64,000 nt of DNA, taken from positions 1 to 64,000 of the forward strand of contig JAKAGZ010000002.1 in NCBI GenBank assembly GCA_021815365.1. The letters are read 5' to 3'. The position numbers were made by a program, and so were the translations under genes. This DNA comes from Bacteroidota bacterium. Lineage in GTDB: Bacteria; Bacteroidota; Ignavibacteria; Ignavibacteriales; Ignavibacteriaceae. Numbering within the stretch: the stretch's first letter is position 1; every line of letters begins with the position of its first letter. Shown one piece after another: positions 1 through 64,000 of the stretch. The notes under the pieces are model-generated. The model searched no databases, was not told where the DNA came from, and was given only the letters and a program-made list of their open reading frames with translations.

Positions 1-712
1 ATTTTTTCTAAACCGGGTTTAAATCCTCTTTCACGAAACTGCCGGTTTAGTCCAGCAACTGCCGGCTGCTAAATTATAATCGTTCTGTTACAGCGTGGAC
101 TATGGCAATTATTGGCGACGCTTATGTTACAATAATGTAATAAGGTTTGCTGTTATGCTTTGCTTCTGCTACCAAGAAGTTATGTTTAAAAGTAGAAAGG
201 ACAAGCATTGTCCGGGAAGTTAAAAGATGTTCACAAAAAACAGTGGATAGTAACAATAAGAACAAACAAGAAATGCGGTTGGCTTTAGTTCTATAATTTT
301 ACTTTTGTATATTTATAAGAGGTTAAGATCATTTATAAATATTTTAGAAGGGTTGTCCCAAGTGAAGGAAGGGAGAAGCAGCTTTGGATTTGAAAAAAAT
401 AATCTTGATTATCCAATCTGCCTCTTTCTTCCAATTATAAAAAAGAAAGAATGGCGTGCCCGGCGATATTGACTTTTAACATAACAGGTTTTCAACCAAT
501 CATTAGGTTTTAACCTTATTTGTTAAACAAAGCTTTAGCAACAGAAGCAAAGCATAACAGTAAACCTTATTACATTATTGACATATATGTCGCCAATAAT
601 TGCCTACCATATTCCATACTGTAACTGAATTATTTTAATTTAGCATACGGCAGCAGACGGACTAAGCCAGCAGTTGCTTGAAAGGCAGATTTAAATTCGG
701 TTTAGAAAAAAT
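1..712. repeat. ~710-bp imperfect long inverted repeat (arms ~170 bp)
   Basis: Bases 1-170 read as an imperfect reverse complement of 541-712. Both arms start with ATTTTTTCTAAACCG when read inward, and both share blocks such as CAATTATTGGCGAC and ATAATGTAATAAGGTTT; by eye roughly three quarters of positions match, with small indels. The central ~370 bases hold no plausible gene, only a small hairpin (GGACAA/TTGTCC, 199-213). The left arm starts at the window edge, so the element may extend further left. It could be a non-autonomous palindromic element or two head-to-head copies of a ~170-bp repeat. The rest of the gap (713-874) is AT-rich leader of the next gene, in which I see nothing else. 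Confidence 0.75.
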
Positions 713-874
713 CAGTCCTAAACAAACAATGCCACAACTTTTTTTGCTATCCTAAATTTAATTTGGACAGCATTGGAGTAATTATTTTCCAATGCTATTA
801 AAAATGGATTATTGCTGAGATTTTACAGATTTTTATAAACATCTTTTCAGAATTATTGGAGACATTAAACTATA

Positions 875-2122
875 ATGGCAGTGATCAGACCTTTCAAAGC
901 ATTAAGACCAGCACCGGAAAAAGCGCACCTTGTTTCGAGTGTGCCTTATGACGTAGTCAATCGTGATGAAGCTAAAGCGCTTGCGGCTGGAAATGAATTA
1001 AGTTTTTTAAGAATAACCCGATCGGAAATTGATCTGAGCGATGATGTTAATCCATATTCAACTGAAGTATATCAGAAGGCAAAGGAAAATTTTGAAAGCC
1101 TGAAACAAAACGCTCCTTTGATTACGGACGAAGAATCCCATCTTTATTTATACAGACTAATAATGGATGGAAGATCACAGGTCGGAATATGCGCAGCTTT
1201 TTCTGTTGATGATTACGATAACAATATAATCTTAAAGCACGAGAAAACCAGGAAAGAAAAAGAAGACGACAGGACAAATCATATTATTACTACCGGTGCT
1301 CAGACAGGTGTTGTATTTCTTACATACAAAGGTGTGGATGCGGTTAATCAAGTTGTAGATAAAACAACCTCCGTGGAGAAACCACTTTATGATTTTACCT
1401 CGAATGATGGTATTAAACATACGGTTTGGATTTTGCCTGACAGGTATCAGGAAGTGATTATTAATGAAATTGCGAAAGTAAAAAACCTTTACATTGCTGA
1501 CGGGCATCATCGTGCTGCAAGTGCCGCAAGGGCAAGAGCAGAAAAGAAAAATGTGAATCCTGCTCATACAGGCAAAGAAGATTATAATTTTTTTATTGCA
1601 GTTTTATTTCCCGCTGAACAGCTAAAGATACTTCCTTACAACAGAATAGTGAAAGATTTGAACGGAAAAAATATTGAAGAATTCCTGAACGAGGTGGGTG
1701 AAAAATTTACAATTGAAAAATCAGATAAGAAAACACCCGCAGCAAAAAGAAATTTTGAAATGTATCTTGGTGGGCAGTGGTATTCTTTAAAACCAAAAGG
1801 CGCCATTGCAGCAAGTTTGTCATTATCAAAATCTCCGGGCGATGCTCTTGATGCAAGTATTCTTCAGGATTTTCTTCTGAATCCTGTTCTTAACATTGAT
1901 GACCCGAGAACAAACAAAAGAATAGATTTTGTAGGCGGGATCCGCGGCACAGAAGAACTTGAAAGGCTTGTTGATTCAGCGAAGGCAGCCGTTGCTTTTT
2001 CACTCTATCCTGTTTCTCTTGATGAACTAATGAAGATATCTGATGCCGGAGAAATTATGCCGCCTAAGTCAACCTGGTTCGAACCGAAACTGCGTGACGG
2101 GTTGTTGGTACATTTAATTTAA
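875..2122 (+). CDS. DUF1015 family protein
   Basis: A 415-residue protein of the DUF1015 family, recognised by its N-terminal 'IRPFKALRP' opening, the 'SSVPYDVV' block (about residues 21-28) and the hallmark DGHHR motif at residues 209-213. The DGHHR box resembles that of ParB/serine-kinase-like folds, so a nucleotide- or phosphate-related activity is possible, but the biochemical role is not shown by the sequence. No signal peptide or membrane segment is visible. It lies 44 bases ahead of serC on the same strand, which suggests one operon and a link to serine/phosphoserine metabolism. The ATG at 875 is the natural start because the conserved family N-terminus follows directly. Confidence 0.85.
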   Translation: MAVIRPFKALRPAPEKAHLVSSVPYDVVNRDEAKALAAGNELSFLRITRSEIDLSDDVNPYSTEVYQKAKENFESLKQNAPLITDEESHLYLYRLIMDGRSQVGICAAFSVDDYDNNIILKHEKTRKEKEDDRTNHIITTGAQTGVVFLTYKGVDAVNQVVDKTTSVEKPLYDFTSNDGIKHTVWILPDRYQEVIINEIAKVKNLYIADGHHRAASAARARAEKKNVNPAHTGKEDYNFFIAVLFPAEQLKILPYNRIVKDLNGKNIEEFLNEVGEKFTIEKSDKKTPAAKRNFEMYLGGQWYSLKPKGAIAASLSLSKSPGDALDASILQDFLLNPVLNIDDPRTNKRIDFVGGIRGTEELERLVDSAKAAVAFSLYPVSLDELMKISDAGEIMPPKSTWFEPKLRDGLLVHLI

Positions 2123-2166
2123 CATTGTTATTTATAAACTCAGAAAAATATAAAAGGAAAAAAATT

Positions 2167-3255
2167 ATGGAAAAAAGAATATATAATTTCAGTGCGGGAC
2201 CTGCAGTTCTTCCTGAAGAAGTTTTATTGGAAGCTCAGAAAGATCTGTTCGCTTTGCCCGGGGTGGGGATGTCAGTGCTTGAAATCAGCCATCGTTCCAA
2301 AATTTTCGACAAAATTTTTGCTGATGCAGTTGAAGGATTGAGATCACTTTTAAGTATCGGCGAAAATTATTCGATACTTTTTCTACAGGGCGGCGCAAGC
2401 CTGCAGTTCTCAATGGTGCCATTAAATTTAATGCCGCCTCAGAACAAAGCTGATTATATCGTAACAGGAAGCTGGTCAAAAAAAGCTGTTAAAGAAGCTA
2501 AGAGAGTGGGGACTGTAAACATTGCCGCTTCAACAGAAGAAGAAAAATTTAAAAGAATCCCAAAGCAGGAAGAATTAAAACTGGACCCCGGTGCTGCTTA
2601 TGTTCATTTTACTTCTAACAATACAATTTTCGGGACGCAATGGCATGCAGAGCCGAATGTCGGTAATGTTCCACTTGTCTGTGATGCATCTTCTGATATT
2701 CTTCACAAAAAAATTAATGTAAACAAATATGCGTTGATCTACGCCGGTGCACAGAAAAATATGGGACCCAGCGGTGTTACCGTTGTAATTATCAGGAAGG
2801 GCCTGCTTGAAAGAAGTCAGGACTCGCTTCATACAATGCTTAATTATAAAACTCACGTTGAGAATGGTTCGCTTTATAATACTCCGTCAGTTTTCGGAAT
2901 TTACATAATAGCACTGGTCACAAAGTGGCTGAAAAATATTGGTGGACTTGACGCAATGTATAAACTCAATAAAGAAAAAGCTGCGGTTATTTACGATTGT
3001 ATTGATTCAAGCGGCGGCTTTTACAAAGGTCACGCTGAAAAAGACAGCCGCTCATTAATGAATATTACATTTAATCTTCCTGCTGAAGAGCTTGAGAAAA
3101 AATTTGTAAGCGAAGCAACTGCGGCAGGTTTCGATGGATTGAAGGGACACCGTTCAGTCGGCGGTATACGCGCTTCAATTTATAACGCATTTCCGAAAAA
3201 AGGTGCTGATGATCTTGCAAATTTTATGCGGGACTTTCAAAAGAGGAATAGTTAA
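2167..3255 (+). CDS. serC: Phosphoserine aminotransferase
   Basis: Transfers an amino group from glutamate to 3-phosphohydroxypyruvate to give phosphoserine, the second step of serine synthesis, using PLP in the cytoplasm. The N-terminal 'NFSAGPAVLP' signature, the 'MSVLEISHRS' block and the PLP-lysine segment AGAQKN (Lys about 197) identify class V SerC. The length of 362 residues is normal. The frame is open from a TTG at 2125, but the ATG at 2167 is preferred: it is preceded by an AAAGGAAA ribosome site and the conserved N-terminus begins there. It is probably co-transcribed with the upstream DUF1015 gene; serA and serB are not in the window. Confidence 0.95.
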   Translation: MEKRIYNFSAGPAVLPEEVLLEAQKDLFALPGVGMSVLEISHRSKIFDKIFADAVEGLRSLLSIGENYSILFLQGGASLQFSMVPLNLMPPQNKADYIVTGSWSKKAVKEAKRVGTVNIAASTEEEKFKRIPKQEELKLDPGAAYVHFTSNNTIFGTQWHAEPNVGNVPLVCDASSDILHKKINVNKYALIYAGAQKNMGPSGVTVVIIRKGLLERSQDSLHTMLNYKTHVENGSLYNTPSVFGIYIIALVTKWLKNIGGLDAMYKLNKEKAAVIYDCIDSSGGFYKGHAEKDSRSLMNITFNLPAEELEKKFVSEATAAGFDGLKGHRSVGGIRASIYNAFPKKGADDLANFMRDFQKRNS

Positions 3256-3266
3256 ATTATTTTAAA

Positions 3267-3284
3267 GGCGCTCATAAGGGCGCC
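3267..3284 (+). terminator. Possible terminator hairpin after serC
   Basis: GGCGC (3267-3271) pairs with GCGCC (3280-3284) around an 8-base loop, 12 bases after the serC stop. The following run is GGTTTATAATTT rather than a clean T-tract, so termination is only plausible. Confidence 0.3.
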
Positions 3285-3308
3285 GGTTTATAATTTCAGG
3301 GAAAAGAA

Positions 3309-3734
3309 ATGAAAAAAATTTTTACGTTTTTAGTTTTAATCTTGTTGTTCGTAATAGGATGCTCTAAAAAAAATGAGGTAAAATTAACTACCTCCGGCAA
3401 GAATGCTTTTGCTGCCGATGTTGACGGAAGCTGGGAAGTACAGGCTCTTACTGAACTGCACGGATTTGACCAGCAGAAGAAGGACGGAAACTATACCGCT
3501 TCAATTTTCTATTCAGTAGATGTAATTACCAGCGATGGAAAAATTCTGAAATCACTTTTTACAAAACAGGTAGATAAAAAAGAATCAGAAAAAATTACGG
3601 GAGTTAAGCTGGAAGCTCAATTCAATATTAACGGAAGTTATCCTGCCGGCAGATATAAGCTGGTTTTTAATATTAAGGATATTCTCTCTAATAAAACTCT
3701 GAAGGATACTGCAAGCTTGAAACTGGAAAGGTAA
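3309..3734 (+). CDS. Small hypothetical lipoprotein
   Basis: A 141-residue protein I cannot assign to a family. It begins with two lysines, a hydrophobic stretch and a lipobox-like VIGC ending at residue about 18, followed by SKKNE, as expected for a signal-peptidase-II lipoprotein anchored in the envelope. The mature part is mostly beta-type, with alternating hydrophobic residues and a 'GSYPAGRYKLVFNIKD' stretch suggestive of an Ig-like sandwich. The ATG at 3309 follows a CAGGGAAAAG ribosome site. It sits between serC and a convergent DUF2203 gene; neither neighbour explains its role. Confidence 0.75.
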   Translation: MKKIFTFLVLILLFVIGCSKKNEVKLTTSGKNAFAADVDGSWEVQALTELHGFDQQKKDGNYTASIFYSVDVITSDGKILKSLFTKQVDKKESEKITGVKLEAQFNINGSYPAGRYKLVFNIKDILSNKTLKDTASLKLER

Positions 3735-3781
3735 ACCCGGAATGGAATATGTAATATGGTTTATAAGTATGCAGCAATCAT

Positions 3782-4162
3782 TTAATCTTGAAAATATCTT
3801 TCAGGAATTAATTTTCTTCCTGCAAATCCCTCATCAATTCCATGATAATACTTTATTTCGTCTTCGTCGCTTCTCCAGCAGAGCAGGACATCTTTCCCGT
3901 TTATTACAGAAGGGAAGTCAACCAGACCGATGGTAAAACTCCAGTCTTTATAATAACAGCCTAAATCTTCAAGCTCTTGAATGAAATTGTTAACCTGTTC
4001 GGTCATCTTTTTTACTTTTTGATTGTCTTCAATTTTTCCATTGAGGTCATCAGCAAGAAGGCGTATCTCTCTTGTTGTATCAAGAATATCTTTAACAATT
4101 TTCCTCACGAGCGGCAGTGTTTTCTCCGCTTCGGAATGAGTAAAATATTTTGTTCCGGTCAT
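3782..4162 (-). CDS. DUF2203 family protein
   Basis: A 126-residue cytoplasmic protein with the DUF2203 pattern: an N-terminal 'FTHSEAEKTLPLVRKI' helix, a central charged coiled region, and the C-terminal family core GLVDFPS...LLCWR...EI.YYHG...GFAGR. The function of the family is unknown. It is transcribed towards the upstream lipoprotein gene and divergently from the thioredoxin-like gene. The 174-base divergent gap contains TATATTTG (near 4290), which resembles the Bacteroidota -7 element, reading towards the thioredoxin-like gene. Confidence 0.8.
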   Translation of the reverse strand: MTGTKYFTHSEAEKTLPLVRKIVKDILDTTREIRLLADDLNGKIEDNQKVKKMTEQVNNFIQELEDLGCYYKDWSFTIGLVDFPSVINGKDVLLCWRSDEDEIKYYHGIDEGFAGRKLIPERYFQD

Positions 4163-4336
4163 TGCTATATGGAAAGTTAAAGTTTAAAAAATAATTTTTT
4201 CCAGTGTACCGAACCGCAAATAAAATTTTTACATCTAACAACTGTAATAAAAGATTTAATTCAAAATTATTCAACATAATAATTATATTTGTCTGTCATT
4301 TATGGCTGCAAATATTTTGTACTGAAGGAGCACCAG

Positions 4337-4954
4337 ATGGCGCATAAATTTTTCGAAGATAAAATCCCGCATAAAGGATACTCGTATGAAGAGTTTCAAA
4401 AGATGACGAAAGAACAAATTGAAAAAACAGATCCGCAAAATCTTGATAAAGACGGCAAAGAACATTTTGAGTACACGAAGCTTAATATGTACAGAAGCAG
4501 CAGGATAGAAAAGAATTATACAGTTACAGATGAACTGAAGATGGAAGTTGCAAAAATTAAAGAGCCTCAGCTATGGATGATTATCACTGAAAGCTGGTGC
4601 GGCGATTCAGCGCAGAATCTGCCTTACATCGCAAAGATCGCAGTGCTGAATTCTAATATTGATTTAAGAATTATTTTAAGAGATTCAAACCCCGGAATAA
4701 TGGATTTGTATCTGACTAACGGTACGAGAAGCATTCCGATCCTTGTTGCTTTTGACGCTGCCGGAAATGAAAAATTTAAATGGGGACCGAGACCAGGAGA
4801 AGTTCAGGCATTAATTAAGCAATGGAGATCTGACGGTATAGTAAAGCCTGAACTTTATGAAAAACTGCATTTGTGGTACTCAAAGAATAAAGGAAAAAAT
4901 ATTGAAGAGGAAATGCTGAAATTAATTACAAATATTAATCAGGTGGCTATATGA
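4337..4954 (+). CDS. Thioredoxin-family protein with a single active-site Cys (CGDS)
   Basis: A 205-residue soluble protein of the thioredoxin fold. The core 'WMIITESWCGDSAQ' (about residues 85-100) sits where WCxxC is found in classic thioredoxins, but here the motif is C-G-D-S, so the resolving cysteine is replaced by Ser. A cis-Pro element appears in 'TRSIPILVAFD'. Homologues with this WCGDS motif are common in Bacteroidota, but their substrate is not known to me. The ATG at 4337 is chosen over an upstream in-frame codon at 4289 because AAGGAG lies 6 bases before it. Its stop overlaps the next start (ATGA), which indicates translational coupling to the PLP enzyme. Confidence 0.8.
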   Translation: MAHKFFEDKIPHKGYSYEEFQKMTKEQIEKTDPQNLDKDGKEHFEYTKLNMYRSSRIEKNYTVTDELKMEVAKIKEPQLWMIITESWCGDSAQNLPYIAKIAVLNSNIDLRIILRDSNPGIMDLYLTNGTRSIPILVAFDAAGNEKFKWGPRPGEVQALIKQWRSDGIVKPELYEKLHLWYSKNKGKNIEEEMLKLITNINQVAI

Positions 4955-6066
4955 AAATTGAAACACTTTCAGTACACGCCGGCAGAAGCGTTGATCCAAA
5001 CACAAAAGCAGTAACTCCCCCGATCTATCTTTCAACAACATATGAAAGAGAACCCGGCGGTGATTATCCCAAAGGATATAATTACAGCAGGAACAATAAT
5101 CCCAACAGAGAATCGCTTGAAAAATGTCTTGCACTGCTTGAAGGCGGTGCAGAGGGAATTGCTTTTTCCTCAGGTTCCGCAGCAGCGATGAGCATCTTTC
5201 AAACTCTTTCGCCTGGAGATCACGTAATTGCGACTGACGATATTTATCATGGCACCCGGAAACTTTTAAAGAGCTTTGAAAAATGGAATGTCAATACTTC
5301 ATTTGTAGATATGACAGACATCGACGAAGTAAAAAAAGCCATTTCGAAAAAAACTAAACTTATGTGGGTAGAATCACCTACAAACCCTCTTTTAAAAATT
5401 ATAGATATTAAAAGCATTTCAGAAGTTGCTCACAAAAATAATTCAATTGTGGTTTGTGATAATACGTGGGGAACACCGGTCCTTCAAAATCCTTTCTCTC
5501 TCGGAGCTGATCTCATTCTTCATGCAACTACAAAATATATCGGCGGTCACAGCGATATTCTTGGTGGAATTGTAATTACGAAAAGAGCTGACGATCTTTA
5601 TCTGCGCATAAGGGATATCCAGAAATCCGGCGGCGCTGTTCCATCTCCTTTCGAATGCTGGCTGACTCTCAGGGGAATTCAAACTATGCCGCTCCGTGTG
5701 CGTGCACAATCTGAATCTGCTATGAAGATTGCGGAATTTTTATCATCGCATAATAAAGTGGAAGCAGTGCATTACCCGGGCTTAAATAGTCATCCGGGAA
5801 ATAAATTGGCTTCACAGCAAATGAAAATGTTCGGCGGGATGATTTCCATCCAGATAAAAGGCGGCGAAAAAGAAGCGATGAAAGTTGCGTCAAGAGTAAA
5901 AATATTTACACGCGCTACAAGTCTCGGCGGTCCGGAAAGCCTGATCGAACACCGCGCTTCAATCGAGGGTCCCGAAAGTAAAACACCGAAAAATTTATTA
6001 CGGCTCTCTGTTGGTCTCGAGCATTCTGAAGATTTAATTAATGATTTGAATCAGGCTCTGGGATAA
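4951..6066 (+). CDS. Cystathionine gamma-synthase / gamma-lyase family PLP enzyme
   Basis: A 371-residue Cys/Met metabolism PLP enzyme. It shows the N-terminal 'ETLSVHAGR', the 'PIYLSTTY' block, substrate-loop 'YNYSRNNNPNR', 'SSGSAAAM', the aspartate in 'CDNTWGTP' and the PLP lysine in HATTKYIGGH (Lys 195), then the C-terminal 'SLGGPESLIEHRAS'. Members act as cystathionine gamma-synthase, beta- or gamma-lyase, or O-acetylhomoserine sulfhydrylase. The sequence alone does not separate these, so no symbol is given. It overlaps the thioredoxin-like gene by 4 bases (ATGA), an arrangement that suggests sulfur amino-acid metabolism tied to thiol chemistry. Confidence 0.88.
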   Translation: MKIETLSVHAGRSVDPNTKAVTPPIYLSTTYEREPGGDYPKGYNYSRNNNPNRESLEKCLALLEGGAEGIAFSSGSAAAMSIFQTLSPGDHVIATDDIYHGTRKLLKSFEKWNVNTSFVDMTDIDEVKKAISKKTKLMWVESPTNPLLKIIDIKSISEVAHKNNSIVVCDNTWGTPVLQNPFSLGADLILHATTKYIGGHSDILGGIVITKRADDLYLRIRDIQKSGGAVPSPFECWLTLRGIQTMPLRVRAQSESAMKIAEFLSSHNKVEAVHYPGLNSHPGNKLASQQMKMFGGMISIQIKGGEKEAMKVASRVKIFTRATSLGGPESLIEHRASIEGPESKTPKNLLRLSVGLEHSEDLINDLNQALG

Positions 6067-6200
6067 TGTTATCAGCATGAATTAAACTCAATTTACGCAA
6101 TAGAAAAATATAGAAATGGTTTAACTCTAATTATCAAAACAATTTGTTGTTGTAATTACAGCCACGTAAAACGTTTTGTTAAAATCTAATTTAATTTTGC

Positions 6201-6269
6201 AAATCCTTTACGAGGATTTGGGTATTATGATTTTTTGTTGCTACAAAAATATGACCTCTACGAGGTCAT
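6201..6269. repeat. Two related hairpins with a CCTYTACGAGG core
   Basis: AAATCCT/AGGATTT (6201-6219) and ATGACCT/AGGTCAT (6251-6269) are 7-bp stems with 5-base loops. They share the core CCT-T/C-TACG-AGG while the outer stem bases differ in a compensating way. The first is followed by GATTTTTTG and could help terminate the upstream PLP gene. Confidence 0.6.
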
Positions 6270-6306
6270 TCATATTATAAAAAATATCGTAGATGTTTAA
6301 TTATTG

Positions 6307-6407
6307 CCTGTCTGCCGACAGGCAGGTAGAAATTCAGAATAGACACGACTGTTGATCCTTGTAGAGCCTGCCTGCGCGAAGCCGCTTCGGCATAGGCAGG
6401 GATCAAT
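6307..6407. repeat. Cluster of GC-rich palindromes (CCTGCC...GGCAGG family)
   Basis: 6307-6327 holds overlapping palindromes (CCTGTC/GACAGG and CTGCC/GGCAG). 6353-6407 is a nested hairpin: outer TTGATCC/GGATCAA, middle CCTGCC (6368-6373)/GGCAGG (6396-6401), inner GAAGC/GCTTC. They stand out by GC content in AT-rich DNA. Related units occur at 49175 and 51949. They lie in the convergent gap 6067-6582, in which no gene is seen. Confidence 0.7.
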
Positions 6408-6537
6408 AAATTATTACAAAACAGTTATCCAAAAGACTACTAATGTCGGGGCAAATACGAATTATATTTTGTGTACTTTTATCGTTAATTTATTATTTAT
6501 TCCTATTGCATAAATGGATTAAATAGTTGACTCTGTA

Positions 6538-6565
6538 GAGATGTCCCCAAAGGCTGGGACATCTC
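6538..6565. repeat. 10-bp stem hairpin downstream of pruA
   Basis: GAGATGTCCC (6538-6547) pairs perfectly with GGGACATCTC (6556-6565), 17 bases beyond the pruA stop. No T-tract follows on the pruA strand, so it may stabilise the 3' end or be another dispersed palindrome rather than an intrinsic terminator. Confidence 0.55.
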
Positions 6566-6582
6566 AACAGAAGATCTGAAAA

Positions 6583-8214
6583 TTATTTTGCACCCATAAA
6601 AGGATATTTCCAATCTTTCGGCGGATCGAAAGTTTCTTTCAATGATCTTGCTGTCATCCATCGGAGAATATTCATTGCGCTGCCTGCTTTATCATTTGTG
6701 CCTGATGCTCTTCCTCCGCCAAACGGCTGCTGACCGACTACTGCCGCAGTTGGTTTGTCATTGATATAAAAATTGCCTGCAGCATTTCTGAGCTTGTTCG
6801 ACATTTTTATCAGCACTTCTCTGTCCTGCGACCACACACATCCAGTCAAAGCATAAGGAGAAGTTGTATCGCAAAGTTCGAGAGCTTCGTCAAATTTGTT
6901 ATCGTCGTAAACATAAATTGTCAGCACAGGGCCGAAAATTTCTTCCTGCATGGTTTTAAATTTCGGGTCTGTCGTTACAATTGTTGTAGGTTCAATGAAA
7001 TAGCCGACCGAATCATCATATTTCCCACCGGTGATTATTTCAGCATCTTTCGATTTTTTTGCGTAGTCAATGTATGCGGTAATGTTTTTAAAAGCATTTT
7101 TATCAATTACGGCAGACATGAAGTTTGTGAAATCTTCGGGGTCGCCCATTTTTATTTTTTTAACTTCAGCAACATATTTCTTTTTGAATTCTGCCCAGAT
7201 TGAGTTCGGAATATACATCCTTGATGCTGCAGAACATTTTTGTCCCTGGTATTCAAAGGCGCCGCGGATTACTGCAACAACAAGCGCATCAACATCAGCC
7301 GTATTATGAGCAAAGATAAAATCTTTTCCTCCGGTCTCGCCGACAATTCTTGGATAATATTTCATCCTGTGAATATTGTCTCCGACTTTTTTCCACATTC
7401 CCTGGAAAACAGATGTCGAGCCGGTGAAATGAATTCCCGCAAGGTCAGGACTTTCAAGAACCGGATCGCCAACCTGGCTTCCGGAGCCCGGCACAAAATT
7501 AATCACGCCGGCAGGAACGCCTGCTTCTTCAAATAATTTCATTAAAAAATACGCAGAGTAAACTGCGCTTGAGGCGGGCTTCCAGAGAGATACATTGCCG
7601 ACAATGGCTGGCGCAGTCGGTAAATTACCTGCGATAGAAGTGAAGTTGAATGGTGTAACTGCGAAAATAAATCCTTCAAGCGGGCGATACTCAGAACGGT
7701 TCCACATTCCTCTCGGCGAGTATGGCTGCTCACCCATCAGTTGAGTCATATAATAAACATTGAATCTCCAGAAGTCTACCAGTTCGCAGGCTGAATCAAT
7801 TTCAGCCTGGTAAACTGTTTTAGATTGCCCTAACATAGTTGCAGCATTTATTGTTGACCGCCAGCTTCCTGCGAGTAGATCTGCTGCCTTTAGAAAAATT
7901 GCAGCGCGGTGTTCCCAAGGCATTTCAGCCCATTTTTTTCTTGCCTCGAGTGCAGCTTCGATAGCCATTTTAACTTCTCTGGCGCCGGCTTTATGATATA
8001 TGCCTAAAACTTTTTTATGATTGTGAGGCATCCTTATCTCTTCAGTATTTCCTGTGGTGATTTCTTTGCCGCCGATAATTAATGGTATTTCAATTTTTTT
8101 TGATTGAAGTTCTTTCAATTTGTTTTTCAGTGCGTCCTTTTCAGGACTGTTGGGAGCGTATGAATAAACAGGTTCATTAATAGGATGAGGAACTTTGAAA
8201 TAAGCATTGGACAT
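6583..8214 (-). CDS. pruA: 1-pyrroline-5-carboxylate dehydrogenase
   Basis: Oxidises L-glutamate gamma-semialdehyde (from P5C) to glutamate with NAD+, the second step of proline degradation. The 543-residue length fits the monofunctional form of the aldehyde dehydrogenase superfamily. Visible elements are the NAD-binding 'AVTPFNFTSI' segment, the 'FTGST' loop, the general-base region 'GETGGKDF', and the catalytic Cys about 327 in GQKCSAAS; 'EEIFGPVLTIYVY' lies in the C-terminal half. The ATG at 8214 has CAGGAG upstream. No proline dehydrogenase gene is adjacent; it is transcribed divergently from the sensor kinase gene. Confidence 0.93.
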   Translation of the reverse strand: MSNAYFKVPHPINEPVYSYAPNSPEKDALKNKLKELQSKKIEIPLIIGGKEITTGNTEEIRMPHNHKKVLGIYHKAGAREVKMAIEAALEARKKWAEMPWEHRAAIFLKAADLLAGSWRSTINAATMLGQSKTVYQAEIDSACELVDFWRFNVYYMTQLMGEQPYSPRGMWNRSEYRPLEGFIFAVTPFNFTSIAGNLPTAPAIVGNVSLWKPASSAVYSAYFLMKLFEEAGVPAGVINFVPGSGSQVGDPVLESPDLAGIHFTGSTSVFQGMWKKVGDNIHRMKYYPRIVGETGGKDFIFAHNTADVDALVVAVIRGAFEYQGQKCSAASRMYIPNSIWAEFKKKYVAEVKKIKMGDPEDFTNFMSAVIDKNAFKNITAYIDYAKKSKDAEIITGGKYDDSVGYFIEPTTIVTTDPKFKTMQEEIFGPVLTIYVYDDNKFDEALELCDTTSPYALTGCVWSQDREVLIKMSNKLRNAAGNFYINDKPTAAVVGQQPFGGGRASGTNDKAGSAMNILRWMTARSLKETFDPPKDWKYPFMGAK

Positions 8215-8402
8215 AGAAGATTTCTCCTGGCTGGTATTTATTTTTATTGTTATCTATACAAAATTAGTAAAAATATAATTAAGTTTGATAGCAAAACATC
8301 AGATTAAAACTTATGCAAAATAAAAACATAGAAGGGGCGGCAGAATATATGAAATTGCGTAACTTCGGTTAGTAAAGAGAAAATATTAATCGGGGGTTAG
8401 TG

Positions 8403-11400
8403 ATGAGGCGAGCAAATAAGTTAACTAATCTTACCAAATTATTAGACGGGGAGAAGAAGCATTTTATAATTATCTTCCTTTCCTTCCTAGTATTATTCCT
8501 GCTAAATGTTCATGCTCAGGTTGAATATAGTACCGGGGCTATTAAAATAAAAGATGGTTTATCTCAAAGCTCAGTTTTATCCTTACTGCAAGATGACAAA
8601 GGGTTTATCTGGGCGGGTACTAAAGATGGTTTGGACCGGTTTGATGGCTATATATTCAAACATTTCAAATATAATCAAAAAGATAAGCATTCCTTAAGTA
8701 ATAACGGCATTAGATGCTTGTATAAAGATTCACATGGTTTTTTATGGATAGGAACTTACAGGGGGCTAAATAAATATGATCCATTAACAGAAAAATTTGT
8801 TTCTTATTCAACAGCATCTTCCGGTTCAGTTAGTTTGAATGAAAATGTTGTTACTGCAATTTTAGAGGACCATCAAAAAAATATCTGGGTTGGAACAAAA
8901 AATGGATTGAACAAACTGAATGCAGATCACAATAAAATATTCAACTCTGATAATGGTAATAAAATTTTCAAATTATTCGATGGCAAGGAAATAACTTCTT
9001 TATTTGAAGACTCTGAAAATAATATTTGGGTAGGAACAATATTTGACGGTCTGTTTTGTATTTCCCCCAACAGATACGAAGTAATTCATTGCCAGGCCGA
9101 AACTAATCGTCATGCTAAGAAGGATTTAAATTATATCCGTGTAATGAAGAAATATTCTAAAAATAAAATCTTCATTGCAACCTTTGGACAAGGGCTGTGG
9201 ATATATGATAAGTCTGCAAAGACTTTTGAACCATTTGTGAAAAAATATAATTATCCAAACCTTCACTTAGGCAAATATATTTGTGATCTTAAATTCGATT
9301 TGAACGATAACCTTTATGTGTTAACCTTAAATGGTTTATTTAGATTTGACTTAAATGGCGGATTTAATAAAATATGGGAAAAAAATGTTCCTTCTCCAAC
9401 AGCGTTCATTATAGACAGAAGCGGAATTATATGGATAGGCACTGATGGGAGTGGTATAGTTAAGTTAGTGCCCGACAGAAAAAAATTCAGAACAGTGTCG
9501 GTGAAAAATGAAGGGGGCAGAGGTTTTAATATTTCAAGTGTCAGGGCAATATATATAGACGGCAAAGGGGACCTGTTAGTTGGAGGTTATACCGGTTTGT
9601 GCAGGCTCGGTGGTTATTATGACGGGGCAAAACATTGGGAGAAAATAGATCAATTGGATAAATATAATGTTTACAAAATTGCTGAAGATCCTGTGAATAA
9701 AAGTATTTTGTGGATTGGTACTGAGGGAGAAGGGCTGCTAAAATTTAATACTTTAACAAAAAAATTTCTTAAATATTCAAATAGCACAAAAGATCCTGAA
9801 TACTTTTTTCTCGGTGATGAGCTTTATGATATCTTAATAGATAAAAATAAAGATATCTATTTTGCTACGAACTATGGCACTGCAAAATACGTAAGCAAAA
9901 AAAATTCTTTTATAAACTATATTTATGATCCCCGTAATGTAAATACTATCAACAAAGGGAAAGTTAAATCTTTATGTAAAGATAGCCTCGGTAGAATCTG
10001 GATGGGAACAGAAAGATCAGGTATTTCAATCTTAGATCCCCTTTCAAATTCGTTTGAGAGGTATCAGTTTGATATTAATGATCATCATTCGTTAAGTGAT
10101 AATAAAGTGAATATTATTTTCAGGGATAGTAAAAATAATATTTGGGTGGGAACTGCGAACGGGCTGGACAGATATGTACCATCCAGCCATAATTTTGTAA
10201 TATATTCAACGGAAAACGGATTGCCCAACAATTATATTTACGGAATACTGGAAGATAGCAAAGGGATTTTATGGCTGAGCACTAACAAGGGTCTTTCAAG
10301 ATTTGATCCTTCAAAAGATACATTTATAAATTATGATGAAAGTTACGGGCTGCAGTCTAATGAGTTTAATACTGCTGCATATTTTAAAAGCAGTAAAGGT
10401 GAAATGTTCTTCGGCGGCATTAACGGGTACACTTCATTTTATCCTTCTGATATTGTCACAAATACATTTGCACCGGCGGTAGTAATTACTGATCTTAAAA
10501 TATTTAATAGCAACGTTCAGCCCGGAAGGTCGGTTTCTTACTCCAAGGAAATAATATTATCACATAATGATTTCCTTTTCTCTTTCGACTTTGCATTGCC
10601 CGAATATACCAATCCAAATAGAAATAAATTTGAATATAAACTGATAGGATTCTACGACGAGTGGATAAATATACCCCAAGGGCAGCGGACAGCAGTTTTT
10701 ACAGGAATATCACCCGGCAAATACACATTAGTAGCAAGAGGTGCAAATAACGATGGCATCTGGGGCAAAGAAACTTCGTTAAAGATCATTATTACTCCGC
10801 CATACTGGCAGACGTGGGAATTCAGGTTGTCGGCAGGCTTGTTTTTGACCGGCATAGTTGTTTTAATATTTAAAAGAAAAATCAATAAACTGAAGAATGA
10901 AAAAAACAGGCAGATTGAATTTTCAAAAAAATTAATTGAAAGCCAGGAAAGTGAAAGGAAAAGGATCGCCGGTGAACTTCACGACAGCATTGGGCAGGAT
11001 TTACTGATAGCAAAGAATAAACTGATGTTAAAATCAGTTGCAAATGATGGAAAAAATATGGAAGATGTATCACAATTGCTATCGCATTCAATTGATGATA
11101 TAAGCAGGCTGTCTCATAACCTGCGCCCACTGGAGTTAGATGAACTTGGTCTTACTATGGCAATTGAGGCAATGATTGAAAGAGTTGCCATAGCGTCGGG
11201 AATAAATTTTAAATTTGAGATGAATAATATTGATCACCTTGTTAAAACAGATGACCAAATAAATGTTTTCAGGGTTATTCAGGAAGCTGTGAACAATGTA
11301 ATAAAGCATTCAAATGCAAAAGAAGCGGTTATAAGAAACGAATGCACTGACCGGTTTTTGATTCTTGAGGTCTCCGATAACGGCATCGGAATAATTGACC

Positions 11401-11573
11401 CGGAATTGAAAAACGCCCACCGCCCCCATTTTGGTTTATCCGGTATGAAGGAAAGGGTCAAATTGCTTAACGGTAAACTAAGTATATCATCTAAAAAAAA
11501 TAATGGAACAAAGATTAAGCTTGTAATACCAATAATGAATGTAAGAACTAATATTGATGATTTTAAAGGATAA
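8403..11573 (+). CDS. Sensor histidine kinase with reg_prop beta-propeller and Y_Y_Y domains
   Basis: A membrane-bound two-component kinase of 1056 residues. An N-terminal signal/anchor (hydrophobic 'IIIFLSFLVLFLL', about residues 22-36) is followed by many reg_prop repeats ('WIGT..GL.. Y/FD' units, about 45-690) forming an extracytoplasmic propeller, then a Y_Y_Y domain (about 715-795), one membrane helix (about 805-825) and a cytoplasmic HisKA_3 domain. The phospho-acceptor lies in GELHDSIGQD (His about 860). The HATPase domain has 'QEAVNNVIKHS' (N box) and 'DNGIGI' (G1). No receiver or AraC module is fused. ATG 8403 is preferred over the GTG at 8400. The NarL-type regulator follows at once and is its likely partner. 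The ligand cannot be read from the sequence. Confidence 0.92.
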   Translation: MRRANKLTNLTKLLDGEKKHFIIIFLSFLVLFLLNVHAQVEYSTGAIKIKDGLSQSSVLSLLQDDKGFIWAGTKDGLDRFDGYIFKHFKYNQKDKHSLSNNGIRCLYKDSHGFLWIGTYRGLNKYDPLTEKFVSYSTASSGSVSLNENVVTAILEDHQKNIWVGTKNGLNKLNADHNKIFNSDNGNKIFKLFDGKEITSLFEDSENNIWVGTIFDGLFCISPNRYEVIHCQAETNRHAKKDLNYIRVMKKYSKNKIFIATFGQGLWIYDKSAKTFEPFVKKYNYPNLHLGKYICDLKFDLNDNLYVLTLNGLFRFDLNGGFNKIWEKNVPSPTAFIIDRSGIIWIGTDGSGIVKLVPDRKKFRTVSVKNEGGRGFNISSVRAIYIDGKGDLLVGGYTGLCRLGGYYDGAKHWEKIDQLDKYNVYKIAEDPVNKSILWIGTEGEGLLKFNTLTKKFLKYSNSTKDPEYFFLGDELYDILIDKNKDIYFATNYGTAKYVSKKNSFINYIYDPRNVNTINKGKVKSLCKDSLGRIWMGTERSGISILDPLSNSFERYQFDINDHHSLSDNKVNIIFRDSKNNIWVGTANGLDRYVPSSHNFVIYSTENGLPNNYIYGILEDSKGILWLSTNKGLSRFDPSKDTFINYDESYGLQSNEFNTAAYFKSSKGEMFFGGINGYTSFYPSDIVTNTFAPAVVITDLKIFNSNVQPGRSVSYSKEIILSHNDFLFSFDFALPEYTNPNRNKFEYKLIGFYDEWINIPQGQRTAVFTGISPGKYTLVARGANNDGIWGKETSLKIIITPPYWQTWEFRLSAGLFLTGIVVLIFKRKINKLKNEKNRQIEFSKKLIESQESERKRIAGELHDSIGQDLLIAKNKLMLKSVANDGKNMEDVSQLLSHSIDDISRLSHNLRPLELDELGLTMAIEAMIERVAIASGINFKFEMNNIDHLVKTDDQINVFRVIQEAVNNVIKHSNAKEAVIRNECTDRFLILEVSDNGIGIIDPELKNAHRPHFGLSGMKERVKLLNGKLSISSKKNNGTKIKLVIPIMNVRTNIDDFKG

Positions 11574-11589
11574 AACAGCAGCGGGAAAA

Positions 11590-12231
11590 ATGAAAATATT
11601 ATTAGCAGATGATCATCCTTTATTCAGAGCAGGGGTAAGACAGGCAATCGAAAAATGTGCAGACTGCCTGGTCATTGACGAAGCTGAAAACGGCGATGAT
11701 GCATTACTAAAGATTATTTCTCTCAAGCCGGATATTGCTGTGCTCGATGTTCGTATGCCGGGTAAGTGCGGCCTGGAAATTTTAGAAGAACTTGCGGAAA
11801 GTAATTATCCGACAAAAATCATTTTACTTACAATGTATAAAAACCTGAATTATTTTTTTAAGGCTGTCTCGTTTGGTGCTAAAGGATATTTATCAAAAGA
11901 GGACACTGTTACAGAAATTATCCAATCTGTAAAGGCGGTATATAGTGGTGAAAGCTATATCAGCTCTTCTTTATCCAAGTTATTGAAAGGGAAAGAAAAA
12001 TCGGAAGAGGAATTGAACAAGAGCATTACCTCTATCTCATCATTAACTCATATGGAAAAAGAAGTATTGAAACTTATTGCAGAATGGAAATCCAACAATG
12101 AAATTGCAGAAATATTGTTTATTAGTCCCCGCACTGCCGGCAACCACAGAACAAACATATCTAATAAGCTTAATCTTCACGGTGCACACAGTCTTATCAA
12201 ATTTGCAATAGAGAATAAAGACTTATTTTAA
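11590..12231 (+). CDS. NarL/FixJ-type response regulator
   Basis: A receiver domain (residues about 1-120) with acidic pocket 'ADDH', phospho-acceptor Asp 53 in LDVRMPG and the 'LTMYK'/'YLSKED' switch elements, followed by a LuxR-type helix-turn-helix ('LTHMEKEVLKLIAE...NNEIAEILFISPRTAGNHRTNI', about 160-210). It is the expected output partner of the HisKA_3 kinase encoded just upstream. The frame is open from codons at 11554/11557 that overlap the kinase gene. ATG 11590 is chosen because the canonical receiver start (MKILLADDHP) begins there. The DNA targets are unknown; the downstream envelope genes are obvious candidates. Confidence 0.92.
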   Translation: MKILLADDHPLFRAGVRQAIEKCADCLVIDEAENGDDALLKIISLKPDIAVLDVRMPGKCGLEILEELAESNYPTKIILLTMYKNLNYFFKAVSFGAKGYLSKEDTVTEIIQSVKAVYSGESYISSSLSKLLKGKEKSEEELNKSITSISSLTHMEKEVLKLIAEWKSNNEIAEILFISPRTAGNHRTNISNKLNLHGAHSLIKFAIENKDLF

Positions 12232-12250
12232 TTTCTTTAGTCCCTCCTCT

Positions 12251-12299
12251 ATTTTTCAAGACAAGACGCAAGGTTGAAAAATGAGTTCAAAAACTCATT
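12251..12299 (+). promoter_or_regulatory. Two overlapping, mutually exclusive hairpins
   Basis: ATTTTTCAA (12251-12259) can pair with TTGAAAAAT (12274-12282). AATGAGTT (12280-12287) can pair with AACTCATT (12292-12299). The stems share 12280-12282, so only one can form fully. They lie between the NarL-type regulator and the receiver gene and could act as an attenuator or processing site; the role is inferred. Confidence 0.4.
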
Positions 12300-12359
12300 T
12301 ACTAATTGTTGTCCATTCCCGATTTTATTTACCAGATTTAAAGTTATTTAGAATTGTGC

Positions 12360-12698
12360 ATGAGAATATTAATTGTGGACGATAGCAAAGAGATGAGGAA
12401 TATTATTGTTTCACTATTGGATGCACGCAATCTTGAAGTGTTTGAACTGGAGGACGGCGATGAAGCTGTAATCCAGTATGGTGCGATAAAACCAGATTGG
12501 GTGCTTATGGATATTAAAATGAAAAGAATGAACGGTCTTGAAGCTGCGAAGAAAATAAAGGAAAACTATCCTGACGCACACATAGCTGTAGTAACAAAGT
12601 ATGATAATAAGTTCTTTAGGATGAAAGCAGCTAAAGCAGGTGCCGAGATGTTCGTTTCAAAACAAAATCTGCTCGAACTAAAAAAGATCATTACTTAA
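12360..12698 (+). CDS. Stand-alone receiver (CheY-like) protein
   Basis: A 112-residue single-domain receiver with no output domain. It has acidic residues in VDDSKEM, phospho-acceptor Asp about 51 in LMDIKMKRMNG, the Thr switch in VVTKYD and the conserved Lys in VSKQN. Such proteins relay phosphate or act by protein contact. Its place directly after the kinase/NarL pair suggests it is a second target or phosphate sink for the same kinase. ATG 12360 gives the standard receiver N-terminus; an in-frame TTG two codons upstream is less likely. Confidence 0.85.
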   Translation: MRILIVDDSKEMRNIIVSLLDARNLEVFELEDGDEAVIQYGAIKPDWVLMDIKMKRMNGLEAAKKIKENYPDAHIAVVTKYDNKFFRMKAAKAGAEMFVSKQNLLELKKIIT

Positions 12699-12712
12699 TA
12701 AGTAAGTAGGAA

Positions 12713-13810
12713 ATGCTGAACAAATATTTTTTAAGCACATTAATATTCACCTTTTTTTTGCATGGATTTGCAAAATCCCTCTTTGCTTCCGGAAGCAACT
12801 GGTCTGCAGCAATATTTTATGTTTCGGAAATAAAGATAAATGTATACGAATCTCCTTCAAACGATTCTAAGGTTATTGGTCATTCCTATTTTTTGGATAA
12901 GTTATTAATTGTTGATGATCCTGCAGGTTCAGGTAAATTCGGCTGGAAGAAAGTAGTGTATCCCCTGGAAGGATATGTTGAAGATAAATACCTGGTTACC
13001 ATGGAAGAAAGAAGCAAAAGATATGGAAGTTATTGGTACAATGACGAAGACGAAAATGCTACCTGGAAATGGGAGATAAGAACCTGCAGTAATCAATATA
13101 CATTCGTGAGAAAACATCCAGATTATCAGTCGCAGATAACCGGGGTTATAATGGATGAAGAGAAGGTATTGATAGTGATTGATACGAATGGAGATAATAA
13201 AATCTGGACGAAAGTTTTGTATCCTTATGACGGCTATATTTCATCTGAAGATATTTCGGAAGTCTCTCCTAATATTATTTTAAGCTTCGGCGGAGCTTAT
13301 GGAATAAAAAATATTCCTTACGAAAAAAACTTTACAAATCTCAAAAGCCCATTCGGCGGTTTTTTAGAGCTATCAAAAACCAACTGGAAGTTCAGCATTA
13401 GAGCAGGTTACAGCTATTCAGAATCAAACATTTCAAAATACGATCTGAAAACGCGGCTTATTTATGTCTTTATACGCTATAATTTCTTTAGCCTGTTTAA
13501 TGCTCATCTGAATTATTATGTTTTTGCCGGCGGCTGTTACTGGTACTCAAGTTTTCAAAATACAAAATATCCATCGCTCGAATCCACTTACTATCCGCTG
13601 GAGAAAGATAAAGGCCCCGGTTATCTAACAGGTGGAGGCCTGACGTATGAGCTTTATAATTTTTTTATTGACGCTCAATATTTCTTTTTCGGGTCCAGGC
13701 AGGCAGTCTTCGGCAGAGATCCCCGGCAGGGCGAGTTTACAAATCAATATAAACTATACCCGGCTTCAAACCTGGTGAATGTTATGATTGGTTACAGAAT
13801 TATTTTTTAA
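12713..13810 (+). CDS. Exported protein with two SH3-like repeats and a C-terminal beta-barrel-like region
   Basis: A 365-residue protein with an N-terminal signal peptide (about 1-26). Two related segments follow (about 35-100 and 120-180), each with a 'V.E/RKHP.. S.VIG' part and a closing 'W.KV.YP..GY' strand, as in bacterial SH3_3-type domains. From about residue 185 to the end there are alternating aromatic strands and a terminal 'VNVMIGYRIIF' ending in Phe, typical of outer-membrane beta-barrels. I infer an outer-membrane protein with periplasmic SH3-like modules that may touch peptidoglycan. It starts 14 bases after the receiver gene and probably belongs to the same operon. Confidence 0.6.
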   Translation: MLNKYFLSTLIFTFFLHGFAKSLFASGSNWSAAIFYVSEIKINVYESPSNDSKVIGHSYFLDKLLIVDDPAGSGKFGWKKVVYPLEGYVEDKYLVTMEERSKRYGSYWYNDEDENATWKWEIRTCSNQYTFVRKHPDYQSQITGVIMDEEKVLIVIDTNGDNKIWTKVLYPYDGYISSEDISEVSPNIILSFGGAYGIKNIPYEKNFTNLKSPFGGFLELSKTNWKFSIRAGYSYSESNISKYDLKTRLIYVFIRYNFFSLFNAHLNYYVFAGGCYWYSSFQNTKYPSLESTYYPLEKDKGPGYLTGGGLTYELYNFFIDAQYFFFGSRQAVFGRDPRQGEFTNQYKLYPASNLVNVMIGYRIIF

Positions 13811-13825
13811 GAAGAACATGAAAAA

Positions 13826-15538
13826 ATGAAAATAATACCGGACATAAAGAAATCAGGAATGTATATTCTGATATTTGCAGTAACAGCATGGTTCGGATGC
13901 AGGAAAGAAAATTTTGTTGAACCGCCGGATCCTTTTGCAAGCCAGGAACTGGAAGCGGACCCGGATGTAATTGTGCTTGGGCAGGGGTCTAACGCCTTAA
14001 AACTGAAAACAAACCATGCAAATGTTTTTCAAACAAAAGATGGCTTAAGGATTAAAGGAACTCTCTACGTTGAAAATAATAAATACGGCGATATGCCTTT
14101 CTCGACCGGCGACTTTGAATTGATTAAGGATAGTACTGGTAAATTCTTTAAAAATATAACCGGCTTCTCAAGAGTAGAGCTTCCGCAGGAAGGTCTTTTA
14201 AAAGGTCTGCAGATGGTCGGAATGCCAACTTCAAATTTAGGTCTTAAAAAAGGGAGCGATTTCAATCTCGGCGCTTTCAACTGGCCTGTGGATCCTGACA
14301 GGTATTACTTTTACTATGAGAATGACGACAGCAATCCTTTCCAGGCTGATATCACGCGATCAAAACTTAAGGATATAAAAAAGATAGCGATTGATCCCAC
14401 CGACCCCTTTACTTTTTTTACATGCAATTTCAACGGCACTAGGCTTGGCGATCTTTCAGATGTAGGTATGGCGGTTTCGGCACAGGGATTAATACCTTTT
14501 ACACCGCTTGTTTCTTTCGGGGATGTAAAAGGCTTCAAAGGCAATCTATATTTTACAGGTACTTTTCCGGTCGGCACATACCCTGTATCTTTAACGGGTG
14601 AAGCAGTGCTGGCTTTTAATTCCGGCGACCCGGAAGGATACAAAAAATTCTTTTCCGGGAGAGCAACTGATTTTACCTTTGGTTTAAACGGCGAAGCTAC
14701 TTTTGATAACAAAGCGCTCGATTGGCTGAATGAAAAAGTTGTGCTCGGGCAAGCTACATTAGTTTTGGATGAGAACGGGGCTTCTGACACGGATCTGAAA
14801 TTTGCAGGCATCCGCCAATTTCCACCTTCCACAGTCAGCGACTTCCTGAACGATATCATCGGCAAGGACTGGAATTTCCTGGACTATCTTGTTCCCGTTG
14901 AACAAAAGGAAACCTTTTATGGAACAATAGGCACAAAGCTCTCCGACTGGAAGATGGGATTCAAGATAGAGTCCAGCTTAAATCTGCCGGGAAATATTCA
15001 TCTGGATATGGGTAAGTCGCAACTGGAATTAACATCTTCGAAAATGTATTTCATGGGTGAAGCTGTAGTCGGCGGATTTAACAGAGTGGGCGTTGAAGGA
15101 TACGCACAAAGGAACGGTGATTTTAAATTGACCGGCTATCAAGAAAGTTCTTTCGATGCAAGCTGGCATAAATTATCTATTGGATATTCGCTTGGAATGA
15201 CAGTTACAGTGCAGTATATCAGCGGTACATTTACCTTTAAAGGTAATTTTAAATTCAGAGGCAGAGCTTGTATAAGTATAGTAAAGCATAATTATTGTGC
15301 GAACATTTCTTTCTCAGGTTCAACATCTATCTCATCGGATGGTTCGTTTGAAATTACTTTCTCGGTCGGTGTCGGTCCGGTTGGATTTGATGTGCATATT
15401 AACTTTAAGCGTAACAACAGCGTGGCAGGCCAAGCTGCTTTTGTTCAGACTATGACGTACACTCAAATTCCGCTGTCCCAGGTGCCGGAATCAATGAGAT
15501 TCCCTGCTGAGGAAAGTGTCGATGCGCCTAATAATTAA
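13826..15538 (+). CDS. Large uncharacterised exported protein (probable lipoprotein)
   Basis: A 570-residue protein not matched to any family I recognise. The N-terminus has a hydrophobic helix ending in a WFGC motif (Cys about 24), close to a lipobox but with an atypical Trp at -3. The body is rich in Gly, Phe, Ser and Thr with many short alternating strands. From about residue 370 it runs into long repeating beta segments ('GTFTFKGNFKFRGRA', 'FSGSTSISSDGSFEITFSV') that look like a beta-solenoid or beta-helix. It lies 15 bases after the previous gene and 24 before the next, so it is part of a tight gene set. It probably sits on the cell surface or in the periplasm. Confidence 0.6.
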   Translation: MKIIPDIKKSGMYILIFAVTAWFGCRKENFVEPPDPFASQELEADPDVIVLGQGSNALKLKTNHANVFQTKDGLRIKGTLYVENNKYGDMPFSTGDFELIKDSTGKFFKNITGFSRVELPQEGLLKGLQMVGMPTSNLGLKKGSDFNLGAFNWPVDPDRYYFYYENDDSNPFQADITRSKLKDIKKIAIDPTDPFTFFTCNFNGTRLGDLSDVGMAVSAQGLIPFTPLVSFGDVKGFKGNLYFTGTFPVGTYPVSLTGEAVLAFNSGDPEGYKKFFSGRATDFTFGLNGEATFDNKALDWLNEKVVLGQATLVLDENGASDTDLKFAGIRQFPPSTVSDFLNDIIGKDWNFLDYLVPVEQKETFYGTIGTKLSDWKMGFKIESSLNLPGNIHLDMGKSQLELTSSKMYFMGEAVVGGFNRVGVEGYAQRNGDFKLTGYQESSFDASWHKLSIGYSLGMTVTVQYISGTFTFKGNFKFRGRACISIVKHNYCANISFSGSTSISSDGSFEITFSVGVGPVGFDVHINFKRNNSVAGQAAFVQTMTYTQIPLSQVPESMRFPAEESVDAPNN

Positions 15539-15562
15539 ATTAAGTTAGGAAAGGAGGGCAAG

Positions 15563-16816
15563 GTGTCGCGGAAAATTTATCTGGCTTTATTCGCTTTACT
15601 GCTGGTCACTCTGATCAGCTCATGTAAAAAGGTTGAAGAAGAAAATTATACCTATTCTATAAGTAAAGTCTGGTGGTCCGACAGCATTGATACTAATCTC
15701 GATGGATATGTGCAATCGAAGCGGTTAAACTTTGACGTGCATCTGAGAGAGAATACGATAAGAGTAATAAACGCACGGGTTTATTACAAATTGCACGACG
15801 CTTCAAGCTTTACTTTTTACACCTACGCAGGAGAACAGAATGCTAAAGGTGGTGATACTGATAATAATCTTTTTGTTACTATAGGAAAACCTAACAAAGA
15901 ACTCGCAAGAAATTTTTATGATTTTAAGATAGAAATTTTTGAAGCCCGCTCAGGCAGAACTGTTGCAGTGTCTGATCCACGGGACAGCACCCTCCTGACA
16001 ATGCAGAAGTTTGAAGCATCATCGAATGATAAAAATTATTCCATAAAAACCCGGTGGTCAGAAAGCTACGACAGGAACAACAACGGCTATTGGAGATATG
16101 CAAGACTCAATATAAATGTTGATATAGATACTGCAATGCAAAAGACAGTGTATGCAAAGCTGTTTTATAAAAATGTTCTTGATAACACTTACAAGTTGTA
16201 TCATCAGTTTTCTGACTTTACAATTTTTAATCACGACACCAGTGATACCGTTTCATATATGATAGGCTCGCCTACAATAGAATTGCAAAACGGAGCCTAT
16301 GATTTTAAAATTGAGGTCTACGAATTCGGCAGTAATATTTTAGTTGCGTATGCAGACGAAAACACGCAGAGCTTACGCGGGGTAAGGTTTGAATCGGAAA
16401 AGGATGATTCATATCATTATTCAATAACAAAAGTGTGGTGGTCTGATCAGATTGATGCTGACGGGGACGGTTATACACAGTATCGAAAGCTCAACTTTGT
16501 TACTGAAGTTAACCAGAATGCAGGAAGGACCATCTATGCAAAGATCTTTTACCTCCATCCCGATTCTGCAGATTATTCATTATATGATTCCACTGCCAAT
16601 TATAATATTGTCGGCACATCTCAGAGCAATAATTATTTCGTTGGTATCGGCGGCGCTTCTGCACAGCTTGACAGCGCAGCCTACAATTTCCTGATCTCAA
16701 TTTATGAACCGACGCGGGACACAGTCGAAGCTTTCCAGGTATCCATCAGTGCTGCAGACGACAGCATTTTGGCTAAGCAAAAATTCGAACCGGACACAAC
16801 CGATGTAAAAAAATGA
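15563..16816 (+). CDS. Lipoprotein with three ~125-residue repeats carrying Asp/Asn-rich loops
   Basis: A 417-residue protein of unrecognised family. The signal ends at LISSC (Cys about 21), a good lipobox. Three tandem modules begin with 'YSISKVWWSD', 'YSIKTRWSES' and 'YSITKVWWSD' (about residues 32, 156 and 290). Each is followed at once by an acidic loop (DTNLDGY, DRNNNGY, DADGDGY) like the Ca2+ loops of dockerins, then 'LN' strands, a 'YAK.FY' strand and 'Y.F.I.IYE'. Ca2+ binding is inferred. The start is GTG at 15563 with a strong AGGAGG ahead of it. It overlaps the next gene by 4 bases (ATGA), so the two are translationally coupled. Confidence 0.65.
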   Translation: MSRKIYLALFALLLVTLISSCKKVEEENYTYSISKVWWSDSIDTNLDGYVQSKRLNFDVHLRENTIRVINARVYYKLHDASSFTFYTYAGEQNAKGGDTDNNLFVTIGKPNKELARNFYDFKIEIFEARSGRTVAVSDPRDSTLLTMQKFEASSNDKNYSIKTRWSESYDRNNNGYWRYARLNINVDIDTAMQKTVYAKLFYKNVLDNTYKLYHQFSDFTIFNHDTSDTVSYMIGSPTIELQNGAYDFKIEVYEFGSNILVAYADENTQSLRGVRFESEKDDSYHYSITKVWWSDQIDADGDGYTQYRKLNFVTEVNQNAGRTIYAKIFYLHPDSADYSLYDSTANYNIVGTSQSNNYFVGIGGASAQLDSAAYNFLISIYEPTRDTVEAFQVSISAADDSILAKQKFEPDTTDVKK

Positions 16817-18018
16817 AAGCATTATTGGTCAAAGCGAATATCATATTAATTCTTTTGCTGTTATCTGTCCGTATTACTTTAAATGCGCAGGATAAAAGCT
16901 CCGGACTTTTTAGAGAAGTTGCCGCTTCGTTAAATGATGCGCAGCGGCAATTTGCCGGGATACTGTTCCCTTCGCTGTTTGCTGAAGCCGTAAGGTATTA
17001 CAACAATGCAAAGGTTTACAGTTCAGAGGGAAAATCTGATGACGAAATAACGGAAGAGCTGCAGAAATCGAAAAGTGCGTTATACGATATTAATAGCACG
17101 ATACTTGAAAGAAGAAAAATTTTTGATATTGTTTTAGCTGCACGCAGCTCAGCAAAAGCATCGGGTGCAGAAAAATATTCTGTTAAGTTGTGGGGAACCG
17201 CAGAGGATGAATTGATGGATGCGATTACTAATTATTCTGATAAGGATTCGAATGCTGTAAGGTCTGCTATACAGGTTATCCTGGGAGATTATAATACAGC
17301 AGAGGAATATGCTGAATACGAAAACTATTTATTAACTGAGTGGGAGCCTCTAAAAAATTCAGATAAGCTGTTGGCAAAATTATTGTCCCCCGATAAATAT
17401 AGTAAAGGACTTTCCATATTTAACAGAATCCTGGCTGCTGTATCAGACTGCGCTGACTGGAATTCTATCAGGCAAATGGTAAAAGCAGCGGACACATTGT
17501 TTAGCAGCGCTGCTGAAGAATCTGAGAAGTATCTTTCTGCTTACCCGGAAGTTATGAGGGATAGGAAAGAAGCAGCAAACGCAGGATCGGAAATTTATTC
17601 TGTAAAATTATGGAGCGAGGGAGAAAAAGCTTTATCCAATGCAGCAGTTTCATTTAATAATAACGAAGCTGACGACGCTTTAAGGTTTTCACAAAAAGCC
17701 AGTAAAAAATTTATAGAAGCAAAACACCTGGCGTTAGAGTCGAAAATCCTTTCAAGAGTTAATGAGCTTATCCTGAAAGCAAAAGAGGAAGATGCAGAAA
17801 AATACGCACCACAAACATTTATGAAAACAATTGCACTGAGAGAATCGACGGTAAAAATGATAAATAGCGATAATTATAGTAGTTCGGATTTGATGACCCT
17901 TGTAAGCAGGGCAGAGAAGGAGGCAGAGTTAACACTTAGAATTATACATACTATAAAAAGAATTAATAACGGGATAGGTTCCTGGGAAGAATTGATCATT
18001 GAGAAAAAATTATTCTGA
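16813..18018 (+). CDS. Exported alpha-helical protein (DUF4398-like)
   Basis: A 401-residue protein with a clear signal peptide ending at 'LNAQ' (about residue 26). The mature part is almost wholly helical and shows a loose repeat: 'ASGAEKYSVKLWGTAEDEL', 'NAGSEIYSVKLWSEGEKAL' and 'EEDAEKYAPQTFMKTIALRE' each start a helical hairpin. This recalls DUF4398-type periplasmic proteins, in which an 'A..YAP..' motif leads each hairpin; the family match is tentative. Coupling to the preceding repeat lipoprotein through ATGA suggests the two products act together. A scaffold in the periplasm is a reasonable inference only. Confidence 0.55.
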   Translation: MKALLVKANIILILLLLSVRITLNAQDKSSGLFREVAASLNDAQRQFAGILFPSLFAEAVRYYNNAKVYSSEGKSDDEITEELQKSKSALYDINSTILERRKIFDIVLAARSSAKASGAEKYSVKLWGTAEDELMDAITNYSDKDSNAVRSAIQVILGDYNTAEEYAEYENYLLTEWEPLKNSDKLLAKLLSPDKYSKGLSIFNRILAAVSDCADWNSIRQMVKAADTLFSSAAEESEKYLSAYPEVMRDRKEAANAGSEIYSVKLWSEGEKALSNAAVSFNNNEADDALRFSQKASKKFIEAKHLALESKILSRVNELILKAKEEDAEKYAPQTFMKTIALRESTVKMINSDNYSSSDLMTLVSRAEKEAELTLRIIHTIKRINNGIGSWEELIIEKKLF

Positions 18019-18038
18019 AACTATAAAAGTGGTATTTA

Positions 18039-19577
18039 ATGGCACTTAAAAGGATACATCTTTCTCTTTTTATAATGACAGTATTTTTCTGCAGCACATC
18101 TTTCCCGCAGTCTGTGCATCGTTATACTGAGCCGCTATTCCAGTCTGTTCGTACTGCAGCAGACCAGGTGTATGCAACTGCACAGGCATTAAATAATCCG
18201 TACACTGGTGAAATTGCTACGCACTCTGAAGATCTAACACTGGATATTTATCAGCCGCAGGGTGATACATTAAGTCTTCGACCTGTTCTTATCTGTGCCC
18301 ATGGCGGAGGTTTTATTCAGGGGAGTAAAGATCATGATGATATGGTAGCATTTTGTGATTCTCTTGCAAAAAAAGGATATGTTACTGTAACAATAAATTA
18401 CCGGCAGGGGATGAATGTTTTAAGTTCAGTCAGTGCAGCACGTGCTGTATACCGCGGTTTGCAGGATAGCAGAGCAGTTATCCGGTATATAAAATCAATT
18501 GCATCAGCTCTGCGGATAGATACAAATTATGTGTTTTTTCTTGGCAGCAGCGCGGGTGCGTTCATGGCGCTTCAGAATGTTTATATGAATAAGGAATCTG
18601 AACGACCTGCTGCTACGTATAAAGTATCTCATATTCCGCCAACACTGGATGATGGACCAGACCTCGGAGACCTTGATGCAATAAATAGTTCACTAAAATT
18701 TGGCAGCCAGCCAAACGCTATTATTGCTCTTTGGGGCGCTGTAGGAGATACTACGCTTATTGAGCCTGCTGATGCCGATATTCCTGCACTTCTTGTACAT
18801 GGCACCGCAGATAATATTGTGCCGTTTAATGTCGGGTCCCCTTTTGGGGCTTCTAATTTGCCGCCGACTTACGGAAGTTATCCTATAAACGTCCGTCTTA
18901 AAAATTTAGGCAAGCCTGCCGAAACTTATTTTGTAAACGGGGCGGGGCATGAATTTTACGGAGTCACAAATGGCAATTGGTCGCCTGAACCAAATGCTTA
19001 CTGGGATACTGTACTTACTCTTGTTACAAACTTTTTACACGATCAGCATAAGCCTGATGCGAAATTTTCCACTTCAATAAATGGTAAAACAGTACAATTT
19101 AATAATCAGACTTCGGGTTCTGTTTCCTGGTTCTGGAATTTCGGAGACGGTTCCACAAGCACAGAAGAGAATCCAAAACATATTTATTCTTCGAACGGCA
19201 CTTACAACGTTACACTTACTGCACTTAACCAAATTGAAAGCTGGGATACTGTTTCTTCCCCTGTTGTTGTTTCAGGAGCAACAGGAATTAGCGATAAAAA
19301 CAATAGCTCACCTTTGACTTTTTCTCTCAGCCAGAACTATCCCAACCCGTTTAATCCATCTACAATTATTGTCTATCAAATACAGGGAACAGATTATGTT
19401 ACGCTGAAAGTATATGATCTTATGGGAAGGGAAGTTGCGACTCTTGTTAATGAATATAAGCAGCCGGGTATCTATGAAGTAAAATTTAACGCTTCCAGCC
19501 TGCCGAGCGGTATGTATATCTACAAATTAACGGCAGGAAATTTCAATGCATCAAAGAAGCTCATTCTGCTCAAATAA
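18039..19577 (+). CDS. Secreted alpha/beta-hydrolase (esterase) with PKD and T9SS sorting domains
   Basis: A 512-residue exported enzyme. A signal peptide (about 1-24) is followed by an alpha/beta-hydrolase of the lipase/carboxylesterase type (about 30-335) with oxyanion HGGGF, nucleophile elbow GSSAGAF, Asp in GTADNIVPF and His in GAGHEF. A PKD domain ('FWNFGDGSTSTEENPKHIY', about 345-410) and a C-terminal T9SS type-A signal (from QNYPNPFNPS, about 430-512) follow. It should be exported through the outer membrane and act on an ester substrate outside the cell; the substrate is unknown. It lies 20 bases after the previous gene and closes the accessory block. Confidence 0.88.
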   Translation: MALKRIHLSLFIMTVFFCSTSFPQSVHRYTEPLFQSVRTAADQVYATAQALNNPYTGEIATHSEDLTLDIYQPQGDTLSLRPVLICAHGGGFIQGSKDHDDMVAFCDSLAKKGYVTVTINYRQGMNVLSSVSAARAVYRGLQDSRAVIRYIKSIASALRIDTNYVFFLGSSAGAFMALQNVYMNKESERPAATYKVSHIPPTLDDGPDLGDLDAINSSLKFGSQPNAIIALWGAVGDTTLIEPADADIPALLVHGTADNIVPFNVGSPFGASNLPPTYGSYPINVRLKNLGKPAETYFVNGAGHEFYGVTNGNWSPEPNAYWDTVLTLVTNFLHDQHKPDAKFSTSINGKTVQFNNQTSGSVSWFWNFGDGSTSTEENPKHIYSSNGTYNVTLTALNQIESWDTVSSPVVVSGATGISDKNNSSPLTFSLSQNYPNPFNPSTIIVYQIQGTDYVTLKVYDLMGREVATLVNEYKQPGIYEVKFNASSLPSGMYIYKLTAGNFNASKKLILLK

Positions 19578-19658
19578 AATAAGATAAAAAAGCTGATTGA
19601 ACAGAACAGAGAAAAAATAGAATGGAGCTGGCGCGAACACTTTAGCAAAAAAAATTGA
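19578..19658 (+). pseudogene. 5'-truncated remnant of a DUF4160 gene
   Basis: Directly after the esterase stop, and in the same frame, 26 codons run to TGA at 19656-19658. They encode a peptide with KLIEQNREKIEWSWREHFS, matching the C-terminal helix of DUF4160 proteins (pattern '..I..LV..N...L...W..YF.'). There is no start codon and the rest of the gene is missing, so this is a relic. Its 3' end overlaps the decayed DUF2442 frame, the usual partner order. Confidence 0.55.
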
Positions 19659-19854
19659 AGCGCTCGCCGTTGATGTATCTTTCACAGGCGAGGCACTCCA
19701 TGTTGTTCTGTCGGACGGTAGGGAGATCTCGGCGCCCTTACAGTGGTTCCCGCGCTTATTGAAAGCAACTTCAGAACAACGTTCAAAAAAGTATCGTCTT
19801 CTGATCTCAATCAGATACTCTCTCTTTGCTGAATTGCTCATAGATAACCTTTAA
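19621..19854 (+). pseudogene. Decayed DUF2442 gene
   Basis: The frame between TAG (19618-19620) and TAA (19852-19854) encodes a DUF2442-type protein. It shows 'TLAKKIEALAVDVSF', 'LHVVLSDGREISAPLQWFPR' (split in the family as DGR.I..PL.WFPRL) and 'LLKATSEQR'. No ATG, GTG or TTG is available before the conserved core; the ATG at 19622 is out of frame. The C-terminal family block (W-P-E-L-D-E-D-I) has drifted to FAELLIDNL at the right spacing. I read it as a pseudogene; expression from an unusual start is less likely. With the DUF4160 scrap it forms the remains of a DUF4160-DUF2442 pair. Confidence 0.65.
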
Positions 19855-19913
19855 AATTCTTGGTCACCAATATTATGACCCAACGACCTTTTTACAAATC
19901 TTTTTCGGTTACT

Positions 19914-20498
19914 TTATATGCGGTGGGTGGATAATTGATGCAAAAGTTCTTTCCTTCCCGTTTTCTTTACTGTCGAAAAAACAAAAAGGTTACTGCCAGA
20001 TATAAGCTCAGGAAAGAAATCTTTAACCCTCTTTTTTGCAAGGGCGAGTTCAGATTGTTTCAGCTTATCAATTTTTGTCAATACAACATTATAAGGCAGA
20101 TTGTAATGTTTAAGTAAAACATTAAGTTTCATATCAAGTTCGGTAGGTTTGTGCCTGCTGTCAATCAGATGAAATGCCAATGAAATATTTTCTGATACAG
20201 AAAAATATCTTTCAATTAACTCAGCCCACTGCTCTCTTTCCTTCCTGCTTATTTTAGCGTAGCCAAAACCGGGAAGATCTACAATATAAAACTTTTCATC
20301 AACGAGATAATAATTGATTGAACGGGTTTTACCTGGAGTTGAACTTGTCTTTGCAAGGTCCTTCCTGTTGAAAAGAGAATTAATAAGAGATGATTTGCCA
20401 ACGTTAGACCTTCCGCAAAGAATAACCTCCGGCAAAGAAGATTTTGGCAAATCTTCAATCTTAAAAACGGATTTTATAAATTTTATATTTTCAAACAT
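19914..20498 (-). CDS. engB: Ribosome biogenesis GTPase YsxC/EngB
   Basis: A 194-residue GTPase needed for late 50S assembly in many bacteria. It has G1 GRSNVGKSS (residues 29-37), the switch region 'SSTPGKTRSINYY', G3 DLPGFGYA, G4 TKID and G5 'FSTVKKTG'. The conserved N-terminus ('IKFIKSVFK') supports ATG 20498. The start lies only 3 bases after the T-tract of the rplQ terminator, so engB must use read-through or a promoter inside the terminator/rplQ end. Its place behind the ribosomal protein cluster fits its role. Confidence 0.93.
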   Translation of the reverse strand: MFENIKFIKSVFKIEDLPKSSLPEVILCGRSNVGKSSLINSLFNRKDLAKTSSTPGKTRSINYYLVDEKFYIVDLPGFGYAKISRKEREQWAELIERYFSVSENISLAFHLIDSRHKPTELDMKLNVLLKHYNLPYNVVLTKIDKLKQSELALAKKRVKDFFPELISGSNLFVFSTVKKTGRKELLHQLSTHRI

Positions 20499-20501
20499 GG
20501 C

Positions 20502-20537
20502 AAAAAAAAAGAGTAACCTGTTTTAGCCTGGTTACTC
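20502..20537 (-). terminator. Intrinsic terminator after rplQ
   Basis: On the - strand GAGTAACC (20537-20530) pairs with GGTTACTC (20518-20511), followed by nine T residues (20510-20502). This closes the alpha operon 23 bases after the rplQ stop and abuts the engB start codon. Confidence 0.85.
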
Positions 20538-20560
20538 TCGAAATTAACAGATAAACAAAA

Positions 20561-21043
20561 TTACTTTTTATCCTTTGTTTCCTCAACTATATTGGCTTCT
20601 TCCATTTCGGCTTTTTCTTTTTCCTTTGCTTCCTTCCTGGCTTCTTTTTTATCCTTCATATCTTCAGCTTTTTTATTGATCACTTCATTATAATCAACTA
20701 ACTCGACTACAGCCATAGAAGCAGCATCTCCCATCCGGTTGCCAAGCTTGATTACGCGTGTGTATCCGCCCGGTCTGTCGCCAATTTTAGGAACTATTTC
20801 GCTGAATAATTCTTTAACAACTTCTTTATCATTTATTGAACGCATTACCTGTCTTCTTGCGCTGAGATCGTTCTTCCTTGCTTTTGTTATAATAGTTTCA
20901 ACAAAACTTCTTGTCTCTTTGGCTTTTGCCAGAGTAGTTCTGATCCTTTTATGTTTCAATAAAGAAGTTGCAAGTGAACACAGCAGTGCTGCCCGGTGGC
21001 TTGCTGTTCTTCCTAATTTTCTGCCTTTAACATTATGTCGCAT
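20561..21043 (-). CDS. rplQ: 50S ribosomal protein L17
   Basis: Large-subunit protein near the exit tunnel. The N-terminus '[20 protein letters not shown]' is the L17 signature, with '[15 protein letters not shown]' near residue 110. At 160 residues it is longer than the usual ~120-130; the excess is a Lys/Glu-rich, probably disordered tail (about 125-160). Last gene of the alpha operon before the terminator, 23 bases after rpoA. Confidence 0.96.
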
Positions 21044-21066
21044 GTAATTAACCTTTAATCAAAAAT

Positions 21067-22062
21067 TTAATTTGTTCCTGTTTCATCTTTTAAGTACGCA
21101 TCAACGTCCATTCCGAATTCAAGACCTAAATTTTCAACTATTTCCATTAATTCTGCCAATGATTTTCTTCCGAAATTTCTGAACTTCAGCATTTCGGATT
21201 CATCTTTTCTTACAAGTTCAGCAAGATTTTTAATGTTAGCTGCTTTCAAACAGTTGTGCGATCTTACACTTAATTCCAGGTCGTCAACATTCGTTAGTAA
21301 GATTTTTTTTACTCTTTCTTTTTCACTGTCCTTCGGGCTGACAGTATGTTCTTCCTCCTGGTCAATATCAAAATTGATGAAGAGTTGAATATGGTCTTTC
21401 AGTATTTTTGCTGCCTGGGTTAAAGCATCATCGGGAGTAATTGATCCATCTGTATTTATTTCAAGTATTAATTTTTCATAATCATTCTTGTCACCGATCC
21501 TCACATTCTCAACATCATATTTTACATTTTTAATCGGCGTAAATATAGAATCAATTGGAATCACCCCGATCGTTTGATCCGGCGTAACATTTTCAACAGC
21601 AGGAACGTAGCCTTTCCCTTTACCAACCCTTATTTCAATATCAAACTTTGCGGATTTATTAAGAGTCGCAATGTGCAGGTCGGGGTTTAATATTTCTATT
21701 TCGTTGCTGTGTTTTTGAATATCTGCAGCAGTAAAATTCCCTGCACCGCTATAAGAAATATTGATGGGATCTGGTTTTTTACTTAATAATTTCATTCTAA
21801 CCTGCTTCAGGTTCAGGATAATCTCCGACACGTCTTCTACTACGCCTTCAATAGTAGTAAATTCATGCAGAACTCCGCTGAATTTAACAGAAGTAATTGC
21901 AGCGCCGGTTAGAGAAGACAAAAGAACCCTTCTTAAAGAGTTTCCTAAAGTAACGCCAAATCCTCTCTCCAGCGGTTGTAATATAAACCTACCTGAATTA
22001 TTAGTGTAACTAGTCTCGTCTAAAATTACTGCTTCGGGCATCTTCAAATTTGAACCAATCAT
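21067..22062 (-). CDS. rpoA: RNA polymerase alpha subunit
   Basis: A 331-residue alpha subunit that dimerises to nucleate RNA polymerase assembly. The N-terminal domain has 'LERGFGVTLGNSLRRVLLSS' (dimer and beta contact) and the C-terminal domain (from about 250) has 'LELSVRSHNCLKAANI' and 'FGRKSLAELMEI', the DNA/activator-contacting part. Length is typical. Placed between rpsD and rplQ as in most bacteria. Confidence 0.97.
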   Translation of the reverse strand: MIGSNLKMPEAVILDETSYTNNSGRFILQPLERGFGVTLGNSLRRVLLSSLTGAAITSVKFSGVLHEFTTIEGVVEDVSEIILNLKQVRMKLLSKKPDPINISYSGAGNFTAADIQKHSNEIEILNPDLHIATLNKSAKFDIEIRVGKGKGYVPAVENVTPDQTIGVIPIDSIFTPIKNVKYDVENVRIGDKNDYEKLILEINTDGSITPDDALTQAAKILKDHIQLFINFDIDQEEEHTVSPKDSEKERVKKILLTNVDDLELSVRSHNCLKAANIKNLAELVRKDESEMLKFRNFGRKSLAELMEIVENLGLEFGMDVDAYLKDETGTN

Positions 22063-22101
22063 TTTTTATATCCTCTAAAAATTTTTAGTCTTAAAAAAAT
22101 A

Positions 22102-22728
22102 TTATTTAGAATAAAGCTCAATCACCAATTGTTCGTTGGCATTTAGAGGAACGTCTGCTCTTTCGGGAACTTGCAAAAATGTTCCTGCGAGCGTAGCTTT
22201 ATCAATTTGCAACCAGGAATAAGTAGAATCTTTAACTCGTTTGAGAGAACCATGTATAGAATCCATTTTCTTGCTCTTCTCCCTGATCTTAATAATATCT
22301 CCCGCAGATAATAAATAAGAAGGGATATCAACTATATGCTCGTTGACCATAAGATGTCTGTGCCGTATTAACTGACGTGCCTGTTTACGTGAAGAAGCAA
22401 AACCAAGCCTGTAAACAACATTATCCAGCCTGCTTTCGAGAATTTTTACAAGATTATCGCCGGTAATTCCTTTCTGTTTGTTAGCGTGCTCGAAATAATT
22501 CCTGAACTGTGTTTCCAAAAGACCGTAAGATCTTTTAATCTTTTGTTTTTCGCGTAGCTGAACTCCGTATTCAGAAATTTTTGCTCTTCTTGAACTACCG
22601 TGCTGGCCAGGAGGAAAATTCCTCGATTCAATGGGACACTTATCCGTAAAACACTTTTGCCCTTTGAGGAATAATTTTTGTTTTTCTCTTCTGCATAACT
22701 TACAAACTGAATCAGTGTATCTTGCCAT
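22102..22728 (-). CDS. rpsD: 30S ribosomal protein S4
   Basis: A 208-residue primary 16S rRNA-binding protein that starts small-subunit assembly. It has an N-terminal zinc-type cluster with four Cys in 'CKLCRREKQKLFLKGQKC' and 'C' after FTDK (residues about 9-31), and an S4 RNA-binding domain with 'RLDNVVYRLGFASSRKQARQ' (about 95-160). The Cys cluster marks the zinc-binding S4 form. In many bacteria S4 represses the alpha operon; no such structure was examined here. Confidence 0.96.
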   Translation of the reverse strand: MARYTDSVCKLCRREKQKLFLKGQKCFTDKCPIESRNFPPGQHGSSRRAKISEYGVQLREKQKIKRSYGLLETQFRNYFEHANKQKGITGDNLVKILESRLDNVVYRLGFASSRKQARQLIRHRHLMVNEHIVDIPSYLLSAGDIIKIREKSKKMDSIHGSLKRVKDSTYSWLQIDKATLAGTFLQVPERADVPLNANEQLVIELYSK

Positions 22729-22751
22729 TAACTTAACTCTCCAATAAAAAA

Positions 22752-23138
22752 TTAAACTCTTCTCTTCTTAGGCGGTCTGCATCCGTTATGAGGAATCGGG
22801 GTCATATCTTTTATCGAGCTGACTTCCAATCCTGCAGTGTTTAAAGCTCTGATAGCTGCTTCTCGTCCTGAGCCGGGACCTTTAACAAAAACGTCAACTC
22901 TTCTTAAGCCCAGATCATAGGCTTCCTTTGCAGCAGCTTCGGCAGAAACCTGCGCTGCGAAAGGAGTATTTTTTCTCGATCCTTTGAAACCATTTTTCCC
23001 TGCTGATGACCATGCGATTGTGTTACCATAAATATCTGTTATTGTTACAATAACATTATTAAAAGTTGCTTTTACATGGGCAACACCGTTTGCATCAACG
23101 TGTGTTCTCTTCTTAGCTTTTTTTACTACTTTTGCCAA
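22752..23138 (-). CDS. rpsK: 30S ribosomal protein S11
   Basis: A 128-residue platform protein next to the E site. '[15 protein letters not shown]', '[19 protein letters not shown]' and the C-terminal '[18 protein letters not shown]' are diagnostic. The start is TTG at 23138, preceded by GGAGG at a spacing of 9; no ATG is available upstream before the conserved N-terminus. Standard order rpsM-rpsK-rpsD. Confidence 0.96.
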
Positions 23139-23165
23139 AACTTAATACCTCCGGGTAATCAAAAT

Positions 23166-23549
23166 TTATTTCTTAGTCGGCACCTTCTTCTTTCCTGCAA
23201 CAGTTTTTCTTTTGCCTTTGCGTGTCCGCGAATTAGTGCGGGTTCTTTGTCCTCTTACAGGGAGGCTTTTTCTGTGTCTAATCCCCCTGTAAGATCCTAT
23301 ATCCATTAGTCTTTTTATATTTTGCTGAATTTCGGAGCGAAGTGCACCTTCAACTTTATAGTCTGACTGAAGCACAGCACGGATTTCAGCAACCTCTTCT
23401 TCGGTTAAATCGCCAACTTTTTTATCAGGATTTACCTTTGCTTTTTCAAGAACTGTGTTCGCTGTATAACTACCTACACCGAAGAGGTACTGCAAACCGA
23501 ATAAGACTTTCTTGTTCTTTGGTAAATCTACTCCAGCAATACGAGCCAA
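23166..23549 (-). CDS. rpsM: 30S ribosomal protein S13
   Basis: A 127-residue head protein that contacts the 50S subunit and P-site tRNA. It has '[11 protein letters not shown]' at the N-terminus, '[20 protein letters not shown]' in the C-terminal half and a basic tail. The start is TTG at 23549 with GGAG upstream. It follows rpmJ, as in typical alpha operons. Confidence 0.96.
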
Positions 23550-23574
23550 TTATCTTCTCCTTAAAATTTTAAAA

Positions 23575-23688
23575 TTAACCCTGGCGTTGTTTGTGTTTTT
23601 TATTTTTACAAATAACCCTGACAACACCCTTCCTTTTAATTATCTTACAATTTTCACAAATCTTTTTTACTGATGCTCTGACTTTCAT
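23575..23688 (-). CDS. rpmJ: 50S ribosomal protein L36
   Basis: A 37-residue protein starting [14 protein letters not shown] and ending KHKQRQG. It keeps the zinc ligands of the C+ form: Cys 11, Cys 14, Cys 27 and His 33 or nearby. It sits between infA and rpsM, its usual site. I read it from the base sequence because the frame is short. Confidence 0.95.
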
Positions 23689-23698
23689 TTAAGCTCCA

Positions 23699-23917
23699 CT
23701 ATTTATACCTATAGGTAATTCTGCCTTTTGTTAGATCGTACGGAGATAGTTCTATTGAAACTTTATCTCCAACAAGAATCTTTATAAAGTGCATTCTCAT
23801 TTTGCCGGATATATGTGCAAGAATCTCATGTCCATTATCAAGTTTAACCTTGAAATGAGCATTCGGCAATGTTTCTAAAACAACACCGTCAACTTTAATT
23901 GGTCCCTGTTTAGCCAT
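23699..23917 (-). CDS. infA: Translation initiation factor IF-1
   Basis: A 72-residue S1/OB-fold protein that binds the ribosomal A site during initiation. '[20 protein letters not shown]', '[19 protein letters not shown]' and 'GRITYRYK' are diagnostic. Its ATG directly abuts the stop codon of map (no spacer), so translation is probably coupled. Confidence 0.97.
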
Positions 23918-24682
23918 TTACTGAACCGTTAAAATTTCTGGTTTATTATCACTAATAACTATAGTGTGTTCAAAATGTGCTGAAGGCAGACCGTCTGCCG
24001 TTAAGATTGTCCAGCCATCCGGTGCAGTTTTAACTTTATAAGCACCCATATTTACCATCGGTTCAATTGCTATGGTCATACCTTTTCTTAATTTAGGACC
24101 AGTTCCCTTTCTTCCAAAATTTGGAACTGCAGGGTCTTCGTGCAAAAATTTTCCAACACCGTGCCCGCACAAATCGCGAACTATCGAAAACCCGTTAGCC
24201 TCAACATACTGCTGGACAGCTTCAGAAATATCATGGACACGGTTATTTACTCTCGCCTGTGCTATTCCGAGGTAGAGAGATTTTTCAGTAACCTCTAAAA
24301 GTTTTTTCTTTTCTTCAGAAATTTCACCTATCCCAACAGAAAGCGCGGCGTCTCCAAAATAACCGTTTTTATTTACACCTACATCCAGAGATATTATTTC
24401 ACCTTCTTTAAGAACTCTTTCGCCCGGGATGCCGTGTACAACAGCATCATCAACCGATGTACAAATAGAGGCAGGGTAATCTACCGAACTGCCTCCCTGT
24501 GAGTAACCCTTAAAAGCCGCTTTGGCATTATTACTCAATATATAATCTTCGGCAATCTGATCTAATTCTTTTGTAGTGACTCCGGGTCTAACATTATTTT
24601 TTACAAGCTGCAAAACTTCTGCAACTATTTTGCAGCTTTCTCTTATATAATCAATTTCTTTTTTAGTCTTAATTAAAATCAC
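23918..24682 (-). CDS. map: Methionine aminopeptidase, type I
   Basis: A 254-residue metalloprotease that removes the initiator Met from nascent proteins. The five metal ligands are visible: Asp in 'SLDVGVN', Asp in 'YFGDAALS', His in 'CGHGVGKFLHEDP', Glu in 'AIEPMVNMG' and Glu in 'AHFEHTIVI'. The start is GTG at 24682, where the family N-terminus ('IKTKKEIDYIRESC') begins. It lies 6 bases after secY; adk, often placed between them, is absent. Confidence 0.96.
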   Translation of the reverse strand: MILIKTKKEIDYIRESCKIVAEVLQLVKNNVRPGVTTKELDQIAEDYILSNNAKAAFKGYSQGGSSVDYPASICTSVDDAVVHGIPGERVLKEGEIISLDVGVNKNGYFGDAALSVGIGEISEEKKKLLEVTEKSLYLGIAQARVNNRVHDISEAVQQYVEANGFSIVRDLCGHGVGKFLHEDPAVPNFGRKGTGPKLRKGMTIAIEPMVNMGAYKVKTAPDGWTILTADGLPSAHFEHTIVISDNKPEILTVQ

Positions 24683-24688
24683 AAAATA

Positions 24689-26023
24689 TTATCTTCGGGC
24701 TTTTATTTTACCTGACTTCATGAAACCATCGTAATGTCTCATTACCAGGTGGGATTCAATCTGCTGCAGTGTATCTAAAGCAACACCAACAACAATCAGC
24801 AAACTTGTACCGCCGAAAAACTGGGCGAACTGTGGTGATACTCCATAACCACCAACAAAAGCAGGAAGTATAGCAATAATAGCTAAAAATACTGAACCGG
24901 GTAATGTGATCTTTGTTAAAATATTATCAATGAACTCGGAAGTCTGCTTTCCTGGTCTTACACCCGGAATGAATCCGCCTTGCTTCTTCATCGTATCTGC
25001 AACGTCCTTCGGATTAAATGCAATTGCTGTATAAAAATATGTAAAGAAGATTATCATCAAAGCATATATAAACGAATATACGGGAGATGTATAATCAAAG
25101 TATCTCATCAGTCCCTGTAAAAAATCATTATTCGGGAAGAACTGCGCAACCGTGCTCGGGATAAACATAATTGACTGAGCAAAAATTATCGGCATTACTC
25201 CTGCTGTATTTACTCTTAAAGGGATATATTGTGTTACTCCGCCATAAACCTTTCTTCCAACAACTCTTTTTGCATACTGAACAGGGATCCTTCTTGTACC
25301 TTGTGTGACAAGAACAACACCGGCAATAATGAAAACCATAAATGTAATGATTACTAATTCAATCACGATGCTGTGATTACCGGCAGCAATCAACCTGTAC
25401 TCATCAAGAACTGCAAAAGGGAAACGATCAATTATACCGATAAATATTATCAGAGAAATTCCATTTCCTATGCCTTTATCTGTGATCTGCTCGCCAAGCC
25501 ACATCATAAAAACAGTTCCGGAAGTCAGCAATATTATAGTTGACATAGTCCAGCTAAAACCCTGAACACCAACCGGAATGATTGGCGTTCCCTGGACATT
25601 CATATTTAACAATCTTATTGTAACACCCCAGGCTTGCAAAGCAGATATAAGAACAGTGCCATATCTTGTTAACTGTGTAATTTTTTTCCTTCCGTCCTCT
25701 CCTTCCTGCTGGAGTTTCTGAAAATAAGGAATAACTGCACCTAACAACTGTATTATAATAGATGCTGAGATATACGGCATTATACCTAATGCAAATATCG
25801 CTGCGTTCTTAAAAGCACCACCGACAAACAAGTCATATAACCCAAACAAATTATCTGAAGTTTGCTGCTTGGTACTTTCAGTCAAAAGCGCTGCATCTAC
25901 CCCGGGAAGAGTAATGTGCGCACCAAGACGTACTACAACAAGAAGCGCCAGAGTATAAAGTATTCTCTGGCGAAGCTCGTGAATCTTAAATATGTTCCTG
26001 AAAGTATCAGTAAGTTTAGACAT
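24689..26023 (-). CDS. secY: Protein translocase subunit SecY
   Basis: The 444-residue channel subunit of the Sec translocon, with about ten membrane helices. Visible landmarks include the plug/first helix region 'ILYTLALLVVVRLGAHITLPG', 'GIMPYISASIIIQLL' and 'GIGNGISLIIFIGI', and loop 'RRIPVQYAKRVVG'. Length is normal. Together with SecE (50974) it supplies the translocon core in this window. Confidence 0.97.
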   Translation of the reverse strand: MSKLTDTFRNIFKIHELRQRILYTLALLVVVRLGAHITLPGVDAALLTESTKQQTSDNLFGLYDLFVGGAFKNAAIFALGIMPYISASIIIQLLGAVIPYFQKLQQEGEDGRKKITQLTRYGTVLISALQAWGVTIRLLNMNVQGTPIIPVGVQGFSWTMSTIILLTSGTVFMMWLGEQITDKGIGNGISLIIFIGIIDRFPFAVLDEYRLIAAGNHSIVIELVIITFMVFIIAGVVLVTQGTRRIPVQYAKRVVGRKVYGGVTQYIPLRVNTAGVMPIIFAQSIMFIPSTVAQFFPNNDFLQGLMRYFDYTSPVYSFIYALMIIFFTYFYTAIAFNPKDVADTMKKQGGFIPGVRPGKQTSEFIDNILTKITLPGSVFLAIIAILPAFVGGYGVSPQFAQFFGGTSLLIVVGVALDTLQQIESHLVMRHYDGFMKSGKIKARR

Positions 26024-26034
26024 TTCTAACCGGA

Positions 26035-26493
26035 TTATATCTTTTTAACTGAACCGCCTGCAGCCTCAATTTTATTTTTTGCAGACTGGCTGAAAGCGTT
26101 CACTTCAATTTGAAATTTTGCTTTTACTTCGCCGTTACCTAACAATTTAACCGGTTTATTAAGACTGGAAACCAAACCAATCTCTTTCAATGTTACCGGA
26201 TTAATAACCCCTTCATTTATTTTTTTTGAATCAACTAATTTTTGAAGAGAATCAACATTAACCAGTTGATATTCGGTCTTAAAAATATTTGTAAAACCAA
26301 ATTTTGGTATTCTCCTCTGCAAAGGCATCTGACCACCTTCGAACCAGGCTTTGTGTTTTGCGCCTGAACGTGAGAGCTGACCATTGCTTCCTCTCGTCGC
26401 AGTTCCGCCGTGACCTGAGCCGGCACCCCTGGCAATTCTCTTGCGTTTTTTCCTTGAACCTTTCGTATATTTTAAATTACTTAGAATATCCAT
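26035..26493 (-). CDS. rplO: 50S ribosomal protein L15
   Basis: A 152-residue protein with the Gly/Arg-rich N-terminus 'GSRKKRKRIARGAGSGHGGT' that threads into 23S rRNA, then 'GQMPLQRRIPKFGF' and a C-terminal globular part ending 'NKIEAAGGSVKKI'. It lies 11 bases before secY. Confidence 0.96.
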   Translation of the reverse strand: MDILSNLKYTKGSRKKRKRIARGAGSGHGGTATRGSNGQLSRSGAKHKAWFEGGQMPLQRRIPKFGFTNIFKTEYQLVNVDSLQKLVDSKKINEGVINPVTLKEIGLVSSLNKPVKLLGNGEVKAKFQIEVNAFSQSAKNKIEAAGGSVKKI

Positions 26494-26504
26494 ATAAAAG
26501 CCTT

Positions 26505-26693
26505 TTACTTTCCTTTAATTTCTTCAACCGTAACCAGATGCTTAACTTTATTTATCATTCCCCTGATCTGGGGAGTATCATTGTGAATTTTTTCCCAATG
26601 AGGTCTGCCTAAACCCAAAGCCTCAATCGTTAACTTCTGATCTTTTGGTCTGTCAATTACGCTTCTGGTTTGTATAATTTTAATTTTTTTCAT
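26505..26693 (-). CDS. rpmD: 50S ribosomal protein L30
   Basis: A 62-residue protein with '[20 protein letters not shown]', '[20 protein letters not shown]' and '[10 protein letters not shown]', matching the small bacterial L30. It occupies its standard place between rpsE and rplO. Confidence 0.95.
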
Positions 26694-26704
26694 TCTTTCC
26701 TCAA

Positions 26705-27211
26705 TTAAGAACCGAACAATTCACTTACAGTCATTCCTCTTTTCTTTGCCATTTTTTTTACATCGGTCAAATTCAGTAAACCATTTAAAGTAGCTTTAAC
26801 CTGGTTGTGAGGGTTGCTTGAGCCGAGTGATTTAGTAAGAATATCCTGAACACCTGCAGACTCAAGAACAGCGCGAACACCGCCGCCGGCAATTAAGCCG
26901 GTCCCCGGTGAAGCTGGTTTCAATAAAACTCTTCCCGCTCCAAACTTTCCAACAATTTCATGTGCAATTGTTCCTTTAATTACATTAACCTCGACCAGGT
27001 TTTTCTTAGCATCGTCTATTCCTTTGGAAATTGCATCAGTAACTTCGTTGGCTTTACCCAATCCAACACCAACGATCCCGTTGCCATTTCCAACAACAAC
27101 AATAGAGTTGAAGCTGAACCTGCGCCCGCCTTTAACAACTTTGGCAACCCTGTTAATCTGCACAACTTTTTCTTTTAAGTTTTCTACTTCTGTAGATTTT
27201 ACAATTTTCAA
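26705..27211 (-). CDS. rpsE: 30S ribosomal protein S5
   Basis: A 168-residue decoding-fidelity protein. The S5 N-terminal domain has '[17 protein letters not shown]' and '[17 protein letters not shown]'; the C-terminal domain has '[19 protein letters not shown]' and '[15 protein letters not shown]'. The start is TTG at 27211 without a clear ribosome site. It begins 73 bases after the 3' end of an embedded tRNA-Gln gene, so its mRNA may be processed at its 5' end. Confidence 0.94.
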
Positions 27212-27284
27212 TTTTTCTCTCGTTTAAAAAATTATTAAATGCTCTTCAAAATTTCTAAATATTGCCGGCTTGCTTAGCATCAAG

Positions 27285-27355
27285 CTGCCGGGAGAGGATT
27301 CGAACCTCTACAGACGCCTCCAAAGGGCGTAGTCCTGCCATTAGACGACCCGGCA
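27285..27355 (-). tRNA. tRNA-Gln(TTG), embedded in the spc operon
   Basis: The - strand folds as a standard cloverleaf: acceptor TGCCGGG/CCCGGCA, anticodon arm ACGCC-CTTTGGA-GGCGT with anticodon TTG, T-arm around GAGGTTCGAATCCTC and discriminator G. CCA is not encoded. It lies between rplR (35 bases before) and rpsE (73 bases after) in the same orientation, so it would be excised from the ribosomal-protein transcript. Confidence 0.95.
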
Positions 27356-27390
27356 AAAAAGGCTGCCTTGCAGGTTAATTGCTTTCATCA

Positions 27391-27756
27391 TTAAAATTTT
27401 AATCCTCCTTCGCGTGCACCTTCAGCAATTGCCTGGATTCTGCCATGATAGCGGTAACCATTTCTATCAAAAACAACCGAGGATATTTTTTTCTCTAATG
27501 CTTTCTTTGCTAAAAAACTTCCTACTACTTTACCTTTTGCAATTTTACCTTTAGCATTTTTTATTTCATCCGTTAATTCCTTATTTAAGGAAGAAGCAGA
27601 AACAATTGTTCTGCCGGTAGTATCGTCTATCAATTGTGCGTATATGTTTGAAAGACTGCGATACACGCTTAGCCTGGGTCTTTCCGGTGTTCCGGAAACT
27701 GACTTCCTGATTTTTGCCTTCGATCGCAACCTCGAATTTCTATTCTTATTGATCAT
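27391..27756 (-). CDS. rplR: 50S ribosomal protein L18
   Basis: A 121-residue 5S rRNA-binding protein: 'KIRKSVSGTPERPRLSVYRS', 'IYAQLIDDTTGRTIVSAS' and the C-terminal 'FDRNGYRYHGRIQAIAEGAR'. It is followed by tRNA-Gln instead of directly by rpsE. Confidence 0.96.
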   Translation of the reverse strand: MINKNRNSRLRSKAKIRKSVSGTPERPRLSVYRSLSNIYAQLIDDTTGRTIVSASSLNKELTDEIKNAKGKIAKGKVVGSFLAKKALEKKISSVVFDRNGYRYHGRIQAIAEGAREGGLKF

Positions 27757-27780
27757 CTTCTAAAATATCTCCGCTAAAAA

Positions 27781-28320
27781 TTATTTACCGGCAGTTTTCC
27801 CGGCTTTTCTCTGAATTTGTTCGTCAGAATATTTTATACCTTTACCTTTATATGGCTCCGGCTTCCTGATTGATCTGATTTTTGATGCAACCATTCCGAC
27901 AAGCTGCCTGTCAATTCCAGAAATAGTAATCTGTGTAGGTGCCGGCGTTTGCAGAACAATCCCATCCGGAGGCATAAAATAAATCGGGTGTGAAAAACCA
28001 ATATTCAATAAAAGGTTCTTGCCTTTCATTTCCGCTTTATAACCTACGCCAACTATTTCGAGACTTTTCTCATAGCCTTTTGTAACACCATTAATCATGT
28101 TCTGGATCAAAGCCCGTGTAAGACCATGTAACGCTTTATTTTCTTTAAGATCATCAGGACGGCTCACATAAATTTCACTATCTCTGACATCTATTTTCAT
28201 AGCGTTATGGAAACGATTTTCCAATTCACCTTTTGGCCCTTTAACTTTTAAAGAGTTACCGTTAAGCGTTACGGTTACTCCTTTCGGAACTAACACAGGT
28301 TTTTTACCAATTCTTGACAC
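27781..28320 (-). CDS. rplF: 50S ribosomal protein L6
   Basis: A 179-residue protein of two duplicated domains near the sarcin-ricin loop: 'SRIGKKPVLVPKGVTVTLNG', 'LKVKGPKGEL' and the C-terminal 'IRKPEPYKGKGIKYSDE'. The start is GTG at 28320. Confidence 0.97.
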   Translation of the reverse strand: MSRIGKKPVLVPKGVTVTLNGNSLKVKGPKGELENRFHNAMKIDVRDSEIYVSRPDDLKENKALHGLTRALIQNMINGVTKGYEKSLEIVGVGYKAEMKGKNLLLNIGFSHPIYFMPPDGIVLQTPAPTQITISGIDRQLVGMVASKIRSIRKPEPYKGKGIKYSDEQIQRKAGKTAGK

Positions 28321-28377
28321 TTTAACTCTCCATTCAAATTTTTTTTATATTTCCGGCTAACGCTCAAGCAAAGAAAA

Positions 28378-28773
28378 TTACCATATATGACAGACAATTT
28401 CACCACCCAAAGATTTACTCCTGGCTTCTTTGTCAGTCATCAATCCTTTTGATGTGGAAATTATTGCAATGCCCAAACCATTTAATACTCTCGGCAACGA
28501 ATCAGCGCCTTTATAAACTCTTAAACCAGGAGTGCTGATCCTTTTCATTCCGCCGATGACGTTGCTGCCATTGTCATATTTCAGTTTTATTCTTAAAATA
28601 TTTTGCTTGTTGTCTTCCAAAACTTCATAATCTTCTATAAATTTCTGTTGTTTTAAAATTTCAACTAAGCTCTTCTTCATATTTGAAGAAGGGATATCAA
28701 CTCTTATTTTTTTAGCTCTAACTGCGTTTCTGATTCTTGTTAATAAATCTGAAATCGGATCTGTTACTGGCAT
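28378..28773 (-). CDS. rpsH: 30S ribosomal protein S8
   Basis: A 131-residue 16S rRNA-binding protein: '[18 protein letters not shown]' at the N-terminus, '[20 protein letters not shown]' and '[20 protein letters not shown]' near the C-terminus. S8 commonly represses spc operons; the mRNA site was not identified here. Confidence 0.97.
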
Positions 28774-28786
28774 ATAATATCTCCTG

Positions 28787-29056
28787 TTACCAACTTGACT
28801 TTTTTAAACCGGGAATTTCTCCTCTAAGAGCCATTTCTCTTAGAACCAATCTGGAAACTCCGAATTTTCTATAATAACTGCGTGCTCTGCCTGTAAACAT
28901 ACACCTGTTGTGTAATCTTACAGGTGAAGAATTTCTTGGCAATTTTTGCAAAGCTTCATAGTCACCTTTTTCTTTCAATTCTTTTCGAAGCTTAGAATAC
29001 TTATCAACTAATTTTATTCTTTTATCCTGCCTGGCTATTAAACAAGTACGAGCCAT
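28787..29056 (-). CDS. rpsN: 30S ribosomal protein S14 (long, zinc-free form)
   Basis: An 89-residue protein. '[19 protein letters not shown]' and '[18 protein letters not shown]' are diagnostic. The paired CxxC zinc ligands of short S14 are absent, so this is the C- long form. It lies 13 bases before rpsH. Confidence 0.96.
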
Positions 29057-29067
29057 TAAATCTCCTG

Positions 29068-29718
29068 TTACGCTGTTTTTAATTCTTTTTTCATAAACGG
29101 CACTCCGAATGCAGAAAGCAATTCAAAAGCTTCTGCATCTGTATTCGCCGTTGTTACCAGTGTTACATCCATACCCATGACTTTTGTTATTTTTTCAACA
29201 TTAATCTCCGGGAAGATGATCTGTTCCTTTACACCTAATGTATAATTTCCTCTTCCGTCGAAAGACTTGTCCGATAATCCTCTGAAATCTCTCACACGAG
29301 GTAAAGCAATATTTACAAGCCTGTCGAGAAACTCATACATTCTTTCGCGTCTTAAAGTAACAATTGCACCAATCTTTAACCCTTCTCTTAATTTAAAATT
29401 AGAGATAGCCTTTTTCGCTTTCCTTACACTCGGTCTCTGTCCTGTAATCGTTTCAAGCTCTTTAACAGCTTCCTCAAGAATTTTCTGATCTGCAACTGCA
29501 GCACCCACACCCATATTGACAACTATCTTATCTAATTTCGGCACCTGCATTACACTTTTATATCCAAACTTTTTCATTAAAGATGGAATAATTTCTTTTT
29601 TATATTCTTCGTGTAATCTTACTTTAACTTTTATTTCTTTACCTGAACCGGCGCTTTCTTTCTGTGAAGATTTTGTCTTCTTTTCAGCACCTTCTTTTTT
29701 TACTTTCTTCTCAGCCAT
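29068..29718 (-). CDS. rplE: 50S ribosomal protein L5 with N-terminal extension
   Basis: A 216-residue 5S rRNA-binding protein. The L5 core begins near residue 37 ('[10 protein letters not shown]') and includes '[16 protein letters not shown]', '[20 protein letters not shown]' and '[10 protein letters not shown]'. It carries about 35 extra N-terminal residues rich in Lys, Glu and Ser, absent from the usual ~180-residue protein. ATG 29718 is chosen; a codon at 29730 in the same frame would add four residues. Confidence 0.95.
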
Positions 29719-29756
29719 ATTTTTAATCAAACCTTAAGTAAAAAATATTTTGAAAA

Positions 29757-30080
29757 TTATATCATTTCGCCGCTAAGTTTGCTTACCCGTGCTCTTTTCT
29801 TTTTCCCTGTCTTTTCATCAAGAATAATCTGAGCACCAATCCTTGTGGGTTCATTTGTTTTAGGGTCAAGAAGCATAACATTAGATGAATGTATCGGAGC
29901 TTCTTTTTCAATGATACCACCTTGCGGATTTTTTTGATTAGGTTTAGTGTGCCTTTTCCTCAGATTGATTCCTTCAATAATGACTTTGGAATTCTTGGGA
30001 AATACTTTTAACACTTTGCCTGTTTTACCGGCATCGTTGCCGGCTATTACCATCGCATTATCATTTTTATGAATTTTCAT
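29757..30080 (-). CDS. rplX: 50S ribosomal protein L24
   Basis: A 107-residue assembly-initiating protein with a KOW motif: '[20 protein letters not shown]', '[20 protein letters not shown]', '[15 protein letters not shown]'. Standard place between rplN and rplE. Confidence 0.96.
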
Positions 30081-30094
30081 TTTAAAACCAAACT

Positions 30095-30463
30095 TTATAA
30101 TACTTCAGATGCTAATGAAACTATTTTCATAAATTGTTTATCGCGCAGCTCTCTTGCAACCGGACCAAAGATACGCGTGCCTTTTGGCTCGTTCTGGTTA
30201 GTAATAAGAACCGCAGCATTCTCATCAAATCTTATATATGAACCATCCTTGCGTCTTACTTCTTTTTTTGTTCTAACAACAACGGCTCGTGAAACTTCAC
30301 CCTTTTTGACAGTTCCATTAGGAATAGCGGCTTTAACTGAAACAACAATTAAATCACCCAAGCTGGCATACTGTCTTCCGCTGCCGCCAAGTACTCTGAT
30401 ACATCGTACTTTCTTTGCGCCCGAGTTGTCGGCAACAACTAAATTAGTTTCTTCCTGGATCAT
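30095..30463 (-). CDS. rplN: 50S ribosomal protein L14
   Basis: A 122-residue interface protein: '[20 protein letters not shown]', '[20 protein letters not shown]' and 'SLASEVL' at the C-terminus. Length is exactly typical of the family. Confidence 0.97.
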
Positions 30464-30483
30464 TTTTTATGCTACTCCTGTTA

Positions 30484-30741
30484 CTACTTGGCTTTTTCTA
30501 TAATTTGAACTAAACGCCATCTCTTCATTTTACTCAATGGCCGTGTTTCCATAATTTTAACTTTGTCTCCAATACTGCATTCTCTTTTTTCATCGTGAGC
30601 CATTAGCTTTGTGGTCTTCTTAAAATATTTTTTATATATCGGATGAGGAACTTTTCTTTCAATTGCAATCGTAATTGTTTTATCCATTTTATTGCTTACA
30701 ACGATACCTACTCTCGTTTTCCTTAATGTGCGTTCTGCCAT
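30484..30741 (-). CDS. rpsQ: 30S ribosomal protein S17
   Basis: An 85-residue OB-fold protein: '[20 protein letters not shown]', '[16 protein letters not shown]' and '[14 protein letters not shown]'. ATG 30741 lies 2 bases after the rpmC stop and is preferred over the in-frame TTG at 30747, which overlaps that stop. Confidence 0.95.
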
Positions 30742-30743
30742 AG

Positions 30744-30971
30744 TCAAGCATTAGCTCCTTGTTTGTTTGCTTCTCTCTGTTCAGCAAGTTGTCTTTCTTT
30801 TAAAACAGTTTTCATCCTGGCAATATCTTTTTTAGCAAGACCCAGCTTTGCAGTATTGGTTAATTGCTTTAACTGATGAGAAAAGCGAAGATCAACAATA
30901 TTTTTTTCTTCTTCGTTGATCCTCTTGATCAACTCATCAGTTTTCATTTCTCTTATTTCGTGAATTTTCAT
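30744..30971 (-). CDS. rpmC: 50S ribosomal protein L29
   Basis: A 75-residue helical hairpin protein near the tunnel exit: '[20 protein letters not shown]' and '[10 protein letters not shown]' are diagnostic. ATG 30971 has AGAGGA upstream. A possible start at 30992 overlaps the rplP stop (TAATG) and would add seven atypical residues, so it was not used. Confidence 0.93.
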
Positions 30972-30991
30972 TTTAATTCCTCTTTCGGGCA

Positions 30992-31408
30992 TTATTCAAA
31001 ATCAGGTCTGGAAACCACTTTGGTTTTAATTGGCAGTTTATAAGAACAGCCCATTAAAGCGTCGTTCGCAATTTCTCTTGAAACACCTGAAACTTCGAAA
31101 AGTATTCTTCCTGGTTTAATAACAGCAACCCAAAATTCCGGTGCGCCTTTACCTTTACCCATTCTTGTTTCAAGAGGTTTTTTAGAAACAGGTTTATCAG
31201 GAAAAATCCTAATATAAACTTTCCCGTCTCTTTTCATTTTTCTTGAAAGAGAAACACGGCAAGCCTCAATCTGACGGCTTGTAATCCAATGTGGTTCTAA
31301 TGCTTTTAAGCCGAAATCACCATAAGCAACAGTACTGCCTCTTTTAGCTTTGCCTGCCATTCTTCCTCGCTGTGCTTTTCTGTATTTTACTCTTTTAGGC
31401 ATTAACAT
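30992..31408 (-). CDS. rplP: 50S ribosomal protein L16
   Basis: A 138-residue protein near the A-site tRNA elbow and peptidyl-transferase centre. The N-terminus '[19 protein letters not shown]' and '[20 protein letters not shown]' are diagnostic. The start at 31408 gives the usual ML.PKR beginning. Confidence 0.97.
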
Positions 31409-31428
31409 AATTAAAAACTCCGCAAATT

Positions 31429-32070
31429 TTATTCAGTAGCTCTTTTATCTAAAATTTCACCGCGGCAAATCCAAACTTTAACTCCGATGGATCCGTAAAT
31501 TGTTTCGGCTCTTCCGTGAGCATAATCTATATCTGCCCGAATAGTATGCAGCGGAATTCTGCCTTGTTTGTATTGTTCCGTGCGAGCCATTTCAGCACCG
31601 CCTAATCTGCCGGAACACATGATCCTAATCCCTTCGGCACCCATTCTCATACCTGCTGTGATAGCCATTTTCATAGCTCTTCTGAAAGAAACTCTTCCTG
31701 CCAGTTGACTTGCAACATTTTCAGCTACAAGGTATGCATCCAATTCCGGGCGTTTAATTTCTGATATCTGCACTTTAACTTCTTTATCTGTTACCTGTTT
31801 TAATTCCTGCTCAAGCTGTGTAATTTCTTTACCGCTTTTACCTATTACAACTCCTGGTCTTGAAGTATGAATTGTCAAAATAATATTTTTCGATGTCCGG
31901 TCAATAATTATCCTTGAAATTCCTGCCTTCTTAAGTCTGTTCTTAATATAATCTCTAAGTTTTGCATCCTCTTTAATCTTACCTGCGTAACTTTTATTTT
32001 CATACCAATTAGAGTCCCATCCCCTTATTACACCAACTCTAAAACCAACCGGATCTGTTTTCTGTCCCAA
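31429..32070 (-). CDS. rpsC: 30S ribosomal protein S3
   Basis: A 213-residue mRNA-entry-site protein: '[19 protein letters not shown]', KH-type '[20 protein letters not shown]' and '[20 protein letters not shown]'. The start is TTG at 32070, with a strong GGAGG 8 bases upstream. Confidence 0.96.
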
Positions 32071-32089
32071 AAAAATAACCTCCTAAAAT

Positions 32090-32434
32090 TTATGCTCTAG
32101 TAGCAACGACAATTGTTAAATGACAGGATCTTTTTCTGATTTTATATGCACGTCCCATCGGTGCTGCCGAAATTCTCTTCAGGGTAGGTCCCTGGTTTAC
32201 AAAAGCTTCTTTTACAAACAGATCAGCAGGTTCTATTTTTGTATTTTCGTTATTATTCATAATGTTAGCAACAGCCGACCTTAAAACTTTTTCAGCATCT
32301 TTTGATGCATGTTTGGGCTGAAAATGTAAAATTTCAATTGCCTTTTCTACAGGTATACCTCTGATCAAATCAATCACTAATCTCATCTTCCTTGGTGATG
32401 AAGGAATAAATCTATGTTTTGCTTTAGCTTCCAT
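32090..32434 (-). CDS. rplV: 50S ribosomal protein L22
   Basis: A 114-residue protein lining the exit tunnel: 'RFIPSSPRKMRLVIDLIRG', 'VKEAFVNQGPTLKRI' and 'AAPMGRAYKIRKRSCHLTIV'. The frame extends upstream into rpsS, but ATG 32434 with AAGGA ahead matches the usual L22 N-terminus. Confidence 0.95.
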   Translation of the reverse strand: MEAKAKHRFIPSSPRKMRLVIDLIRGIPVEKAIEILHFQPKHASKDAEKVLRSAVANIMNNNENTKIEPADLFVKEAFVNQGPTLKRISAAPMGRAYKIRKRSCHLTIVVATRA

Positions 32435-32456
32435 TTTTTCAAAATCCTTAAATAAA

Positions 32457-32753
32457 TTAAGCCTCTGGTGTCGGAGTAGTAGTCTTTTCAGATTTTGTAC
32501 CAGAATGTGCTCTGAAAATTCTAGTCGGGGCAAACTCGCCCAGCTTGTGCCCGACCATATTTTCCGTAATATAAACAGGTATCATTTTATTACCATTGTG
32601 AACAGCTATAGTATGACCAACAAAATCAGGAATAACTGTGGATGAACGTGACCAGGTTTTAATAATCTTTTTCTGGTTTGTCTCATTCAGCTTGTTGATC
32701 TTCTGAGCTAACTTATAATCTATGAACGGACCTTTTTTAACTGACCTTGGCAT
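32457..32753 (-). CDS. rpsS: 30S ribosomal protein S19
   Basis: A 98-residue head protein: '[18 protein letters not shown]', '[20 protein letters not shown]' and '[15 protein letters not shown]'. The last ~10 residues (TTTPTPEA) are a flexible tail. Confidence 0.96.
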
Positions 32754-32764
32754 TTTAATCTCTG

Positions 32765-33589
32765 TTATTTACGTCTTTTAATAATAAGTTTGTTTGATTG
32801 CTTTTTATGTTTCCTGGTTTTCAATCCTTTAGCTTTTTGTCCCCATGGAGAAACAGGGTGACCGCCTCCTGAAGTTTTACCTTCGCCTCCTCCCATTGGA
32901 TGATCTACCGGATTCATAGCAACGCCTCTTACGTGAGGTCGCTTTCCGAGCCAGCGTGATCTTCCTGCTTTACCAAGACTGATATTTTCCTGTTCAGCGT
33001 TACCAACCAAACCATAAGTCGCCATACATTCAAGTCTCACCATTCTTACTTCGCCTGACGGCATTTTTAACTGTGCGTATTCACCTTCTTTGGCAAGCAC
33101 CTGCAAAGCGGTACCGGCGCTTCTGCCTAACTGTCCGCCTTTCCCAGCTTTCAGTTCAACGTTATGAACAAAACTCCCGAGAGGCATTTCTCTTAATGGA
33201 AGCGCATTCCCTACATTTATATCACTTCCGCTTCCTGCAACAACAGTATTGCCAACCTTTAATCCATCGGGTGCAAGAATGTATCTCTTCTCACCGTCTG
33301 CATAATGAAGTAAGGCAATCCTGCAAGTTCTGTTCGGGTCATATTCGATAGAATGAACTTTTGCAGGAATCCCTTTTTTATCCCGTTTAAAGTCAATCTG
33401 CCTGTATTTTCTTTTATGACCACCGCCAATAAAACGAGTTGTAACTCTTCCTAAATTATTTCTACCGCCGGATTTCTTTAAAGAAGCAGTAAGAGATTTT
33501 TCAGGTGTCACTTTCGTAATTTCTTCGAAAGAAGACCTGGACATAAATCTCGTCCCAGATGTAACCGGTCTTAATTTTTTAATTGCCAT
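32765..33589 (-). CDS. rplB: 50S ribosomal protein L2
   Basis: A 274-residue protein needed for subunit joining and peptidyl transfer: '[20 protein letters not shown]', 'VARSAGTAL'-like segment '[20 protein letters not shown]', and '[20 protein letters not shown]' containing the functionally important His. C-terminus '[18 protein letters not shown]'. Confidence 0.97.
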
Positions 33590-33611
33590 TTCAAAATCCT
33601 GTTTTCAAAAA

Positions 33612-33905
33612 CTAAACTTGTTCGAACAGCTCAATAGTTTCACCGTCTTTAAGGGTGATTATTGCTTTTTTAGTCGCTGCTGTTTTGCCGACGAACCTGC
33701 CGCTTTTTCTGAATTGCGTTTTGGATTTGCCCGCATGATTGAGCGTTCTTACATCAACAACATGAACATTAAACCTTTTCTCAATCGCTTTTGCAATTTC
33801 AATCTTATTTGCTTTTGGATTAACTAAAAATCCATACTGCTTGTTTGCAGCAGAAAGATTTGTCATCTTCTCAGTAATCAAAGGCTTTATTAAAATATTA
33901 TGCAT
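33612..33905 (-). CDS. rplW: 50S ribosomal protein L23
   Basis: A 97-residue tunnel-exit protein that docks SRP and trigger factor: 'ILIKPLITEKMTNLSAANKQ', 'ANKIEIAKAIEKRFNVHV', 'RTLNHAGKSK'. Its start abuts the rplD stop codon with no spacer, so the two are likely coupled. Confidence 0.96.
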   Translation of the reverse strand: MHNILIKPLITEKMTNLSAANKQYGFLVNPKANKIEIAKAIEKRFNVHVVDVRTLNHAGKSKTQFRKSGRFVGKTAATKKAIITLKDGETIELFEQV

Positions 33906-34553
33906 TTAGTTCACCGCCTCTGATTTAGTTACAAACGTCTTGCTTATTGTATCAACAGCACCTTCCTGGAGTACAAGCACCTGGTTATTTAGTATATCAT
34001 AAGTAGATGCTTTTTCTGCTTCAAGAATTTTTACCTTAGGAATATTCCTTCCTGATTTATAAACAGTTTCGGACTTCCCGTTAGTCAGCAGCAGCACCTT
34101 TTTACCGCCAAGTTTTAAAGAATCAAGAAAGACCTGAAACTCTTTTGTCTTTGGTTTTTCAAAATTAAAATCCTCGACTACAATAAGCTGCTCATCTTTA
34201 ACTTTATAGCTAAGTGCAGATTTTCTTGCAAGTCTTTTAACCTTCTTAGGCAGATCCTGCCTGTAGTCTCTTGGCCTCGGGCCGAAAATCGTACCTCCGC
34301 CAACCCACAAAGGTGATCTGGTTGTTCCTGCACGGGCACCGCCTCTGCCTTTTTGCTTCCATGGTTTTTTACCGCCGCCTCGTACTTCTCCTCTTTCCTT
34401 TGCTTTATGAGTCCCCTGTCTCTGATTAGCGAGGTAAGATTTTACTGACAAATAAATAGCATGATCATTTGGCGCAACTCCAAAAATGTCATCGGAAAGT
34501 TCTACCTTCTTCCCGGAAGTCTTGCCATCTATTTTATAAACATCCAATTTCAT
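33906..34553 (-). CDS. rplD: 50S ribosomal protein L4
   Basis: A 215-residue protein with an internal loop reaching the exit tunnel: 'KERGEVRGGGKKPWKQKGRG' and 'TRSPLWVGGGTIFGPRPRDY'. L4 represses S10 operons in some bacteria; whether the hairpin ahead of rpsJ serves that here is unknown. Confidence 0.96.
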   Translation of the reverse strand: MKLDVYKIDGKTSGKKVELSDDIFGVAPNDHAIYLSVKSYLANQRQGTHKAKERGEVRGGGKKPWKQKGRGGARAGTTRSPLWVGGGTIFGPRPRDYRQDLPKKVKRLARKSALSYKVKDEQLIVVEDFNFEKPKTKEFQVFLDSLKLGGKKVLLLTNGKSETVYKSGRNIPKVKILEAEKASTYDILNNQVLVLQEGAVDTISKTFVTKSEAVN

Positions 34554-34584
34554 TTTGATACCGAATTACTTCTTTTTAATATTC

Positions 34585-35208
34585 CTATGACTTAATTAAT
34601 TCTACATAAGAATTTATTGAGCCGGGGACTGCACCTTTAACGAGTATTAAATTTTGTTCAGCCAAAATTTTAATCACTTTTAAATTAGATACTGTTACAT
34701 TGTCAAAACCTTTTCTTCCAGCCATCCTCATTCCTTTGAAAACTCTTGAAGGAAATGAGCTTGATCCGATAGAACCGGGTGCCCTAAGGCGATCGCTTTG
34801 CCCGTGAGTTGTTCCGCCAACTCCTCCGAACCCGTGCCTCTTCATTACTCCCTGGAAACCTTTTCCTTTACTCTTAGCGCGAACTTTTATTTTTTCACCT
34901 TCTTTAAACAGGTCAACTTTAATTTCGTCGCCTATTTTAAATTCTGTGTTCCCCTGAAAATTAAATTCCCTCAAAACATGATTAGGAGTAAGTTCCTTTT
35001 TCTTGAATTGTCCAAGGACAGGTTTGCTTATATTTTTTTCTTTCTTTTCACCGAACCCTAATTGTAAAGCATCGTACCCGTCTTTTTCTTTTGTTTTTAC
35101 AGATACAATTTTACACGGACCAGCCTGAATAACTGTTACAGGAACTAATTCTCCCTGTGCGTTAAACACACTTGACATTCCTAATTTTTTACCTATAATG
35201 CCAGACAT
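34585..35208 (-). CDS. rplC: 50S ribosomal protein L3
   Basis: A 207-residue early-assembly protein: 'IIGKKLGMSSVFNAQGELVP', 'KGKGFQGVMKRHGFGG', 'GSIGSSSFPSRVFKGMRMAG'. ATG 35208 preceded by GGGAG fits the family start; a codon at 35226 overlapping the rpsJ stop would add six residues. Confidence 0.95.
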   Translation of the reverse strand: MSGIIGKKLGMSSVFNAQGELVPVTVIQAGPCKIVSVKTKEKDGYDALQLGFGEKKEKNISKPVLGQFKKKELTPNHVLREFNFQGNTEFKIGDEIKVDLFKEGEKIKVRAKSKGKGFQGVMKRHGFGGVGGTTHGQSDRLRAPGSIGSSSFPSRVFKGMRMAGRKGFDNVTVSNLKVIKILAEQNLILVKGAVPGSINSYVELIKS

Positions 35209-35225
35209 CTTCGCTCCCGAATTCA

Positions 35226-35534
35226 TTAAAGCTTAATCTCAATATCAACGCCTGCCGGAATATCTAACTTGCTGAGTGAGTCGACAGTTTTATTGTTTGA
35301 GTTATGAATATCAATAATTCTTTTATGCGCTCTTGTTTCAAATTGCTCACGCGATTTTTTATCTACGTGCGGAGACCTTAAAACTGTGTATAAAGTTCTT
35401 TTCGTTGGCAGAGGAATAGGGCCGGAAACAACAGCACCGGTACTTCTTACTGTTTTAATAATTTTCTCGGTCGACTTATCAATCAAAATATGATCGTATG
35501 ATTTCAACTTTATTCTAATCTTCTGACCAGCCAA
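35226..35534 (-). CDS. rpsJ: 30S ribosomal protein S10 (NusE)
   Basis: A 102-residue protein with '[20 protein letters not shown]', '[20 protein letters not shown]' and '[13 protein letters not shown]'. It also serves as NusE in antitermination with NusG. The start is TTG at 35534 with AAAAGGAG upstream. It follows tuf after a strong hairpin, so it heads the S10 section. Confidence 0.95.
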
Positions 35535-35563
35535 TTTTAAGATACTCCTTTTGATTTATACAC

Positions 35564-35587
35564 AAAAAGGAAGTCACCTTCCTTTTT
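35564..35587 (-). terminator. Attenuator/terminator-like hairpin between tuf and rpsJ
   Basis: AAAAAGGAAG (35587-35578 on the - strand) pairs with CTTCCTTTTT (35573-35564) through a 4-base GTGA loop, 17 bases after the tuf stop. The 3' arm itself ends in five T residues. It probably lowers read-through from the str into the S10 section, or stabilises the tuf 3' end. Confidence 0.65.
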
Positions 35588-35604
35588 GGTAAATAACATA
35601 TTTA

Positions 35605-36810
35605 TTATTCTATGATCTTGGTTACAACACCAGCGCCTACAGTTCTGCCGCCTTCACGGATAGCAAAACGTAAACCTTCTTCCATAGCTATCTCAGAGAT
35701 CAACTCAACGCTTAGTCTAACATTATCACCCGGCATAACCATTTCAGTTCCTGCAGGCAAAGTTGCAACACCTGTAACGTCTGTCGTTCTGAAATAAAAC
35801 TGAGGTCTATATCCATTGAAGAACGGAGTGTGACGCCCGCCTTCTTCTTTCGAAAGAATATAAACTTCTCCTTCAAATTTTTTGTGAGGAGTGATAGAAC
35901 CTGTTTTTGCAAGAACCATTCCTCTTTCAATTTCATTTTTTTCAACGCCTCTTAAGAGCAATCCAGCGTTGTCGCCTGCTATTGCAGAATCGAGTTCCTT
36001 CCTGAACATTTCGATACCGGTGATAACAGTTTTCTTATGAACACCTAAGCCGATAAGCTCAATCTCTTCCTGAATTTTAACCTGACCTCTTTCAACTCTT
36101 CCCGTAGCAACAGTGCCTCGACCGGTAATTGAGAACACATCTTCAACGGGCATAAGGAAAGGTTTATCAGTATCTCTCTGCGGTATAGGAATATAATCAT
36201 CAACAGCCTTCATAAGATCCCAGATACACTGAAACCTTGGATCATCGGCTGATGCATTAGCCGTTGCTGCTTCAAGAGCTTTTAATGCTGAACCTTTAAT
36301 GATAGGTATTTCATCACCCGGAAATTCATACTTATTTAAAAGGTCTCTTAATTCAACTTCAACGAGTTCTAATAATTCAGGGTCATCAACCATATCAACT
36401 TTATTCATGAAAACAACTATTCTTGGAACACCAACCTGACGTGCGAGTAGAATGTGCTCTCTTGTCTGGGGCATAGGTCCATCAGTTGCAGCAACTACTA
36501 ATATAGCTCCGTCCATCTGCGCAGCACCAGTGATCATGTTCTTTACATAATCAGCGTGACCTGGGCAGTCAACGTGTGCATAATGCCTGTGCTCTGTTGA
36601 ATACTCTACGTGAGCAGTTGCAATGGTAATACCTCTTTCTCTTTCTTCAGGGGCATTATCAATACTGTCGAAGGTTCTTTTTTCTGATAATCCCTTTAAT
36701 GAGAGAGCCATCGTGATGGCAGCTGTTAATGTGGTTTTACCGTGGTCAACGTGACCAATAGTTCCAACGTTAACGTGAGGCTTACTTCTGTCAAATTTTG
36801 CTTTAGCCAT
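35605..36810 (-). CDS. tuf: Elongation factor Tu
   Basis: A 401-residue GTPase that delivers aminoacyl-tRNA. G1 GHVDHGKTT (residues 18-26), switch I '[17 protein letters not shown]', G3 DCPGHADY, G4 NKVD and G5 'GSALKAL' are all intact, with the C-terminal '[17 protein letters not shown]'. Only one copy is in the window; the tRNA-Thr to tRNA-Trp section (51.2-51.7 kb), a common second tuf site, has none. Confidence 0.98.
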
Positions 36811-36849
36811 CTTTATCTCCTTGTTAAAATTTATTTATTAATATTTCTT

Positions 36850-38946
36850 TTATGCTGTTGTAGTTGCTTTGCTTCCTGACTTTTCTGCAATTTCTTCAGA
36901 AATAGATTTCGGAACTTCTGAATAATGTAAAAACTGCATTGTATAAATTGCTCTGCCCTGTGTCATTGAACGGAGAACGGTTGCGTATCCAAACATTTCT
37001 GACAAAGGTACAGTGGCTTTAATTACCTGTGCATCTTTTCTTGCTGAAAATCCTTCTATCTTTCCTCGCCGCGAGTTCAAATCGCCCATTACATCACCCA
37101 AATACTCTTCGGGAGTTACCACTTCTACATCCATAATCGGTTCGAGAAGAATCGGTTTTGCTTTTTTTGCGCCGGCTTTAAAAGCCATCGAACCTGCAAC
37201 CTTAAATGATATTTCATCCGAGTCAACATCATGATAAGAACCGTCATATAATTTCGCCTTAACATCAACAACAGGGAAACCGGCAATAACTCCGTTCTTT
37301 AACGCATCCTGGATTCCAGCAGATACTGCGGGGATATATTCTTTCGGTACAGCACCGCCAACTATGCCATTGATAAATTCAAAACCTTTACCTGGTTCAT
37401 TAGGACCTAATTCAATCCAAACGTGTCCATACTTACCGCGTCCGCCAGATTGTTTAACAAACTTACCTTCAGCCTGAACAGTTTGCGTAATAGTTTCTCT
37501 GTAAGCAACCTGAGGTTTTCCAACATTTGCTTCTACTTTAAATTCGCGCTTCATCCTGTCAACAAGAATTTCAAGATGAAGTTCCCCCATTCCGCTGATT
37601 AATGTTTGTCCTGTTTCTTCATCAACCTTAATTCTGAAAGTGGGATCCTCGTCAGAAAGCTTAACAAGAGCATCTGAAAGTTTATCCTGATCTGCTTTTG
37701 TTTTTGGCTCAATTGCAATCTGGATAACCGGTTCGGGAAATATTATTTTCTCAAGCATTACCGCATCATCTTCAGTGCAAAGTGTATCACCGGTTTTTGT
37801 AAATTTCAAGCCGACGGCTGCTGCAATATCACCTGCTCTTACCTCATCAATTTCTTCCCTGTGATTAGCATGCATTTGAAGTAAACGGCTTATCCTTTCT
37901 TTCTTACCGCTGACCGAATTATAAATATAGGAACCTCCGTGTAGCGAACCCGAATAAACTCTGAAGAATGTAAGTTTGCCAACGAAAGGGTCTGTCATAA
38001 TTTTAAAAGCAAGAGCAGTAAATTTTTCATTCTCGTCAATCTTTCTTTTTATCAGATCATTAATCCCAACGTGATGTGCTTCAATTTCCTTGAAATCAAC
38101 AGGAGATGGTAAGAAGTCAACAACTGAATCAAGCAGCTTTTGCACACCTTTATTTTTGAATGCCGATCCACAAAGAACAGGAACAATTTTTAATTCAATC
38201 GTTGCCTGTCTTAAAACTCTGATTATTTCTGCTTCTGTTATTTCTTGTCCTTCAAGATATTTTTCTAACAAAGTATCATCCACTTCAGAAACTGCTTCAA
38301 GCATTTGAGTTCTGTATTTAGTAGCAATTTCAATTAAATCATCCGGTATTTTGATATCGTCAAAAGTAGCGCCGAAGGTTTCTTCGTGAAACATTCTTGC
38401 TTTGAATGTTATCAGGTCGATAACACCTGTGAACATATCACCTTCACCTATCGGCAGATTTATCGGAATAGCATTAGCCCCTAACCTGTCTTTCATCATT
38501 TGAACAGCATTATAAAAATCAGCGCCGGTTCTGTCCATTTTATTAATGAAGGCAATTCTTGGAACTTTGTATTTGTCAGCCTGTCTCCAGACTGTTTCCG
38601 ACTGAGGTTCAACACCACCAACAGCACAAAAAAGTGCTACTGCTCCATCTAAAACTCTCAATGATCTTTCGACCTCAACTGTAAAATCTACGTGTCCAGG
38701 AGTATCTATAATATTAATCTGATGTTCATTCCAAAAACAGGTTGTAGCAGCGCTTGTAATAGTTATACCGCGTTCTTTTTCCTGTTCCATCCAATCCATA
38801 GTAGCAGCACCATCGTGTACTTCACCGAGTCTGTGTAATTTTCCAGTATAGAATAAAATACGCTCCGTAGTTGTTGTCTTACCGGCATCAATGTGAGCCA
38901 TAATTCCTATGTTGCGAACTTTTTGTATGTTTACCTTGCTTGCCAT
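36850..38946 (-). CDS. fusA: Elongation factor G
   Basis: A 698-residue translocation GTPase: G1 AHIDAGKTT, switch I '[19 protein letters not shown]', G3 DTPGHVDF, G4 NKMD, and domain IV '[15 protein letters not shown]'. Length and order (rpsL-rpsG-fusA-tuf) are those of a standard str operon. Confidence 0.98.
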
Positions 38947-38979
38947 ATCCTGATCTTTTTTATTTATCGTTTCCTGTTC

Positions 38980-39447
38980 TTACCATTTAAAATGTGCAAA
39001 GGCTTTATTTGCTTCAGCCATTTTATGAACATCTTCCTTTTTCTTTACGGCAGAGCCATCATTATTAGAAGCCGCTATTAATTCTGAAGCAAGTTTCATA
39101 GCCATTGACTTTTCATTCCTCTGCCTTGCATAAACTTTAATCCATCTCATAGAAAGAGCGGTTCTTCTGTCAGGCCTTACTTCAGTAGGAACCTGATATG
39201 TTGCACCCCCAACTCTTCTGCTTCTTACTTCAATAACCGGCTGTGTATTACTTAGCGCTTTCTTAAAAATTTCTACCCCTGGTTTTTTAGTTCTATCTTC
39301 AATGATCTCAAAAGCTGAATAAACCACATCTCTTGCTTTAGACTTTTTACCATCATACATAATCGAATTAATAAATTTAGAAACCAGGACATCATTAAAT
39401 TTTGGATCTGGCTTTAACTGAGATCTGCTTGCTCTTTTCTTTCTCAT
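38980..39447 (-). CDS. rpsG: 30S ribosomal protein S7
   Basis: A 155-residue 16S rRNA-binding head protein: '[20 protein letters not shown]', '[16 protein letters not shown]'-type segment and '[20 protein letters not shown]' end (here [20 protein letters not shown]). The gene starts 3 bases after the rpsL stop, which implies coupling. Confidence 0.97.
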
Positions 39448-39450
39448 AAT

Positions 39451-39831
39451 CTATTTAGCTGCCTTTGGTCTTTTAGCTCCGTATTTTGATCTGCCTTTCT
39501 TTCTGTCTTCAACTCCGCTTGTGTCGAGCGTGCCTCTTATGATATGATACCGAACACCCGGAAGGTCTTTTACTCTGCCACCTCTTATTAACACTATTGA
39601 GTGCTCTTGTAAATTGTGTCCTTCACCAGGAATATATGCCGTTACCTCCATACTGTTAGTAAGACGAACCCTTGCCACCTTTCTTAAAGCAGAGTTCGGT
39701 TTCTTTGGTGTTGTTGTATAAACCCTTGTACACACACCTCTTTTCTGAGGACAATTTTCCAGTGCGGGTGCTTTCTTCTTAGCTAAAATTCTTACTCTGC
39801 CTTTTTTAATTAACTGGTTTATTGTAGGCAC
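39451..39831 (-). CDS. rpsL: 30S ribosomal protein S12
   Basis: A 126-residue decoding-centre protein. '[17 protein letters not shown]' and '[18 protein letters not shown]' carry the wild-type Lys and Pro positions at which streptomycin-resistance changes usually occur. The start is GTG at 39831. It heads the str operon behind a good promoter (39878-39906). Confidence 0.97.
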
Positions 39832-39877
39832 ATATTTCTCCTAAATCTTTGCAAATCTTAAAAAATTTCAGATTTCT

Positions 39878-39906
39878 AATATAGGTTTTATTAAAAAGCT
39901 AGTCAA
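39878..39906 (-). promoter_or_regulatory. Promoter of the str (rpsL) operon
   Basis: On the - strand TTGACT (39906-39901) is followed after exactly 17 bases by TATATT (39883-39878), about 47 bases before the rpsL start codon. It lies just downstream of the rpoC terminator, so the str-S10-spc-alpha genes can be transcribed independently of rpoBC. This is a canonical sigma-70-like match. Confidence 0.7.
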
Positions 39907-39949
39907 GAAGTAGTTAAAATATTTTACTTGCTTTTCTTATGACTCAGCC

Positions 39950-39982
39950 AAAAAAATCCGGTTCTTAGCAAAAGAACCGGAT
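39950..39982 (-). terminator. Intrinsic terminator after rpoC
   Basis: ATCCGGTTCTT (39982-39972 on the - strand) pairs with AAGAACCGGAT (39966-39956) around a 5-base loop and runs into seven T residues. An 11-bp stem plus T-tract, 17 bases after the rpoC stop, is a strong Rho-independent terminator. Confidence 0.92.
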
Positions 39983-39999
39983 GTATTAATTGTTCTTTA

Positions 40000-42900
40000 T
40001 TATGCTTGAATTTTTTCTTCTACTGCTGCGGTTGCCTCAGCTTTTTCTTCTGCAGCAAGAATGATATCTTTATATTTCTTCAAACCGCTTCCTGCAGGAA
40101 TAAGATGCCCCATAACAACATTCTCTTTAAGACCAAGCAAATGATCAATTTTTGCTTCGGTTGCGGCGTTAGCCAGAACCTTTGTCGTCTCCTGGAACGA
40201 AGCTGCAGAAATAAAACTTTCTGTAGAGAGGGCTGCCTGTGTAATTCCTAAAAGGATGTGTTCAAAAGTAGCCGGTTCTGCATCACGGGAAACAGCCGGT
40301 TTTCTGCTCTTCTTTTTAAGATCAGAGTTAATCTCTCTCAGTTTGCTCTTTGATATTAGCTGCCCCTCTTTCAATTTTGAATCGCCTTTATCCTCGATAT
40401 AAACCATGTTAGAAATTTTTTGATTCTCCTCAAAAAATTCTACTCTGTCAACAATATCTTCCTCAAGAAATTTAGTGTCGCCAGGAGAAACTATTTTGAT
40501 CTTTTGCAGCATCTGTCTTACAATAACTTCAATATGCTTATCATTTATCTTTACGCCCTGCAAACGATACACATCCTGGATTTCGTTCACAAGATATTCC
40601 TGAACAGCACTTGTTCCTTTGATCTTGAGAATATCATGCGGGTTTATCGGTCCGTCTGTGATTTTTTCTCCGGCAGGAATTTCATCACCTTCCTGAACAA
40701 GAATATGTTTTCCTAACGGCACGTTATATTTCTTTTCATCTGATTTATCCGGAGCTATAACTATTATTTCTCTTGAGCCTTTTTTCCTCGCACCAAATTT
40801 AACCGTACCTTCGATTTCAGAAACGATCGCAGATTCCTGCGGGCTTCTTGCTTCAAACAATTCCGTAACTCTCGGAAGACCACCTGTAATGTCTCTGCTT
40901 TTTGTAGCTGATTTTGAAATCTTTGCAAGAATAGTTCCTGCATTTACGGTTTCACCTTCATCAACGGAAAGATAAGCTCTTGTTGGAATATTGAATACTT
41001 TTCTTTCTCCATTTTCCGACTCGATAGCAATGCTCGGAGTAAGAGTTTTATCTTTGGATTCAATAACAACTTTCTGAACGTGTCCGGTTTGTTCATCTGT
41101 AACCTGCTGCAAAGTCACGCCATCAATAAGATCAACAAACTTTACGATTCCATTAATGTCTGAAAGAATCAGCGCATTGTAAGGATCGTGATTGTAAAGA
41201 GGCGTACGCTTCTTGACCTTTGCACCGTCTTCTACTACAATCTCTGCGCCGTAAGGAACATCAAACTTTTTAATCTGACGATTGTTTTCATCATAAATTC
41301 CAATGACGCCTCTTCTTCCCGTCACAACTTTAACAGTACCGAGGAAATCAGATTTTTCTACATAAGCAACTTTTTCAAACCTGACTGTTCCTTCAACGTT
41401 TGATTCGACCTGTGACTGGCTTACAATATGCGAAGAAGTACCGCCAAGGTGGAAAGTTCTCAACGTAAGCTGAGTACCCGGTTCACCAATTGACTGTGCA
41501 GCAATAATACCAACAGCTTCACCGATTTCAACAAGCTTACCGTTGGTAAGATTTCTTCCGTAACATTTGGCACAAACACCCCGCTTCGATTCGCAGGTAA
41601 GTACAGTCCTGATATAAACTGATTCTATACTTGAGTCTTCAATTTTTTCAGCTATCTCTTCAGTAATCATATCGCCCGCTGCAACAATAATTTCATCGGT
41701 GCGCGGATCATAAATATCTTCCTGCGCAACACGACCTATAATTCTTTCTGCCAGTGGTTCTCTTTCCTGTTCGACATCTTTTAACGCTGTTATTTCAATT
41801 CCGAGAATTGTACCGCAGTCAATCTCTGTAATAATTACATCCTGTGATACATCCACTAATCTTCTCGTCAGGTAACCTGCATCTGCAGTTTTCAAAGCTG
41901 TATCAGCAAGACCTTTTCTTGCGCCGTGTGTTGAAATAAAATATTCAAGCACAGAAAGACCTTCTTTGAAATTTGCAACGATCGGGTTTTCGATAATTTC
42001 TCCAGCCTGACCGGATAAACTTTTTTGAGGCTTCATCATTAGTCCGCGCATGCCTGCAAGCTGTCTAACCTGTTCCTGCGAACCTCTTGCACCGGAGTCA
42101 ACCATCATGTGGAGTGAATTAAATCCGTTATTGTGTATTCTGATTTTTTCCATTAATGCACGCGCAACATCATTTGTTGTATGTGTCCAAACATCAATAA
42201 TCTTATTATAACGCTCTGCATCAGTAATAACACCTTGTTCGTGCTCGCTGAGAATTGATTCAACTTTTTTATTTGCTTTGCCGATCAGGTTTTCTTTTTC
42301 TTCAGGAATTATCATATCTGCATAACTTACTGATAAGCCACCTGCTGTTGAATACCTGAATCCCAAATCTTTCAGATCATCGAGAAATTTAGCCGTAACT
42401 TTATTTCCCATCTTCATAAACATTTGCCCGATAAATCCGCCAAATGTTTTCTTAATTAATAGTTGGTTAAAGTAGCCCATTTCCTTCGGCACAATCTGGT
42501 TAAATATTACTCTGCCTGTAGTTGTCTCAATTATTTGATTATCTATTCTGACTTTTATCCTTGCGTGTAAACCAACCACTTTCGAATCGTAGGCAACAAT
42601 AACTTCTTCAGGAGAGCTGAAAACCATTCCTTCCCCCTTCTCGCCTTCTTTATACTTTGTCAGGTAATAGCAGCCTAATACTATATCTTGTGTGGGAACA
42701 ACAATTGGATTGCCGTTCTGTGGAGAAAGAATATTGTGGCTGCTTAACATTAATAAAGAAGCTTCCAGCTGCGCCTCATAAGAAAGAGGAACGTGAACAG
42801 CCATCTGGTCGCCGTCAAAGTCGGCATTGAATGCAGTACAAACCATCGGGTGTAACTGAATTGCACGTCCGTCAATTAATACCGGCTGGAATGCCTGAAT

Positions 42901-44232
42901 ACCTAACCTGTGCAGCGTAGGTGCACGGTTCAGTAATACCGGATGACCATCAATGATCTTTGCAAGTATGTCCCAAATAATGGGATCTTTTCTATCGACA
43001 ACTTTTCTTGCGCTCTTAACAGTTTTATTGTGACCTCTTTCAATCAGCTTTCTGATTATGAAAGGCTTAAAGAGTTCAACAGCCATATCTTTTGGCAGAC
43101 CGCATTGATGTAATTTTAATTCGGGACCCACAACAATCACTGAGCGGCCTGAATAATCTACTCTTTTTCCAAGAAGATTCTGACGGAAGCGTCCCTGTTT
43201 GCCTTTAAGCATATCGCTCAGAGATTTTAATGGTCTGTTGTTATCACTTCTTACTGCACTTCCTCTTCTTGAATTATCGAATAAGGCATCAACAGCTTCC
43301 TGAAGCATTCTTTTTTCGTTACGAAGAATTACTTCGGGGGCTTTAATATCAATCAGTCTTTTCAGACGATTATTTCTTATTATAACTCTTCTATACAAAT
43401 CATTAAGATCACTGGTAGCAAATCTTCCTCCCTCAAGAGGAACCAAAGGACGAAGTTCAGGAGGAATGACCGGGATATAATTCAACACCATCCATTCCGG
43501 TTTGTTAGGAACTTTCCCTTCTTTTTCTTTGAAAGCTTCGAGTACTCTCAATCTTTTTAAAAGATCGGCTTTTTTCTGCTGCGAAGTTTCTACTTTTAGC
43601 TGATCCCGTAATTCTTTAGAAAGTTTTTCAACGTCGGTGTTCTTCAGGATTTCTTTAACAGCATCGCCGCCGATCTTAGCAACAAATCTTTTCGGATCAG
43701 TTTCCTCTAATTTTTCGTTACCAGCCGGTAATGAATTTAAGACTTCGAAATACTGATCTTCAGAAATTAAGTCGAGCCTGCTTAAACCTGTAGGACCAGG
43801 ATTAATTACCACATAAGATTCATAATAAATTATTTTCTCTAATTCTTTCAGGCTAACGCCAATAATATTGCCGATCTTGGATGGCTGTGCTCTGAAAAAC
43901 CAGATATGAACAACCGGTACGGCAAGTCCAATATGCCCCATCCTTTCTCTTCGTACACTTTTCTGAGTAACTTCAACGCCGCACCTGTCGCATATAATAC
44001 CTTTGTAACGAATTCTTTTATACTTCCCGCAGAAACATTCCCAATCACGGGTAGGGCCGAAAATTTTCTCACAGAACAAGCCGTCTTTTTCAGGACGGAA
44101 TGACCTGTAATTAATTGTTTCCGGTTTTGTTACTTCACCATAAGACCTTGACAAAATATCATCGGGGCTGGCTAAACTAATCGTGATATTATTTATATCA
44201 CGCATTGCATTTTCTTGAACTCTGTAAGGCAT
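40000..44232 (-). CDS. rpoC: RNA polymerase beta' subunit
   Basis: A 1410-residue catalytic subunit. Near the N-terminus a zinc finger (CFCGKYK...CDRCGV, about 70-90) is seen. The Mg2+-binding NADFDGDQM lies near residue 465, followed by the bridge-helix/trigger-loop region ('[20 protein letters not shown]' about 745) and a second Cys cluster ('[13 protein letters not shown]', about 885). The C-terminus ends in an Ala/Glu-rich tail. It starts 41 bases after the rpoB stop and ends at a strong terminator. Confidence 0.98.
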
Positions 44233-44273
44233 AAATTTTATCTCCTAATTTCTAAGCGAAAAAAATTCAAGCA

Positions 44274-47200
44274 TTAATTAATTTTGATATCCAGTCCTAA
44301 ACCCTGAAGCTCTTTAATTAACACGTTGAACGATTCAGGAATATTTGGTTCCTGTAAATTATCACCCTTGACTATTGCTTCGTATACTTTTGCTCTGCCG
44401 GCTACGTCATCGCTTTTGACAGTAAGAATTTCCTGAAGAATATTTGCGGCACCGTAACCTTCGAGAGCCCACACTTCCATTTCTCCGAATCTCTGACCAC
44501 CGAACTGCGCTTTTCCTCCAAGAGGCTGCTGTGTAATAAGTGAGTAAGGTCCAATAGATCTTGCATGAATTTTGTCATCTACAAGATGGCTGAGTTTAAG
44601 CATATAGATATAACCGCACGTAACTTTCTGATGGAACTTTTCACCGCTTCTTCCATCGTACAAGGTTGTCTTGCTGCCTTTTTCCAAACCTGCCTTTTCA
44701 AGCCATTCGTCTACGTCTTCAATCTTTGCCCCGTCAAAGATGGGGGTCGAGAATTTTACACCGAGCAATTTACCTGCCCATCCGAGAGCGGTTTCATATA
44801 ACTGCCCGAGGTTCATACGGGAAGGTACGCCGAGCGGATTAAGTATAATGTCGACAGGTGTTCCGTCCGGCAAGAACGGCATATCTTCCTGAGGCACTAT
44901 TTTAGCGACAACACCTTTGTTACCGTGTCTTCCAGCCATTTTATCACCAACTGAAAGTTTACGTTTCTTTGCAACGTAAACTTTTGCAAGCTGAACAATC
45001 CCGGGAGGAAGTTCATCGCCGCTGCTGATTTTAATTTTTTCTCTCTTATAATCTTCTTCAATATCGCTAAGTACATCAAAATAATTTGTGTACAAAGTTT
45101 TAATATGATTATTAATCCTCTTTGCTTCGAACCATTCAAGAGTATAATCAAGTTTTGTGATGTCCTCCATTGCAGAGTATGTCGAATCTTTTATTGTTGT
45201 TCCACTTCTTAGTATAACACTACCCTCAAGATCGCGGATCCCTGTGGTAGTTTCACCCTCAGTAAGCTTTGTCAATTTTTCAACCAGCTTCTGGTAGTGG
45301 TTTGTCAATCTCTGTTTATGTTCGTGTTCAAGATTATCAAGAAGTTTCTTCTCTTGTTTCTTTGAATCAGTATCTCTTTTCTTTCTGCTAAAGAGCCTTG
45401 TTTTAATTACAGTACCTCTTAACCCCGGAGGCGCTTTTAATGAAGCATCTTTTACATCACCTGCTTTATCTCCAAAGATAGCTCTTAATAATTTTTCTTC
45501 CGGTGTCGGATCGGTTTCTCCTTTCGGGGTAATCTTTCCGATTAATATATCACCTTCTTTTACTTCCGCACCTTCTCTTACAATTCCATATTCATCAAGA
45601 TTTTTTACAGCTTCCTCGCTCACATTGGGAATCTCGCGGGTTAATTCTTCCTCTCCCCTTTTTGTTTCCCGTACCTGAAGTTCAAATTCTTCAATATGAA
45701 TTGAGGTGTAAACATCTTCACTAACTACTTTTTCACTGATAATAATAGCATCTTCAAAGTTGTAACCTCTCCATGGCATAAAAGCTACCAGGACATTTCT
45801 TCCAAGAGCAAGCTCACCGTTATCTGTAGCGCAGCCATCAGCAAGAACATCTCCTTTTTTAACTCTTTGTCCTTCTTTCACAATAGGTCTTTGGTTAACA
45901 CACGTTTCCTGGTTTGTGCCGTTGAACTTTGTCAGCTTGTAAGCAACAGTTTTCGTATCATTAAAGCTGGTCAGTGCTTCAACACTGTTGGGGTTGATAT
46001 CGTATTTTACAATTATCTGGTTTGCGTCTACAAAATCCACAACTCCTTCGTCTTCTGCAACAATTATTGCTTTGGAGTCTGATGCAAGTCTTTTTTCCAT
46101 ACCCGTTCCAACTATAGGAGCTTCCGGTCTTAATAATGGAACTGCCTGGCGCTGCATATTTGAACCCATCAATGCTCTGTTAGCATCGTCGTGCTCAAGG
46201 AAAGGAATCAATGCTGCAGCGGCGCTGACTATCTGGGCTGGTGCAACATCCATGTACTGAATATTTTCCGGCGTCGATATCGGAAATTCACCTTTGTTCC
46301 TTGATTTAATTCTGTCATTTGAAAACTTTCCATTACTTTCAAGAGAAGCATTTGCCTGTGCTATTGTAAAATGGTCTTCCTGTTCAGCAGTTAAATACTC
46401 AACATCGTTGGTAACTTTTCCTCTGACGACTTTTCTATACGGCGTTTCCAGAAATCCATACTTGTTTACCCGTGCATAAATAGTTAAAGAAGAAATAAGC
46501 CCGATGTTTGGACCTTCGGGAGTTTCTATCGGGCATAAACGTCCATAGTGCGTATAGTGAACATCACGAACTTCAAACCCTGCTCTTTCTCTTGTAAGAC
46601 CGCCGGGCCCTAATGCCGACATTCTTCTTTTATGTGTCATCTCAGCCAATGGGTTTGTCTGATCCATAAATTGCGACAACTGGTTGGTGCCGAAGAATGC
46701 ATTTATCACGCTGCTTATTGTTCTTGCATTTACAAGATCCTGCGGGGTAAAATTCTCAGTATCGCGTACGTTCATTCTTTCTTTAATGGTTCTCGCCATT
46801 CGCGACATACCAATATTAAACTGCTGACCCAATTGTTCGCCGACAGTTTTTATCCTTCTGTTTCCGAGATGATCAATATCATCAACGCTGACAACTCCAT
46901 TCCTGAGCTGAATAATGTATTTCATAATTTCGATAATATCTTCAACAGTAAGGATTGTAATTTTTTCATCAATGTTAAGTTTGAGCTTATCATTCATTCT
47001 ATGACGTCCGACGTCGCCAAGGTCATATCTTTTATCATTAAAAAATAATTTATCAATAAGACCCTGTGCAGTTTCTACGTCCGGTGCTTCACCCGATCTC
47101 AGTTGTCTATATATAGAGAATAAAGCTTCTTCTTTAGAGTGTGATGTATCTTTACGTAATGTATTAACTATCAGATCCATATCAGGAGAAGTATCTGAAC

Positions 47201-48032
47201 TGATAAATTTTAATTTATCAACTTCTGCTTCATCTAATCTTTCAACGTCTTCTTCAGAAAGTACACTATCTTTTGTTAAAAAGATTTCTCCTGTTGACAT
47301 ATCGAATACATCACTTGCTATTGTCCTTCCGATGTAGTCTTCTATGTTAACTTTTTTGATAGTTACTTCTTCAATCAGGTTGAACATGTTTAAAATTTCT
47401 TCATCAGTGGCATAGCCTAACGCCCGAAGAAGCATAGTAGCAGGGAATTTCTTCCTGCGATCAATATAAACATACATTACGTAGTTTATATCGGTTGCAA
47501 ATTCAACCCACGATCCTCTTAAAGGAATTATGCGTGCGGAATAAATCGGGGTTCCGTTGGGGTGTAGTGTTTGTGAAAATGCAACGCCCGGTGAACGATG
47601 CAACTGAGATACAACTACTCTTTCAGCACCGTTAATTACAAAGGTACCTTTTTCTGTCATAAAAGGAAGGTTACCCAGATAAACTTCCTGTTCGACGCTG
47701 TTGACAAATTCCTGTGTTTCTGGGTCTTTAGTTGATAGACGGAGCTTACCTTTTAACGGTGCAGCGTACGTAAGCCCGCGTTCAAGACATTCTAAAACAG
47801 AAAATCGCGGCTTTTCAATAAAATATTCTAAAAAATCCAGTCTGTAATTTTCCTTATTATCAAAAATCGGAAAATTAGAAGTGAACACCTGCTGAAGTCC
47901 TTTGTTTTCCCTTTTGGCTGGAGGAGTTTGAAGTTGAATAAATTCTTCAAATGATGCTGTCTGTATGCCAAGCAAGTCGGGAACGTCAATAACAGAAGGT
48001 ATCCTGCCGAAGGAAATTCTATTGTTTTCCAA
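44274..48032 (-). CDS. rpoB: RNA polymerase beta subunit
   Basis: About 1252 residues. The rifampicin-pocket region ('[20 protein letters not shown]', then '[11 protein letters not shown]') has the sensitive-type residues; the catalytic-core block '[20 protein letters not shown]' and '[19 protein letters not shown]' near the C-terminus are intact. The frame is open from a TTG at 48050, but the better start is TTG at 48032: GGAGG (48043-48039) lies 6 bases ahead and the product then begins [10 protein letters not shown] hairpin separates it from rplL. Confidence 0.96.
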
Positions 48033-48111
48033 TTGTAACCTCCAATTCAATTAAATTTCTTTTTCTTAAAAATCAAGTCTTAAACTACGACATCTATATA
48101 CTATTATATAG

Positions 48112-48145
48112 TAAAAAGAGATAAGCCTGTAAAGTATCCAGGCTT
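48112..48145 (-). terminator. Attenuator hairpin between rplL and rpoB
   Basis: AAGCCTG (48145-48139 on the - strand) pairs with CAGGCTT (48129-48123), followed by ATCTCTTTTTA. A second AT-rich stem, CTATATA/TATATAG (48111-48094), follows. The site matches where many bacteria attenuate rpoBC relative to rplJL. The stem is short, so partial termination is more likely than a full stop. Confidence 0.6.
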
Positions 48146-48187
48146 AACGCTTTAAAAAAATATATGATCTAATACTGTAAGATGAAA

Positions 48188-48571
48188 TTACTTAATTTCG
48201 ACAGTAGCGCCAGCTTCTTCAAACTCTTTTTTGAGTTTCATTGCTTCATCTTTTGAAACAGCTTCTTTAACTGTTTTAGGAGCACTGTCTACAAGGTCTT
48301 TAGCTTCTTTGAGACCTAAGCCTGTATGAGCTCTTACAACTTTGATGACATTAATTTTTTTGTCACCTGAAGAGTTAAGGATAACATCGAATTCAGTTTT
48401 TTCTTCTGCAGGAGCTGCCGCTGCCCCACCACCCGCTGCACCGCCAGCTACTATTACCGGCGCCGCTGCAGTTACACCGAACTCTTTCTCTAAAGCAGTT
48501 TTTAATTCTGATGCTTCTACTAAGGATAAAGTTTTTATCTTTTCGACAATTTCTGTTACTTTCTCTGACAT
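48188..48571 (-). CDS. rplL: 50S ribosomal protein L7/L12
   Basis: A 127-residue stalk protein present in multiple copies. It has the N-terminal dimerisation part ('[20 protein letters not shown]'), an Ala/Gly-rich hinge (about 38-52) and the C-terminal factor-binding domain ('[20 protein letters not shown]'). It is cotranscribed with rplJ. Confidence 0.97.
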
Positions 48572-48615
48572 TTTATTTTCTCCTGATAATTTTAATTCTA
48601 AAAAAATTTATACAA

Positions 48616-49137
48616 TTATGCTGCCTGTCTTTTCGAAACCTGATCAATAACATTTACCAGGTCTCTGATAACAGCGTTTATGACGCCCACAATCCCAGAA
48701 GCTGGTGAATTGATGGAAGTCAAAATTCCTGCAATAATATCCTGTTTAGATGGAAGCATTGCCAATTCACTTAATTTAGTCCCATCATAAAACTGGTCTT
48801 CAATATAGCAGGCTTTCAAAGCAAGCTTTTGCGTTTCATCAAAATATTTTTTAATGATCTTTGCGGGAGCTATGGGGTTATCGCCTGCAAAGGCATAGCC
48901 GGTCATTCCAACAAGATCGCTGCCTAACTTTGAGTACTTACCGGTTTCCGAAACAGCACGGCTGAACAAAGTATTTTTAATTACTTTATATCTTACTCCT
49001 TCTTTCCGGAAATCGTTTCTGATACTAGTAATATCAGACACGGTTATTCCGCTGAAATCGGTCAAATAAACAGCAGAGGAGTTTTCGATCAACTCCTTTA
49101 CTTTTTCAACAATTTCAGCTTTTTCGTTCTTATTCAT
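48616..49137 (-). CDS. rplJ: 50S ribosomal protein L10
   Basis: A 173-residue stalk base protein that binds 23S rRNA and L7/L12 dimers. 'SSAVYLTDFSGITVSDITSI' and 'YKVIKNTLFSRA' are typical of the N-terminal domain; the C-terminal helix (about 140-173) is the L12 anchor. L10 often represses its own mRNA; the 89-base leader here contains a palindrome (49175-49193). Confidence 0.96.
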   Translation of the reverse strand: MNKNEKAEIVEKVKELIENSSAVYLTDFSGITVSDITSIRNDFRKEGVRYKVIKNTLFSRAVSETGKYSKLGSDLVGMTGYAFAGDNPIAPAKIIKKYFDETQKLALKACYIEDQFYDGTKLSELAMLPSKQDIIAGILTSINSPASGIVGVINAVIRDLVNVIDQVSKRQAA

Positions 49138-49174
49138 ATCTCTCCTCTACCGGATTTTTAATTAATCGAGTCGT

Positions 49175-49193
49175 CTTGCCTTAGGCAAGCAGG
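49175..49193. repeat. GC-rich palindrome in the rplA-rplJ gap
   Basis: CTTGCC-TTA-GGCAAG (49175-49189) followed by CAGG has the same makeup as the palindromes at 6307-6401 and 51949-51968. It lies 38 bases before the rplJ start, in the region where an L10 leader structure is expected. Confidence 0.6.
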
Positions 49194-49226
49194 TTTAGAA
49201 GCATTTATTTTTGAGTGCGTAAACTT

Positions 49227-49928
49227 TTATTGTTGCTGTACAAAAACATCCTTACTAATTTTCAAACCAGGTCCCATCGTACTTGAAAGGAAAAGACTCT
49301 TGACATATTGTCCTTTCGCTGAAGAAGGTTTTAGTTTGATAATAGTATTGAGGAATGCCTGTACGTTTTCTGCAAGCTTTTCAGCTTCAAAATTTATTTT
49401 ACCTAAAGATGCGTGAACTATGCCGGCTTTTTCAACACGAAATTCAATCTTACCGGCTTTAACTTCTTTAACTGCCTTTACAACATCCGGTGTAACAGTC
49501 CCGCTCTTTGGATTAGGCATTAAGCCTTTAGGACCTAAAACTTTTCCAAGCTTCCCTAATTCAGCCATAGTATCGGGTGCGGCAACTATAACATCAATAT
49601 CCGTCCATCCGCCTTTAATTTTTTCAAGAAATTCTTCGAAGCCTGCATAATCTGCGCCAGCATCTATAGCTTCTTTTGCTTTTGCAGTACCTTTAACAAC
49701 AGCAAGAACTCTGACCTGTTTGCCTGTACCATGCGGAAGGGCAACAGTTCCTCTTACCATCTGATCGGCGTGTTTTGGATCCACGCCCAGCCTGATCGCA
49801 CAATCCAGAGATTCGATAAATTTTACATTGGAATTCTCTTTAAGAACTTTAATTGCATCAATAATAGAATACTCTTTGCTGCTGTCAACTTTTTCTAAAA
49901 TTACCTTTGTTCTTTTCGTTTTTTGCAT
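49227..49928 (-). CDS. rplA: 50S ribosomal protein L1
   Basis: A 233-residue two-domain protein of the mobile L1 stalk: '[20 protein letters not shown]', '[20 protein letters not shown]' and '[20 protein letters not shown]'. Length is typical. L1 commonly represses rplK-rplA; no site was identified. Confidence 0.97.
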
Positions 49929-49970
49929 TAGTGCACCATAATAATTTCAAAGTGTTTTTAACCTGATTGA

Positions 49971-50396
49971 CTACTCTTCAACAGTTATTCCCATACTACG
50001 TGCTGTTCCTGCAACCATACTCATTGCATGATCAATATCGAAAGCATTGAGGTCAGGCATTTTCATAGCTGCAATTTCTTTAACCTGTGCAAAATTGACT
50101 TTTGCAACTTTATTTCTATGAGGTTCAGCAGACCCTTTCTCAATCTTAGCCGCTCTCTTTAATAAAACTGCTGCGGGCGGGGTCTTGGTAATGAACGTAA
50201 ATGATTTATCCGAATAAACTGTTATGACCACGGGAATTATCAGCCCGTCTTTATCCTGCGTCCTTGCGTTGAACTGTTTGCAGAACTCCATTATGTTAAC
50301 GCCTTTCTGACCAAGTGCTGGCCCTACCGGCGGTGACGGATTTGCTTTTCCACCCGGTATCTGAAGTTTAATATATCCTGTTATCTTTTTAGCCAT
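49971..50396 (-). CDS. rplK: 50S ribosomal protein L11
   Basis: A 141-residue GTPase-centre protein: '[20 protein letters not shown]', '[20 protein letters not shown]' and '[11 protein letters not shown]'. The Pro-rich N-terminal region is the thiostrepton-contact area. Confidence 0.97.
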
Positions 50397-50425
50397 ATAT
50401 TTTTCCTGTACAAATAATTTTTAAT

Positions 50426-50962
50426 CTATTTTTCTAACTCAGCCTGAACATAATCAATTTCCACCGGTGTCTTTCTGCCAAAAATCGAAACCATAACTTT
50501 AATTTTCATTTTTTCCTCATTCACTTCCTGAACAGTTCCGCTGAAATTATTGAATGGTCCATCAATAATTTTCACTATGTCACCATTTCTGAAAATCGTT
50601 TCGCTTCGTTCGCTGGTCTCGTCCTGCGAAATTCTTCCGATTATTCTTTTTACTTCTTCAGGCTGCAGAGAGTTTGGATTAGTTCTCGTTCCCAAAAATC
50701 CCATTACAGAAGGGGTGTTGAGAATAAATTCTTTCACCTGGTTATCAAGGTCTGCATTAACTAAAATATAACCCGGGAAAAAATTTTTTGTTTTGCTCTT
50801 CTTTTTACCATCCTTAACTTCAAAAACTTTTTCAATAGGAACTAAAACTTCTTTAACCTTAGCCCGAAGTTGTTCATTTTCGCTGATCTCAGTATCGAGT
50901 AAAGTTTTAACTTTATTTTCGTGTCCTGAAAAAGTTCTGACCACAAACCATTTAAAATCCAT
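50426..50962 (-). CDS. nusG: Transcription antitermination/pausing factor NusG
   Basis: A 178-residue protein with the NGN domain ('WFVVRTFSGHENKVKTLLDT', 'NFFPGYILVNADL') and a C-terminal KOW domain ('GDIVKIIDGPFNNFSGTVQE'). It couples RNA polymerase to S10/Rho. It lies 11 bases after secE and 29 before rplK. Confidence 0.97.
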   Translation of the reverse strand: MDFKWFVVRTFSGHENKVKTLLDTEISENEQLRAKVKEVLVPIEKVFEVKDGKKKSKTKNFFPGYILVNADLDNQVKEFILNTPSVMGFLGTRTNPNSLQPEEVKRIIGRISQDETSERSETIFRNGDIVKIIDGPFNNFSGTVQEVNEEKMKIKVMVSIFGRKTPVEIDYVQAELEK

Positions 50963-50973
50963 AATAACCTAAG

Positions 50974-51156
50974 CTAAAAAATTCCTTTAAATATTTGAGT
51001 AATCAACATATCAATCATATAAGTAAAAGCAGAAAGAATTAAGCAAGATACAATAACTATCTGCGTAGATTCTTTTAATTCTTCTTTTGTAGGCCAGGTG
51101 ACCTTTTTCATTTCCTTTACAACATCGTCAAAGAAAGCAATTATTTTTTCTTTCAT
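50974..51156 (-). CDS. secE: Protein translocase subunit SecE
   Basis: A 60-residue single-span SecE: an amphipathic helix with 'DVVKEMKKVTWPTKEELKES', then one membrane helix ('IVIVSCLILSAFTYMIDMLI'). It clamps SecY. It follows tRNA-Trp on the same strand, as in many secE-nusG operons. Confidence 0.96.
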   Translation of the reverse strand: MKEKIIAFFDDVVKEMKKVTWPTKEELKESTQIVIVSCLILSAFTYMIDMLITQIFKGIF

Positions 51157-51182
51157 ATTTAAAACTCGTTTTTTAGAGCTAG

Positions 51183-51256
51183 CACGTCAGGAGGGACTCG
51201 AACCCCCAGCCTGCGGTTTTGGAGACCGCTGCTCTAGCCAATTGAGCTACTGACGT
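51183..51256 (-). tRNA. tRNA-Trp(CCA)
   Basis: Cloverleaf on the - strand: acceptor ACGTCAG/CTGACGT, anticodon arm GCGGT-CTCCAAA-ACCGC with anticodon CCA, T-arm GGGGGTTCGAGTCCCTC and discriminator G. It lies 26 bases before secE and 8 after rpmG. Confidence 0.96.
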
Positions 51257-51264
51257 AGCTAAAA

Positions 51265-51414
51265 TTATTTTGTTTCTTTATGAATAGTATGTTTTTTATC
51301 CCAACGACAATATTTTTTAAATTCGACTCTGTTGGGGTGGAGCCTTTTATTCTTTGTTGTTGTGTAATTTCGTCTTTTACACTCGGTGCACTCCAAAGTG
51401 ATAATATCTCTCAT
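51265..51414 (-). CDS. rpmG: 50S ribosomal protein L33
   Basis: A 49-residue protein, read directly from the bases: '[17 protein letters not shown]', '[19 protein letters not shown]' and '[10 protein letters not shown]'. The first zinc pair (CTEC) is intact, but in the second the later Cys is Asp (YCRWD), so zinc binding is doubtful or uses the following His. It lies between the pseudo-tRNA-Thr and tRNA-Trp. Confidence 0.92.
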
Positions 51415-51440
51415 AAGTTTTCTCGTAAGTTAATTTTCAA

Positions 51441-51535
51441 ACTGACGATCGGCAGTTAAACCAGCATACCGTTAAGCCTGTGATCTCCCTTCCGGCTTGT
51501 CGGGACCTGGGTACTTTACCAGCTATTTAGTCAGC
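51441..51535 (-). pseudogene. Degenerate tRNA-Thr relic with palindromic insertion
   Basis: On the - strand the 95-base stretch starts GCTGAC, then TAGCTGGTAAAGTAC (D-arm remnant), and ends CTGGTTTAACTGCCGATCGTCAGT, which mirrors the T-arm and 3' acceptor of the intact tRNA-Thr 76 bases upstream. The acceptor arms still pair. In place of the anticodon arm is a longer GC-rich stretch (TCCCGACAAGCCGGAAGGGA) followed by ~15 extra bases; the D-stem no longer pairs. I infer a dead copy of tRNA-Thr altered by palindromic DNA. Confidence 0.55.
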
Positions 51536-51610
51536 ATATAATTTTACCAATTTCTTGAAAGAACTTTTTCCAGAATTTTTAATTTCAGGTTCATCTTTTA
51601 TTTCTCTTCG

Positions 51611-51683
51611 AGCTGACGACCGGGATTGAACCGGTGACCTCATCCTTACCAAGGATGTGCTCTACCAACTGAGCTACGTCAGC
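51611..51683 (-). tRNA. tRNA-Thr(GGT)
   Basis: Cloverleaf on the - strand: acceptor GCTGACG/CGTCAGC, D-arm GCTC/GAGC, anticodon arm CATCC-TTGGTAA-GGATG with anticodon GGT, T-arm ACCGGTTCAATCCCGGT and discriminator T. Confidence 0.96.
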
Positions 51684-51754
51684 AATTAATTTTTGCTAGA
51701 GCAATCGGTCTTTAACATTTCAAACTTATTTATACTTGTTAACAATTCTATCTG

Positions 51755-51828
51755 AGCGGGAGACGGGACTCGAACCCGCGACCAACAGCTTGGAAGGCTG
51801 TGACTCTAGCCAACTGAGTTACTCCCGC
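51755..51828 (-). tRNA. tRNA-Gly(TCC)
   Basis: Cloverleaf on the - strand: acceptor GCGGGAG/CTCCCGC, anticodon arm ACAGC-CTTCCAA-GCTGT with anticodon TCC, T-arm GCGGGTTCGAGTCCCGT and discriminator T. It is the parent-like copy of the adjacent relic at 51901. Confidence 0.96.
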
Positions 51829-51900
51829 GTCTTTTCATTAAGAAACACTCTGCTTACCACTTTGTCTCAGTACTGTTTCTTACAAAGGAATTTTCCCTAA

Positions 51901-51979
51901 GAACCCGCAACCAATCCCGATGGAATCGGGATGACTCTAGCCAACTGACCTGCTTGCCGGTAGGCAGGATTACTCCCGC
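51901..51979 (-). pseudogene. tRNA-Gly relic remodelled by two palindromes
   Basis: Segments identical or nearly so to tRNA-Gly(TCC) are interrupted. The 5' part GCGGGAGTAA and TCAGTTGGCTAGAGTCA match, but the 20-base palindrome CCTGCCTACCGGCAAGCAGG splits the D-stem. The anticodon arm is replaced by ATCCCGA-TTCCA-TCGGGAT (51914-51932), a 7-bp hairpin that still shows TCC in the loop. TTGGTTGCGGGTTC matches the variable/T region, after which the T- and acceptor 3' halves are lost. It cannot form a tRNA and is read as a pseudogene. The remaining bases of 51829-52173 contain no other feature. Confidence 0.8.
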
Positions 51980-52173
51980 AATTTTAGTCAATGTCTAAAA
52001 TCACTTCAGAATTTTTCACCCAATTTAAAATTGCTGATCAGGAAGTTTACACATTTTCGATTACTTTATTAACAATTTTTAAAGGAACTATTAAATTTTT
52101 ACAACAGAATGATTTTCACAAAAGGGCAAAAAAAATTGTATTTTTATAACACTAATAAAGTTCAAATCACCAG

Positions 52174-52257
52174 TGGGCGGCGAGGGATTCGAACCCCCAA
52201 AGGCGTCAGCCAACGGATTTACAGTCCGCCCCGGCTCTCCAACTCCGGCGTCCGCCC
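52174..52257 (-). tRNA. tRNA-Tyr(GTA)
   Basis: Class II tRNA of 84 bases on the - strand: acceptor GGGCGG./.CCGCCC, anticodon arm CGGA-CTGTAAA-TCCG with anticodon GTA, a long variable arm (TTGGCTGACGCC region), T-arm GGGGGTTCGAATCCCTC and discriminator A. First gene of the cluster, 20 bases after a promoter -10 box. Confidence 0.95.
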
Positions 52258-52277
52258 ATTTTTAGAAACGAGCAACA

Positions 52278-52306
52278 AATATATCGTGATTTCAAGTTAA
52301 ATGCAA
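52278..52306 (-). promoter_or_regulatory. Promoter ahead of tRNA-Tyr
   Basis: TTGCAT (52306-52301 on the - strand), 17 bases, then TATATT (52283-52278). The -10 region reads TATATTTG and thus also fits the Bacteroidota TAnnTTTG element. It could drive the tRNA-rpmG-secE-nusG section. Confidence 0.6.
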
Positions 52307-52463
52307 ATATTCCGCCGTCTTATTTTAAGACTCACAACGATTATCTATTCTAATATACTTTCCTAGTACAATAAACATAACGAATTGGCTCCAAATGATA
52401 CTTCCTTTCTAATATCCATATTGAAGCAGAAGGCCAGCTAATTATCAAAAACCATTTGTAAAA

Positions 52464-53378
52464 CTAATACACTGGTAATACAAAATTCCCACTGATTTGA
52501 ATTGAAACTGAATCTCTTGTTAATTTATTAAAATGATTTGTTTTTGAAAAACTTTTATTCCTACTGTAGATTCCTAAAAACTTCATTTGTGCTATCATGT
52601 TACCTTTTATTGATCTATCTGTCTGATTAAAGTCTGTGATTTCCATTGTTCCCACAAATGTTGTATCAGTTACATACCATTCGACTGTTTCATCTGTCAA
52701 AATATGCCTAAGTGTGATTGAATTATATGAGGAAGAATTATTAAAAGTATATTTATCTACTTTAATTAATTTATTAGCCTGCAAGCCTAGGAACCAACCA
52801 TCACCAAATATTGAAATTATTTCGAAAGTTGTTCCATAATTACTAACATATGCGGAAACATTATTAGAAATTTTTGCATTCTCAAATCCAACACCATTTA
52901 TTTCAAGAATAAAATTTGAATTAACGGGGGGAAGAATATTCTTCCCTATTTCGCCTCGTAAGTATTTCCCAAAACGGGGATAGCCCTGGCGATTAGAAGT
53001 ATATTCCAAAACACCGTTACTGATCTTATAATAAAGTGTATCATAATTATAGAAATAACTTATTTTTCTTCGAAGAGCAATTATTCCATCACTTGCCTGC
53101 AGCAATGATTCATAAGGACCGATAATTGCTAAATTACCTGTAGCTGTTTCAACTCCGACAAAATTAGCAACGGTATTAAGTAGGAACTGAATTCCAGAAA
53201 CAGAAATTATAGGCTTATGTTGAGCATACTTTACGGTATCTAAACTATACCACACCCCGATTAATTCAGGATCGATTTTTATTTTAGAGAAAACAGGATT
53301 TTCATTATCACAACCTGAAAAAAATATTGTGATTAACAGAATAGTAATTATCACAAATTTCGCATCAGATTTTAACAT
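52464..53378 (-). CDS. Hypothetical lipoprotein
   Basis: A 304-residue protein of no recognised family. The N-terminal helix ends in a good lipobox FFSGC (Cys about 23) followed by DNENP. The mature part mixes short strands and polar loops with Tyr/Asn/Ser; no catalytic motif is visible. ATG 53378 is chosen because AAAGGGAAG precedes it and the signal peptide starts there; the frame extends 11 codons upstream. It is transcribed after the amidohydrolase gene with a 56-base gap. Confidence 0.7.
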   Translation of the reverse strand: MLKSDAKFVIITILLITIFFSGCDNENPVFSKIKIDPELIGVWYSLDTVKYAQHKPIISVSGIQFLLNTVANFVGVETATGNLAIIGPYESLLQASDGIIALRRKISYFYNYDTLYYKISNGVLEYTSNRQGYPRFGKYLRGEIGKNILPPVNSNFILEINGVGFENAKISNNVSAYVSNYGTTFEIISIFGDGWFLGLQANKLIKVDKYTFNNSSSYNSITLRHILTDETVEWYVTDTTFVGTMEITDFNQTDRSIKGNMIAQMKFLGIYSRNKSFSKTNHFNKLTRDSVSIQISGNFVLPVY

Positions 53379-53434
53379 AATACTTCCCTTTGAATTAATT
53401 AAAACCTTCACGCATATTAATTTAGTTTTAAAAT

Positions 53435-54733
53435 TTATTTCTCAAATTTATATACTTTCCCTTCCTTCATTACAAACTGAACTTTTTCCACAACAGAGAC
53501 GTTCCTTAAGGGATCACCTTTGAATGCAATTATGTCGGCAGATTTCCCTTTTTCAATAGTTCCTGTTTCTTTTTCTATCCCCAGTAATTCTGCTGCAACT
53601 GATGTTGCAGACTTAAGAGCCTCTATAGTTTTCATCCCATATTTAACCATTAAAGCCAGTTCCTGGGAGTTCGTGCCCGGGTATTCAAACGTATCTGTAC
53701 CAAAAGCAATTTTAACATTTGTCTTTAATGCTCGCTGAAACGAAGCAATGTGTTTTTCAACCGTGTTTGTTAGTTTGATTTTGTCTTGTGGGGAAATCTG
53801 ACCAAAAATTTTTGAATCTCTCCACTGTTCATAAACTAAAAGAGTAGGAACATAATAAATATTTTTTTCAGCCATTAATCTGAAAGTATCTTCATTGATG
53901 TACAAACCATGCTCAACCGAATTTACGCCGGCTTCTATAGCCATTCTTGCCGCCTTATCAGAATAAGTATGCGCTGCTACCTTCAGTCCGTTGCGGTGTG
54001 CTTCATCTACAAGGGCATTGACTTCTTCCTGAGTATAATTAATTCCTCCGGTGAGAGAATCTTTACTTGATTGTTTTTTCTCATACGATTCCATATAAAT
54101 TTTAATTACATCTACTCCTAGTTTAACGAGCTGCCTGACAAGTTTTCTCATTCCATAAGGACCATCGGCGTGCCAGGAAATCTGCGGGGTTTTAAAATAC
54201 GGGGAATAGCCAACAAGGTCATATCCGCCGGTAGGTGTAACAGGCTGATTTGCTACGAGCATTCTTGGCCCTGGAACGAGTCCGTTATTAATAGCGTCTC
54301 TCAATGCAAGATCTGCGTAGCCGGCCCCTTCGTTACCCACATCACGAACGGTGGTAACTCCACCCATTAGTGTTTTTTCTGCATCCACGACTCCATAGAT
54401 TGCCCTGTATTCATAAGATTCTCTTAAAATTTCCTGATCATAATCGCCCGGATGAAGAAGAACATGAGTGTGACAATCAATTAACCCGGGCATTACTGTC
54501 ATATCTCTCAGGTCATAAACCTTTGCACCATCAGGAATTTGAATATTCTCCCCCACCTCTGCAATATTTTTGCCTAGAACATGTATAATAACATTCGCTA
54601 TTAATTCATTTGACTTTCCGTCAAAAAACTTTCCGGCTTTAATGTATAAATTATTCTCCTGTGCAATTGAAAAATTGGTTAAATAAAAAATTAAAAATGT
54701 GGGAATAAACAACAGCTTAAATCTTTTTTGCAT
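53435..54733 (-). CDS. Exported amidohydrolase (imidazolonepropionase-like)
   Basis: A 432-residue metal-dependent hydrolase of the amidohydrolase superfamily with a signal peptide (about 1-24, ending 'FSIAQ'). Metal and catalytic residues are visible: HxH in DCHTHVLLH, the carbamylated-Lys candidate in VIKIYMES, His in AAHTYS, His in SVEHGLY and Asp in FGTDTFEYPG. A small beta-domain encloses the barrel ('YIKAGKFFDGKS' and 'GKSADIIAFKGDP'). Members of this group act as Xaa-Pro dipeptidases or on amides; the substrate is unknown. ATG 54733 has GGAGG 6 bases ahead and is preferred over the codon at 54745. Confidence 0.85.
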   Translation of the reverse strand: MQKRFKLLFIPTFLIFYLTNFSIAQENNLYIKAGKFFDGKSNELIANVIIHVLGKNIAEVGENIQIPDGAKVYDLRDMTVMPGLIDCHTHVLLHPGDYDQEILRESYEYRAIYGVVDAEKTLMGGVTTVRDVGNEGAGYADLALRDAINNGLVPGPRMLVANQPVTPTGGYDLVGYSPYFKTPQISWHADGPYGMRKLVRQLVKLGVDVIKIYMESYEKKQSSKDSLTGGINYTQEEVNALVDEAHRNGLKVAAHTYSDKAARMAIEAGVNSVEHGLYINEDTFRLMAEKNIYYVPTLLVYEQWRDSKIFGQISPQDKIKLTNTVEKHIASFQRALKTNVKIAFGTDTFEYPGTNSQELALMVKYGMKTIEALKSATSVAAELLGIEKETGTIEKGKSADIIAFKGDPLRNVSVVEKVQFVMKEGKVYKFEK

Positions 54734-54804
54734 AGCAGCCTCCATAAAATATTAGAGGATAAATATTAAAAAATCTTTACAGATGTATATATAAGAAATT
54801 TAAG

Positions 54805-56343
54805 TCAATGCTTCCACAACTCTCTGTCAAGACTTCTGTACTGGATTGCCTCACTAATATGCTGAGACAAAATATTTTCGGAGCTATCCAGGTCGGCAAT
54901 TGTGCGGCTTACTTTCAATATCCTGTCATAAGCTCTTGCTGAAAGACCAAGTTTTGTCATCGCCATTTTCAGCAGTTCTGCTCCTGCTGAATCAAGTTTG
55001 CAATACTGTCTCACTTCCTTAGAGCCCATATCGCCGTTATTATAAATATGTTTTACATCTTTAAATCTTTCAAGCTGAATTTTTCTTGCAGTGATAACTC
55101 TCTGTCTTATCTGTTCTGACTTCTCGCTCTTTGTTTCAGCAGAAAGTTCTTTGTATCTTACCGCGGGAACTTCGATGTGTATATCTATCCTATCGAGCAA
55201 TGGTCCTGAAATTCTTGACATATATTTCTGTATCTGCTGGGGTGCGCAGGTACATTCTTTGTTTGGATCGGTGAAAAATCCGCATGGGCATGGATTCATA
55301 GCCGCGGCAAGCATGAAGTTTGCAGGAAATTCCAACGAGAGCTTCGATCTGCTAACTGTTACTCTTGAATCTTCAAGAGGCTGACGCATAACTTCAAGAA
55401 CATTTTTTTTAAATTCAGGAAGCTCATCTAAAAACAAAACGCCGTGATGTGCATACGAAACCTCGCCCGGTCTTGGGAATGAGCCGCCGCCAACCAAAGC
55501 AGCATCGGACACAGTATGGTGCGGACTCCTGAACGGTCTCTCAGTAATCAGGGGATGATCTTTCGGAATAATGCCTGCAACAGAATGTATCTTTGTGGTT
55601 TCAAGCGCTTCGTCAAAAGTCATTGGCGGCAGAATCGAAGGGATCCTTTTTGCAAGCATAGTCTTTCCGCTTCCCGGCGGACCGATCATAATAATATTAT
55701 GCGAACCGGCGGCAGCAACTTCCAAAGCCCTCTTTACATTCTCCTGTCCTTTCACGTCAGAGAAATCCAGATGGTAGGAATTAATTTTTGAAAAAAGTTC
55801 TTCTTTATTAGTAAACGTTTTTTCTTTTTTAATATCGCCATTTAAGAACTTTACAACTTCTGTAAGATCTTCCATTCCATAAACATCAACACCGTCCACT
55901 ATTGAAGCTTCATAAGCCGATTCTTTCGGCAGTATAATATTTTTTATCCCTTTCCTTTTTGCTTCAACAGAAATTGGCAGCGCTCCTTTTACAGGACGAA
56001 GCATACCATCGAGGGAAAGTTCACCGAGGAAAAGTGAATTGTCAAGCAATGCCAGATCAATAGTTTCAGTCGCAGCAAGTATCCCTACAGCGATCGGCAG
56101 ATCGAATGAGCTGCCTTCTTTTTTTATATCGGCAGGTGCAAGATTAATAGTTATTTTTTTTAGTGGGAAATCATAGCCGCTGTTCTTTATTGCAGCAGTC
56201 ACACGCTCGCGGCTTTCTTTAACAGCATTGTCCGGCAGACCAACAATTATAAAACCAGGGACGTATTTTTCTACGTGGGTTTCTACTTCTACAAGATAAG
56301 CATCAATACCAACAGTGGAACTTGAAAAAATTTTAGAAAGCAT
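54805..56343 (-). CDS. YifB/ComM-family AAA+ ATPase (Mg-chelatase-like)
   Basis: A 512-residue protein with an N-terminal S5/ChlI-like domain ('[20 protein letters not shown]'), a AAA+ core with Walker [14 protein letters not shown] (about 218), Walker B 'LFLDELPEF' and sensor region '[17 protein letters not shown]', plus a Cys-rich insert ('[15 protein letters not shown]'). Homologue ComM drives branch migration during natural transformation, so a role in DNA recombination is plausible. It ends the nuo-containing gene row. Confidence 0.92.
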
Positions 56344-56421
56344 CTTTCCCCTTTTTATTATTTTAGGGTTGTTATTAAAATAACAGATTCACCTCTAAAT
56401 GTAAATTCCTGCTGTAATTTT

Positions 56422-56916
56422 TTATTTATAGCTTCTTAAAAATTCTATCCTGTCTTTTAGCTGATGAACAGGAACAAGAAGTTTATCTTTTCCATAAATT
56501 GCATCTTCCCTGCTGGTAAAAGCCAGCTCGTAATCTTTACTCATCACAATTGCTTCTTCGGGGCAAACTTCCTCGCAGAAGCCGCAGAAGATGCAGCGTA
56601 TCATATTTATTTCAAATTTTTCGGGGTACCTTTCTTTTTCTCTTTGAGTTTCAGCAGCCTGAACCTCAATTGCCAGTGCGGGACAAACTCTTGAACATAA
56701 CCCACACGCAACACATCTTTCTTCTCCGTTTTCTTCCTGAACCAAAACCGGTCTGCCCCTGTATGAACCGCCCGGAATAAATTTCTCTTCAGGATATTGC
56801 ATTGTAAATTTCGGCTTGAGCATGTTCTTCAGCGTAAGCAACAATCCCTTTATAATTTCAGGAATGTAAATTCTCTCCAGAAATGTAAGATCTTTTTTTC
56901 TTCTCTTGTCAGCCAT
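56422..56916 (-). CDS. nuoI: NADH-quinone oxidoreductase subunit I
   Basis: A 164-residue ferredoxin-like subunit carrying two [4Fe-4S] clusters (N6a/N6b) between the NADH arm and the quinone site. Motifs are CVACGLCSRVCP (about 70-81) and CIFCGFCEEVCPEEA (about 108-122). ATG 56916 is preferred to the TTG codon just upstream. Genes nuoJ-N, which normally follow, are absent; a yifB-type gene comes next. Confidence 0.94.
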   Translation of the reverse strand: MADKRRKKDLTFLERIYIPEIIKGLLLTLKNMLKPKFTMQYPEEKFIPGGSYRGRPVLVQEENGEERCVACGLCSRVCPALAIEVQAAETQREKERYPEKFEINMIRCIFCGFCEEVCPEEAIVMSKDYELAFTSREDAIYGKDKLLVPVHQLKDRIEFLRSYK

Positions 56917-56949
56917 CAACTCACCATTCTAATTTCTTCAATACTAATA

Positions 56950-57014
56950 CTTGAACTTACACTTAAACTTTAACTTAACTCTGGTTCAAGTGTAAGTTTA
57001 GGTTTAAGTTAAAG
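56950..57014. repeat. Low-complexity AAGTTTAAG-type inverted repeat
   Basis: The gap between nuoH and nuoI is filled with AAGTTTAAG/AAGTGTAAG/AAGTTCAAG-like units first on one strand (56950-56978) and then on the other (56985-57014), giving an imperfect inverted repeat. A related stretch is at 62556-62577. Confidence 0.5.
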
Positions 57015-57037
57015 CAATTCAAAAATATTATCTTTAT

Positions 57038-58069
57038 TTATATTTTAAAAATCATTATTAATCCTGCTACCCAGACTATATTCAGAAGGGATAACGGGAA
57101 CATTACTTTCCAGCCAAGATTCATCAACTGGTCGTACCTGAATCTTGGTAAACTCCATCTTACCCAGATGAAGAAGAACAAGAGTAATGCTTCTTTAAAT
57201 AAAAACGTTAACACAGAAATTGCAACATACCATCCATAAGGCAGACCAAAAGTTTCGAGATATGGAAATTGCCACCCGCCCAGGTAGAGAGTTACTATCA
57301 ATGCTGAGGCGATTATCATATTGGCATATTCAGCAAGAAAAAATCCTGCAAACTTCATGCTGCTGTATTCTGTATGAAAGCCGCCGACGAGTTCAGGTTC
57401 AGCTTCTGGAAGATCAAAAGGTAAACGGTTTGTCTCGGCAAAAGCAGAAACAAGAAATGTTATAAAGCCTATCGGCTGCAGAATTGCATTCCACATCCAG
57501 CCGGATTGTGATGCAACTATTGCTTCCGGTCTTAAAGACTGAGATAAAAGTAAAACGCCGCCGATTGAAAATCCCATTGAGATTTCATAAGAGATCATCT
57601 GTGCTGAGGATCTTATTCCGCCGAGCAGTGAATATTTGCTGCCCGATGACCATCCCGCAAATGTTATCGCATAAACACCAAGTGATGTAAGAGCAAGCAC
57701 ATAAAGTATTCCCACATTAATATCGGCAACTACAAGTGGAATTGTGTAACCAAAAATTTTGAGATCAGGTCCGAACGGAATTACAGCATAGGTTGTGAAT
57801 GCAACAAAGAGTGCAAGCAAAGGCGCAAGTGTATGAATTGGTTTGTTCGCCTGGTTTGGTACTATATCTTCTTTCAACAAGAGTTTCAACACATCAGCAA
57901 AAGGCTGCAGCAATCCCTTCCAGCCAACTCGGTTAGGTCCCAGTCTGTTTTGTGCCCAGGCACTTATTTTTCTTTCAAAATAAACCAGGTAGGACACTGT
58001 GATAAGCATCACGTGAACAATTATCAGAATTTTGATGAGGCTAAATATTATTGTTTCCCAAATGCTCAT
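57038..58069 (-). CDS. nuoH: NADH-quinone oxidoreductase subunit H
   Basis: A 343-residue membrane subunit with about eight helices that forms the quinone tunnel entry. 'ERKISAWAQNRLGPNRVGWK', 'LLKEDIVPNQANKPIHTLAP', 'AETNRLPFDLPEAEPELVGG' and 'FLFKEALLLFFFIWVRWSLP' are diagnostic, including the acidic quinone-loop residues. It starts 18 bases after nuoG. Confidence 0.96.
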   Translation of the reverse strand: MSIWETIIFSLIKILIIVHVMLITVSYLVYFERKISAWAQNRLGPNRVGWKGLLQPFADVLKLLLKEDIVPNQANKPIHTLAPLLALFVAFTTYAVIPFGPDLKIFGYTIPLVVADINVGILYVLALTSLGVYAITFAGWSSGSKYSLLGGIRSSAQMISYEISMGFSIGGVLLLSQSLRPEAIVASQSGWMWNAILQPIGFITFLVSAFAETNRLPFDLPEAEPELVGGFHTEYSSMKFAGFFLAEYANMIIASALIVTLYLGGWQFPYLETFGLPYGWYVAISVLTFLFKEALLLFFFIWVRWSLPRFRYDQLMNLGWKVMFPLSLLNIVWVAGLIMIFKI

Positions 58070-58087
58070 ATTATATCAAACTCCGTT

Positions 58088-59776
58088 TTAGGCTTTTTCG
58101 GCAACATCAATTTTTAACATTATACCTTTCTCTCCAATCTTATCGTAATCCAGTCCTTTAAAGGCATCAATTTTTTTTGACATGATCTCAAAAATGTCCT
58201 CTGCCATATTTGCCTGTGCCTGGCGAATTAATTTATAACCAGCGGCAGCAGAGAGACTCAAAATAATTTTCCATGTCGGGCGTACATCACGCTTATTGCC
58301 CTTTGCCCATCTGTCGAACCGTGTTCCGAATTTATCAAGCCTGCTCATTGCCATTCCATCCAGACTCCTGTCCTGCTCAAGAGTTGCTACAGCAGGCATT
58401 AATCTCTGAATTCTTCCCTGAAAATTTACCATCGTTCCGTTCTTCTCAGCATAAGCAGCTGCAGGAAAAACTATATCAGCTAAAGTTGTGGTCTTGTTAA
58501 AATTGCTTGAGTGAACAATAAACAAGTTCAGCTTTGCCAAAGTATTTTCCAATTCAGGGTTAGCTGAAAGAATATCATCTTCAATCAGATAGAGAGCTTT
58601 AATTTTACCTTCGTTTATACTATTAATAATACCATCGAAATTTAAACCTCCTGCTGCAGGTGTTACACCAACAAGTTCAGCTCCCATTGTATTTGGAGTA
58701 ATGTCGTTCTTCCTGAGAATTTCGTCACCGAAGTTTGAATCCGAGTGACGCATAAAATCAATGTGCCTTGAACCAATCACATTAAGTGCAAATTCACGTA
58801 ACATATAATTATCTTCACAGCTTGCAAAAGCTGAACCGATAAAAGCAATTTCATTTTTGTTGAATTGCTTTAATTCTGATGCCGCAGCTGCGAAGGCTTC
58901 ATCCCAGCCGACCTTTGCCAAACTTCCTTCTCTTCTTAAATAAGGTCCGTCAACCCTGTCATCAGCATTTACAAATTTAAATGTATTCAATCTTCCGTGA
59001 TCGCACATCCAGTAGCTGTTAACTTCATCGTTCTGCCTCGGTGTTATTCTCAGGATTTCATTATTCCTCACCCACAATTCAATATTGCAGCCGCGTGAAC
59101 AACCCTGACAAATAGTTTTATTTGCCGACATATCCCACACCCTTGCCTTGAAACGGAAATCCCTGTTTGTTAATGCACCAACCGGGCAAATGTCTACAAC
59201 ATTCATTGCATAAGGATTCTCAAGCTGCCTGCCGGGATAAGTAACAATTGTAACCCTGTCTCCTCTTTTAACGAAAGTTAGTTCGGGTGCGCCGGCAATT
59301 TCATCGCAGAAGCGTATGCAGCGTGAGCAGGAAATGCACCTGTCACCATCAAACATTATGTTAGGTCCGAGAGGAACTCTTTTATCTTTATGAGTTTTTT
59401 CTTCAACAAATCTGCTTTCGCCAACTCCGTGAGCATAAGCATAATCCTGAAGCTTGCATTCTCCGGCTTCATCACATATCGGGCAGTCAAGCGGATGATT
59501 GATAAGCAGAAATTCCATCACTGCATTTCTTGCAGCAAGTGCTTTCTCTGAAGCAGTGTGAACGATCATTCCTTCTGCTGCAAGTGTTGAACATGCAATA
59601 ACAAGCTTTGGCATTTTTTCTACTTCAACGAGACAAACCCTGCAATTTCCTGAAACGGATAAGCTCGGATGCCAGCAAAAATGCGGAATTGTGTTCCCCG
59701 CTTCTTTTGCTGCTTCAATAATCGTCTGCCCTTGTTTAAACTCTATTTCTTTTCCATCAACTACTAATTTAGGCAT
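58088..59776 (-). CDS. nuoG: NADH-quinone oxidoreductase subunit G (short form)
   Basis: A 562-residue iron-sulfur subunit. The [2Fe-2S] ligands lie in 'HFCWHPSLSVSGNCRVC' and 'ACST'; the His/Cys-ligated cluster in HPLDCPICDEAGEC; two [4Fe-4S] sites in CISCSRCIRFC and DICPVGAL. A molybdopterin-type domain follows from about 220 ('CQGCSRGCNIELWVRNNEIL'), with a possible extra cluster. The C-terminal part is shorter than in ~900-residue NuoG. nuoE and nuoF are not adjacent; an M16 peptidase gene precedes it by 18 bases. Confidence 0.93.
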   Translation of the reverse strand: MPKLVVDGKEIEFKQGQTIIEAAKEAGNTIPHFCWHPSLSVSGNCRVCLVEVEKMPKLVIACSTLAAEGMIVHTASEKALAARNAVMEFLLINHPLDCPICDEAGECKLQDYAYAHGVGESRFVEEKTHKDKRVPLGPNIMFDGDRCISCSRCIRFCDEIAGAPELTFVKRGDRVTIVTYPGRQLENPYAMNVVDICPVGALTNRDFRFKARVWDMSANKTICQGCSRGCNIELWVRNNEILRITPRQNDEVNSYWMCDHGRLNTFKFVNADDRVDGPYLRREGSLAKVGWDEAFAAAASELKQFNKNEIAFIGSAFASCEDNYMLREFALNVIGSRHIDFMRHSDSNFGDEILRKNDITPNTMGAELVGVTPAAGGLNFDGIINSINEGKIKALYLIEDDILSANPELENTLAKLNLFIVHSSNFNKTTTLADIVFPAAAYAEKNGTMVNFQGRIQRLMPAVATLEQDRSLDGMAMSRLDKFGTRFDRWAKGNKRDVRPTWKIILSLSAAAGYKLIRQAQANMAEDIFEIMSKKIDAFKGLDYDKIGEKGIMLKIDVAEKA

Positions 59777-59794
59777 AATATACTCTTCTTTAAC

Positions 59795-61045
59795 TCACGC
59801 TACTTTTTTTAATTGTTTATTTGGATATCTTAAAAAAATTCTTGTAAGATCCTTTTCCTGCAGATATTCATTTGCAAGATTTAAAATATCATCAGCAGTA
59901 ATTAAATCAATCCTGTGAAGCAGTTCTTCAACAGTTATGATCCTGTTATAATAGATAATTGAGTTAGCCATTCTTATCATCCTGTTCGAAGTATTCTCTA
60001 GGGCAAGGATGGTTGAACCTTTTAAATATTCCTTCACCCGGTCTAATTCTTTCTGGCTGACTTTATTTTCGCGCAGCTTCTTAAATTCCCGCAGAATTAT
60101 ATTTACAACTTTTTCAACCTGCTTATCATTTGTTGAAAAATAAATCCCGAAAGCTGAAACGTCATTATAAGAATTGAGGAATGAATTTATCTGATATGCA
60201 ATGCCGAGCTTTTCCCTCACTGCCTGAAATAAGCGTGAGCTGCTTCCTTCACCAATAAGAATCGAAAGCAATTTAAGCCCGAGTCGTCGTTCATCATTGT
60301 AGCCGATTGCCGCCCTGCCTATTATAGAATGTACCTGCTGAATGTCTTTTTCAAGAACAAATTCAACAGGAGAACTTTTGAGGAATAATTTTCTTTTTAA
60401 GCGTGAAGCCTGTGACTTTTCCCTGAAATATTTCTCTGTTAATGACACCAGCTTCTCGTGTTCAACAGCACCGGAGGCTGCAATCAGTAAATTACCGTTA
60501 GTATACTTTTCATCGTGAAATCTGTGAAGCATTGATGTGTTAAAACTTCCCAGGTTCTTTTCTGTTCCAATAATCGGAAGGCTTAAGCTGTTCCCTGCGA
60601 AAAGGATTTCTTCAAACTTGTCAAAAATTAATTCTTCGGGGTTATCATTTATATCGTGCAGCTCATCGCACACAACACCGGCTTCTTTTTTAATATGGTT
60701 CTGTCTGAAGAGAGGATTTTGAACCATATCTGATATTACATTAAAAGTTCTTTCCAGGTTTTCCTGAAGTCCCCGTCCGTAAAAGCAGGTATTTTCTTTG
60801 CCGGTAAAAGCATTGAGATAACCACCGTAAGCTTCAATATCTTCCGATATTTTTTTTGCGGATCTTTTCTTTGTTCCCTTAAAGACCATGTGTTCTATAA
60901 AATGTGAGATGCCGTTGTTGGATTCGTTTTCGTCTCTGGTTCCAACATTGAACCAGAATCCAAGAGAAAAAGATTTTACGTATTGAATGGTTTCCGAGAC
61001 AAGTTTAATGCCACCCGGAAGTTCCGAAATTTTATAGCTGTTCAA
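59795..61045 (-). CDS. M16-family zinc peptidase
   Basis: A 416-residue insulinase/processing-peptidase-type enzyme. The inverted zinc motif HFIEH (about residues 48-52) and the downstream Glu region 'ENTCFYGRGLQENLERTFNV' are present, so it should be catalytically active. The C-terminal domain has 'GSSSRLFQAVREKLGIAYQI', typical of the family. No signal peptide is seen. Homologues are annotated as PqqL-like or YmxG-like peptidases. It lies directly upstream of nuoG and may share its transcript. Confidence 0.9.
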   Translation of the reverse strand: MNSYKISELPGGIKLVSETIQYVKSFSLGFWFNVGTRDENESNNGISHFIEHMVFKGTKKRSAKKISEDIEAYGGYLNAFTGKENTCFYGRGLQENLERTFNVISDMVQNPLFRQNHIKKEAGVVCDELHDINDNPEELIFDKFEEILFAGNSLSLPIIGTEKNLGSFNTSMLHRFHDEKYTNGNLLIAASGAVEHEKLVSLTEKYFREKSQASRLKRKLFLKSSPVEFVLEKDIQQVHSIIGRAAIGYNDERRLGLKLLSILIGEGSSSRLFQAVREKLGIAYQINSFLNSYNDVSAFGIYFSTNDKQVEKVVNIILREFKKLRENKVSQKELDRVKEYLKGSTILALENTSNRMIRMANSIIYYNRIITVEELLHRIDLITADDILNLANEYLQEKDLTRIFLRYPNKQLKKVA

Positions 61046-61118
61046 CTTTCTTTAATAACATTTCTGAATTATAAGGGCTTAAATATAGGCAAAGGCGTTT
61101 AGTCAATCAAGGCAGGGT

Positions 61119-61247
61119 GGTATAGAGGAAATATGGTATACGGTATAGGGTATAAGGGTAAAGTGAGAGATCGGAAAAATTTAAGAGGTGTTTATATCGC
61201 ACAAAAGTTTTGCGGTTTGTATCCCCTATACCATATACCTCTATACC
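61119..61247. repeat. Inverted repeat of GGTATAGAGG/TATAGGG units
   Basis: GGTATAGAGGAAATATGGTA then CGGTATAGGG (61119-61150) is matched in reverse complement by CCCCTATACCATATACCTCTATACC (61223-61247), with a 7-base CGGTATA unit extra in the left arm. The ~75-base centre contains no gene. It fills the alaA-like/M16 gap and may be a small palindromic element. Confidence 0.6.
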
Positions 61248-61256
61248 TTATTCCTT

Positions 61257-62480
61257 TTATACCTGCTTTACAGAAGCATATTCATTCTGGTATTTCTCAA
61301 AAAAGCCGCCGATTTTTTTATATGCTTTTTCAAGTATCTGTTCATTCGGTAAAAACACAACTCTAAAATGCTGCGTACCCCGAACCTGACCGAAACCGCT
61401 GCCCGGGACAACAACCACTCCTGTTTCTTTTATAAGCTCTGCTACAAAATGACTGTCCGGTTGTTCAATTTGAAGCTGCGGGAATGCGTAAAAAGCTCCT
61501 TCGGGTTTTACACACGAAATCCCGGGAACAGCATTTAACATTTCTACGGTTAAGTCTCTTCTCTTCTGAAGCTTCTTCATCGCCGCATCAAGATGGCTCT
61601 GATCACCCTCAAGCGATGGTTGTATCCCGTACTGCTCAGGGTGATTTGCAGACAGCCTTGCACGGAGAATTTTATTTACTGCTTCAATATATTTATTAAG
61701 ATTTTCTTTCCTGCCGCTGATAATTCCCCACCCAATTCTGAACCCCGGCACCATATAATTTTTTGAAAGTCCGCCAAACGTAATTACTGAAACATCTTTA
61801 TTTAAAGATGCAATCGAGATATGCTTTTTACCATCAAAAAGTAATTTGTCATAAATCTCATCTGAGAAAATTACAAGGTTATGTTTAAATGCAAGATCAA
61901 CTATCTGCTGAAGATTTTCTTTTGTATAGAGCGAGCCGGTTGGGTTGTTTGGATTTATCAGTATTATCGCTCTAGTTTTATCATTAATTTTATTTTTTAT
62001 ATCGCCGATGTCCGGCAGCCAGCCATTATCTTCGTTAAGATAATATGGGTTGCTCATCATCTGCAGCTTGCTTGAAATTGCAGTGTACAAGGGATAACCC
62101 GGTGTGGGAAGAAGTACATTTTCTCCCTCGTTAACAAGCGCAGTCAGACAAATATCAATTGCTTCGCTTGCACCGGTAGTAACAAAAATATCCAGCACAT
62201 TATCAATCCCTTTTCTTCCTGCTTCTCTTTCAATCGCTTCGATGGCGGGTTTTATTCCCGAGGAAGGCGCATAGCCGTTTTTATTTCCGAGCATTGCTTT
62301 ATACGTTGCGTCAACCAGATGTTTTGGCGGGGCAAAATCATAAATATTCGGATCGCCAATATTCAGGTACAACATTTCTTTTCCAGTCTTTGCAACTTCG
62401 TTAGCAAGAACAACAATATCTCTTACAGCATAAGTTATATTCTCAGTTCTTCCGGCTGGTTCAATCACGGGGGATTTCAT
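61257..62480 (-). CDS. PLP-dependent aminotransferase, AlaA-like
   Basis: A 407-residue fold-type I aminotransferase close to the alanine transaminase group: 'LYLNIGDPNIYDF', 'GASEAIDICLTALV' , 'INPNNPTGSLYTKE', 'FSDEIYDKLLF' and the PLP-lysine region TFGGLSKNYMVPGFRIGWG. It probably exchanges alanine/pyruvate with glutamate/2-oxoglutarate. ATG 62480 has GGAG 6 bases ahead and is preferred over a TTG four codons upstream. Confidence 0.88.
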   Translation of the reverse strand: MKSPVIEPAGRTENITYAVRDIVVLANEVAKTGKEMLYLNIGDPNIYDFAPPKHLVDATYKAMLGNKNGYAPSSGIKPAIEAIEREAGRKGIDNVLDIFVTTGASEAIDICLTALVNEGENVLLPTPGYPLYTAISSKLQMMSNPYYLNEDNGWLPDIGDIKNKINDKTRAIILINPNNPTGSLYTKENLQQIVDLAFKHNLVIFSDEIYDKLLFDGKKHISIASLNKDVSVITFGGLSKNYMVPGFRIGWGIISGRKENLNKYIEAVNKILRARLSANHPEQYGIQPSLEGDQSHLDAAMKKLQKRRDLTVEMLNAVPGISCVKPEGAFYAFPQLQIEQPDSHFVAELIKETGVVVVPGSGFGQVRGTQHFRVVFLPNEQILEKAYKKIGGFFEKYQNEYASVKQV

Positions 62481-62555
62481 TTCTGACTCCAATAGATTTT
62501 ACTTTTCTCTATCAAATATAATAAAATTTTGACTGGCTGTGGGAAAGGTGGAGGA

Positions 62556-62577
62556 GTGTAAGTTTAAGTTCAAGCTT
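62556..62577. repeat. Copy of the AAGTTTAAG-type low-complexity repeat
   Basis: GTGTAAGTTTAAGTTCAAGC here shares the GTGTAAGTTTA core with the repeat near 56990 and lies in the gap upstream of the aminotransferase gene. Confidence 0.4.
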
Positions 62578-62612
62578 ATGAGTATGCACTGATACAGAAA
62601 AGTTTACAAAGG

Positions 62613-63863
62613 CTATCTCATCAAAACCATCTTCTTCACCATCGTATAATTCCCCGCAGTCAGGCGATAAAAATATATCCCGCTTGATAAATTGCTTCCG
62701 TCAAATTTTACCTTATAGCTCCCTGCGGGTTTTTCTTCATTCACCAGCATTGCAACTTCCCTTCCTAAAACATCATATACCTTTAGCGTTACAAATCCGA
62801 AATCTGGAATCCAAAATCCGATATTTGTAAAGGGGTTGAACGGATTAGGATAGTTTTGATTTAAACTAAAATGGTTTAAAAAAATGTTTGATAAGTCTAG
62901 TTTTGTTGGCAAGCTAATCATTTCTGTGAGTGGTCTTATCCATAACCCTGAGCCAATAGTGCCAGCAATCAAATTTGTATCAGCTATAATTAAGCTACGA
63001 ATATCTATGCTTGGTAAGCCAGTATTAACCGATTCCCATGTTTTACCATCGTTTGTGGAAAGGAAAATGCCCTTTTGTGTCCCTGCAAATAAATTTTTCC
63101 CGTAAACATTCATCTTCCATATATATTGATTAGTTAATCCTTTATTTACCGCATCCCATGTATTACCACTATCTAATGATGTATAAACACCACTCCCTAA
63201 TGTGCCTGCAAATAATTTAGAATCTATATTTGCAAAACAAAAAGCTATCTGAGGTAGTTTGCCTTTTGATAGCCAATTATCGTTCTCATAATCAAATTGA
63301 TATACACCTTTTTCAGTAAATCCTGCATATATCTTAAAATTGAATTTAATAAAAGACCAACCAGAGATGCCATAAGGTGTAGTATTATTCCAAGTTTTTC
63401 CATAATCTTTGCTTATGTAAACTCCCATAGATGATATATCACCACCAATACCAGCAAAGAATATTGAATCGCTTATAAAAGTATATTCTGCATCGTATAA
63501 TCCAATATTTATCCAATTTGAATCATTTTTTGCTCTATAATAAGCATTGTTCGGAGTACCAAGAAGTATGATTTTTCCACTTGAATAGATGGAGGTAACA
63601 AAAGGGGTTGATAAACCTTTGTTGTCTTCTTGCCAATTATATCCCCCGTCTATTGATTTTAATATTCCATATCCAGATGTACCTGCATATAAAATTCCAT
63701 TTTCTACTGTAAAACAGTTAACTGTGTCAGCAGGGAAATTTGGTATTTTTTTCCATTGAGCATTTGTTGAAGTGAAAATGAAAAAAGTAATACTTAATGT
63801 GAGAAAGGATAATAAATGAATTTCTTTTGATCCGACAAACACTAGCGCCTCCTTCTTATGCAT
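62613..63863 (-). CDS. T9SS-sorted exported beta-propeller (BNR/sortilin-like) protein
   Basis: A 416-residue protein with a signal peptide (about 1-36, ending 'STNAQ'), six or so repeats of the form 'LYAGT..GI..S.DGG..W' (about 50-310) as in BNR/sortilin-type propellers, and a C-terminal T9SS signal beginning LNQNYPNPFNPF (about 335) and ending 'MVKKMVLMR'. It is probably secreted or attached at the surface; no enzyme site is evident. The next gene upstream (at the right edge) has the same type of tail. Confidence 0.85.
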   Translation of the reverse strand: MHKKEALVFVGSKEIHLLSFLTLSITFFIFTSTNAQWKKIPNFPADTVNCFTVENGILYAGTSGYGILKSIDGGYNWQEDNKGLSTPFVTSIYSSGKIILLGTPNNAYYRAKNDSNWINIGLYDAEYTFISDSIFFAGIGGDISSMGVYISKDYGKTWNNTTPYGISGWSFIKFNFKIYAGFTEKGVYQFDYENDNWLSKGKLPQIAFCFANIDSKLFAGTLGSGVYTSLDSGNTWDAVNKGLTNQYIWKMNVYGKNLFAGTQKGIFLSTNDGKTWESVNTGLPSIDIRSLIIADTNLIAGTIGSGLWIRPLTEMISLPTKLDLSNIFLNHFSLNQNYPNPFNPFTNIGFWIPDFGFVTLKVYDVLGREVAMLVNEEKPAGSYKVKFDGSNLSSGIYFYRLTAGNYTMVKKMVLMR

Positions 63864-63867
63864 TGAC

Positions 63868-64000
63868 TTATAAAATAAAAAATAAAGGGCACTTTAGCAA
63901 AACCATCTTCGCCTGCGAATATTCTCCTGCCTCTATTCTATCCAAGTGGATCGCTATACGATAAAAATATATTCCGCTTGATAAATTGTTTCCATCAAAT
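63868..64000 (-). CDS. 3' end of a T9SS-sorted protein (partial)
   Basis: The last 44 codons of a gene that continues beyond the window. The peptide 'FDGNNLSSGIYFYRI' and 'RIEAGEYSQAKMVLLK' is a T9SS type-A tail. Two oddities are visible: seven extra residues (IAIHLDR region) split the usual YRIEAGEYS run and come from a small palindrome, and nine residues (CPLFFIL-type) follow the usual terminal Lys because the expected stop is missing. Confidence 0.75.
   Translation of the reverse strand, partial: FDGNNLSSGIYFYRIAIHLDRIEAGEYSQAKMVLLKCPLFFIL

Follow-up and report, generated by a model that had tools for sequence, protein, structure and literature searches.

What process leaves, directly beside a working tRNA gene, a truncated copy of that gene whose arms have been interrupted or exchanged for palindromes? 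The window (the whole stretch of DNA analysed, 64,000 nucleotides or 64 kb) raises this question at positions 51901-51979 of the minus strand, where direct reading and local alignment identify a tRNA-Gly(TCC) relic. The relic extends from the 5' acceptor strand to the T-loop (..GGGTTC); beyond this, the 3' half of its T-arm and the acceptor strand at the 3' end are missing. Read from 51979 to 51901, it consists of GCGGGAGTAAT-[CCTGCCTACCGGCAAGCAGG]-TCAGTTGGCTAGAGTC-[ATCCCGATTCCATCGGGAT]-TGGTTGCGGGTTC, with the two palindromes set in additional brackets. Local alignment to the neighbouring tRNA-Gly(TCC) gives a score of 27.7, compared to 9.5 ± 2.0 (maximum 18.6) for 500 shuffles, and the relic proposed by an earlier sequence-only reading is correct in both sequence and coordinates. 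Neither ARAGORN nor Rfam calls a tRNA at 51901-51979, and the relic does not amount to a complete cloverleaf.

The notion that this locus never held an intact tRNA-Gly can be set aside, as the working copy of tRNA-Gly(TCC) is located next door (51754-51828, minus strand; ARAGORN, Rfam). The 72-bp spacer between relic and intact gene (51829-51900, minus strand) contains neither a nuclease ORF nor a trace of one, and no GIY-YIG match was found anywhere in the 64-kb window. The same-strand upstream neighbour of the relic is an intact tRNA-Tyr(GTA) (52173-52257), while an intact tRNA-Thr(GGT) is found at 51610-51683 (both minus strand; ARAGORN, Rfam). Between tRNA-Thr and tRNA-Trp, local alignment reveals a second, strongly decayed relic resembling tRNA-Thr(GGT) (51442-51535, minus strand). 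Its score of 17.6, against 10.1 ± 1.9 and a maximum of 16.2 for 500 shuffles, is weaker than that of the Gly relic, and it retains traces of a TCCCGACAAG..CGGAAGGGA palindrome.

The D-side palindrome of the Gly relic, CCTGCCTACCGGCAAGCAGG (51949-51968, minus strand), comprises 20 bp and is a near-pure insertion ahead of the D-arm. It is imperfect, with 8 of 10 pairs formed, and belongs to a dispersed family with the genome-wide consensus CCTGCCTGCCGGCAGGCAGG. The 20-base palindrome itself had been recognised from the outset, but it was then thought to split the D-stem, whereas it is located between the acceptor stem and the D-stem. The anticodon-arm palindrome ATCCCGATTCCATCGGGAT (51914-51932, minus strand) is perfect, with an 8-bp stem and a 3-nt TCC loop in the form ATCCCGAT-TCC-ATCGGGAT. 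It stands in place of exactly the 17-nt anticodon arm ACAGCCTTCCAAGCTGT with TCC retained in the loop, as originally described.

Each of the two palindromes occurs only once within the 64-kb window. Across the genome to which the window belongs, the D-side family is found at 7 places allowing at most 1 mismatch, and matches occur in 14 of 31 related genomes (0 control matches). The core CCCGA(N2-11)TCGGG is present at 68 places in the same genome, compared to 12 for the reversed control. These palindromes are thus dispersed and not unique to the locus. Members of the D-side family are also inserted into relics of tRNA-Leu(caa) and tRNA-Pro elsewhere, and such CCTGCC-type palindromes are pure insertions, unlike the stem-replacing ones.

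Among the 34 distinct tRNA genes scanned in this genome, 12 have a relic within 0.9 kb. A thirteenth case, an apparent tRNA-Leu(caa) relic, was rejected as a scaffold-gap assembly artefact. A palindrome with a stem of at least 6 bp is present in 11 of the 12 relics, compared to 3.3% of random 25-mers. Five of the 12 loci (tRNA-Pro, -Lys, -Met, initiator-Met and -Ser) contain an ORF for a ~90-aa GIY-YIG nuclease between relic and intact tRNA. These five share one anatomy, in which an intact tRNA is accompanied by the nuclease ORF and by an incomplete tRNA copy whose anticodon, D or T arm contains a palindrome; at the tRNA-Pro locus, further relics are found on the other side too. The remaining seven (tRNA-Arg, -Ile, -Ala, -Val, -Leu(taa), -Pro(tgg) and -Gly) are without an ORF. 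At L103 2440-2500 (G000:C82), a 3' tRNA-like fragment, GGACGCGGGTTCGACTCCCGCCACCTCCACCA, was also observed on its own, without an intact neighbour in the stretch inspected; it may represent a tmRNA end or another relic.

Tandem relic arrays do occur (L155, L145, G056), as would be expected from ordinary tandem tRNA duplication followed by decay, with palindromes arising by chance. This explanation is hardly credible and is refuted as a full account by the excess of palindromic relics over random 25-mers, the recurrence of palindromes at exact arm boundaries and the association with a nuclease.

The position of the palindrome varies with the tRNA concerned. It takes up the whole anticodon arm in Pro, Lys, Met, Val and Ala relics, half of that arm in Asn and Ser-gct relics, the D-loop in Leu, Ser-tga and Arg-cct relics, and the T-arm in Asp, Ser-cga and Glu relics. 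That both relics of a locus, 5' and 3', carry an identical palindrome was considered as a general rule and rejected, as an exact match between them occurs in no more than 9 of 33 cases, which are themselves partly redundant. Within tRNA sequence, palindromes are confined to partial copies adjoining an intact gene, and intact tRNA genes are not invaded. The likeness originally drawn to the palindromic elements of Rickettsia is therefore not sustained. Those elements likewise place palindromes within structured or coding sequence; however, they are longer, lie in reading frames and invade otherwise intact functional genes, whereas here only extra tRNA pieces are hit and a frequent partner is a small GIY-YIG gene, which was out of reach of the earlier reading. 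Fragments of tRNA beside tRNA genes are typical of attachment sites, and the relics could be regarded as scars of tRNA-using integrases or genomic islands. That origin is barely conceivable given the palindromic replacement arms, the presence of 5'-end as well as 3'-end fragments, and a sole cargo consisting of a GIY-YIG ORF of 80-110 aa.

The relationship between palindrome loops and their parental tRNAs was determined for 84 non-redundant relics with an assigned parent. The parental anticodon is located within the inner part of the palindrome in 23 cases versus 8.8 after permutation, loop sequence shared with the parent amounts to 276 versus 199 ± 10, and 35 relics share at least 4 nt with the parental loop where 9 are expected, the significance of these figures being somewhat overstated as related sequences are not fully independent. 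The shared-loop signal persists after removal of the Lys and Ala relics. Examples include the tRNA-Ala loop ATGGCAT, converted to ATGGCAAT, and the tRNA-Arg loop CTTCTAA, converted to ATTTCTAAT. As the palindrome loops keep parental anticodon-loop sequence, it follows that stems were replaced and loops partly kept, and stem replacement in tRNA relics is well supported. The TCC in the loop of the Gly relic fits this general rule and is not, as a class, mere chance. Of the two readings initially offered for it, chance or stem-wise replacement, the second is upheld.

A hairpin that is altered on both sides of its stem and yet paired, with a stem unlike the parental one and a loop drifting from it, could also be the product of selection at the RNA level. 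The relic would then be co-transcribed with the working tRNA, the two being on the same strand and separated by some tens of bases; a strong and dissimilar hairpin would prevent its arm from mispairing with the working tRNA, or its processing as a tRNA. We consider this improbable. Under such selection, one would not expect a shared YCCCGA/TCGGGR core in different isotypes and phyla, nor D-loops that carry a dispersed 20-mer as a pure insertion. Furthermore, the complete Gly relic folds little better than shuffled sequences (z -1.76), for which reason it was also rejected as a folded functional RNA.

The same locus was inspected in relatives by comparing the Tyr-Gly-Thr-Trp tRNA cluster across 29 related loci. 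The spacer is relic-free in most of these, while tRNA-Gly relics occupy the same Tyr-[relic]-Gly slot in four genomes from three other genera. The boundaries of these four are identical (gagtc/AT..AT/tggt, with slashes marking the boundaries) but the palindromes differ. G056 contains three copies of a Gly relic with the palindrome ATCCGTCAACCGACGGAT, and G083 has relics with ATCCCGCTTAAAGCGGGAT on both sides of the tRNA, where a GIY-YIG ORF separates the intact tRNA-Gly from the second of them. The G045 relic carries ATCCCGATCCAATCGGGAT as well as a D-loop palindrome, and is accompanied by two tRNA-Thr relics; that of G058 carries a palindrome of the ATCCGGC form.

A similar comparison can be made at tRNA-Pro(cgg)-yajQ. 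The site is empty in G047, G046, G052 and G065, where the tRNA is followed by yajQ, and occupied in G003 (relic, intact tRNA, ORF, relic, yajQ) and, in the same form, in G045. Both this site and the Tyr-Gly-Thr cluster thus display patchy presence at a fixed position, with occupied and empty alleles. The intact tRNA-Pro of the occupied G003 site is identical to the tRNA of the empty G047 site, hence recognition must involve the flanks if homing is the right explanation. Protection of the rescue tRNA through a recoded anticodon arm was rejected at tRNA-Pro, the same tRNA being present in occupied and empty genomes of one genus.

The distribution of the nuclease was determined using the Pfam PF01541 profile in 41 family genomes, with no selection for palindromes. 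It was found that 62 of 106 small GIY-YIG loci have a tRNA no more than 600 bp away, almost always on the same strand, compared to the ~2% expected by an estimate from tRNA density. A collinear partial tRNA copy is present on the far side of the ORF in 58 of 73 tRNA/ORF-side comparisons (0 of 73 when shuffled). Tandem arrays of ORF and relic are common among the family genomes. In L298 (G018:C1:118100-124200) and L345 (G001:C1:2943500-2952900), five nuclease-plus-relic units occur in tandem, with periods of 450 and 315 bp. Nuclease ORFs often reach or enter the relic at their end (e.g. L098, L102 and L326), and the tRNA piece may supply their stop or start region.

To our knowledge, UPF0213 proteins have no link to tRNA genes. 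The tRNA-linked nuclease is a UPF0213-like small GIY-YIG protein, with PDB 1YWL (E 3e-8) and 1ZG2 (E 6e-6), both UPF0213 entries named hypothetical, as the closest solved relatives. NCBIfam models gave no match for any of three tRNA-linked nucleases tested. Pfam PF01541 matches at sister loci, and at least 181 of 197 GIY-YIG domains retain the catalytic Y, Y, G, R and E. Tandem nuclease copies have dN/dS values of 0-0.14 (synonymous/nonsynonymous changes of e.g. 6/0, 9/2, 10/3 and 19/13). As these copies differ almost only at synonymous sites, the proteins are maintained by purifying selection. A nuclease tree, based on a single domain of 84 columns and with many forks open, groups nucleases of different genera by tRNA isotype (33 changes compared to 89.3 shuffled, with 0 of 200 shuffles as low). 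For the same rows, isotype requires 24 changes and genus 46. Such clustering by isotype is a prediction of target-specific homing.

To survey other lineages, the pattern TAGAGCNYCCCGA(N2-11)TCGGGRNGG was scanned over 84,980 species, yielding at least 118 loci. The matches listed comprise 92 from Bacteroidota, 4 from Ignavibacteriota and others from ten further named phyla, so that palindromic tRNA relics are present in no fewer than 12 named phyla, with Bacteroidota predominating. The loci of related genomes suggest that the window itself derives from Bacteroidota or Ignavibacteriota. Among the matches listed, an intact tRNA is found within 1 kb at 91 of 118 and a GIY-YIG ORF at 47 of 118. That most relics are without an ORF within 1 kb (7 of 12 in the window's genome; 71 of 118 among the matches listed) counts against an element model. 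On three IMG/VR contigs classed as viral (L432, L434 and L435), a palindromic tRNA relic is found together with a GIY-YIG ORF, which could be due to phage carriage or to bacterial sequence.

Nuclease ORFs are also found away from tRNAs. When all 44 such loci were inspected by eye, most ORFs proved to have dispersed palindromes or inverted repeats typical of their clade on their flanks; by clade, the flanking palindromes at tRNA-free loci L278-L377 are GTCATTCCCGCGAAAGCGGGAATC and GTCATCCTGAA..TTCAGGAT; GTCATCCTTCGACAAGCTCAGGATGAC; and CCCCGTGAGATA..TATCTCACGGGG. This arrangement favours the main rival reading, in which the palindromes are mobile units akin to REP repeats, mobilised by the small GIY-YIG proteins much as REPs are by RAYT transposases, and insert themselves into hairpins, tRNA arms among them. 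Once hit, a tRNA would survive only with a second copy, hence the restriction to extra copies. The excess of the CCCGA core over its control, the swapping of stems with loops kept, and the same core lengthening the 16S helix-44 tip in the window's genome (with a variant in G065) all point in this direction. Nevertheless, nuclease lineages track tRNA isotype and not palindrome type, different palindrome families occur in one nuclease context, and the fixed order of intact tRNA and ORF with partial copies is left unexplained. We therefore regard this reading as rather unlikely; the homing element and REP-like mobile palindromes may, however, be two sides of one system. REP/RAYT systems similarly combine short, dispersed palindromes with a single-domain nuclease-like gene that they flank, but with a Y1 transposase in place of GIY-YIG, and the tRNA relic with replacement tRNA is without parallel there (PMC2817692, PMC3116915).

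The 16S rRNA gene of the window's genome (L104 1520-1580, 2520-2560) has TCCCGA/TCGGGA and CCCCGA/TCGGGG stems at hairpin tips. The helix-44 tip is CCCCGATTTATCGGGG in this genome, CTCCGATTTATCGGAG in G065 and mostly a short CCGCAAGG in other relatives. The idea that these tips prove palindrome invasion was rejected: that of helix 44 is compatible with it, but the other grades into ordinary variation.

We propose that the window relic is probably the nuclease-less remnant of a tRNA-targeting homing-type element of the GIY-YIG class. The complete element, as present at other tRNAs, consists of a tRNA fragment with palindrome, an intact tRNA, the ~90-aa GIY-YIG ORF and a second tRNA fragment with palindrome, or of one half of this arrangement. 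The existence of the element and its target specificity are well supported; we infer the cleavage of tRNA genes, homing, the role and origin of the palindromes, and a former ORF at the window relic. In the proposed mechanism, the nuclease would cut the uninvaded tRNA gene of a particular isotype, and repair would copy the element in via flanking tRNA homology. The element would bring a complete tRNA, allowing the host to survive, while pieces of the original gene would be displaced and stay alongside. Here, a palindrome would replace or split the arm in which the cut is presumed to fall, removing the target and leaving the host dependent on the tRNA copy of the element. Later loss of the nuclease ORF would leave a bare relic as seen in the window.

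Homing by itself does not account for palindromes with conserved stems in displaced pieces. The identity of the intact tRNAs in occupied and empty sites, the bare spacer beside the window relic and the rarity of matching 5' and 3' palindromes likewise count against the proposal. More tentatively, it is possible that widespread minimal selfish elements, each a ~90-aa GIY-YIG nuclease with a rescue tRNA, disable the host tRNA by exchanging one of its stems with that of a mobile palindrome while the loop is kept, thus addicting the host to the copy of the element. If true, hairpin stem exchange would represent a new kind of DNA change.

Half of this design is shared with T4 SegB, a small free-standing GIY-YIG gene in a tRNA cluster and one of the homing endonucleases of this type in T-even phages. 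Located between tRNA-Arg and tRNA-Ile, SegB is active and required for preferred inheritance of the tRNA region; its listed target is the tRNA intergenic region, and free-standing enzymes cut hundreds to thousands of bp away (PMC2988022). The passages on SegB in that article describe no displaced tRNA pieces or palindromes. The elements here occupy bacterial chromosomes and form many isotype-specific lineages. A second likeness is to the mORFs of fungal mitochondria, found in atp6, atp9, cox2 and nad3, with Allomyces atp6 as the first case and one of them GIY-YIG. There, an endonuclease ORF in an essential gene brings a replacement gene end and leaves the displaced native end downstream (PMC3630166). 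They differ in that protein genes and foreign donor ends are involved and, in the sections of the article concerned, no palindromes are described in the displaced part (PMC3630166), while the present elements affect tRNA genes and displace pieces on either side.

A search of open-licence papers found no description of a palindromic tRNA relic/GIY-YIG system. Together, the palindromic tRNA relics and small GIY-YIG genes look like an undescribed selfish element targeting bacterial tRNA genes. Such genes are essential and are not known to us, or from the papers searched, to be targeted routinely by minimal homing genes of bacteria. If true, the proposal would explain one group of tRNA pseudogenes, together with small GIY-YIG ORFs, in Bacteroidota and further phyla, and would make available numerous isotype-specific nucleases directed at tRNA genes. 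How short dispersed palindromes originate, with the stem conserved and the loop free, could furthermore be tested directly by strain comparison.
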